From Clostridia bacterium (GTDB lineage Bacteria > Bacillota > Clostridia > Christensenellales > CAG-138), in the NCBI GenBank assembly GCA_017541305.1, contig JAFXZJ010000010.1, forward strand, positions 1-32,931: a stretch of DNA of 32,931 nucleotides. The letters run 5' to 3'. The notes below the pieces were generated by a model. That model made no database searches, had not been told where the DNA came from, and worked only from the letters and a program-made list of their open reading frames with translations. Below, one piece after another: positions 1-32,931 of this stretch. Positions within the stretch are counted from its first letter, which is position 1, and each line of letters begins with the position of its first letter. Made by a program: the position numbers and the translations under genes.

Positions 1-78
1 GGCGGACCCTGCCGCCCGTCGATTGCCTCTTTGACCATTCACCGGATGGTCAAAGTCGCTGCGCGACCGGCAATCGAC
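1..78. repeat. Structured terminal repeat (72 bp also at 32860-32931)
   Basis: Bases 1-72 are identical to 32860-32931, the last bases of the window. The unit is built of nested inverted repeats: an outer 10-bp stem pairs 18-27 with 69-78, an inner 8-bp hairpin pairs 31-38 with 46-53, and a second inner hairpin pairs 55-59 with 63-67. Together they could fold as a three-way junction in single-stranded DNA or RNA. There is no reading frame in it. It is most likely a dispersed REP-like element on which the assembly ended. A circular molecule is less likely because the content is chromosomal. Confidence 0.8.
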
Positions 79-316
79 CTCCTGCGAGACATATCCCGGT
101 AATTCCCGCAAACAAGTAACGGAATAGTAACGGAACCGGTGCGCAGTTCGAACGCACCGTGCTTGCTCATTCCTGATGCGGCAGACCTCGTTTCCCTTTC
201 CCAAAAAGCGACAGGCCGCTCCGGGAAGGTGATGAAAGGAGGTCGATCACCGGAGCGGCCTGACGCCGGAACAAAAAAGACGGAACTGTGAACTTGGCGT
301 GTTTATGGGAGGCGGG
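73..316. other. Intergenic stretch with small hairpins
   Basis: I see no gene here. A 7-bp hairpin pairs 137-143 with 153-159 around a 9-base loop. The stretch also holds the terminator listed separately (203-262). It lies downstream of the minus-strand operon that ends at 317. Confidence 0.5.
203..262 (-). terminator. Terminator of the MBL operon
   Basis: A perfect 13-bp stem pairs 212-224 with 250-262 around a 25-base loop. On the minus strand it is followed by five T (plus 203-207). It lies about 55 bases beyond the stop of the gene at 317. The loop is longer than in most intrinsic terminators, so the call is good but not certain. Confidence 0.65.
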
Positions 317-979
317 TCATGCCTCTTCTGCGGGAACGAACGGATCGAGCACCAGCACGCGATCCTCTCCCAGGGTGTTTTTGAATATGGAAGCTTCGAA
401 ATCGTTGAGCTTGTGTATGCGGCAATCCTGTGCGGTGGAAACGAAATTGCTGCAGTCGTCCAGCTCGGACAGCGCGCAGAGCGGCGTCCTGAAATGCATG
501 GGTATCACCACGGAGGGGCGAAGCGTGTTGGCAAGCTCCCTTGCGCCGAGATAGTCGATCGTGTATTTGCCGCCAATGGGCACCAGCAGCACGTCCACAA
601 GACCTATCGCGGCCGCCTGCTCGCGTGAGAGCTGATGGCCTATATCGCCCGCGTGCAGCACGCGTATGCCGTCGATCTCAAAGAGGAACATTATGTTTTT
701 GCCGCGCTTTGCGCCGCCGGCCTCGTCATGGAAGGCGGGGAAGCCGGTGATCCTGACGCCGCCGACCTCGTATTCGCCGGGCTCGGTGATTATAACGGGC
801 TCGCCCGCCGCGGCCTTGATATAGCAGTGATCGAAGTGCATGTGGCTCACCGTCACAGCACTGCAGTAAACGTTCTTGACGTCATATCCCGTCGAAGGCG
901 CGCACGGATCCGCGAGCACGGAAGTGCCGTTCTCGCTCGTGAGCAGGAAGCAGGATTGACCAAACCATTTGATATTCAT
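317..979 (-). CDS. MBL-fold metallo-hydrolase (UlaG/UPF0173-like)
   Basis: A 220-residue protein, probably cytoplasmic since no signal peptide is seen. The metal-binding motif HMHFDH (HxHxDH) is at residues 46-51. Further candidate ligands are a histidine in FHDE, the aspartate of AGDIGH and the histidine of PMHFRTP, in the order expected for a small one-domain metallo-beta-lactamase-fold hydrolase. The opening MNIKWFGQSCFLL is typical of this subfamily. An upstream in-frame ATG would add 36 low-complexity Arg-rich residues overlapping the preceding gene, so the start at 979 is preferred, although its Shine-Dalgarno is weak. It is the last gene of a three-gene operon, 16 bases after its neighbour. 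The substrate cannot be told; relatives include lactonases and phosphodiesterases. Confidence 0.85.
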   Translation of the reverse strand: MNIKWFGQSCFLLTSENGTSVLADPCAPSTGYDVKNVYCSAVTVSHMHFDHCYIKAAAGEPVIITEPGEYEVGGVRITGFPAFHDEAGGAKRGKNIMFLFEIDGIRVLHAGDIGHQLSREQAAAIGLVDVLLVPIGGKYTIDYLGARELANTLRPSVVIPMHFRTPLCALSELDDCSNFVSTAQDCRIHKLNDFEASIFKNTLGEDRVLVLDPFVPAEEA

Positions 980-995
980 AAATTTGACCTGTAGA

Positions 996-1583
996 CTATA
1001 AAGTCTGCCTTTCGATATTATAGAGCGCCGCCGCCATAAACAGCGCCGGCCTGCGGCCGAGAAGCCTTTCGCGCCTGTCAAGCGCAAGCGCCTTTAAGCA
1101 TGCGTCCGCCGCCAGATTGCGCGAGGCGGGGGAATCGCAGAAGACCGCCATGCGGAAGGCCCTTCTCATCAGCCCGCCTTCGGGGAGCGAGAACGGCGCG
1201 TCGGGCCGTTCGTTTGCCGTGTCGAGCAGCCTTGCCACGGCGTAATCGACGCCGCATGGCGAAAGCCCGATGACCTCGGCAGGGGTTGAGGGCGCATCCC
1301 CCAAGCCTTCGCAGAGCGATAAAAAAGCTTCTTCCGAGATGCCGAAATTGATGAAGCCGCCCGAGACCCATGCCTCGGAAAACAGGGCGCGCCCGCCCAA
1401 ACACACTTCATCACGGATATTATATACCACGGTTTCGGAAATGTCAACCCCGTATTTTCGCGGCAGAGGCGAGCTTACGTCGGCATAGGCTCCGAAAAAG
1501 GTTATATCCGAAGCGCCGGCCCCGGGGAATACCCTTTGAAGCGCGGGCAGCAGCGCCGCTGTTATGCGCTCCCTCGGACTCAT
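996..1583 (-). CDS. Small protein with ArgRS N-domain-like segment
   Basis: A 195-residue protein whose start codon overlaps the stop of the upstream CPBP gene in an ATGA arrangement (1580-1583), so translation is probably coupled. Residues around 80-90 read GGFINFGIS, resembling the GPGFINF(R/F)LS signature that closes the N-terminal domain of arginyl-tRNA synthetase. The preceding stretch is also compatible with that domain. The C-terminal part is Ala/Leu/Arg-rich and predicted helical, perhaps like a DALR-type helical bundle. The HIGH and KMSKS catalytic motifs of a class I synthetase are absent and the protein is far too short to be one. It may be a tRNA-binding or degenerate paralogue. 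The function is unknown and the ArgRS link rests on one motif. Confidence 0.75.
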   Translation of the reverse strand: MSPRERITAALLPALQRVFPGAGASDITFFGAYADVSSPLPRKYGVDISETVVYNIRDEVCLGGRALFSEAWVSGGFINFGISEEAFLSLCEGLGDAPSTPAEVIGLSPCGVDYAVARLLDTANERPDAPFSLPEGGLMRRAFRMAVFCDSPASRNLAADACLKALALDRRERLLGRRPALFMAAALYNIERQTL

Positions 1584-3013
1584 TCGCCGGCCTTCTCCTC
1601 AAGCTTTTCCTCGGCCTTTTCGGCGGTTTTTTCGACCTTCTCTTCGGCCTTTTCGGCGGTTTCTTCGACCTTCTCTTCGGCCTTTTCGGCGGTTTCTTCG
1701 ACCTTCTCTTCGGCCTTTTCGGCGTTTTCTTCGATCTTCTCTTCGGCCTTTTCCTCGGCCTCTACGACCTTCTCTTCGGCCTTTTCGGCGGCCTCTTCGA
1801 CCTTCTCTTCGGCCTTTTCGACCGCTTCTTCTACCTTCTCCTCGGCCTTTTCAGACTTCTTCTTGGCCGAGCCCGTGACCTTTTCAACTGTCGCCTTGGC
1901 CTTTTCCTCGACCTTCTTCACGGCGGCGTCGACCTTTTCCTCGACCGTGTCGACCTTGGATTCGATCTTTTCCACGGCGGCGTCGGCCTTATCCCCGGCC
2001 TTTTCCAGCGCAGTTTCGGGCTTTATGCTGCCGTCGGGGTTCTTCCTTTGGGCGTGGTCCTTTTTTTTACGGCTGTAAAGCCAATCGTCGCGCAAAAGAT
2101 GGAGCGCGGTGAAGGGATAGTCGAATGCCAGCGCGCGGCATTTCTTTGAAAACAGCGCGGGCAGGAGTATGAACGCGGCAAGCACCACGGCAAGCGCGGC
2201 GAGCGCGGCGGGGTAGGGGATGGCGGAGCGTGAGCAGAACTCCGTCACTCCTCCCGCGGTCACGGCCATCAGCATGTGCGAGAGCACGGCGGGTATCACC
2301 GAGCGCAGCCTCCAGGTCAAAACGCCGTGCACCGCGCCGATAAAGAACGCGATGAAGAACGCGCACGAGGCGGCTTCGGTATTGCCCTGGCTCCACTTGG
2401 CGTGGGTAAAGACCATTATATAGGCGGCGACGGCATAGGCGACGGTGGAGAGCACCATTGCCACGGAGAAATGTATCTTTTCGAGATAGCTGAATATCAC
2501 GCCGCGGAATATGAGCTCGAGCACGGCGGGGACCAGCAGCATGAGTATGAGCTGCTTATCGGCAAACGCGCGGCTGACGTCCCGAACGAACATGAGGAAG
2601 CCCTCGGCCTGGGCGCTCTGATGGGCGCCGAAGAAGAGGCTCAGCGAAACGCTCGTCAATATGGAGATAAGCGCGATAAATACAAGATAGATGGGGTTGA
2701 AAAGGTTCAAGCCTCCGCAGTCGTGCGGCGCGCGAAGCGAGAAGCAGAAAACGATCAGCGCGGCGGCGGCGCCGATGATCGCGCAGGTTTTGAAGATGTT
2801 GTTTATATCGCCCGTCATGGCGTCGTTGACGCTCTCGTCTATGTAATGCTGATCCACGGGAGAAGCGGCGTTGGCAACGCGCGCTTCGGCAAGCTCGCGC
2901 GCCTTGTTCTCATAGCTTCGGGGCACCATAAAAAAAGGAACGACAAAGCCGAAAAACACCAGTACAGCCAGCAGAAAAAAGCCCAAGCACTTCAAAAACT
3001 TCATGATCATCAC
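1580..3013 (-). CDS. CPBP-family membrane protease with hendecad coiled-coil tail
   Basis: A 477-residue membrane protein. Residues 1-290 hold about eight hydrophobic segments. ELIFRG (166-171) matches CPBP motif 1 except that the usual first of two glutamates is leucine (LE rather than EE). The second motif appears as FFIGAVHG (223-230) and the third as PAVLSHMLM (241-249), where the histidine is kept but the usual asparagine is not. Proteolytic activity is therefore uncertain. From about residue 335 to the end the protein is Lys/Glu/Ala-rich with an 11-residue period, the last eight units being close copies of EKAEEKVEETA, which predicts a right-handed coiled coil in the cytoplasm. It is first in an operon with the two following genes. 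The start has three nearby ATGs; the first, after a G-rich Shine-Dalgarno, was kept. Bacterial CPBP relatives act in protein processing or bacteriocin immunity. Confidence 0.8.
   Translation of the reverse strand: MMIMKFLKCLGFFLLAVLVFFGFVVPFFMVPRSYENKARELAEARVANAASPVDQHYIDESVNDAMTGDINNIFKTCAIIGAAAALIVFCFSLRAPHDCGGLNLFNPIYLVFIALISILTSVSLSLFFGAHQSAQAEGFLMFVRDVSRAFADKQLILMLLVPAVLELIFRGVIFSYLEKIHFSVAMVLSTVAYAVAAYIMVFTHAKWSQGNTEAASCAFFIAFFIGAVHGVLTWRLRSVIPAVLSHMLMAVTAGGVTEFCSRSAIPYPAALAALAVVLAAFILLPALFSKKCRALAFDYPFTALHLLRDDWLYSRKKKDHAQRKNPDGSIKPETALEKAGDKADAAVEKIESKVDTVEEKVDAAVKKVEEKAKATVEKVTGSAKKKSEKAEEKVEEAVEKAEEKVEEAAEKAEEKVVEAEEKAEEKIEENAEKAEEKVEETAEKAEEKVEETAEKAEEKVEKTAEKAEEKLEEKAGE
1583..1852 (-). 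repeat. 33-bp tandem repeat coding for hendecads
   Basis: Eight near-identical 33-bp units encode the last 90 residues of the CPBP protein, each translating to a variant of EKAEEKVEETA. The neighbouring 5' portion keeps the 11-residue period but has diverged at DNA level. A 33-bp period conserves the frame, so copy number can change without truncating the protein. Confidence 0.9.
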
Positions 3014-3039
3014 ATCCCCGCCCGAAAATGCGGAGTCCC

Positions 3040-3055
3040 TTCAATATATATTGAA
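3040..3055. promoter_or_regulatory. 16-bp perfect palindrome in the operon leader
   Basis: A perfect AT-rich palindrome, TTCAATATATATTGAA, lies between the predicted promoter (3091-3119) and the start of the CPBP gene. It could be an operator or a small RNA hairpin. No regulator is identified. Confidence 0.45.
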
Positions 3056-3090
3056 TGCCCGCGTGTGCGGACAAATCCCCCCAAATCCAT

Positions 3091-3119
3091 ATTATAACAA
3101 AATTTTGCCTTATTTTCAA
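3091..3119 (-). promoter_or_regulatory. SigA-type promoter of the CPBP operon
   Basis: On the minus strand TTGAAA (plus 3114-3119) and TATAAT (plus 3091-3096) are separated by 17 bases. Transcription would begin near 3084 and give a leader of about 70 bases before the CPBP gene. Confidence 0.75.
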
Positions 3120-3148
3120 GTATGAGATTCCCTTTCGCGGCAGATGCT
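3120..3148 (+). promoter_or_regulatory. Possible SigF-like promoter of the M23 gene
   Basis: GTATG at 3120-3124 is followed after 15 bases by GCAGATGCT (3140-3148). This resembles the forespore SigF pattern (GYWTA, then GSNNAHWMT) with one or two mismatches. No SigA promoter is evident on this strand. The resemblance is suggestive only. Confidence 0.3.
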
Positions 3149-3183
3149 ATTTGCGATAGAACCGCATGAAAGGATCTGATAAT

Positions 3184-3954
3184 ATGAAGAAAAAGGAATT
3201 CTCAAGGAGCCGCGTCGAAAGAAGGCTGATCGCGCGGGCGTTTTTCAAAAGGAACGGCGCGTTCATCGCGATAGCCCTGGCGCTGTGCGCGCTGGGCGGG
3301 CTGATCGCGGTCATGCCCTTTGACAGGAGCGAGGCCGATCCCGGCGCGCCCGCCGAAAACTCGATGGATGAGCGCCTGAAGGACGCGCAAAGCTCGGCGT
3401 CTCCCATCCCCCTGCCCACAAGAAGGCCGCTCCCGACGCTTCCTCCCGCCGGGAGCGAGGGGCTTTCGCCCCTGCCCACCGTGATGCCCGATATGACTCC
3501 CGCGCCCTCGAAGGAGCCCATGCCCACTTCGGAAGCCAAGCTCGATTCGCCCGTTGACGGAAAGCTGATCAAGCCCTATGCGATGGACTGCCTGATCTAT
3601 TCAAAGACGCTCAATCAGTGGATGACGCATTCCGGCGTGGATATCGCCGCGCCGATAGGCGCCGAGGTGCGCGCCGTGGCCGCGGGCACGGTCGAATGGG
3701 TGACGGACGACGATCTGCTCGGCACGTGCGTGCTCGTCGATCACGGCAGCGGCCTCAAAACGCTCTATTGCGGGCTTAAGAAGGAGCCGCCCGTCAAGGA
3801 CGGCGACAGGCTCGAGCCCCGCGCGCTGGTGGGCTATGTGGGCGATACCGCCATATCCGAGTGCGCCGAGGAGAGCCACCTGCACTTCGAGGTGATAAAG
3901 GACGGCCTGCCGACCGATCCCGAAGGATACGTGCTTATACCCAAGTCGGAATAA
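3184..3954 (+). CDS. Membrane-anchored M23 (LytM) peptidase, SpoIIQ-like
   Basis: A 256-residue protein with a basic N-terminus, one transmembrane segment (about residues 27-45), a Pro/Ser/Thr-rich linker to about residue 125, and a C-terminal M23 domain facing outward. Zinc-ligand motifs are complete: THSGVD (HxxxD) and HLHFE (HxH), followed by DPEGYV. The domain would cleave peptide cross-bridges in peptidoglycan or act as a scaffold. Layout (N-terminal anchor, linker, LytM domain) resembles SpoIIQ of Clostridia, which pairs with SpoIIIAH across the forespore membranes, but no partner gene is nearby. An ATG 18 bases upstream lacks a good Shine-Dalgarno, whereas AAAGGA sits about ten bases before 3184, so 3184 was chosen. 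It is monocistronic and diverges from the CPBP operon. Confidence 0.85.
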   Translation: MKKKEFSRSRVERRLIARAFFKRNGAFIAIALALCALGGLIAVMPFDRSEADPGAPAENSMDERLKDAQSSASPIPLPTRRPLPTLPPAGSEGLSPLPTVMPDMTPAPSKEPMPTSEAKLDSPVDGKLIKPYAMDCLIYSKTLNQWMTHSGVDIAAPIGAEVRAVAAGTVEWVTDDDLLGTCVLVDHGSGLKTLYCGLKKEPPVKDGDRLEPRALVGYVGDTAISECAEESHLHFEVIKDGLPTDPEGYVLIPKSE

Positions 3955-3987
3955 AAACACAGCCGGGCTTCATCGCAAAGCCCGGCT
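3955..3987 (-). terminator. Terminator of the four-lipoprotein operon
   Basis: A perfect 10-bp GC-rich stem pairs 3961-3970 with 3978-3987. On the minus strand GTG and then five T follow it. It lies between convergent genes and may weakly serve the M23 gene too, although the plus side lacks a clear T-run. Confidence 0.8.
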
Positions 3988-3993
3988 CGATCT

Positions 3994-5067
3994 TTAAAGG
4001 ACCACCTTTATTATTACCGTTTCTTCCTTATAATCGACCATCACGTAAACCGCGCCGTCCTCGGCCGCGATCATGTATTGATCGTAAAAGTATTCGCCCT
4101 CGTTGAACTTCGTCTCCGTCGAGGAAATGAGGTCGCCCGCGGGGGAGTATTTTTCAATGGTATAGACGGACTCGTTTCGGTGATCGGCCACGCCGCCGAA
4201 CAAGTACCTGCTCAGGTAAATGCAGCCCTCGCCGTCCATGCCTATGATAGAGCATCGGCCCATGTTCCTGCCGCAGCCGTCAAGCGTCACGTCTCCATAG
4301 CCGTTTGAGGTGCGCTCCCAACGGCAGAAGGGACCGTTTGCGATCCACGCACCGGCCTCGGGATCGAGCTTGTATTCCAGAGCTTCGATATCGTCATAAC
4401 CGTATGGCCGGTATTCCTCCTTCTCGGCGTACACATAGTATTCGCCCCCGCGCGAGGTGATGAACAGCGTTTCGACCGCGCCCAGCAGGCTCCTCGGGGG
4501 CTGCAGCGAGGCGCTTTCGCCCGTTTCGAAATCATACGTGCAGTACGAAGCGACGTATTTTCCGCCCGAAACCGTGAAGGGCTCGAAGCAGCTGAATTCC
4601 TGGCTGCGGCTGCCCCGCGGCATCCTATGACGGCTCGTTTCGCCGCTTGCGGTATCGTATATCAGCATCTCGTTATAGCGGTCGAAAATATAGATCCTGC
4701 TCCCGTCCACCGCAAAGTATTCGGGCCCCCAGTTCTCGCCGTCCTCAAAGCCGTCGTCATAAATGTAATGCACCTGATCGTCGGCCTCGCCGGGAGTGAA
4801 CCGGGCGATCACCTCGGCGCAGTCCTCAAAAGCGTACTCAACTGCGGGCGCGGGCGTGGGCGCCTCGGTGGGCGTGGGAGTGGGCGCATCGGTCGGCGCG
4901 GGCGTGGGCTCGCCGCTTTCTGCGGGCGCAGCCGTCGGCTCGTCGGTGATTATCGGCGCGTCCGTCGGAGCTTCGGTCACGTTCGCCTCGATGGGCTTAT
5001 TCTCCGCGCAGGCTGCGAGCAGCAGCATAAGAACGATGGATATTGCAATAATAACAAGCTTTTTCAT
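3994..5067 (-). CDS. Surface lipoprotein paralogue A
   Basis: A 357-residue predicted lipoprotein: charged N-terminus, hydrophobic core and lipobox LLAAC (cysteine 20). A Pro/Thr/Ala linker built from EAPTPAPT-like units extends to about residue 75. The remaining 280 residues show repeated strand-rich stretches of the type YIFDR...YDTASGE and YTIEKYSPAGDLI, suggesting a beta-propeller-like fold. No catalytic motif is seen. It is last of a four-lipoprotein operon, 21 bases after paralogue B, behind a strong AGGAGG site. It shares a nearly identical block with paralogue B just after the linker (4741-4869). The role is unknown; anchoring outside the membrane and ligand sensing or binding would fit. 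Confidence 0.85.
   Translation of the reverse strand: MKKLVIIAISIVLMLLLAACAENKPIEANVTEAPTDAPIITDEPTAAPAESGEPTPAPTDAPTPTPTEAPTPAPAVEYAFEDCAEVIARFTPGEADDQVHYIYDDGFEDGENWGPEYFAVDGSRIYIFDRYNEMLIYDTASGETSRHRMPRGSRSQEFSCFEPFTVSGGKYVASYCTYDFETGESASLQPPRSLLGAVETLFITSRGGEYYVYAEKEEYRPYGYDDIEALEYKLDPEAGAWIANGPFCRWERTSNGYGDVTLDGCGRNMGRCSIIGMDGEGCIYLSRYLFGGVADHRNESVYTIEKYSPAGDLISSTETKFNEGEYFYDQYMIAAEDGAVYVMVDYKEETVIIKVVL
4741..4869 (-). repeat. Block nearly identical to 5818-5946
   Basis: By eye, 4741-4869 aligns without gaps to 5818-5946 with six differences in 129 positions. It encodes the end of the linker and the first 34 or so residues of the outer domain. The rest of the two genes is far less alike. 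Confidence 0.85.
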
Positions 5068-5088
5068 GGTTTCCTCCTTATGACGAGC

Positions 5089-6138
5089 TTACAGATTTAC
5101 CTTGTAGACCACGATCTCATTCCTGTAGTCGACCATTATGTAAAGGCCGCCGTCCTCGGTCACGATCATGTGAGGTCCCCAAAAGTATTCATCCTCATTG
5201 AAGCGGACTTTGGTTGATGAGATGAGGTCGGCCTCCGAGGTGTACTTGAGTATCGTGTACTCGTAGTTGTCATATTCGTTCGACTCGTCGACGAGCTCCA
5301 TTTTAGTCATGTAAAAATTGCCCTCGCCGTCTTCTCCCCGAAGCTCACAGTTCATGTAATACCCTCTGTGCCCCTCCATAAAGAGGGCTCCGCTTTTCCC
5401 CGTGTAGCAGTATGAGCGCTTGAGGATCCATGCGTTCAGCTCGGTATCGAGCTCGTATTCCAAATATCTGTCGCCGGTCGGGGAATGCTCCTCGTCCTCC
5501 AACAGGTAAAGGTATATCCGGCCTTCGCGCTCGGCAAGGAACAACACGCTGCATGCGTCGACGAAGCTCCTCGGCGGCATGAGGGACGTGCGGGTTCCCG
5601 TCTCAAAATCGATCATATCCCTTACGCCTATCGCCCTGCCGCCGGATACTATGAACGGGTAATGCGGGCTTAAGAACTGACTTGCGGCGCCATTGGGAAA
5701 AACGCAGCGCTCGGCGGTGCCGCCTTCGATATCGTAAACGAGCATCGAGGCGTATCTGTCAAAGATATAGAGCCTGCCGTCGGACACCGAGAAGTATTCG
5801 GGTCCCATGTCTTCGCCGTCCTCAAAGCCGTCGTCATAAATGTAGAGCACCTGATCGTCGGCCTCTCCGGGAGTGAACCGGGCGATCACCTCGGCGCAGT
5901 CCTCAAAAGCGTATTCCACGGCGGGCGCGGGCGTGGGCGCCTCGGTTGGCTCGTGAGTGGGCGCCTCGGTGGGCGCGGGCGTGGGCGCCTCGGTCGGCGC
6001 GGGCGTGGGCGCCTCGGTCGGCGCGTCGGTCACAGCGGGCGCTTCGGTCACGTTCGCCTCGATGGGCTTTTCCTGCCCGCAGGCCGCGAGCAGGAGCATC
6101 AGCGCAAGCGCAAATGCGATAATGATGAGCTTTTTCAT
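5089..6138 (-). CDS. Surface lipoprotein paralogue B
   Basis: A 349-residue predicted lipoprotein with lipobox LLAAC (cysteine 20) and a linker containing several copies of the octad EAPTPAPT up to about residue 72. The outer domain matches paralogue A along its length (GPEYFSV, LYIFDRY, FIVSGG, FETG, MPPRS, FNEDEYF, VMVDYRNE), so the fold should be the same, probably propeller-like. There is a clear GGAGG site before the ATG. It lies between paralogues C (16 bases upstream) and A (21 bases downstream) in one operon. No enzymatic residue pattern is recognisable and the function is unknown. Confidence 0.85.
   Translation of the reverse strand: MKKLIIIAFALALMLLLAACGQEKPIEANVTEAPAVTDAPTEAPTPAPTEAPTPAPTEAPTHEPTEAPTPAPAVEYAFEDCAEVIARFTPGEADDQVLYIYDDGFEDGEDMGPEYFSVSDGRLYIFDRYASMLVYDIEGGTAERCVFPNGAASQFLSPHYPFIVSGGRAIGVRDMIDFETGTRTSLMPPRSFVDACSVLFLAEREGRIYLYLLEDEEHSPTGDRYLEYELDTELNAWILKRSYCYTGKSGALFMEGHRGYYMNCELRGEDGEGNFYMTKMELVDESNEYDNYEYTILKYTSEADLISSTKVRFNEDEYFWGPHMIVTEDGGLYIMVDYRNEIVVYKVNL
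5925..6040 (-). repeat. 24-bp minisatellite in the lipoprotein linker
   Basis: The Pro/Thr/Ala linker of paralogue B is encoded by imperfect 24-bp units, each giving EAPTPAPT. A similar shorter array lies in paralogue A (about 4850-4930). Linker length is likely to vary by slippage or recombination without loss of frame. Confidence 0.75.
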
Positions 6139-6154
6139 AATTACCTCCGATCTG

Positions 6155-7237
6155 TCACAGTGTTATGCGCCATATGATGAAAGAATCCTCAAGCGGCTCG
6201 GTGACGTAAACGCCGCCGTCCTCCGCAAGGAATACGGATTCGCTGCTCGTTCCCGCAAGATCCCCCCGGCCGAAGGGGATATCGAAGTATCCCTGCAGAT
6301 AACCGTAGGGCGAATACTTTTTGATTTGGTGGATAAACTCGGTGCTGCCGCCGATCTCCCTGCGATCAAATCTTTCGAAGAACATGCTGCCGTCGTCCGT
6401 TATGCCCATGAGCCCGCCGCAGTGCGTATCGAGCGTGACGTCCGTCTCGGGGAAATAGGTCTCGTTCAAATGATAGCCCGACCACTCTTCGATCTCGTCC
6501 GTCACCCTGGGCTCGCAGAGCAGCTTTACGCCTATCCACAGCCTGTTTTCGACGTCGAGCTCGAAAAGTATCACGTCGTCGCCGTAGGCCCTGTCAACGT
6601 CCTCGAATTCATGTTCCTTTATGGCCAGCGCATAGCATTTGCCTTCGCGTACGAATATGCTGTGTATCATAGTATCGAAATCACCCGTAAGCTGCGGGAG
6701 CCGCACGCGCTCGCCCGTCTCGGGATAATAGAGCGCGGTGTCATAGGGGGCGCTGTCGTATTCGCCCTCCAGCAGCACCAGGCAGTCGTCGAGTATCGCG
6801 GCGATCATGCCGAAGGGGGCTTCTTCCTTTTTCATTTCCCCCGTTTCCATATTATAGACGACGTGCACGGAGGCTCCCTCGCGGATATGTATCTCATTGC
6901 CGCATACCATGAATTGATAGGGGGCCCAGACGCCGGATTCCTCATTGTAGGAGTATTTGATCTCGCTGTCGCCTTCGCCAACGGGCAGCTCCATCACCTT
7001 CTCGGCCCAGCTTGCGAAGTCGTATTGAATGGGCTCCGGAATGACTGTTGGCGCGGGCGTTTCGGCGGGCGCCTCGGTCGGCGCGTCGGTCACAGCGGGC
7101 GCTTCGGTGACGACGGGCGCCTCCGTCGGCTGATCCGATGCATAAGCGTCGGAGGGCCTGCTTTCGCCGCACGCGGCGAACGGCAAAACAAATGCCAAAG
7201 CAAGTATTAAGCAAAGGGTTTTATTAAGCGCTTTCAT
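6155..7237 (-). CDS. Surface lipoprotein paralogue C (divergent)
   Basis: A 360-residue predicted lipoprotein. The signal sequence ends in the lipobox-like LPFAAC (cysteine 24), followed by an Ala/Pro/Thr linker to about residue 70. The outer part has the same order of features as paralogues A and B (YxFxxWAE near its start, VVYNMETGE, IKKYSPYGYL, FLAEDGGVYV near the end) but is much more diverged and lacks the homogenised block. The AAGGAGG site is strong. It follows the leucine-rich-repeat gene by 13 bases, so it is second in the operon. It appears to be an older duplicate; function unknown. Confidence 0.83.
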   Translation of the reverse strand: MKALNKTLCLILALAFVLPFAACGESRPSDAYASDQPTEAPVVTEAPAVTDAPTEAPAETPAPTVIPEPIQYDFASWAEKVMELPVGEGDSEIKYSYNEESGVWAPYQFMVCGNEIHIREGASVHVVYNMETGEMKKEEAPFGMIAAILDDCLVLLEGEYDSAPYDTALYYPETGERVRLPQLTGDFDTMIHSIFVREGKCYALAIKEHEFEDVDRAYGDDVILFELDVENRLWIGVKLLCEPRVTDEIEEWSGYHLNETYFPETDVTLDTHCGGLMGITDDGSMFFERFDRREIGGSTEFIHQIKKYSPYGYLQGYFDIPFGRGDLAGTSSESVFLAEDGGVYVTEPLEDSFIIWRITL

Positions 7238-7250
7238 GTTTTTTTCCTCC

Positions 7251-8453
7251 TTAACCCTGATAGAAGCTTATCTCGCAGTCGGGCAGCTTATCCTGCAGCT
7301 TAACTATCTGCTCCTGCGTGAGGGGATTTCCCGAAAGATTCAGGAACAGCAGCCGGTTCATGCCGTAAAGCGGCGATACGTCGGTGATGGAATTCCAGCC
7401 CAGATCCAGATCGACCAGGCGTTTCAGGCTATTAAGCGGAGCGATATCGGCAAGCCCCGTGCCGTGCAGGTCAAGCTCGGAGAGCGATTTTAAGCCCCCG
7501 AGCGCCGAGATATCCGAAAGGCCCTCAACGCTGAGCGTGAGCGAGGTGAGCTCCGTCAAGCCCGAAAGCGCCGAAATATCCCCGGCCGGGCATATGAGCC
7601 ACAGCGATTCAAGCCCTGTAAGCGACCCGAGCGGCGTTACGTCCGAGGCTTTGCAGTCGAGCATCAGATGGCGCAGCTGCTTCATGCCGGCAAGTGGCGC
7701 AAGATCGGTAAAGCTGCCCTTTACGGTCACGCTTTCAAGCCCTCTCAGCCCCGCGATGGGCGAAATATCATCGAGATTTTCCGACCGTATGATCAGCTCG
7801 GAAAGCGCCTGCATGCCCTCAAGCGCCGAGATATCGCTCACCTCGCATTCCCACAGATAAAGCTTTTCCAGCGAATCAAGGCCGTTGAGCGCCGAGATAT
7901 CGGCAAAATGCCCGTTATCGCGCAGATCGAGCAGGCGAAGGCCATGAAGCCCGGCAAGCGGCGAAAGATCCCTCACGTCGTTCAGCGCAAGCACAAGCTC
8001 GGTTAAATGCCTGAGGGAGGCGAGGGGGGATACGTCTGTAATGCTGTTGGCGGTGAGATCGAGCTTTTGAAGCCCCGTGAAATAGCGGATATCCTCTATG
8101 TTTTCAAGACCCATGCTTGAAAGCCTCAGCTCGGTTATTCGGCTTGCCTCAAGGCGCGTGATCGGCTCGGATGCGTATATGCCCAGCGTGTTGCGTATTG
8201 CGATCTCGAACCTCCTGTCCGTAAAAACCAGCTCGTCTTCAAGCGAAGGCTGCGTTTCGCCGGGCTCCTCCGTCGAGATCGGCGCCTCCGATTCATCGGG
8301 CTCCTCCGCGGGATCGGCGGTAACGAAGGCCGGCTTCGTTGCTTCCGCGCCGTCGTCCGCGTTGGGGCCGTGCGGCACGCTCGAGCCGCAGGCGCAAAGC
8401 AGCAGGCATAAAAGCACCGCGGCGGCTGCCGGCAGATATTTTGCGATCTTCAT
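7251..8453 (-). CDS. Leucine-rich-repeat lipoprotein (internalin-like)
   Basis: A 400-residue predicted lipoprotein with lipobox LLCAC (cysteine 22). After an acidic Pro/Glu/Thr linker (to about residue 72) come a short cap (FTDRRFEIAIRNTLG) and about twelve repeats of roughly 22 residues with the pattern LxxLxLxxNxIxDISPLxxL, the SDS22/internalin class. Such repeats form a curved solenoid that binds proteins or glycans. No LPXTG anchor is present, so anchoring is by the lipid. An AGGTG site precedes the ATG. It is the first gene of the operon with the three lipoprotein paralogues and diverges from an ECF sigma gene across a 220-bp gap, so it is a candidate target of that regulator. Ligand unknown. 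Confidence 0.9.
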   Translation of the reverse strand: MKIAKYLPAAAAVLLCLLLCACGSSVPHGPNADDGAEATKPAFVTADPAEEPDESEAPISTEEPGETQPSLEDELVFTDRRFEIAIRNTLGIYASEPITRLEASRITELRLSSMGLENIEDIRYFTGLQKLDLTANSITDVSPLASLRHLTELVLALNDVRDLSPLAGLHGLRLLDLRDNGHFADISALNGLDSLEKLYLWECEVSDISALEGMQALSELIIRSENLDDISPIAGLRGLESVTVKGSFTDLAPLAGMKQLRHLMLDCKASDVTPLGSLTGLESLWLICPAGDISALSGLTELTSLTLSVEGLSDISALGGLKSLSELDLHGTGLADIAPLNSLKRLVDLDLGWNSITDVSPLYGMNRLLFLNLSGNPLTQEQIVKLQDKLPDCEISFYQG

Positions 8454-8610
8454 GCTATCACCTCGTTTTTCAGGTCAAGGGCGGCGGATTTTCCTTGCCC
8501 TTCTGCATATACATCCCCGAAAACGCCCGGATTCTCACCTTCACGAAAAATATATTTTCTCTGCCTTCCCGCGGGTTCATATTTGTAATATACGGTTTTG
8601 CCCGCGCCTA

Positions 8611-8639
8611 TTGCAAAGCGCGTTTTTCGGGTGTATCAT
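8611..8639 (+). promoter_or_regulatory. Promoter of the first ECF module
   Basis: TTGCAA (8611-8616) and TATCAT (8634-8639) are separated by 17 bases, a SigA-type arrangement. The start of transcription would be near 8646, about 28 bases before the sigma gene. The rest of the 8454-8673 gap holds no gene. Confidence 0.6.
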
Positions 8640-8673
8640 AAAATCGACGAACACTTCAAAAGGCGGTGCGGTC

Positions 8674-9192
8674 ATGCGCGAGGAATGGCTCCGCGATCTG
8701 TATGAACGGTATTTCGGGGCGATAACAAAATACTGCCTTCCAAAGCTGGGCTTCGATGAATCGGCCGCGGCGGACTGCGCGCACGCCGTTTTCGACAGGG
8801 CGGGGGAGCAGTATGAAAAGCTTAAGGATCATCCCAACGTGCTCGGCTGGCTGATGGTCACTGCAAAGCACCTTGTGCACAAGAACTGGTCGAAAAAATC
8901 GCGCGAGTCCTCAAAAAGCGTGCCTTTGGAGCTGATCACGGCGCTGCCCGATCCGCGCGATCCCTTCGACGCGGTGGAGCTTTCGGAAAAGGAGATAAGG
9001 CAGATAACCGCCCGGGTGCTCTCGGGGCTCGATCCCAAGGAGAGCGAGCTTTACGAGCTCTGCTTTGTTAAGAACCTTCCCTTTGCCGAGATCGCCCGAA
9101 TAACGGGCATGACCGAAAAGGCCGCAAGGGCCAAGCTTGCCCGAATAAAGCTGAAGCTGAAGAAGCGAATAATATATTTTTTGGAGAACTGA
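8674..9192 (+). CDS. ECF-type RNA polymerase sigma factor
   Basis: A 172-residue protein with the region-2 helix pattern LYERYFGAITKYC...AAADCAHAVFDRA near the N-terminus and a region-4 helix-turn-helix at the C-terminus (LPFAEIARITGMTEKAARAKLARIKLKLKKRI). An acidic segment joins the two, as in the extracytoplasmic-function group. It directs RNA polymerase to a small set of promoters, normally after release from a membrane partner. An open frame extends far upstream, but the Shine-Dalgarno AAAGGCGGTG and the sigma-2 boundary place the start at 8674. The next gene, 44 bases on, encodes a one-span membrane protein and is the likely partner. The divergent lipoprotein operon could be part of its regulon (inference). 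Confidence 0.9.
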   Translation: MREEWLRDLYERYFGAITKYCLPKLGFDESAAADCAHAVFDRAGEQYEKLKDHPNVLGWLMVTAKHLVHKNWSKKSRESSKSVPLELITALPDPRDPFDAVELSEKEIRQITARVLSGLDPKESELYELCFVKNLPFAEIARITGMTEKAARAKLARIKLKLKKRIIYFLEN

Positions 9193-9236
9193 GAATTTCG
9201 GGGACTTTGGGGATATATGTATGAGAGGGTATGAGC

Positions 9237-10028
9237 ATGAAGTATAAGAGCCTCAAAAAAGAATACCGAAAGCTTTTGCGCATATCGAACACGCAGCTAA
9301 AGGCGGAGCTGAAAAAGCCCGAAGAAGAGCAGGATATGCAGCTTATCGACGAATGCCTCGAGAGCATCGCCTTCTGCGAAAAGGAGCTTTCCGAGCTCGG
9401 GCGCGAAGGAGCGGCCGCGCGGGGGTTCTCGCTTGGCGCGCTGGGCAGGGCGGGCGTCGCTCTGCTCGTGCTCATAGTCAGCTTCGCGGCATTCGCCTCG
9501 GTTTCCGAGGCGGCGGGCTTCCGCGTGTGGACGGCGATAATAAAGCGCGACGCGGGCTATCTGCGGGTCGATTACTTGCCCGAGCCCACCTCCGCTCCCG
9601 TCGAGGTCTACAAGGGCTGGGACGACGGCGAATACAGCTTCTTCTCCAAATGGGATTTTGACGCCGCGCTCGAAAAGGACGGCCTTGCGCCCTTTGCGGT
9701 CGAAAACGATGATTACCGCTTTGTCGAAGGCAGCGTGCGCTCCACCCCCAAGGATTATTACGCCACATACACTCTGCGCAGCGGCTCGTGCACGGTGCGC
9801 GTGCGCATGATCGCCAAGGCGAACGACCCAAGCCCCGTTTCCGTGTGGGGCATGAATGAAAAATTCGCGTATTACGAGCTTACCGTGAAAGGCATAAAGG
9901 CCGCCTATCAGACCGACGACCTGGGCCGCGTGTTCGCCACGTGGCAGTCGGGCGGCAGGATATTCAGCGCCTCCGTTTTCGAGCCCCGGGGCGAGGCGGC
10001 CGATATCGTCAGCATGATAGTGCGTTGA
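9237..10028 (+). CDS. Single-span membrane protein, likely anti-sigma partner
   Basis: A 263-residue protein. About 65 residues of Lys/Glu-rich, predicted helical sequence precede one transmembrane segment (ALLVLIVSFAAFASV, roughly residues 75-95). The outer portion of about 165 residues resembles the DUF4367-type domain often attached to ECF partners (a strand-rich block with YYELTVKGIKA and a late TWQSGGRIFSA). No HxxxCxxC zinc anti-sigma motif is present. Two ATGs lie six bases apart; GAGAGGG is seven bases before 9237 and only one before 9231, so 9237 was chosen. Its position directly after an ECF sigma gene suggests that it holds or tunes the sigma factor in response to an outer signal. 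Confidence 0.8.
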   Translation: MKYKSLKKEYRKLLRISNTQLKAELKKPEEEQDMQLIDECLESIAFCEKELSELGREGAAARGFSLGALGRAGVALLVLIVSFAAFASVSEAAGFRVWTAIIKRDAGYLRVDYLPEPTSAPVEVYKGWDDGEYSFFSKWDFDAALEKDGLAPFAVENDDYRFVEGSVRSTPKDYYATYTLRSGSCTVRVRMIAKANDPSPVSVWGMNEKFAYYELTVKGIKAAYQTDDLGRVFATWQSGGRIFSASVFEPRGEAADIVSMIVR

Positions 10029-10107
10029 AAGCCCGCGATCCTTAAGGAAATGCTCTTTGCGGGCGGCGGTGGGAAAGGCGAAGTCTCGTTGGGATTCAAA
10101 CGCAAAT

Positions 10108-10148
10108 GACGGGCTCTGCGGCCTGCGCGCGGGGGCCGTCTTTTATTT
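10108..10148 (+). terminator. Terminator after the first ECF module
   Basis: A GC-rich hairpin pairs 10108-10120 with 10128-10140 with one G/G mismatch and some G-T pairs. It is followed by TTTTATTT (10141-10148). It overlaps the end of the convergent lipoprotein gene. Confidence 0.6.
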
Positions 10149-10595
10149 CGCAAACTTTCTCACAAGCTCCCCGCACCAGCCTTCGTCCGGCGCCTCTATA
10201 ACAGGAAAGACGTCCATGCTGCCGTCGGCGGGAAAGAGCAGCGCGTCTATGCGCCTGCCGCTCTCCGGGACGATCCTCGCGTAAAGGAGCAGATAGGGCG
10301 TGTATCCCGGAGCGGTCACGATGAGCGTCGCGCGGCCGCTTGGGGAGGGCAGCAGCCTGTCGTATTCGCGGTCGCTTATCACGGGCACGCGCATGCTTTC
10401 GGTCTCGCCGCAGGCGTCGGTCAAAAGGGAGACGCCCGCCTCGGGCACGGTCACGCGGGCGCCCTCTATGGGCCTTTCGGTGAACCCGTCGAGCACGCGC
10501 ACGGTCAAACGGCCGCAGGGTGCGCCTTTCGCGCAGGCCGCAAGGGGCAGAAAGAGCAGAAATATCAAACAGAAACAAAGCTTTTTTCCGAACAT
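10143..10595 (-). CDS. Small lipoprotein with carboxypeptidase-regulatory-like domain
   Basis: A 150-residue predicted lipoprotein with lipobox PLAAC (cysteine 21). The mature part begins GRLTVRVLDGFTERPIEGARVTV, the typical first strands of a CarboxypepD_reg / transthyretin-like beta-sandwich. The later ATLIVTAPGYTPYLL matches the second half of that fold. Such domains are structural modules on secreted proteins and have no catalytic residues. It is a single gene that converges with the ECF module and diverges from pgi. I see no convincing Shine-Dalgarno or promoter, so the start rests on the signal peptide. Function unknown. Confidence 0.8.
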   Translation of the reverse strand: MFGKKLCFCLIFLLFLPLAACAKGAPCGRLTVRVLDGFTERPIEGARVTVPEAGVSLLTDACGETESMRVPVISDREYDRLLPSPSGRATLIVTAPGYTPYLLLYARIVPESGRRIDALLFPADGSMDVFPVIEAPDEGWCGELVRKFAK

Positions 10596-10639
10596 GTCAC
10601 ATTCTATGCAAAAAAACGGTACCCGAACACTCGATTATA

Positions 10640-10648
10640 TGGTATAAT
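10640..10648 (+). promoter_or_regulatory. Extended -10 promoter of pgi
   Basis: TGGTATAAT gives a perfect -10 hexamer at 10643-10648 with the extended TGn element before it. No good -35 lies 16-18 bases upstream, which fits an extended -10 promoter. Transcription would start near 10655, 26 bases before pgi. Confidence 0.7.
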
Positions 10649-10680
10649 AGCGTCAAATAACCCCTTGGAGGTAAACACTT

Positions 10681-12051
10681 ATGCGCATAAGCATCGACTA
10701 TACCAATATGCTCGCACCGGCCTGCGGCCCGCACGGCGTCACCGAAGAAGAGCTCCGTGCCGAATTCGGCAGGGGGAGCGAGGCCATACGCACGCTCCGC
10801 GCAAAGCGCGATCAGATCCGCTGGCGCGACCTGCCCTATAATCAGGACGAGATAGTTGAAAAGATACTTGCCGTTGCAAACGACGTCCGCGAAAGGGCGG
10901 AAAGCTTCGTTGTGCTGGGCATCGGCGGAAGCGCCCTGGGCCCCATCGCCGTGCAGCAGGCGCTGAACCATCCCCGCTGGAACGAGCTGCCCAAGGCCAA
11001 GCGAAACGGCCCCAGGCTCTACGTTGAGGATAACGTCGATCCCGAGCGCATGGCGGCGCTGTTCGACGTGATCGATCCCGAGACCACCGTTTTCAACGTC
11101 ATCACCAAGTCCGGCTCCACCAGCGAGACCATGGCGCAGCTTCTCACCGTCATGCGCACGCTCATAGACCTTTACGGCGAGGAGCATCTTAAGGACCGCC
11201 TCATCGCCACCACCGACCGCGAAAAGGGCAACCTGATCGGCATAGCAAAGAAATACGGCCTCACCACCTTCTACGTTCCCGAAGGCGTTGGCGGCAGGTT
11301 CTCCGAAATGTGCCCCGTGGGCCTTCTGCCCGCGGCCGTCTGCGGCATCGATATAAAGGAGATGCTGAAGGGCGCCGCCCGGATGGACGCGCTTTGCGAT
11401 AATGATAATATAGAAGAAAACCCCGCGCTGATGTACGCCCTGCTCGAGACCATCGCCATGAAAAAGGGCGCCAACGTGGGCGTGCTGATGCCCTATGCCG
11501 ACAGCTTAAAGTATTTCGCCGATTGGTACGCGCAGCTCTGGGCGGAATCCCTCGGCAAAAAGAAGGACGGCCTCCGCTTCGGTCAGACTCCCGTCAAGGC
11601 GCTGGGCGTCACCGATCAGCATTCCCAGGTGCAGCTTTACACCGACGGCCCCTTCGACAAGACCGTCACCTTCCTGGGCGTTGAAAAATACCGCACCGAA
11701 TTCATGATCCCCCACGCGGTCGATGAAAACCCCAACGTGGCGTTCCTTTCGGGCCACACCTTCAACGAGCTTATATCCGCCGAGCGCAAGGCCACCGCGC
11801 ACGCCGTCACCGTCTCCGGCCATATGAACAAGACCATACTCCTGCCCGAGGTCAACGCAAACACGATAGGTCAGCTGATGATGCTCTTCGAGCTTGCCAC
11901 CGCCTATGCCGGCGAGCTTCTGGGCATAAATGCCTACGATCAGCCCGGCGTTGAGGAGGGCAAGAACATGACCTATGCCCTGCTCGGCAAAAAGGGCTAC
12001 GAGGCCAAGCTCGAGGAAATGAAGGATTCCGCCGAGAGAAAGCTCGTCTGA
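10681..12051 (+). CDS. pgi: Glucose-6-phosphate isomerase
   Basis: A 456-residue cytoplasmic enzyme that interconverts glucose 6-phosphate and fructose 6-phosphate in glycolysis and gluconeogenesis. The length is that of the short bacterial form (about 450). Family motifs in order are GIGGSALGP (sugar-phosphate loop), TKSGSTSET (phosphate binding), GVGGRFSEM (PGI signature 1) and the catalytic region AESLGKKKDG...TDQHSQVQL with the conserved glutamate and histidine. A TTGGAGG Shine-Dalgarno lies nine bases before the ATG. The codon choice is rich in C-ending codons, which suggests good expression. rodA follows after 73 bases without an obvious terminator, so the two may be transcribed together. 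Confidence 0.97.
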   Translation: MRISIDYTNMLAPACGPHGVTEEELRAEFGRGSEAIRTLRAKRDQIRWRDLPYNQDEIVEKILAVANDVRERAESFVVLGIGGSALGPIAVQQALNHPRWNELPKAKRNGPRLYVEDNVDPERMAALFDVIDPETTVFNVITKSGSTSETMAQLLTVMRTLIDLYGEEHLKDRLIATTDREKGNLIGIAKKYGLTTFYVPEGVGGRFSEMCPVGLLPAAVCGIDIKEMLKGAARMDALCDNDNIEENPALMYALLETIAMKKGANVGVLMPYADSLKYFADWYAQLWAESLGKKKDGLRFGQTPVKALGVTDQHSQVQLYTDGPFDKTVTFLGVEKYRTEFMIPHAVDENPNVAFLSGHTFNELISAERKATAHAVTVSGHMNKTILLPEVNANTIGQLMMLFELATAYAGELLGINAYDQPGVEEGKNMTYALLGKKGYEAKLEEMKDSAERKLV

Positions 12052-12081
12052 GCCTTCCTCATAACGAGAAGCGTGAATTGC

Positions 12082-12107
12082 CCGAAGGCGTGAACTGCGC
12101 CTTTCGG
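12082..12107 (+). other. Hairpin between pgi and rodA
   Basis: A hairpin pairs 12082-12090 with 12098-12107 with a one-base bulge and no T-run, so it is not a typical terminator. The heptamer GCGTGAA occurs three times around it (12071, 12089, 12109). It could stabilise the pgi message or tune rodA translation. Confidence 0.4.
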
Positions 12108-12124
12108 CGCGTGAAAGGGACCGT

Positions 12125-13333
12125 TTGAGCTTATACGACAAAAAAGATCTCCGCAGCATAGACTGGTTCACCATAATAATGGTGTTCGCACTGGTGGGCT
12201 TTGGGCTTATCGCCCTGTGCTCTGTTTTGGCGACGCCGTTTGACGGGACGGAGCAGGGCCTTACGGGCATACTCTCGCGGCTGAACCTCGAATACGTGCA
12301 GAGGCAGGTGATAAACTTCCTGGTCGGCCTGGCGGGAATGATAGTCTTCATGCTGTTCGACTACAACATTTTCAAGCCGCTCATCACTTACGCCTATATC
12401 GCCATCGTGGGGCTGCTCGCCCTGCTGTTCGTGATAGGCAAGGTTAGGGGCGGCGCGCAGGGCTGGTTCGTTTTCGATACGATCCAGCGAAACATTCAGC
12501 CCGCCGAGCTTTCAAAGATAGTTCTTGTGGTGATGCTGGCAAAGATCGCCTCGCGAGGGATGGACGCCGACGGAAGGATACTGCGCTTCAAGGACATTGC
12601 GCTGTGCATCGTGCTCACGGTAATCCCGTTTGCGCTCGTCGCGCTGCAGCCCGATATGGGAAGCGCGTTCGTGCTCATCGTAATACTCGTGTTCATACTG
12701 TTTGCCGCAAGGATCAAATGGTATTGGATGGTGGGTGCGGCGGTGCTCGCGGGAACGGCGCTCCCGCTGACGTATTTCTTCGTGCTTGAAAAATATCAGC
12801 AGGACCGAATAATCTCGTTCCTCAATCCCGAATACGATCCGCTCGGCGCGGGCTATCAGGTCAGCCAGTCCAAGCTGGTGATAGGCTCGGGGCAGCTCAT
12901 GGGCAAGGGGTTCTTCAATCAGGCCACGCTCGCCCAGCTCAAGTACATTCCCGAGCGCCATACCGACTTCATTTACAGCGGCATAGTCGAGGCCGCGGGC
13001 TTTATAGGCGGCGCGATACTGATCGTCGCGCTGTTCGTGCTGGCCTTCCGCTGGCTCTATATCGCCGTCAAGGCCAGGGACAATTTCGGCATGCTGCTTG
13101 CTGTCGGCGTGACGGGCATGCTCATCGCGCACGTATTCGAAAACATCGGCATGACGATAGGCCTTATGCCCATGACCGGCATACCGCTTCCGTTCATATC
13201 ATACGGGGGCTCCAATATGCTCACCAACATGATAGGAGTGGGCATCGTCTTAAACGTCTATATGCGCCACCCCGTCAAAAAGAAGCGCAGGCGCGATCAC
13301 GCGCAGGTGCGCGACGAGGTGCTTTTGGATTGA
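12125..13333 (+). CDS. rodA: RodA/FtsW-family SEDS peptidoglycan polymerase
   Basis: A 402-residue integral membrane protein with about ten hydrophobic spans. SEDS-family motifs are clear: QRNIQPAELSKI, QPDMGSAFVLI, GYQVSQSKLVIGSGQLMGKGF, IPERHTDFIYSGIVEA and the C-terminal LPFISYGGSNML. The family polymerises glycan strands from lipid II with a class B PBP; RodA works in side-wall elongation. RodA is preferred over FtsW and SpoVE because of the QAT...LKYIPERHTDFI stretch, but context does not settle it. The start is TTG at 12125, five bases after AAAGGG; no ATG lies close by in frame before the first span. A strong terminator follows. Confidence 0.93.
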   Translation: MSLYDKKDLRSIDWFTIIMVFALVGFGLIALCSVLATPFDGTEQGLTGILSRLNLEYVQRQVINFLVGLAGMIVFMLFDYNIFKPLITYAYIAIVGLLALLFVIGKVRGGAQGWFVFDTIQRNIQPAELSKIVLVVMLAKIASRGMDADGRILRFKDIALCIVLTVIPFALVALQPDMGSAFVLIVILVFILFAARIKWYWMVGAAVLAGTALPLTYFFVLEKYQQDRIISFLNPEYDPLGAGYQVSQSKLVIGSGQLMGKGFFNQATLAQLKYIPERHTDFIYSGIVEAAGFIGGAILIVALFVLAFRWLYIAVKARDNFGMLLAVGVTGMLIAHVFENIGMTIGLMPMTGIPLPFISYGGSNMLTNMIGVGIVLNVYMRHPVKKKRRRDHAQVRDEVLLD

Positions 13334-13340
13334 TCATCCG

Positions 13341-13368
13341 GGGAGGAACAATATATTCCTCCCTTTTT
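13341..13368 (+). terminator. Terminator after rodA
   Basis: A perfect 8-bp stem pairs 13341-13348 with 13356-13363, followed by five T (13364-13368). It separates pgi-rodA from the second ECF module. Confidence 0.85.
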
Positions 13369-13450
13369 GCTTTTTATAGTGTAAGGCTTCCCATTTTTTT
13401 CCGTCTTATAGTATGAAGATCCTCAGAATAACTGTTCTTGGGAGGGCCCC

Positions 13451-14020
13451 GTGGACGACAGGAGGATAATCGAGCTCTATTTCAACAGGGACGAGCAGGC
13501 GATAAAGGAGTCGAAGGATAAATACGGCCCCTATTGCTTTGCCGTTGCCAAAAACATACTGGGCTCGGCCGAGGACGCCGAGGAATGCGTGAGCACCGCG
13601 CTTTTGAAGGCGTGGAATTCCATCCCGCCTAACCGGCCGGGCAGCTTAAAGCTCTACCTTGCCAAGCTCACCCGGCGGGCGAGCCTCGACCGCGCCGACC
13701 TCAACAACGCCCTAAAGCGCGGGGGAGGGGAGCTGCCGCTGGTGCTCGACGAGCTTCGCGAAACGGCGTCCGACGGGCGCGATCCATTGAGCGAGCTCGA
13801 GGCGAAAGAGCTTGCATCGGCCGTGAACGCGTTCCTGCGGACGCTTCCCGAGCTCGACCGAAACCTGTTCATCCGAAGATGCTTCTTTGCGGAGGCCGTC
13901 CCGGATATTGCTGAAAGATACGGAATAAGCCGCGGCGCGGCGGACGCAAGGCTGTCGCGCACGCGCAAAAAACTCAGGGCATACTTGGAAAAGGAGGGGC
14001 TGATAGATGGATCCCGCTGA
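13451..14020 (+). CDS. ECF-type RNA polymerase sigma factor (second module)
   Basis: A 189-residue protein with the sigma-2 pattern YFNRDEQAIKESKDKYGPYCFAVAKNILGSAEDAEECVSTALLKAW and a C-terminal region-4 helix-turn-helix (VPDIAERYGISRGAADARLSRTRKKLRAYL). The phrase YGPYCFAVAKNILG is common in clostridial ECF groups whose neighbour gene encodes a membrane partner. The start is GTG, six bases after GGGAGG. Its end overlaps the next gene by 14 bases, a sign of coupled translation with a partner held in stoichiometry. TATAGT occurs twice upstream (about 13376 and 13405) but no convincing -35 accompanies either, so the promoter may be self-recognised. Confidence 0.9.
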   Translation: MDDRRIIELYFNRDEQAIKESKDKYGPYCFAVAKNILGSAEDAEECVSTALLKAWNSIPPNRPGSLKLYLAKLTRRASLDRADLNNALKRGGGELPLVLDELRETASDGRDPLSELEAKELASAVNAFLRTLPELDRNLFIRRCFFAEAVPDIAERYGISRGAADARLSRTRKKLRAYLEKEGLIDGSR

Positions 14021-14846
14021 TCTCATAAAAGCGATGGGCGAAATAGACGACGACCTTATCGAAGGCAGCGAAAGGCCGCGCGGCAGGGCACTTTTGCGCA
14101 TACTGCCCATTGCCGCGGCGTTCGTTCTGGTGTTCGCCGCCGCGGCCGCGCTCATGCTGTTCCTCGGCAAAAAGGGAGAGGGACCGGAGCATTCGGCAAA
14201 CGCCCCCGAGGCGACCGAGGCAGCGGAGATCCCGACCTCCGATCCCGCGCAGAGCGATACCGACCTCTATCTGAACGTGGTGTCCACGCTTCCCCCGGGA
14301 GCGACCGAGGTGCCCGGCTGGGAGAACGAGCCGGTCCCCTCCGAGAAGGACTACGTGAGGCTCGCCTCCGCGCGCGAGCTTGCGGGGAAGGCCGATATAA
14401 TCGTCCGCGCAAGGATAGTCGATTCGATCTGCGCCTACGTTCCCGTCGATCTCGTAAAGGATGCGAAGGGGCGCTTCATGCCCGTGAAGACGGGCGAGAG
14501 CACGCTTCACACCATCTACGGGATACAGGTGCTCGAGGTCTACAAGGGCGGAGAGACGGCGGAGAGCGTGAAGCGCGTGATGGTGCCCGGAGGCATAGTT
14601 GAGGGCGTCGTTCAAAGCATAGGCTACCCCGATTACGCGCAGTACTGCAGGGGCGGCGAATGCGTGCTCTTCCTCAATCTGCCCGAGGAGAGCCAAGGGT
14701 GGATATGGAGCGATATGGCGGTCCCCATGGGCTTCAACGAGGACCGCTGCGATATAGAATATGACGGAGGAGTCAGCGTGATCAAATGCCGCTTCCCGGA
14801 GATCACCTTCGACTGGCTCGAATCGCTTTCCGAAGGAGCGGTATAG
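14007..14846 (+). CDS. Membrane sensor/anti-sigma partner with outer VYKG-type domain
   Basis: A 279-residue protein. A short acidic cytoplasmic N-terminus (MDPADLIKAMGEIDDDLIEGS) precedes one transmembrane span (about residues 30-52) and an outer part. After an acidic linker, residues 110-279 form a domain with the order ARELAGKADIIVRARI, YGIQVLEVYKG, GGECVLFLN, W and FDWLESL. The same domain occurs twice in the next gene. ADIIVRARI...VYKG...GEYVLFL recalls the TIMP/NTR-like OB-fold pattern, but this is only a resemblance. It overlaps the ECF gene by 14 bases and is the probable anti-sigma factor, although the cytoplasmic part is only about 30 residues. A GGAGGGG site precedes the ATG. Confidence 0.8.
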   Translation: MDPADLIKAMGEIDDDLIEGSERPRGRALLRILPIAAAFVLVFAAAAALMLFLGKKGEGPEHSANAPEATEAAEIPTSDPAQSDTDLYLNVVSTLPPGATEVPGWENEPVPSEKDYVRLASARELAGKADIIVRARIVDSICAYVPVDLVKDAKGRFMPVKTGESTLHTIYGIQVLEVYKGGETAESVKRVMVPGGIVEGVVQSIGYPDYAQYCRGGECVLFLNLPEESQGWIWSDMAVPMGFNEDRCDIEYDGGVSVIKCRFPEITFDWLESLSEGAV

Positions 14847-14874
14847 AGGGGACGGCTCAGAGAGGAGCATGAAT

Positions 14875-16176
14875 ATGAAACGAATCGCCTTTATCGCTTT
14901 GGTACTTGCCGCGCTTATGCTCTGCGCCTGCGCCGTGGGCGTGCCCGAAGCGGCTTTATCCGTGACGGACGCCCCTGCGTCGGAGCCGACCTCTTCTCCG
15001 ACGGAAGCTCCTACGCCCGAGCCGACGGATACCCCCGCGCCCACGGCGGAGCCCGAGCCGTACAGGTGCATGGAGGTGCTGCCCACGCCGGAGGCCGGAA
15101 CGCCTGCAGTATCGTTCTCCTCGGAGATATGTTACATCGAACCGATCGCGTCTGCTGCTGAGCTCGAAAAGCTTACCGAATGCATAGTGCTTGCCAGGAT
15201 CACCGAAAGCGTCTGCGTCAAGGTCCCCGTCAGGCTGCTGTTCGATGAGGCCGGTGAGCCGTATCCGGACGGATCGGCATATAAATGGGTGCACACCGTT
15301 TACGATCTTGAAATACTTCACGTGTATAAGGGCGAGGAAGCCGCTTCAGGCATAAAGCGCATGATGGCGGAAGGCGGAGACCTCATCGCCCCGGGCGACG
15401 ACGCCCCCCGCACTCAGCCGTACGAGGTCGGCGGCGAGTACGTGCTGTTCCTTAACAGACCGGAATACGGAGAAAGCTGGGTCTGGCCCGAGATAGCCGT
15501 TCCCGCGGGCGACGCCTATGATCTCGGCAAGATAGAGCATGACGGAAGCGGAGCCCGGATACTTCGCAGCCGTTTTGATGATATGACCTGGGAGTGGCTC
15601 GACGGACTCAGCGGCAATGCTTCCGAGCCCGAGCTGCCGCGCATTGAACCGTGGGACGGCACTGCGGAGAACGCCGGCACCCTGATACCCGAGTATTGGT
15701 ATCCCGCATCAATGGATGAGCTTCTTGAAAGATCTGCCGACGTGGTGCGCGTCAGGATCGGCGGGAAGGGGTATGAAAAGCACGTGTATCCCACGGAGAA
15801 CGGCGCCGATTATACCGCTTACTGCGCGATCTATGATGCGGAGATCGTCGAATCCTATATGGGAGAGACGAATAAAGGAGATACAATCAGGGTGGAGATC
15901 TGGTGCGGTATGGAGCAGGGCGGCAGGATCGCCCTCGAGGAGCATCCGCTCACGTTGACCGAAGGAGAGGAGTATGTGCTCTTCCTGACCGAGGACAGGG
16001 ACTTTGACGGGCTCAGATATCCGACGGCGAATGATGACGGCGTCCATTTGGTCATGCACGACAGCTATCAGGGCAGCGACGGCGCCGTGACGGAGGTCGA
16101 GTGGGTCTCACTGGGCTTCGATATCTGGCCGGAGGAAAGCTTCTCGTGGCTCGAAAACCTTAAAAACACGCATTGA
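14875..16176 (+). CDS. Lipoprotein with two VYKG-type domains
   Basis: A 433-residue predicted lipoprotein with lipobox LMLCAC (cysteine about 19), a Pro/Thr/Glu linker to about residue 65, and two tandem outer domains (roughly 85-245 and 265-430). The first has CIVLARITESVCVKVPV, YDLEILHVYKG, GGEYVLFLN and MTWEWLDGL; the second has ADVVRVRI, YDAEIVESYMG, EGEEYVLFL and FSWLENL. Both match the outer domain of the preceding membrane protein. Of two ATGs, 14875 lies seven bases after GGAG, whereas 14869 is too close, so 14875 was chosen. It is the last gene of the ECF module, 28 bases after its neighbour. It may present the signal to, or compete with, the membrane partner. No known function. Confidence 0.85.
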   Translation: MKRIAFIALVLAALMLCACAVGVPEAALSVTDAPASEPTSSPTEAPTPEPTDTPAPTAEPEPYRCMEVLPTPEAGTPAVSFSSEICYIEPIASAAELEKLTECIVLARITESVCVKVPVRLLFDEAGEPYPDGSAYKWVHTVYDLEILHVYKGEEAASGIKRMMAEGGDLIAPGDDAPRTQPYEVGGEYVLFLNRPEYGESWVWPEIAVPAGDAYDLGKIEHDGSGARILRSRFDDMTWEWLDGLSGNASEPELPRIEPWDGTAENAGTLIPEYWYPASMDELLERSADVVRVRIGGKGYEKHVYPTENGADYTAYCAIYDAEIVESYMGETNKGDTIRVEIWCGMEQGGRIALEEHPLTLTEGEEYVLFLTEDRDFDGLRYPTANDDGVHLVMHDSYQGSDGAVTEVEWVSLGFDIWPEESFSWLENLKNTH

Positions 16177-16195
16177 CTCATGCTCATACTGCGGG

Positions 16196-16221
16196 GCGGG
16201 CAAAAAAGCCCGCTTTCTTTT
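16196..16221 (+). terminator. Terminator after the second ECF module
   Basis: A GCGGGC/GCCCGC stem (16196-16201 with 16208-16213) around an A6 loop is followed by TTTCTTTT (16214-16221). Confidence 0.85.
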
Positions 16222-16261
16222 CACACAAATAAATATATCACGAAAAAACCTTGAAAAACGG

Positions 16262-16289
16262 TTGAATGATTTTTCCTTTGTGTTATAAT
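16262..16289 (+). promoter_or_regulatory. Promoter of serC-serA
   Basis: TTGAAT (16262-16267) and TATAAT (16284-16289) are 16 bases apart. A small hairpin GCCC/GGGC lies in the leader at about 16305-16318. No T-box or amino-acid riboswitch is visible in the roughly 45-base leader. Confidence 0.75.
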
Positions 16290-16338
16290 GCAATTAGAAA
16301 AAAATGCCCTAATACGGGCAAGATAAAGGAGTATCAAT

Positions 16339-17436
16339 ATGGCATACGATCGTATTTACAACTTCTCCGCAGGTCCCTCCATCCTCCCCGAGAAGGTGCT
16401 TGAGGGCATTCGCGACAACCTCATGAATTATGAGGGCTCCGGCATGTGCGTCATGGAGATGAGCCACCGCTCCAAGGTCTTCCAGAAGATCATCGACGAG
16501 GCCGAGCAGGATCTGCGCGATCTCATGAACATCCCCGATAACTACAAGGTTATGTTCATCCAGGGCGGCGCGACCCTCCAGTTCGCCATGATCCCCATGA
16601 ACCTCATGAAGAACGGCGTTGCCGATTACATCGTGACCGGTAACTGGTCCAAGAAGGCCTATACCGAGGCCAAGAAGTACGGCAAGATCAACCTTGTCGC
16701 CACCAGCGAGGACCGCAATTACAGCTATATCCCCGATTGCTCCGATCTGCCCATCAGCGATGACGCCGATTACGTCTACATCTGCGAGAACGAGACCATC
16801 CACGGCACCACCTATCAGAAGCTGCCCAACACCAAGGGCAAGATCCTTGTTTCCGACCAGAGCTCCATGTTCCTCTCCAAGCCCTGCAACGTGTCCGATT
16901 ACGGCATGATCTACGGCGGCGTTCAGAAGAACATCGGCCCCGCCGGTATGGTAATCGTAATCATGCGTGAGGATCTCATCCGCGATTCCGCCGAGCTTCC
17001 CACCTGGGTGCCCACATACATGAGCTATGCGACCCACGCCAATAACGGCTCCATGTACAACACCCCCAACTGCTGGTCGATCTACGTATGCGGTCAGGTC
17101 TTCAAGTACTTAAAGAGCATCGGCGGCCTTGAGGTCATGGCCAAGATGAACGAGCACAAGGCCAAGATCCTCTATGATTTCCTCGATTCATCCAAGCTCT
17201 TCCGCGGCACCGTCGAGCCCGAGTTCCGCTCCCTTATGAACGTTCCCTTCGTCACTCCCTCCAAGGAGCAGGACGCCGACGTCGTCGCCGCCACCAAGGC
17301 AGCCGGCTTCGACAACCTCAAGGGTCATAAGTCCGTTGGCGGCCTCCGCGCCTCCATCTACAACGCCATGCCCGAGGAGGGCGTCGTCGCGCTCGTCGAG
17401 TTCCTCAAGAAGTACGAAGCCGAGCACATGGCATAA
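16339..17436 (+). CDS. serC: Phosphoserine aminotransferase
   Basis: A 365-residue PLP enzyme that makes 3-phosphoserine from 3-phosphohydroxypyruvate and glutamate, the second step of serine synthesis. The start is typical (YNFSAGPSILPEKVLE). GSGMCVMEMSHRSK and FIQGGATLQF bind cofactor and substrate, and the PLP lysine is K197 in YGGVQKNIGPAG. The length fits the family (about 360). An AAAGGAG site lies eight bases before the ATG. It is co-transcribed with serA, 33 bases downstream. Codon use is strongly biased towards C-ending codons and AAG, with almost no ATA or AGG, unlike most neighbours, which suggests high expression. Confidence 0.97.
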   Translation: MAYDRIYNFSAGPSILPEKVLEGIRDNLMNYEGSGMCVMEMSHRSKVFQKIIDEAEQDLRDLMNIPDNYKVMFIQGGATLQFAMIPMNLMKNGVADYIVTGNWSKKAYTEAKKYGKINLVATSEDRNYSYIPDCSDLPISDDADYVYICENETIHGTTYQKLPNTKGKILVSDQSSMFLSKPCNVSDYGMIYGGVQKNIGPAGMVIVIMREDLIRDSAELPTWVPTYMSYATHANNGSMYNTPNCWSIYVCGQVFKYLKSIGGLEVMAKMNEHKAKILYDFLDSSKLFRGTVEPEFRSLMNVPFVTPSKEQDADVVAATKAAGFDNLKGHKSVGGLRASIYNAMPEEGVVALVEFLKKYEAEHMA

Positions 17437-17469
17437 TCTGCAATTACAATTTTAAAGGAGATTTCAATC

Positions 17470-18387
17470 ATGCGTATTTTAGCATCCGACGGTATGGAAA
17501 AAGGCGCCATCGCGAAGCTTCGCGAGCAGGGCCATGAAGTCGTAGTTCCCGAGACCACCCCCACCCCCGATGAGCTTATGCAGCTCGTCAAGGAGTTCGA
17601 CGTTCTCGTCGTTCGCTCCGCGACCAAGGTCCGCGTGCCCGCCATCGACTCCGCTGTCGAAGCCGGTAAGCTCAAGCTCATCATCCGCGGCGGCGTAGGC
17701 ATCGACAACATCGATCATAAGTATGCCGAGGAAAAGGGCGTTGCCGTGCGCAACACCCCCCGCGCTTCCTCCGACGCAGTAGCCGAGCTCGCTCTTGCTC
17801 ACATGCTGTCCTGCGCGCGCTTCGTTTCCGCCGCCGGTCATTCCATGCGTGAGAACAAGTGGGAGAAGAAGGCCTATGCCAAGGGCATCGAGCTCGCCGG
17901 CAAGACCCTGGGCGTTATCGGTTACGGCCGCATCGGTCAGAGCCTCGGCCGCAAGGCGCAGGCCCTGGGCATGAAGGTCCTCGCTTATGATATCTTCCAC
18001 GTTGAAGGCATCGAGAACGAGAACATGAAGTACGTCGAGATGGACGAGCTGCTTGCCAATTCCGATTTCATCTCCCTCCACACCCCCTCCCTTGACGGCA
18101 AGCCTCTCATCAACGAGGAGACCATCGCCAAGATGAAGGACGGCGTCAACATCATCAACACCAGCCGCGGCGCCAACATCGACGAGAACGCGCTTCTTGC
18201 AGCTCTCGAATCCGGCAAGGTCCGCGCGGCGGGTCTGGACGTTTGGGCGGAGGAGCCCTCCAAGAACGAGGCGCTCTATAACCATCCCATGGTAAGCTGC
18301 ACCCCCCATATCGGCGCTTCCACCGTTGAGGCTCAGAAGCGTATCGGCGCCGAGATCGTCGACATCATCGGCAAGTTCTTCGCGTAA
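17470..18387 (+). CDS. serA: D-3-phosphoglycerate dehydrogenase, short form without ACT domain
   Basis: A 305-residue NAD-dependent enzyme that oxidises 3-phosphoglycerate to 3-phosphohydroxypyruvate, the first step of serine synthesis. The Rossmann motif GYGRIG is at residues 151-156. Catalytic residues of the D-2-hydroxyacid dehydrogenase family are present: Arg233 in NTSRGANIDE, a glutamate in WAEEP (about 262) and His280 in CTPHIGAST. The regulatory C-terminal ASB and ACT domains of longer enzymes are missing, so classical serine feedback through ACT is not expected. AAAGGAG precedes the ATG, and the codon bias matches serC. A terminator follows 20 bases after the stop. No serB is present in the window. 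Confidence 0.95.
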   Translation: MRILASDGMEKGAIAKLREQGHEVVVPETTPTPDELMQLVKEFDVLVVRSATKVRVPAIDSAVEAGKLKLIIRGGVGIDNIDHKYAEEKGVAVRNTPRASSDAVAELALAHMLSCARFVSAAGHSMRENKWEKKAYAKGIELAGKTLGVIGYGRIGQSLGRKAQALGMKVLAYDIFHVEGIENENMKYVEMDELLANSDFISLHTPSLDGKPLINEETIAKMKDGVNIINTSRGANIDENALLAALESGKVRAAGLDVWAEEPSKNEALYNHPMVSCTPHIGASTVEAQKRIGAEIVDIIGKFFA

Positions 18388-18406
18388 TAAGCACAGAAAC
18401 GATCAA

Positions 18407-18434
18407 GGGACCGGGCAAAACCCCGGTCCCTTTT
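18407..18434 (+). terminator. Terminator after serC-serA
   Basis: A perfect 9-bp GC-rich stem pairs 18407-18415 with 18422-18430, followed by four T. Confidence 0.88.
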
Positions 18435-18516
18435 CTGCAAGCGGAAATAACATCCTTCCACAGCCCGTATCATGGCCGCAGGCGTGAAGGAAAATTGCGG
18501 CAGTATAATAAATTTG

Positions 18517-18545
18517 TTGACAAATCCGCTTTTCTGCAATAAAAT
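18517..18545 (+). promoter_or_regulatory. Near-consensus SigA promoter
   Basis: TTGACA (18517-18522) and TAAAAT (18540-18545) are separated by exactly 17 bases. This should be a strong constitutive promoter for the zinc-ribbon gene. Confidence 0.88.
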
Positions 18546-18593
18546 GAATATACAGGTCATGCCTGCCAAGGAAATTCAAGGAGGATCAACACA

Positions 18594-18998
18594 GTGGCCA
18601 ATATCTATCGCATGAAGTGTCCCGCCTGCGGCGAGGTCCAGAACATGAAGGCTTCCGGTCCCTGCAAAAAGTGCGGCAATCAGCTTATCGCGGAGCAGCC
18701 CGCCGCCATCGCCCTTTACCGTATGGGCAACTTCATGGGCTCGGCAAACGGCTTCGGCATCTATATCAACGAGCAGCCATACGGCGCGATCGGCAACCGC
18801 GAGCAGCTTATTATCCCGCTTCCCTACGGCGAGTATAAGATGCACATCGTCTGCGGCATGAACCGCAAGTGCAACGATCCCGTCATTCGCCTCAGCCCCG
18901 AGGATCCCTACGTATGCATGAAGGTGCATATGAAGATGGGCTTCGTTTCCAATTCGTTCATACTCGAGCGCGTCGCTCCTTCCGAGATGCCGCAGTGA
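18594..18998 (+). CDS. Small zinc-ribbon protein
   Basis: A 134-residue cytoplasmic protein. Cysteines 9, 12, 24 and 27 (CPAC...CKKC) form an N-terminal zinc ribbon. The remaining 100 residues are probably a small beta-sandwich (FGIYINEQPYGAIGNREQLIIPLPYGEYKMHI), in the style of modules that follow zinc ribbons in Bacillota. It starts with GTG after a strong AAGGAGG. A near-consensus promoter and a biased codon choice similar to serC suggest high expression. It stands alone between two terminators. No function can be assigned; nucleic-acid or protein binding is possible. Confidence 0.85.
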   Translation: MANIYRMKCPACGEVQNMKASGPCKKCGNQLIAEQPAAIALYRMGNFMGSANGFGIYINEQPYGAIGNREQLIIPLPYGEYKMHIVCGMNRKCNDPVIRLSPEDPYVCMKVHMKMGFVSNSFILERVAPSEMPQ

Positions 18999-19028
18999 AT
19001 GAAAACAGTTTGAGTTACAAGTAAAATC

Positions 19029-19061
19029 AAAATGCGCCGTGCGATAAACACGGCGCATTTT
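19029..19061. terminator. Bidirectional terminator
   Basis: A perfect 13-bp stem pairs 19029-19041 with 19049-19061 and carries AAAA and TTTT at its ends, so it can stop transcription from both sides. It lies between convergent genes. Confidence 0.85.
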
Positions 19062-19082
19062 GTTCAGCCCCGAAAGGCATTT

Positions 19083-19997
19083 TCACATCCATTTCTTTTT
19101 CTTGAACCACACGATGCACCCGACGACTATCAGCAGGCACACGCCTATCACGATGGGATAGGAATAGGGCTTGTCAAGCTCGGGCATATAGCGGAAGTTC
19201 ATTCCATACCACCCCGCGATAAGCGTCAGCGGCAGGAATATGGAGGTTATCAGCGTCAGCAGCGTCATTATCTTGTTCTGACGCACGGTCAGCTGCGACT
19301 GCACCAGGTCTCTCAGCTGAGCGACGAAATCACGCAGGCCCGTCACGGTATCCTTCAGGCGCATCACCCGGTCGGTGAACAGGCGGAAATAGCGCAGGTT
19401 CTCCTCCTTGAAGAAGTTGTTTTCGTTCTCCACCAGCTCCTGGCTGACGTCGATCAGCTGCTGATAGTGCAGCCTCATATCCAAAAGATCGCCGCGGATA
19501 TCGTTCAGCTCCATCGGGAATTCGTCGATATCCCCGCGCAGTATCTCCTTTTCGGCAAGATCCAGGCGCTTTTCAATGGCTTCAAGCATGTTAAGGTCGT
19601 CCGCCACTATCTCCTCAAGCAGGTCGTAAATGAATCGCTCAAGGCTGGGCAGACGCCATTTTTTGGTCTGGCTGAGGCGCTTCACCATATCGCGCGCAAA
19701 GCCCTCGTCGTCGATTATGATTATGCCTTTTTCATCGAGGGCAAAAGTGAAGCTGTGCTGTATCTCCGATATGTTTTTGCGGTCGGGAACGAGAAAGCTG
19801 CCCGTCAGCGAATCGACGTTGGAAATCGCCTTGGTCTCGTGCCTGTCGTAAAACTCGGCCTCCATATCGATGCCCAGATCAAAGCCTTCGCCGCTCTCGC
19901 GCCATTCGTCGCTCGTCAGCACCGCAACGTACTGCCCCGCTCTAAGCTCCGATATATCGCATTCAGTCAGCCTTTCGCCGATCAGATAACAGTTCAT
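19083..19997 (-). CDS. corA: CorA-family divalent metal transporter
   Basis: A 304-residue membrane protein. A long mainly helical and charged cytoplasmic domain comes first (with ALDEKGIIIIDDEG and several LxDLxxxL helices). The C-terminus has two transmembrane spans joined at the family signature YGMNF (GMN) and ends in a lysine-rich tail. CorA proteins form pentamers that admit Mg2+ or, in some members, Co2+, Ni2+ or Zn2+. The outer loop after GMN is FRYMPELDKPYS, a variant of the usual MPEL. An ATG 36 bases further upstream lies inside the PAP2 gene; GAGGGAG sits before 19997, so that start was chosen. It follows the PAP2 gene by ten bases as an operon. Confidence 0.93.
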   Translation of the reverse strand: MNCYLIGERLTECDISELRAGQYVAVLTSDEWRESGEGFDLGIDMEAEFYDRHETKAISNVDSLTGSFLVPDRKNISEIQHSFTFALDEKGIIIIDDEGFARDMVKRLSQTKKWRLPSLERFIYDLLEEIVADDLNMLEAIEKRLDLAEKEILRGDIDEFPMELNDIRGDLLDMRLHYQQLIDVSQELVENENNFFKEENLRYFRLFTDRVMRLKDTVTGLRDFVAQLRDLVQSQLTVRQNKIMTLLTLITSIFLPLTLIAGWYGMNFRYMPELDKPYSYPIVIGVCLLIVVGCIVWFKKKKWM

Positions 19998-20007
19998 GCA
20001 AACTCCC

Positions 20008-20949
20008 TCACGCCTTTTTTGCGGTCCTTGCAAACAGCCTGAAAAGCAGCGGATACACCGCTATCGCCACGAAGCTCATTATGAAATACCTTGCACAGTC
20101 CATAAAAGGCGAATCGGATATCAGCCCAAGAAGGGATTTCAGCGCCACCCTGAGCCCGATTATTATGCCAAGACCGAGCACGGCCTTGATTATCTGCGCC
20201 CACCATGCGGCCTTCGTTTCGAATTTAACAAAGCGCATCTCAACGAAGCTGCCCGCAAAAAGACCGAAGGCCGTTCCGAAAAGCACGCAGGCGTCCTTCA
20301 AAGCGCCCGTTTCGTCGCCGCCCGGCAGGGTCACTGCAACGAATATCACCAGCCCCAGACAGAGCAGCGCAACGATACCGCTCATGACGGAATATGCCTT
20401 GGGAGAGCTGAATTTTTCAAAGAGCGCGCCGCAAACGGCAAGGGTCAAAAGGCCCAGCAGCAGCGCCGCGGCCACGTCGAGCAGGGTGTGCACGCCCAGG
20501 TACATCCGCGAGAAGCCCACGAGCAGTATTACGATGCAGGCGATAGCGTAAGCCCAGGCCTTTTTCAGCCTGCGGGCAATGCCGCCGTACATGACCGTGG
20601 CCGACTGAACGTGCCCCGAGGGGAACGACCAGCCCGTGGCCCCGGCCCTTGCCGATTCGACTATCTTGAAATCGGGATCGATCACCCAGGGGCGGGGGAT
20701 CATGAATATCGCCTTCACAAGCTGATTCAGGAACGTGCCGCTGATATACATGAACAGGAATTTGTAGCCGAAACGCCTGTCAAAGCACCAGAATATCAGC
20801 AGGCCGACCACGATGAACGCCATCTCCTCGCCAAGCACGGTCACGCCGCTCATGGCGGTGTTCATAAAGGGCGTGCGCAGGCCGGCAATGGCCCGCAGGT
20901 TTTCCATCAGCCAGGCAAAAAGCCCGCTGCTTGCAAAATAATCCGTCAT
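20008..20949 (-). CDS. PAP2-family membrane phosphatase
   Basis: A 313-residue membrane protein with about seven spans. The three PAP2 signatures appear in order: KAIFMIPRPW (KxxxxxxRP), WSFPSGHVQSA (PSGH) and SRMYLGVHTLLDV (SRxxxxxHxxxD), so the catalytic histidines are intact. Such enzymes remove phosphate from undecaprenyl pyrophosphate or phosphatidate outside the membrane. A role in recycling the cell-wall lipid carrier is likely, but substrate is not readable from sequence. A GGAGG site precedes the ATG. It is first of an operon with corA. Confidence 0.9.
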   Translation of the reverse strand: MTDYFASSGLFAWLMENLRAIAGLRTPFMNTAMSGVTVLGEEMAFIVVGLLIFWCFDRRFGYKFLFMYISGTFLNQLVKAIFMIPRPWVIDPDFKIVESARAGATGWSFPSGHVQSATVMYGGIARRLKKAWAYAIACIVILLVGFSRMYLGVHTLLDVAAALLLGLLTLAVCGALFEKFSSPKAYSVMSGIVALLCLGLVIFVAVTLPGGDETGALKDACVLFGTAFGLFAGSFVEMRFVKFETKAAWWAQIIKAVLGLGIIIGLRVALKSLLGLISDSPFMDCARYFIMSFVAIAVYPLLFRLFARTAKKA

Positions 20950-20996
20950 AATGCCTCCAAAATCGACAGGCAGGAACAGCCCCCGCCCGTTTAATG

Positions 20997-21030
20997 ACTA
21001 TATATTAACATAACGATCGCGCAAGGTCAA
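20997..21030 (-). promoter_or_regulatory. Probable promoter of the PAP2-corA operon
   Basis: On the minus strand two overlapping choices exist: TTGCGC (plus 21019-21024) with TATAGT (20997-21002), or TTGACC (21025-21030) with TTAATA (21003-21008), each with a 16-base spacer. The gap 20950-21133 holds no gene. No Fur-box palindrome is evident before feoA. Confidence 0.4.
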
Positions 21031-21133
21031 GGGGCGATAAATGCCCGGACGGAAACGGGCCGATCGGCACTCACCACATCCCGCTGCTTCGCATATTATA
21101 ACATCGGATTATGCGGCATTGCGGGGTGAAGGA

Positions 21134-21367
21134 ATGGAAAGGAAGCTTATGCGGCTTACGGAGCTTGCGCCTTACTGCGCGGGGCGGGTGGATCACGTGG
21201 AGGACTATGCCTTAAAGGGGCGTCTTGAGAGCCTGGGGCTTACCCCGGGGGCAGAGGCGGTCCGTCTTTTCAGCGCGGCGGCGGGCGAGCCCACGGCCTA
21301 TTCGATCAGGGGAAGCGTTATCGCGCTGCGCGATCACGATGCGGAAAGGGTGATCGTATGGGCCTGA
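21134..21367 (+). CDS. feoA: Ferrous iron transport protein A
   Basis: A 77-residue SH3-like cytoplasmic protein. LTELAPYCAGRV...LKGRLESLGLTPGAEAVRLF...YSIRGSVIALRDHDAERVIV follows the FeoA pattern, with LxxLGLTPG in the middle and an IALR...A strand near the end. FeoA supports the FeoB Fe2+ transporter. The start could be 21134 (after GGGGTG) or 21149 (after AAAGGAAG); both keep the domain whole. Its end overlaps feoB by ten bases, so the pair is translated together. Confidence 0.88.
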   Translation: MERKLMRLTELAPYCAGRVDHVEDYALKGRLESLGLTPGAEAVRLFSAAAGEPTAYSIRGSVIALRDHDAERVIVWA

Positions 21368-23181
21368 CGAGGGAGCGCGAGGGCCGAAGGAAAAGGGCGC
21401 AGGACGCGCCGAGGGTGCTTCTTGCAGGCAATCCGAACGTTGGCAAATCAACCGTATTCAACGCGCTCACGGGGCTTTCGCGCCACACGGGCAACTGGAC
21501 GGGCAAGACGGTCGACTGCGCCGAGGGCGTGATGCGGGGAAGCTCGCTCGTGCTCTGCGACCTGCCGGGCTGTTACTCGCTGGACGCGGGCTCGCCCGAG
21601 GAGGAGATCGCGCGGGAGGCGATCGAAAGCCCCGATCATTCGGCGGTCGTGATCGTGTGCGACGCTTCGGCGCCGGTGCGCAGCCTCAATTTCGCACTGC
21701 AGACGCTTTCCGTCACAAGGAACGCGATAGTCTGCGTCAACCTTATCGACGAGGCGGCAAAGCGGGGCATAAGGGTGGATGGAAGTGCGCTTGCAGGCGA
21801 GCTGGGAGTGCCGGTGGTGCTGACCGACGCTTCAAAGGGAAAGGGACTTGACGAGCTGAAAAAGGCCATAATCGGGACGGTGGAGAACGAAAAAGCAGAG
21901 GATAGGGACTTTTCGCCGCAAACGGGCCCGCATTGGGCCGAGGCCGAGCGCATAGCGGAGCTTGCGTTCACGTTCGATGCGGATACCGTTTCGGCAAAGC
22001 GGCTCAAGCTCGACAGGCTGCTTACGGGCCGCTTCACGGGCAAGGCGATAATGCTCCTGCTGCTTGCGCTGTCGCTCTTCATCACCCTGGTGGGAGCGCA
22101 GGCGCCGTCAAGCCTGCTTTCCCGGCTTTCCGACCGGCTCCTTGGCTCGATAACGCGGGGCCTGCTCTGTGCGGGCGTTTCGGAAACGCTCGTTTCGGCG
22201 CTCTGCGACGGCATGCTGGGCACGCTCTTCACGGTGGTATCGGTGATGCTGCCGCCCATGGCGATATTCTTTCCGCTGTTCACCCTGCTCGAGGATCTGG
22301 GCCTGCTGCCGCGCATCGCCTTCGGCATGGACCGCGGCTTTGCCCGCTGCGGCGCGTGCGGCAGGAGCGCGCTCACCCTCTGCATGGGATTGGGCTGCAA
22401 CGCCGCGGGCGTTGTGGGCTGCCGTATAATCGAAAGCCCGCGCGAGCGAATGATCGCCATACTCACCAATTCGCTCATCCCTTGCAACGGGCGCTTTCCC
22501 GCGCTCGCCGCGCTCATCACGGCGTTTTTTACCGTTGGCGCGGGGGCTTTTGCGGGCGCGGTCAGGGCTGTGATAATGGCGGGAGCGATACTTTTGAGCA
22601 TTGGCGCGGCGCTCGGGGCTTCAAAGCTGCTTTCCGTCACGCTGCTTCGGGGCGAAAGCTCGTCGTTCGTGCTCGAGCTGCCGCCCTTCCGCAGGCCCAA
22701 TATTCGGCGGGTGATAGTCCGTTCCATGCTCGACCGCACGCTTTTCGTGCTCGGGCGGGCGGTGCTCGCGGCGCTCCCGGCGGGGCTCGTTATATGGGCG
22801 CTGCGCTATACGGGCGTGATGGGCGTGATCGCCGGCCGGCTAGATCCCATAGGCCGCGCGCTGGGGCTCGACGGGGGCGTGCTGGTGGCATACGCGCTGG
22901 GCCTGCCCGCGAACGAGCTTATAATGCCACTGCTTTTGAGCATTTACGGCGGGGGCGGCGGCATGGCTTCGATACTTGCCGCCAACGGCTGGGGGATCAA
23001 AAACGCCGTGTGCATGCTGCTGATGATGCTGTTTCATTCGCCCTGCGCCACGACGCTCCTCACGATAAAAAAAGAAACGCGCAGCATCAAATGGTGCTTT
23101 ATCGCGTTTCTGATACCTGTCGTTACGGGCGTTTCGCTCTGCGCGCTTATTAACCTTGCGTTCGGCGCGTTCGGGCTGTGA
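21358..23181 (+). CDS. feoB: Ferrous iron transport protein B
   Basis: A 607-residue membrane GTPase that imports Fe2+. The N-terminal G domain has GNPNVGKS (24-31), DLPG (68-71) and NLID (128-131). After a helical spacer come the membrane half with two Gate repeats: FPLFTLLEDLGLLPRIAFGMDR, CGRSALTLCMGLGCNAAGV with the conserved cysteines, and LPANELIMPLLL in the second half. At 607 residues it is shorter than many FeoB proteins (650-800). AAAGGGTG precedes the ATG. It converges with the next gene without any spacer; TGATCA holds both stop codons. Confidence 0.95.
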   Translation: MGLTREREGRRKRAQDAPRVLLAGNPNVGKSTVFNALTGLSRHTGNWTGKTVDCAEGVMRGSSLVLCDLPGCYSLDAGSPEEEIAREAIESPDHSAVVIVCDASAPVRSLNFALQTLSVTRNAIVCVNLIDEAAKRGIRVDGSALAGELGVPVVLTDASKGKGLDELKKAIIGTVENEKAEDRDFSPQTGPHWAEAERIAELAFTFDADTVSAKRLKLDRLLTGRFTGKAIMLLLLALSLFITLVGAQAPSSLLSRLSDRLLGSITRGLLCAGVSETLVSALCDGMLGTLFTVVSVMLPPMAIFFPLFTLLEDLGLLPRIAFGMDRGFARCGACGRSALTLCMGLGCNAAGVVGCRIIESPRERMIAILTNSLIPCNGRFPALAALITAFFTVGAGAFAGAVRAVIMAGAILLSIGAALGASKLLSVTLLRGESSSFVLELPPFRRPNIRRVIVRSMLDRTLFVLGRAVLAALPAGLVIWALRYTGVMGVIAGRLDPIGRALGLDGGVLVAYALGLPANELIMPLLLSIYGGGGGMASILAANGWGIKNAVCMLLMMLFHSPCATTLLTIKKETRSIKWCFIAFLIPVVTGVSLCALINLAFGAFGL

Positions 23182-24093
23182 TCATGTTGCCGCGGCGGCC
23201 GCGGCGATTGCGGCGCGCTTCTCGTAATAGCCGGAAAGCGCAAGTATGAACAGCTCGTCGGTGGGCTCGATCAGCATATAGGCCAGCAGCAGACGCTCGT
23301 CGGAATCCATGCTCAGCGAGCCGAAGCCCTTCTCGTTCCTCAGCGTGTCAAACAGGGCCAGCGCCTCGTCGGCGTTCCAAAGCGCCGCGTCGGGGCAGGA
23401 GACCAGCGAGGCAAGGGCGTAATACAGCGTCAGCGCGCGGCGCTCCTTTTTAAGGCGGCGGCGTATCCCGGCCACGTCGGCGCATTTCTTTTCGGGTTCG
23501 CGCGGATCGATGGTCATCTTCGCCGCGAGCGACCAGGCGCAGCGGAAGCGGTGCGACCTGCGCATTTCCTCATAGCAGGCCTGCGCGTCGGCGGCGGCGG
23601 TTTCGGGCTCCGTGCCGCGAATTGCGAGTATCGCGCACACAAGCACCTCGGAATGCGAAGTGGCCCAGCGGTGCTCGGAGCGGAACGCGTCGTAAATGGC
23701 GCGCACGTGCGCGGCCTTGGCGGCCAGCTCATCCTCCTTCACGGTCACGGACAGCATCAGCGAGGCGAGCGCCACGTATTCCGATGCGGCAAAATGCTCG
23801 CGCATGGCCTCATAGGCGGCCTTAAGGGGCCCAAGCACCGCTTCGGTGCTGCCCTTTTCCACCATCAGCGCGATAACGGCGGGCTGTATGTCGCGCAAGG
23901 GAGAGAAGAAACGGAAGTTCTCCTTCATTTCGGAATGCAGGTTTTCAAGCTCCTCCGCGGTCACGGCTATATCGTCCGAGGCAAGGCGCGCCGCGGCAAG
24001 GGAATAGGGGAACCTGTCCGAAAAGCGGAACGCTTCGCGGAAGGCGGCGCAGTTATCGAAAAAGAGCATATAGCGATCTGTGCAGTTGGTCAT
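23182..24093 (-). CDS. DUF4003-like protein
   Basis: A 303-residue, largely helical, probably cytoplasmic protein with an Ala-rich C-terminus. The arrangement (FSDRFPYSLAAARLAS, then YVALASLMLSV, AAHVRAIYDAFRSEHRWATSHSEVLVCAIL, then a helical tail) is like the DUF4003 family of Bacillota, whose function is unknown. No catalytic motif or membrane span is seen. AAAGGAC lies about nine bases before the ATG, and a good promoter lies just upstream. It converges with feoB with no intergenic base, so antisense interference is possible. The family call is from memory of the pattern and is moderate. Confidence 0.78.
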   Translation of the reverse strand: MTNCTDRYMLFFDNCAAFREAFRFSDRFPYSLAAARLASDDIAVTAEELENLHSEMKENFRFFSPLRDIQPAVIALMVEKGSTEAVLGPLKAAYEAMREHFAASEYVALASLMLSVTVKEDELAAKAAHVRAIYDAFRSEHRWATSHSEVLVCAILAIRGTEPETAAADAQACYEEMRRSHRFRCAWSLAAKMTIDPREPEKKCADVAGIRRRLKKERRALTLYYALASLVSCPDAALWNADEALALFDTLRNEKGFGSLSMDSDERLLLAYMLIEPTDELFILALSGYYEKRAAIAAAAAAT

Positions 24094-24123
24094 GATGCGT
24101 GGTCCTTTCGGTCCTTTTTATTG

Positions 24124-24152
24124 ATTATACCACATTTTTGCGCGCGTGTCAT
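24124..24152 (-). promoter_or_regulatory. Promoter of the DUF4003-like gene
   Basis: On the minus strand ATGACA (plus 24147-24152) and TATAAT (24124-24129) are 17 bases apart. Confidence 0.72.
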
Positions 24153-24189
24153 CAGGAAATTAGCGGCTTCACCCAAATCCGCGCCCGGG

Positions 24190-24197
24190 CATACTAT
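24190..24197 (+). promoter_or_regulatory. Possible sporulation-sigma -10 element of yunB
   Basis: CATACTAT matches the SigG -10 pattern CATNNTA and differs from the SigE -10 (CATACANT) at one base. A matching -35 is not clear. If used, transcription would begin near 24204, which would exclude the ATG at 24203. Confidence 0.3.
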
Positions 24198-24217
24198 GCA
24201 GCATGGACGGAATGATC

Positions 24218-24886
24218 ATGAAGAGAAAACGGCGCAGGCCGGTCAAAAGAAGGCTTTTATTGCGGTGCGCGCTGATAATTGCGGCCTTTGTGACCGCCGC
24301 CGCGCTGGTGAATTCGGCGGTGCGCGCTCCCGCGATATCCTGCGCAATGGAGCGGGCGCGCGCCATGGCCGAGCAGGCGCTTGCGGACGCCGCGGCAAGC
24401 TGCTTCGAAAGCGGCGGGATCAGCCTTCCCGAGCTTGAAAAAACCGTCAGCGGCGGCGTGCTTGCGATAACCTCCGATCAGACGGCGCTGAATATTGCCG
24501 CGGCCCGCGTCACAAGGCAGGCGCAAAGGAATATCGAAGGCCTTGCCGCGGAGCGGGCGGAGGTCGATTTGGGCGCCGCCAGCGGCTTCGTGCCGCTTGC
24601 GGGCAGCGGGGCAAAGGTGGCTGTCAGCTTTTCGCCGGTGGGCTCGGTGGGCTCGCGCGTCACGGCCTCGCTCAAAAGCGCGGGCATAAACCAGAGCCTC
24701 TTTTCGGTGGAGCTCGTATTGACCGCCCGCATCCGCGTGTTCATCGCCGGGGCCGACGAGGAGTTTGAAATAGAAAGCACCGTCCCGCTTCAAAGGATGG
24801 TGCTGGTGGGGCAAACGCCCCAGGTCTATACTAACGTGGCGAACGAGGACGATATGCTCAACCTCATCCCGAACGAGCTGCCCTGA
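24218..24886 (+). CDS. yunB: Sporulation protein YunB
   Basis: A 222-residue protein with a very basic N-terminus (KRKRRRPVKRR) and one transmembrane span, then an outer domain. FVPLAGSGAKVAVSFSPVGSVGSRVTASLKSAGINQSLFSVELVLTA is characteristic: the phrases VGSV and SAGINQ, then VPLQRMVLVGQTPQVY near the end, match YunB. In Bacillus subtilis the gene is transcribed in the mother cell; its exact function is unknown. Three in-frame ATGs exist (24203, 24212, 24218); GGACGGA lies seven bases before 24218, so that one was preferred. It ends one base before the convergent nagZ-like gene. Confidence 0.87.
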   Translation: MKRKRRRPVKRRLLLRCALIIAAFVTAAALVNSAVRAPAISCAMERARAMAEQALADAAASCFESGGISLPELEKTVSGGVLAITSDQTALNIAAARVTRQAQRNIEGLAAERAEVDLGAASGFVPLAGSGAKVAVSFSPVGSVGSRVTASLKSAGINQSLFSVELVLTARIRVFIAGADEEFEIESTVPLQRMVLVGQTPQVYTNVANEDDMLNLIPNELP

Positions 24887-24887
24887 A

Positions 24888-26132
24888 TCAGCCTATCAGG
24901 CCCAGCTCAAGCTTCAGCGCAAGCACGCGCCGCACGCTCCCGTCTATGCGCTCCGCGGATATCTCACCCGAGGCCAGCGCCCCGCGCAGGGCGAGTATTA
25001 TCTCCTCCTGAGCGGAAACGTCCGCGCCGCAAAGCAGCATATCGCCCCCGGCTTCGATAAAGCGCACGGCCGCCTCGCCGGGGGAGGCGGCGGAGGCAAG
25101 CCCCCGCATGCGCATGTCGTCGGATATCACAACGCCCGAAAAGCCCAGCTCTTCGCGAAGTATTCCCGTTATTACGGCGGGCGAGAGAGTTGCGATATTA
25201 TCGGGATCCAGCGCGGGATAGAGCACGTGCGCGGTCATCACGCAGTCGGCTCCCGCCTCTGCCGCGCCGCGGAAGGCTTCGATATCGCATGAATAAAGCT
25301 CTTCGCGGCTAAGGTGCGAAACGGGCGCTTCATAATGCGAATCGGCGTCGGAGCTGCCGTGCCCGGGGAAATGCTTTGCGCAGGAGGCGCAGCCGCCTTC
25401 CTTCAGCCCCTCTATCACGGCGGAGCCTATGCACTTCACCGCCGCCGGGTCGGACGAGATGATCCTGCTGCCCAAAAAGGTCGCCGCGGGATCGCCGCTT
25501 ACGTCCATCACCGGCGCAAGATCCAGGCTTATGCCCGTTTCGCGCAGCCTTGCGCCGACGGATGCAAATATGCCGCGCACCTCGTCGGGGCTCATACGCC
25601 CCTGCTTCTTTGCCGAGGGTATGGGCGGCTCCCATTCAAAGCGCACGACGCTTCCGCCCTCAACGTCCGCGGCGAATATGCGGGGGATGGGGAGGGGATG
25701 CGTCTCCTCCAGGCAGCTTATTAGCGCCTTTGCCGCCTCAAAGCCGCCCGCGCCGTCGTCCCTGTCGATATTGTCGCCGAAGAGTATCACGTTCCCGACC
25801 GGGTATTTGTCAAGGAACGCTGCGTATTCCGCGCTTGGCGCGCGCGTTCCCGCAACGCCGAAAAGCAAAAGCTGACCTATCTTTTCTTCAAGGCTCATGC
25901 CCTCGAGCGTTTCGCGTATGAGCCTCTGATCCTCGGGCTCGGGAGTGGGAGTCGGCTCCGGCGTGGGAGCGGGCGTGGGGACCGGCGTGGGAGCGGGCGC
26001 GGCGGTCGGCACGGGAGTCGGCGCGATCACCTCGCCCGGCGGGGCTTCCCTCACACAGGCGCAAAGCGTCAGCGCCGCCGCGCAGAGAGCCGCCATTTTG
26101 GCGGCCCTTTTGATCAAAGCGATTATTTTCAT
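24888..26132 (-). CDS. nagZ: Glycoside hydrolase family 3 beta-N-acetylhexosaminidase, lipoprotein
   Basis: A 414-residue predicted lipoprotein (lipobox LTLCAC, cysteine 26) with a Pro/Thr/Ala linker to about residue 66 and then a GH3 TIM barrel. KHFPGHGSSDADSH (253-266) carries the Asp/His dyad typical of NagZ-type enzymes, and ISDDM (336-340) holds the predicted nucleophile Asp338. It should release N-acetylglucosamine from peptidoglycan fragments outside the cell, as in Gram-positive NagZ. Its ATG lies one base after the stop of the SpoIID gene and has only a weak Shine-Dalgarno, which suggests translation by coupling. Only the short single-barrel form is present, without a C-terminal Ig-like domain. 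Confidence 0.92.
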   Translation of the reverse strand: MKIIALIKRAAKMAALCAAALTLCACVREAPPGEVIAPTPVPTAAPAPTPVPTPAPTPEPTPTPEPEDQRLIRETLEGMSLEEKIGQLLLFGVAGTRAPSAEYAAFLDKYPVGNVILFGDNIDRDDGAGGFEAAKALISCLEETHPLPIPRIFAADVEGGSVVRFEWEPPIPSAKKQGRMSPDEVRGIFASVGARLRETGISLDLAPVMDVSGDPAATFLGSRIISSDPAAVKCIGSAVIEGLKEGGCASCAKHFPGHGSSDADSHYEAPVSHLSREELYSCDIEAFRGAAEAGADCVMTAHVLYPALDPDNIATLSPAVITGILREELGFSGVVISDDMRMRGLASAASPGEAAVRFIEAGGDMLLCGADVSAQEEIILALRGALASGEISAERIDGSVRRVLALKLELGLIG

Positions 26133-26133
26133 A

Positions 26134-28200
26134 TCATTCGGGATCTATCCTGCCGAATTCGGGATCCTGCGGCGGGATATGCGGCCTTACCGAGCTTAGC
26201 CGCGGCGGGGTCTGCGGCACGAGCGGGCATATGCCCGAGCTCTCGTAAGGATCGCCGAATTCGATGTTAAGATTGCTCATAAAGCCCGCCCAACCGTCCT
26301 CGGTGGTGATGAAATACCATTTATCAAAGTGCATCCAGGCCGTCACCCGAGTATTCTTGGCCAGGCGTGTTATTATGTTGGCGTCGTCCTTGATGGGCTG
26401 ACTGCGCAGATTCGCCGCGGCGGTCGTGCGCCCGTCGCAAAGCGTGAATATGCCGTCGATCGGCGAGGGGAAGAGCGTTATGCGCAGGCTGGTTATAAGT
26501 ATATAGCCGTCCTCGCCGCGCCATCTTGCGTGGTAATAATACGAGTTCTCAAACCCCAGTATGTCAACGTGGTCGCCGGGCTGAACAAGGCCTATCGTGC
26601 CGAAGCTGGCCGAGGGGCCCACCTTGAAATTGGTCGCGGTAATGCACTCGGCATATGCCGCAACGTCCTCCTCGTTGACGGGAATCTCCGCGCCGGAGGG
26701 AACGGGCTCCTCGGTGATGCTTATGAAATCGAAATGCGGGTAATAGAACGAGATTATGTCGTGATAATTCATCGCATAGGTCTCGGGATTCGCCCTTATC
26801 TCGGCGCCCATCTGCGAAAGGCCCGTGCCATAGCCATAGCGGCAGAAGTACATGTCATAGCCGTTCTCGCGCGCCTCGCCCCAATACATGCGGTAGTTCT
26901 CCTCAAAGGCGTATTTGCACGAGGAATAGCTGTCGCCGCTGCCGTCGATATCCGAAAGCTCCAGCGAACGCAGCTCGCTCGTGGGGCAGTCGAGCGTGTA
27001 GGTCAGCTGAGCGAGCGTGGGCGCGGGCTCCTGAGTGGGCGCGGGGCTGGGATCGGCCTCGCCGTCCTTCCCATCGGCCCGGTATTCGATCCTTGCCTTT
27101 ACGTGCAGCTTCTGCATGGCGCGGGTCGTGCCGGGCAGGGGATCGTAAGTGTAAAATTCGCTTATGGAAAGCAGCGCCGTGGGATCTATGCCAAGCTCGA
27201 GCTTGGCCTTTTTGAGTATGAAGTCGATAAAGCGGCTGTCGTCGCCCACTCCGCCGAAGGTGACGTGCACGTATTCGGTGCATTCGGTGTAATTGTCGAA
27301 CTCGATATCGTCCAGCGTGACCTCGTATGCGCCGTCATACTGGGTGTTGCCCGATGAGGAGTGGTGCGAAGGCAGGCTGGTCTCGCCGCCGTTGGAATGC
27401 CCGTAGCTGGTGTAAAGAATCATATCGTTCCAGCTCAGCGCCTCGCCCGTCACGGCTATGCAATAGGGCATCGTGGGCAGGCGGTTTTCCTTATAGCCGC
27501 GGTAATCCTGATACACCGCGCGCGTGTAGCCGTCCTGCACGTCATAGGGCTCGTTCGGATCCATGAAATACATGCCGAACACCTTGGAAGCAATGGCCTG
27601 CGATTTGAGCGCCTCGGGCTGACAGTAGGAGTTCAGCTCATAGCCCACTATCCCAAAGAGGTAATATGCCATGGGCACCACGTTGATCATCCTCACGCTG
27701 CCGTTTTCCGACGAGAACTTGAAATCGCCCAGATACATGCGGTCCTGCGTGCTGCTGCTGCCGCTGCGGGTCAGCTTGGCATAGCCCGCCTCATAGCAGG
27801 GATCCACCCTTATGAGCGAAACCGTGCCGCCCTGCGCCATCACCTCGCCCGTGGTGCGTTCGGTAACGGTCACGCTGCCGCCCGAAACCGACACCCTTAT
27901 AAGATACGGCTCGCCGCCCTCGTCTCCGAAAATGAATGTGCCGCCGTCGAAATGATATTTGCAGTAAAGGTCAAGGTCGATATAGCTCGTCGTGCCCGTG
28001 GTGATCATGACGCGCATAAACGTGAAGTCCAGATCGGGCGAGGGCGCCTTGATCTGATCGAGACTCGTTATGTCGTCGCGCGAGATATGCTCCTCAAGGG
28101 GCCGGCTCTTTGCCGCACGGGCAAGCGCGCTCCCGGGAAGAAGCATCAGCAGCGCAAGCGTCAGCGCCGCCAAGATCCTTATAATGCTCGTTTTTTTCAT
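26134..28200 (-). CDS. SpoIID/LytB-domain protein with two SH3-like domains
   Basis: A 688-residue exported protein with a signal peptide (KKTSIIRILAALTLALLMLLPGSALA). The SpoIID domain spans roughly residues 165-480: NSYCQPEALKSQAIASKVFG, the conserved YTSYGHSNGGET, and YGYGTGLSQMGA with the closing YYPHF. SpoIID enzymes are lytic transglycosylases that cut glycan strands already stripped of peptide during engulfment. Two C-terminal bacterial SH3-like segments follow (TATNFKVGPSASFGTIG and AAANLRSQPIKDDANI), which may bind the wall. An acidic Pro-rich insert lies near residues 390-400. A frame extends 37 codons upstream, but the signal peptide and AAAGGCG fix the start at 28200. It is first in an operon with the NagZ-like gene. 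It is much longer than SpoIID itself, so a vegetative wall role is possible. Confidence 0.9.
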   Translation of the reverse strand: MKKTSIIRILAALTLALLMLLPGSALARAAKSRPLEEHISRDDITSLDQIKAPSPDLDFTFMRVMITTGTTSYIDLDLYCKYHFDGGTFIFGDEGGEPYLIRVSVSGGSVTVTERTTGEVMAQGGTVSLIRVDPCYEAGYAKLTRSGSSSTQDRMYLGDFKFSSENGSVRMINVVPMAYYLFGIVGYELNSYCQPEALKSQAIASKVFGMYFMDPNEPYDVQDGYTRAVYQDYRGYKENRLPTMPYCIAVTGEALSWNDMILYTSYGHSNGGETSLPSHHSSSGNTQYDGAYEVTLDDIEFDNYTECTEYVHVTFGGVGDDSRFIDFILKKAKLELGIDPTALLSISEFYTYDPLPGTTRAMQKLHVKARIEYRADGKDGEADPSPAPTQEPAPTLAQLTYTLDCPTSELRSLELSDIDGSGDSYSSCKYAFEENYRMYWGEARENGYDMYFCRYGYGTGLSQMGAEIRANPETYAMNYHDIISFYYPHFDFISITEEPVPSGAEIPVNEEDVAAYAECITATNFKVGPSASFGTIGLVQPGDHVDILGFENSYYYHARWRGEDGYILITSLRITLFPSPIDGIFTLCDGRTTAAANLRSQPIKDDANIITRLAKNTRVTAWMHFDKWYFITTEDGWAGFMSNLNIEFGDPYESSGICPLVPQTPPRLSSVRPHIPPQDPEFGRIDPE

Positions 28201-28245
28201 ATCGATTATCGCCTTTCGGTCAGGTGGTAAAATTCCTACGTATAT

Positions 28246-28274
28246 ATTATAACAGAAATGTGAATAAAAATCAA
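28246..28274 (-). promoter_or_regulatory. Promoter of the SpoIID-nagZ operon
   Basis: On the minus strand TTGATT (plus 28269-28274) and TATAAT (28246-28251) are 17 bases apart. This is a SigA-type site, which argues for some vegetative expression. Confidence 0.75.
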
Positions 28275-28399
28275 GCGCGCGCCCCGTTATGCCGCCGCAT
28301 TTTGCGCGCAAAAAGCGCGGGTTAACGGAACGTTCATAATTTTGTACCTTTTCGGGAGCCGAAAAACATATGAATTTTGCAAAAAGAGCAAAATTAGGC

Positions 28400-28428
28400 T
28401 TGAAAACGGGAATGAAATGTTGTATATT
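28400..28428 (+). promoter_or_regulatory. Promoter of the YegP-like gene
   Basis: TTGAAA (28400-28405) and TATATT (28423-28428) are 17 bases apart, with the likely start of transcription near 28435. Confidence 0.7.
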
Positions 28429-28460
28429 AATTACGCACCAAGTAACAGGAGGAAAGTTAT

Positions 28461-28835
28461 ATGGGTAAGTTCATAATCAAGAATACCAACACCGGTATTA
28501 AATTCGATCTCAAGGCCAATAACGGCGAGGTCATAGCAACCAGCGAAGTTTACAAGGCCGAAGCTTCCTGCCGCAAGGGCATCGCCAGCGTCATCAGGAA
28601 CGCTCCCATCGCTCCCGTCGAGGATCAGACCGTCGAGGGCTTCGAGAAGCAGAAGCACCCCAAGTTCGAAGTCTACACCGATAAGGCGGGCGAGTTCCGT
28701 TTCCGCCTCAAGGCCCGCAACGGCGAGATCATCGCCACCTCCGAGGGCTATAAGTCCATGCCCTCCTGCCTCAACGGCATCGATTCCGTCAAGAGGAACG
28801 CCGTCGATTCCCCCATCGTAAAGCTCGAGGATTGA
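28461..28835 (+). CDS. YegP/UPF0339 (DUF1508) family protein
   Basis: A 124-residue protein made of two repeats of the DUF1508 unit: KFIIKNTNTGIKFDLKANNG...IATSEVY...ASCRKGIASVIRNA and KFEVYTDKAGEFRFRLKARNG...IATSEGY...SCLNGIDSVKRNA. Each unit is a beta-beta-beta-alpha fold and the pair forms a compact two-fold protein. The biochemical role of the family is not established. AGGAGG lies eight bases before the ATG. Codon use is of the highly expressed type (C-ending codons, AAG), like serC. It is monocistronic with its own promoter and terminator. Confidence 0.92.
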   Translation: MGKFIIKNTNTGIKFDLKANNGEVIATSEVYKAEASCRKGIASVIRNAPIAPVEDQTVEGFEKQKHPKFEVYTDKAGEFRFRLKARNGEIIATSEGYKSMPSCLNGIDSVKRNAVDSPIVKLED

Positions 28836-28862
28836 TCGGCACGCAACCGAATAGTTTCATCG

Positions 28863-28899
28863 GCCCGCGTCGAACGGCTTGTTCGGCGCAGGCTTTTTT
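28863..28899 (+). terminator. Terminator after the YegP-like gene
   Basis: A 13-bp stem with one mismatch and one G-T pair (28863-28875 with 28881-28893) is followed by six T (28894-28899). Confidence 0.85.
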
Positions 28900-28954
28900 G
28901 TCATCAAAGCACTAACCGCGGGGACAGATCTAATGGTCACGAAAAGCAACTTGA

Positions 28955-28997
28955 GTGAGCGAAACTTTGTGAGAATTCGCTTTGCGAATTCTCGGAG
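28955..28997. repeat. 43-bp palindromic module, copy 1
   Basis: Identical to 29087-29129. Its core is GAGAATTCGC and its reverse complement around TTT, a 10-bp stem. It begins GTGAGCGAAACTTT and ends CGGAG. Confidence 0.9.
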
Positions 28998-29086
28998 ATA
29001 TGTACCCAACTAAGATCGTACAATCGCGACGTGCGGCGAGATTTAGAACTCCAGTTTCGCAGTAACATTCGCCTGATGTAACTTTC

Positions 29087-29129
29087 GTGAGCGAAACTTT
29101 GTGAGAATTCGCTTTGCGAATTCTCGGAG
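29087..29129. repeat. 43-bp palindromic module, copy 2
   Basis: Identical to 28955-28997. It overlaps the right arm of a 13-bp inverted repeat (29126-29138, pairing with 29039-29051), so the 100-bp segment between looks like a unit of its own. Confidence 0.9.
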
Positions 29130-29153
29130 TTCTAAATCACTTTCATTCCGGGC

Positions 29154-29191
29154 AACACAAAAGGGAGTGCGGACGCACTCCCTTTTGTGTT
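29154..29191 (-). terminator. Terminator after tRNA-Pro
   Basis: A perfect 17-bp stem pairs 29154-29170 with 29175-29191 around GGAC. The right arm touches the CCA end of tRNA-Pro. The A/T-rich base could act in both directions. Confidence 0.75.
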
Positions 29192-29267
29192 GGTCGGAGC
29201 GGCGAGATTTGAACTCGCGACCTCCTGGTCCCGAACCAGGCGCGCTACCGAGCTGCGCTACACCCCG
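29191..29267 (-). tRNA. tRNA-Pro (CGG)
   Basis: A 77-nt tRNA on the minus strand with encoded CCA (plus 29191-29193). The acceptor begins CGGGGTG and pairs with CGCTCCG with two G-T pairs. The anticodon stem CCTGG/CCAGG encloses TTCGGGA, giving anticodon CGG (proline, codon CCG). The T-arm is GCGAG-TTCAAAT-CTCGC. A TATAAT element (minus strand, plus 29280-29285) lies just upstream. Confidence 0.95.
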
Positions 29268-29490
29268 AAAACATATTGAATTATATAAGGGATTCGAGTC
29301 CCGTTATCTTGAGCCAATGCAGGGACTCGTTTTCGCACATGGCTCTCGCTGCTTGCACTCCGTGCCGCGCAGCTTCGGCCGTGACGAAAACCCGGGTCCT
29401 AAAAACGATCCACCGGATCGTTTTCTTAACGGGCCTTCGAGTCCCCTCAAAAAAGACCAAATCTTATCGGCTCGTTGAGCCGATAAGATT
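29268..29490. other. Spacer between tRNAs with tRNA-Thr fragment and hairpins
   Basis: No gene is seen. The 15 bases at 29311-29325 repeat the 3' end of tRNA-Thr (29493-29507). An 8-bp hairpin pairs 29295-29302 with 29322-29329. Another hairpin at 29402-29424 has the core ATCCACCGGAT. The terminator of tRNA-Thr closes the stretch. Confidence 0.65.
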
Positions 29491-29493
29491 TGG
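29457..29493 (-). terminator. Terminator after tRNA-Thr
   Basis: A perfect 17-bp stem pairs 29457-29473 with 29477-29493 around GTT. On the minus strand GTC and then six T follow. Its base overlaps the CCA end of the tRNA. Confidence 0.85.
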
Positions 29494-29566
29494 AGCCAAT
29501 GCAGGGATTCGAACCCTGGACCTGCGCATTACGAATGCGCTGCTCTACCGGCTGAGCTACATTGGC
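29491..29566 (-). tRNA. tRNA-Thr (CGT)
   Basis: A 76-nt tRNA on the minus strand with encoded CCA (plus 29491-29493). The acceptor GCCAATG pairs fully with CATTGGC and the discriminator is T. The anticodon stem GCGCA/TGCGC encloses TTCGTAA, giving anticodon CGT (threonine, codon ACG). The T-loop is TTCGAAT. Confidence 0.96.
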
Positions 29567-29580
29567 TTGCACAGTTATTC

Positions 29581-29609
29581 ATTATAACAGATTCAAAGCC
29601 CTTTGTCAC
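29581..29609 (-). promoter_or_regulatory. Promoter of tRNA-Thr
   Basis: On the minus strand GTGACA (plus 29604-29609) and TATAAT (29581-29586) are 17 bases apart, directly upstream of the tRNA. Confidence 0.75.
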
Positions 29610-29622
29610 TACCTAAATCACA

Positions 29623-29665
29623 AAAAGAACGGCCCGAAACGAAATATATTTCAATTCGGGCCGTT
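29623..29665 (-). terminator. Terminator of the XRE regulator gene
   Basis: An 11-bp stem pairs 29628-29638 with 29655-29665. The loop contains a further palindrome (GAAATATATTTC). On the minus strand five T follow (plus 29623-29627). Confidence 0.8.
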
Positions 29666-29680
29666 ATGCGGCTGATGCGG

Positions 29681-30130
29681 TCAGCGGCCGTCGTTTTTCC
29701 AATGCTTAAGCAGCGGCAGCACGGCTTCCATATGCGCTCTGACCTGCTCCGGGGGCCAATTATCGTTTGCAAGGTTCTTCACGCAAAAGTCTATGAGCTG
29801 CTCCTGAGTTTCATAGACGAACCTTCCGTCCGAATAGCACCATTTGCAGTAATCCTCGTTTATATCGCCGTCGGGCTCGCGGCTTAAGATCGGGTCTTCA
29901 AGCGGCATCCCGCAGCACTGGCAGAAGAGCTTGCGCGGGGAGCCCAGCAGCGTGTTGATCGAAACGTCATAGAATCTCGAAAGCAGCTTGAGCGTTTCGG
30001 TGTTGGGCAGGGTCTCGCCGGTCTCCCAGCGTGAAACGGCCTGGCGGGTCACGAAGACCTTTTCGGCAAGCTCCTCCTGTGAGATGCCCTTTGATATGCG
30101 CAGATCGCGCAGCACTTCATTTGCGGTCAT
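29681..30130 (-). CDS. XRE-family regulator with C-terminal zinc ribbon
   Basis: A 149-residue protein. Residues 1-60 form a Cro/C1-type helix-turn-helix (LRISKGISQEELAEKVFVTRQAVSRWETGETLPNTETLKLLSRFYDVSINTLL). After a short joint, FCQCCGMPL and INEDYCKWCYSDG give a four-cysteine zinc ribbon of the zf-ribbon_2 type, followed by a helical end (MEAVLPLLKHW). The combination is common in Bacillota as a stand-alone regulator; the ribbon may sense metal or redox state or bind a small ligand. GAGGTG precedes the ATG. It has its own promoter and terminator. Target genes are not evident. Confidence 0.92.
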   Translation of the reverse strand: MTANEVLRDLRISKGISQEELAEKVFVTRQAVSRWETGETLPNTETLKLLSRFYDVSINTLLGSPRKLFCQCCGMPLEDPILSREPDGDINEDYCKWCYSDGRFVYETQEQLIDFCVKNLANDNWPPEQVRAHMEAVLPLLKHWKNDGR

Positions 30131-30160
30131 GTTTCACCTCGATCGATTTTGCTTGAGACC

Positions 30161-30189
30161 AGTATAAACCGCCCGCGGCGCGGATGCAA
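30161..30189 (-). promoter_or_regulatory. Promoter of the XRE regulator gene
   Basis: On the minus strand TTGCAT (plus 30184-30189) and TATACT (30161-30166) are 17 bases apart. A GCAAC/GTTGC hairpin lies just upstream at about 30186-30204 but lacks a good T-run, so read-through from cysK is possible. Confidence 0.68.
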
Positions 30190-30204
30190 GCAACGCGCTG
30201 TTGC

Positions 30205-31131
30205 TCATTCGAATTCCTTTGTCGAAAGGTATTTGGCTCCGCTGTCGGGCAGCAGCGCAACGATGTTTTTGCCCGTGTTTTCGGGCCTTTTCGCAAGCTC
30301 GAGCGCTGCGGATACGGCGGCGCCCGAGGATATTCCAACGAGTATCCCTTCCTCGCGCGCAAGCCTTCGGCCCATTGCAAAGGCGTCCTCGTCGGCCACG
30401 GGCATAACGCCGTCGTAAATGCCCAGCTTCAGCACCTTCGGCACGAAGCCCGCGCCGATGCCCTGTATGCCGTGGGGCCCCGCGACGCCCGCGGAGAGCA
30501 CGGGGGAGGAGGCGGGCTCCACCGCCACCACGGCGATGGAGGGATCGCGCGATTTTAAGTATTCACCCACGCCCGTCAGCGTGCCGCCGGTGCCCACGCC
30601 CGCGACAAATACGTCTATATCCCCGTCCATATCGTCCCAGATCTCGGGGCCGGTGCCGATGATATGCGCCTGCGGGTTGGCCGGGTTTTCGAACTGCGAG
30701 GGGATGAAGCTGCCGGGCGTTTCGGCCGCTATGCGCTCCGCCCTTTCGATGGCCGCGGTCATGCCGCCGGAGCCGGGGGTCAGCACCACCTCGGCGCCAT
30801 AGGCGCGTATCGCCTTCTGCCGCTCCACGCTCATGGTATCGGGCATCACGATGATCACGCGATAGCCGCGCAGCGCGCCTATCAGGGCAAGGCCCACGCC
30901 CGTGTTGCCCGAGGTGGGCTCGATTATCACCGCGCCGGGCTTTATCAGCCTGCGGGCCTCCGCGTCGTCAAGCATATTCAGCGCAACGCGGTCCTTCACG
31001 CTGCCGCCCGGATTGGCGTATTCAAGCTTGGCAAAGAGCCTTGCCCGCACGCCCTCCTCCTTCTCGATATTTTTAAGCTCCAGCATGGGCGTGCGCCCGA
31101 TAAGCTGTTCGGCGGAAGTGAAAATTCGCAT
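30205..31131 (-). CDS. cysK: Cysteine synthase (O-acetylserine sulfhydrylase)
   Basis: A 308-residue PLP enzyme that makes cysteine from O-acetylserine and sulfide. The PLP lysine is Lys46 in PGGSVKDR; TSGNTG (73-78) binds the substrate carboxylate; GVGTGGTLTG is the phosphate loop; and a late SSGAAV completes the fold. The length equals the usual CysK (about 308). A frame runs 15 codons further upstream, but AAGGAGG lies before 31131 and MRIFTSAEQLIGRTPM is the family start. It lies 69 bases after cysE in one operon, so both enzymes could form the cysteine synthase complex. Confidence 0.96.
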   Translation of the reverse strand: MRIFTSAEQLIGRTPMLELKNIEKEEGVRARLFAKLEYANPGGSVKDRVALNMLDDAEARRLIKPGAVIIEPTSGNTGVGLALIGALRGYRVIIVMPDTMSVERQKAIRAYGAEVVLTPGSGGMTAAIERAERIAAETPGSFIPSQFENPANPQAHIIGTGPEIWDDMDGDIDVFVAGVGTGGTLTGVGEYLKSRDPSIAVVAVEPASSPVLSAGVAGPHGIQGIGAGFVPKVLKLGIYDGVMPVADEDAFAMGRRLAREEGILVGISSGAAVSAALELAKRPENTGKNIVALLPDSGAKYLSTKEFE

Positions 31132-31200
31132 ATTTGCCTCCTTGTTTATTGATTGATGGGTATGGCTGCCCCGCATAGATCGGCCTTAAACCGACGATCC

Positions 31201-32163
31201 CTAAATAATATAGTACCACACGGGCTCGCCGCCGGGTTCCTCCTGCTTGGCGGGCTCGTTTTTCTGCCCGCTCTTGAACTGCAGCTCGCGGTTGGACACG
31301 CTCACCCTTGTGCCGGGCTCCACCGAGCGGGTTATGAATGCGTTGGAGCCGATTATGGAATCGTGCCCGATCACCGTATCGCCGCCCAGTATGGAAGCGC
31401 CCGCGTAAATGGTAACGTTGTTTTCAATGGTGGGATGCCGCTTTTTGCCGTGCAGGCGCTGCCCGCCGCGCGTCGAGAGCGCGCCCAGGGTCACGCCCTG
31501 GTATATCTTCACGTTATCGCCTATCACGGTGGTCTCGCCTATCACTATGCCCGTGCCGTGGTCGATGAAGAAATGCCTGCCGATCCGGGCGCCGGGGTGG
31601 ATGTCTATTCCCGTTCTGCAGTGCGCGCACTCGGTCATTATTCGCGGTATCAGCGGCACCCGCAGCTCATACAGCAGATGCGCGATACGGTTGACGGTTA
31701 TCGCGTAAAGCCCGGGATAGGATATGATTATCTCCTCAAGGCTCGAGGCCGAAGGGTCGCCGTCATAGGCGGCGGAAAGATCCATGTCCGCAAGGCCGCG
31801 TATATGCGGCAGACCGGCCATAAATTCCGCGGTGATGCGCTCGGAATCGGCGGGATCGGCCCCCTCGGCGCCGCGCAGAGCGATGGCGATCTGCTCGTTC
31901 AAATGTATCGCAATGTCCTCAAGCAGATTCGAAATGCTGTTTTTAAGATTGTAGATGCGATAGGTGTGATCCCGAAAATACCCGGGGAACACCACCCGGA
32001 AGAGCTTTTCGATAAGCTCCTCGATCACCGCGCCGTCGGGCTGCATGAAGAGCTCCAGACGGTCGATCACGCGCCCGCCGCCGTAATCCGCAAGTATCAG
32101 CTCCTCCAGGCGCTGTATTTCCGCCTCAAAGGGCGCTCCGTTCGGGTTGAATGGTTTTTCCAT
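31201..32163 (-). CDS. cysE: Serine O-acetyltransferase (CysE/EpsC type)
   Basis: A 320-residue enzyme that acetylates serine to O-acetylserine, the first committed step to cysteine. The N-terminal helical part is long, and the C-terminal left-handed beta-helix shows hexapeptide repeats: GIDIHPGARIGRHFFIDHGTG, VIGETTVIGDNVKIYQGVTLGA and HPTIENNVTIYAGASILGG. The catalytic Asp/His region (the FIDHGTG stretch) is intact. The long N-terminus matches the EpsC type. An ATG at 32178 would be only about eight bases from the predicted transcription start, whereas AACGGAG lies five bases before 32163, so that was chosen. It is the first gene of cysE-cysK; no T-box leader is present. Confidence 0.94.
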   Translation of the reverse strand: MEKPFNPNGAPFEAEIQRLEELILADYGGGRVIDRLELFMQPDGAVIEELIEKLFRVVFPGYFRDHTYRIYNLKNSISNLLEDIAIHLNEQIAIALRGAEGADPADSERITAEFMAGLPHIRGLADMDLSAAYDGDPSASSLEEIIISYPGLYAITVNRIAHLLYELRVPLIPRIMTECAHCRTGIDIHPGARIGRHFFIDHGTGIVIGETTVIGDNVKIYQGVTLGALSTRGGQRLHGKKRHPTIENNVTIYAGASILGGDTVIGHDSIIGSNAFITRSVEPGTRVSVSNRELQFKSGQKNEPAKQEEPGGEPVWYYII

Positions 32164-32192
32164 AAAGGCTCCGTTCATTTTATTCCGTGTAT

Positions 32193-32221
32193 ATTATACC
32201 ACTTCCGCCCGACTTATGCAA
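32193..32221 (-). promoter_or_regulatory. Promoter of cysE-cysK
   Basis: On the minus strand TTGCAT (plus 32216-32221) and TATAAT (32193-32198) are 17 bases apart. Transcription would start near 32186, giving a leader of about 23 bases, too short for a riboswitch. Confidence 0.78.
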
Positions 32222-32223
32222 TA

Positions 32224-32496
32224 TCATTCGCACAGACTTCGTTCTATGCCGTCGATGATTATCGCGCGGAAGGGCCCCTCGGGGAATTCGCTCTCATGCG
32301 CTTCCTGCTGACGGAGTATGTCAAAAGTCAGCTTGACCGCCGAAAGCCTGTCCGCGGCCTTTGCCGAATCGTCGGTCAGCACCTCCTCAAGCGTGTCCAG
32401 CGCGGTAAAGCTCAGCTTGTTGATCCTGCGTGAAAGCTTTTGCGTCCCCGTGCGCCGCGGGGCGTTCACTATGCGCAGCTCATCCTGTTCGATAAT
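32224..32496 (-). CDS. Small helical protein with apparent non-canonical start
   Basis: A 90-residue protein if it begins at ATT (32496-32494). The body (KLSRRINKLSFTALDTLEEVLTDDSAKAADRLSAVKLTFDILRQQEAHESEF) is predicted helical and charged. AADRLSAVKLTFDIL loosely resembles helices of small phage-terminase or DNA-binding proteins, which is not enough for a call. GAAAGGAAG sits right before GATATTATC, so ATT, or ATC next to it, is the best-placed initiator. The nearest in-frame ATG (32535) lies inside the predicted promoter. An in-frame GTG nearby (IVN, about 32470) is too far from the Shine-Dalgarno but cannot be excluded. cysE has its own promoter immediately downstream. Confidence 0.6.
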   Translation of the reverse strand: MIEQDELRIVNAPRRTGTQKLSRRINKLSFTALDTLEEVLTDDSAKAADRLSAVKLTFDILRQQEAHESEFPEGPFRAIIIDGIERSLCE

Positions 32497-32523
32497 ATCA
32501 CTTCCTTTCGATTCCTTTATTAT

Positions 32524-32552
32524 ATTATAGCACATATGTTCGTATATGTCAA
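32524..32552 (-). promoter_or_regulatory. Perfect-consensus SigA promoter
   Basis: On the minus strand TTGACA (plus 32547-32552) and TATAAT (32524-32529) are separated by exactly 17 bases. Transcription would begin near 32517, so the start codon of the small gene must be downstream of that point. Confidence 0.9.
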
Positions 32553-32859
32553 GAACGGCTGCCTTCCCGAACACCCAAAACAAAAGGGGCGGCCGAGTCA
32601 AGCACCCCAAAGCTTCTGGGGCGACCGAGTCAAGCACCCCAAACTAAGGGGGGTATTAAGCGAGCGAAGCGAGCGTCGCAAGGCGTCGCAAAACCTTCGG
32701 TTTAGCTAATCGAAAAATGCATGCAAATTTTTCGGAGGCCGTCGCCGCGCCACATGGAGCGTTAAAAAGGGGCAACAGTGTTGCGCCTTTAGCGGAATGC
32801 CGAAGCAGCTATGCTGCGAGGGATAGGCGCGGAATGCGGGCGTAAAAAGGAATGCACGG
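32553..32859. other. Gene-free region dense in hairpins and short repeats
   Basis: I see no gene. It holds a 26-bp direct repeat (32586-32611 and 32618-32643) and small hairpins at 32691-32703, 32711-32734, 32766-32790 and 32805-32817. It also holds recurring short motifs: GCGGAATGC at about 32792 and 32830, and GCG(T)TAAAAAGG at about 32759 and 32840. The character is that of a REP-like cluster leading into the terminal repeat. Confidence 0.65.
32586..32643. repeat. 26-bp direct repeat, period 32
   Basis: Units at 32586-32611 and 32618-32643 read GGGGCGGCCGAGTCAAGCAC and GGGGCGACCGAGTCAAGCAC in their first 20 bases, then continue identically. They differ at one base. Confidence 0.88.
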
Positions 32860-32931
32860 GGCGGACCCTGCCGCCCGTCGATTGCCTCTTTGACCATTCA
32901 CCGGATGGTCAAAGTCGCTGCGCGACCGGCA
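32860..32931. repeat. Structured terminal repeat, right copy
   Basis: Identical over all 72 bases to 1-72, in the same orientation. The outer stem is cut by the end of the window, because its right arm would begin in the last bases. Confidence 0.85.

Follow-up and report, generated by a model that had tools for sequence, protein, structure and literature searches.

A predicted ECF sigma factor switch in a Clostridia bacterium whose candidate inhibitor-fold sensor domain recurs in an adjacent lipoprotein

The closest proven parallel to the locus described here is RsiV, which both senses and inhibits lysozyme (PMC4183432; PMC5014341). In the excerpts of the cited papers on which we draw here and below, SigV-RsiV of Bacillus subtilis resembles our locus in pairing an ECF sigma factor with a single-pass partner that senses through its outer domain; that receptor domain inhibits the inducing enzyme, and the operon includes the resistance gene oatA (PMC4183432; PMC5014341). 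By contrast, our partner gives no Pfam match to the RsiV-type outer domains DUF4163 and DUF3298, and those excerpts mention no lipoprotein copy of the SigV-RsiV sensor. In SigP-RsiP-PbpP of Bacillus thuringiensis, as here, a third gene lies directly 3′ of the sigma and anti-sigma genes and its product acts outside the membrane; that product is a penicillin-binding protein and the sensor, whereas ours is a predicted lipoprotein that repeats the partner's domain (PMC8092216). BlaR1 and MecR1 use a transpeptidase-like outer domain to sense a drug that the induced enzyme destroys (PMC8092216). They differ from our locus in relying on a cytoplasmic protease and a repressor instead of a sigma factor. 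The BlaR1/MecR1 sensor and beta-lactamase are homologous. SigI-RsgI of Clostridium thermocellum, like the switches below, comprises a large set of paralogous sigma-partner pairs, which sense through outer modules and are usually autoregulated, but these are of the SigI class and sense polysaccharides, whereas ours are of the ECF class with inhibitor-like and unknown domains (PMC6056542).

In the open-licence literature (titles and abstracts), no anti-sigma factor linked to a serpin was found, and the excerpt of PMC3990059 held no such link. The same literature returned nothing for an anti-sigma factor with a tissue inhibitor of metalloproteinase, no such system among the matches listed for anti-sigma factors with protease inhibitors, no decoy lipoprotein paralogue of a sensor among the matches listed, and only helminth papers for TIMP-like proteins and bacteria.

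Three genes and three copies of an outer domain

The window (the whole stretch of DNA analysed, 32,931 nucleotides) carries on its forward strand a RodA/FtsW-type gene (PF01098), an ECF sigma gene, a partner gene, a lipoprotein gene and a class-V aminotransferase gene (PF00266; SerC by our own reading), in that order. The open reading frames of the original prediction are real. The first (13451..14020, GTG start) encodes a short protein of 189 residues with sigma-70 regions 2 and 4, which by sequence qualifies as an ECF factor: Pfam Sigma70_r2 (PF04542, 36.1 bits) and Sigma70_r4_2 (PF08281, 34.1 bits) both exceed their cut-offs, as does NCBIfam TIGR02937 (62.4 bits against 42.9). The sigma and partner genes overlap by 14 bases and only 22 to 28 bases separate partner from lipoprotein gene, so that a single transcript is likely.

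The 279-residue partner (14007..14846) has the layout of a membrane anti-sigma factor, with its gene directly after the sigma gene, a short inner part, a single hydrophobic segment at about residues 35-53 (14109..14165; hydropathy peak of 2.8 at offset 34) and an outer domain, A (14337..14843). A Pfam scan found no anti-sigma domain in it; we infer the anti-sigma role from gene order, the N-terminus and the hydrophobic segment. The frame of the third gene (14875..16176) opens at 14869, and spacing to a GGAG stretch favours, by our own reading, the start at 14875. Its product (P0002) begins with a signal peptide containing a lipobox-like L-C-A-C motif (14920..14931) and is probably lipidated; two domains follow, B1 (15127..15618) and B2 (15682..16173). 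Neither partner nor lipoprotein matches a Pfam family over cut-off or a PDB sequence, and P0001 has no confirmed relative in genome_contigs.

The expectation that the partner's outer domain recurs twice in the lipoprotein was borne out as a close pair and a distant third. A and B1 are 41% identical over 161 residues and align with a score of 308 (shuffle best 66, 2000 shuffles). B2, 23-27% identical to the other copies, aligns with A at a score of 55, equalled by 3 of 2000 shuffles, and with B1 at 65, equalled by none of 2000. The segments do align, and the motifs proposed as common to them are present with variation: DIIVRARI, CIVLARI or DVVRVRI; LEVYKG, LHVYKG or VESYMG; GGECVLFL, GGEYVLFL or GEEYVLFL; and a closing FDWLESL, WEWLDGL or FSWLENL. 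In an alignment of five rows, 13 columns are invariant across all copies. A tree of the five copies places B2 on a very long branch and A and B1 in no resolved order relative to a joined pair of congeneric orthologues. A search of the genome with the single sequence A returned A and B1 only, even at E 10; B2 was recovered by a profile built with all three copies, a circular result since B2 is in the profile. Competition or decoy action by the lipoprotein copies is possible.

In genomes G087 and G085, the sigma-partner pair occupies the same place between RodA-type and aminotransferase genes. The lipoprotein is absent there, with 201 bases (G087) and 163 bases (G085) before the aminotransferase gene, which implies that the lipoprotein is dispensable to the switch. 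Christensenella sp. UBA3857 has the two flanking genes side by side, without the switch. The lipoprotein is therefore either a gain specific to this lineage or a gene that the others have lost. Whether the linkage is unique to this genome, a point raised with the original prediction, has a divided answer: the exact triple was found here only, and sister loci show the same architecture built from different domains.

Predicted fold and relatives of domain A

A TIMP/NTR-like OB fold had been guessed for the domain, and the guess stands for the fold and falls as a sequence-profile link. The structure model of A predicts an OB fold of the TIMP/NTR type, specifically that of the N-terminal domain, and its structural match list places agrin NtA and complement NTR domains alongside TIMPs. 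NTR folds also serve non-inhibitory binding, as in agrin and complement. By sequence, searches with the domain family gave no usable match among Pfam, NCBIfam and PDB entries, the lone PDB sequence rows having E values of 0.77 and 0.13. Across the phylum, 2 of the 398 genomes carry a match over cut-off to the TIMP family PF00965 itself. One of these matches, expanded to an alignment of 26 rows (one row repeated), gave hhalign probabilities of 0.1-0.2 with the domain, against shuffled-column controls that reached 1.6 and 2.6; a TIMP-family query found no match in viral_contigs. With no Pfam hit besides, we rejected TIMP membership by sequence homology, so that the fold match stands alone.

In TIMPs, a free N-terminal cysteine chelates zinc. 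Domain A, which sits after the hydrophobic segment and a linker, has no cysteine of this type at its start near residue 111; the partner's cysteines are at residues 142, 214, 219, 248 and 261.

In these searches the close domain family is confined to one genus: at E 0.01, 4 of the 103 genomes in the family gave a match, of which one was spurious, and a search across the order matched 3 of 396 genomes, one only weakly (E 8.7e-4). A candidate relative at L005 (G099) was set aside as a spurious match by our own reading. More distant relatives emerged at the profile level. The first comprises 11 partner outer domains and one next-gene lipoprotein (alignments A4 and A5), with further lipoproteins in a sister genus, and A4 has matches in two genera, in 15 of the 103 genomes of the family. 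The second, cluster c9, comprises four partners that adjoin serpin next genes. In hhalign, the window-family alignment (A3) matches A5 at 94%, A5 matches c9 at 92% and A3 matches c9 at 78%; forty column shuffles of each reached at most 1.2%, and seven other clusters at most 0.6%. Single sequences compared with the three related profiles gave 0 of 90 partners and 0 of 126 next genes above a probability of 50, a comparison too weak to assign more members.

At 2 of 18 loci, an A4-type lipoprotein is followed by a protein with an HExxHxxGxxD motif, whose Pfam matrixin and M7 matches lie below cut-off and of which no relative was found in the window's genome. At these loci, L258 (G021:C53, 3991-5533) and L259 (G023:C19, 12-1715), the A4-type lipoprotein gene lies directly 5′ of the gene for the secreted HExxHxxGxxD protein. 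At L088 (G081:C23, about 10657-10821), an A4-type partner gene is immediately followed by a decayed stretch that resembles the Cys-rich tail of the sister-genus HExxH protein, and the partners of L046 and L073 carry two tandem A4-type domains per chain.

Sister switches and serpins in the genus

The window's sigma factor has 21 matches in its own genome; 13 genomes of the genus, its own among them, were searched, and all have at least 4. We read 92 sigma places, leaving out weak, contig-end or late-listed matches. A partner was called in 90 to 91 of the 92 and a clear hydrophobic segment in 90; L036 and L049, with no partner called, were removed before counting, which leaves 90 loci. Partner N-termini look alike by eye, and the outer parts split into many clusters. 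On a quick tree of 89 sigma factors, 18 of them outside any counted group, the ten groups of outer type require 19 changes, where shuffling gives a mean of 49.5 and none of 200 shuffles is as low; it follows that outer type tracks the sigma tree, with exchanges. When ten representative outer domains were scanned with Pfam, nine had no match over cut-off, and one (L083) showed RCC1 repeats. That partner, encoded at G086:C10, 1025-3814, is 930 residues long and carries the repeats in its outer part. The next gene has a lipobox-like start at 21 of 90 loci by pattern, a few of them doubtful. The sigma-linked surface module that had been proposed is supported.

The partner's outer domain appears again in the next gene at 4 of 90 loci: the window locus itself, with the domain A type; contig 30 of genome G000, with a serpin (41% identity over 381 residues); contig 55 of G000, with a domain of no known family (42% over 437 residues, 438 bases downstream); and contig 57 of G082, with an A4-type domain (38% over 221 residues). 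These represent three unrelated domain families, since the A4 and window families are distantly related. Random pairing of partners and next genes gave a mean of 1.5 doublings against the 4 observed (P 0.047, all loci), and with serpin partners removed 0.36 against 3 (P 0.004); both P values are rough because paralogues, which are not independent, were treated as if they were. Other candidates were not counted. Eight loci in cluster 0 seemed doubled, but reading the proteins showed differing domains, an artefact that we think is due to proline-threonine linkers; the lipoprotein-type domain is indeed present on the partners of L040, L100 and L086. L052, a possible fifth case (E 1e-5 alone, 0.096 in the all-loci search), and L083 (E 0.041 in the all-loci search) were left out.

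Serpin is the outer domain most often identified among the 90 partners. It is present on the partner at 13 of the 90 loci, on the next gene at 8 and on either at 20. In the largest serpin sigma clade (support 91), either the partner or the next gene encodes a serpin at 16 of 17 loci, which ties the serpin to the switch and not to one particular gene; on the sigma tree as a whole, starred branches force at least 3 changes. The doubled serpin locus (L037, G000:C30, 567-3634) encodes a serpin partner and then a serpin lipoprotein, with PF00079 scores of 193.4 and 210.1 bits against a cut-off of 27. Both retain a hinge-like stretch, by a pattern that missed 7 of 21 serpins.

A conserved promoter-like element precedes the sigma genes. 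In the window it lies at 13381..13410 on the forward strand and consists of GTAAGG, a 16-base spacer and GTCTTATA, its function as a promoter being predicted. Across the genus its 3′ end reads like GTCTTATA or GTGAAGG, and its upstream box, by our own reading, GTAAGG, GTTACC and similar. Of 91 sigma genes, 84 are preceded by an element whose score exceeds the 95th percentile for shuffled sequence, the scoring matrix having been trained on these same sequences. One row, L270, duplicates L079, and neither passes, which leaves 90 distinct places; L264 comes from a sister genus. Such an element would fit autoregulation of the sigma operon. According to excerpts of one paper, autoregulation is usual for SigI and ECF factors (PMC6056542). 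Elsewhere in the window's genome, its promoter pattern has one other match, and a control pattern also has one, so we claim no regulon. Just 3′ of the -10-like element, many loci (such as L003, L051 and L063, by eye) have a short palindrome, TGAAGG...CCTTCA, at the likely transcript start, perhaps an operator or a 5′ hairpin.

Proposed inhibitor-baited sensing and competing explanations

A sensor domain with the predicted shape of an animal protease inhibitor, repeated on a neighbouring surface protein, together with a serpin at a sister switch, suggests inhibitor-baited sensing of enzymes outside the cell. We tentatively propose, as the leading reading and one that falls somewhat short of an even chance, that the three genes form one autoregulated ECF switch with an inhibitor-fold bait and a lipoprotein effector. 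The partner would hold the sigma factor at the membrane and display its N-TIMP-like domain as bait. Once the bait is bound by a protein outside the cell, for which a protease, secreted or foreign, is the likeliest candidate, the partner would be degraded by regulated intramembrane proteolysis, and the freed sigma factor would transcribe its own operon, raising the level of the two-headed lipoprotein. The lipoprotein's domain copies may then bind the same ligand, neutralising it or keeping it off the sensor, and would thereby defend the surface and end the signal.

We infer the protease link from the fold predicted for A, the serpins at sister loci and the HExxHxxGxxD neighbour. Against the bait model stand the missing TIMP-type cysteine and the failed profile link to bacterial TIMP-family members, the non-inhibitory uses of NTR folds, the rarity of the HExxH neighbour (2 of 18 loci) and of same-locus doubling (4 of 90), the training of the promoter matrix on the sequences it scored, the lipoprotein's absence from both relatives, and the 7 of 8 serpin next genes that adjoin a partner without a serpin.

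The lipoprotein might instead be a co-sensor that captures the ligand before the partner does and hands it over, or that sets off the partner's cleavage, as PbpP does for RsiP. We consider this unlikely: the third gene is adjacent here too, and excerpts on SigP-RsiP-PbpP lend support (PMC8092216), but the partner itself bears the same domain, and the pair occurs in two relatives that lack the lipoprotein. The same low probability attaches to a general binding or adhesion module, in which sensor and lipoprotein would read one surface, matrix or nutrient without inhibiting anything. The ranking of agrin NtA and complement NTR beside TIMPs points that way, as does the lack of a protease link in most other outer domains; the prominence of the serpin, a protease-inhibitor family, on 13 of 90 partners and the A-related domains of cluster c9 on partners beside serpin lipoproteins argue against it.

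Local tandem duplication, in which a copy of the outer domain arose beside the partner gene and was retained as an ordinary lipoprotein with no special mechanism, seems less probable again. It would account for a lipoprotein seen in one genome only, for the rarity of doubling and for an A-B1 identity of 42% against 34-37% to orthologous domains. However, doubling occurred in four sequence clusters (two distantly related), every doubled product has a secretion-type start by our own reading, and unused copies would easily be lost. Homotypic binding, in which B1 or B2 docks on A to hold or release the switch, is very improbable: the A/B1 similarity would permit a mixed dimer, but two relatives carry the pair without B.

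Extending the bait model to the whole genus of gut Clostridia is more speculative than the model itself and rather doubtful. In such an arsenal, paralogous sigma switches would use inhibitor-fold sensors (NTR/TIMP-like or serpin) as enzyme-specific baits and adjacent lipoproteins with the same inhibitor as the induced effector. Together they would make up a modular surface defence, aimed at proteases that come from the host, from protists or from competitors, with inhibitor domains passing from sensors to effectors and back. If inhibitor baiting is real, the outer domain of an orphan ECF partner can copy an effector, so that a neighbouring gene hints at the ligand; the RsiV principle of receptor as inhibitor would extend from lysozyme to proteases; and there would be a reason why one genus has so many sigma-partner pairs with outer domains foreign to Pfam. 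Inhibitory serpins trap proteases covalently, and the serpin pairs therefore make the idea directly testable.

Further gene arrangements were seen at sister loci. An A-x-A site after the hydrophobic segment, the position of the signal peptidase site in the RsiV family, was found by a crude scan in 19 of 90 partners, the window's partner not being among the matches listed. One partner type with this site occurs at L041, L043, L047 and L048 of G000, and at three of these loci a small secreted protein family is encoded 3′ of the partner. L048 additionally has, downstream, a secreted protein with an HEFSH stretch and no Pfam match over cut-off. At L042 (G000:C1, 5385-6656), the sigma-partner pair is followed by a gene for a VanY-type carboxypeptidase whose start resembles that of a lipoprotein.
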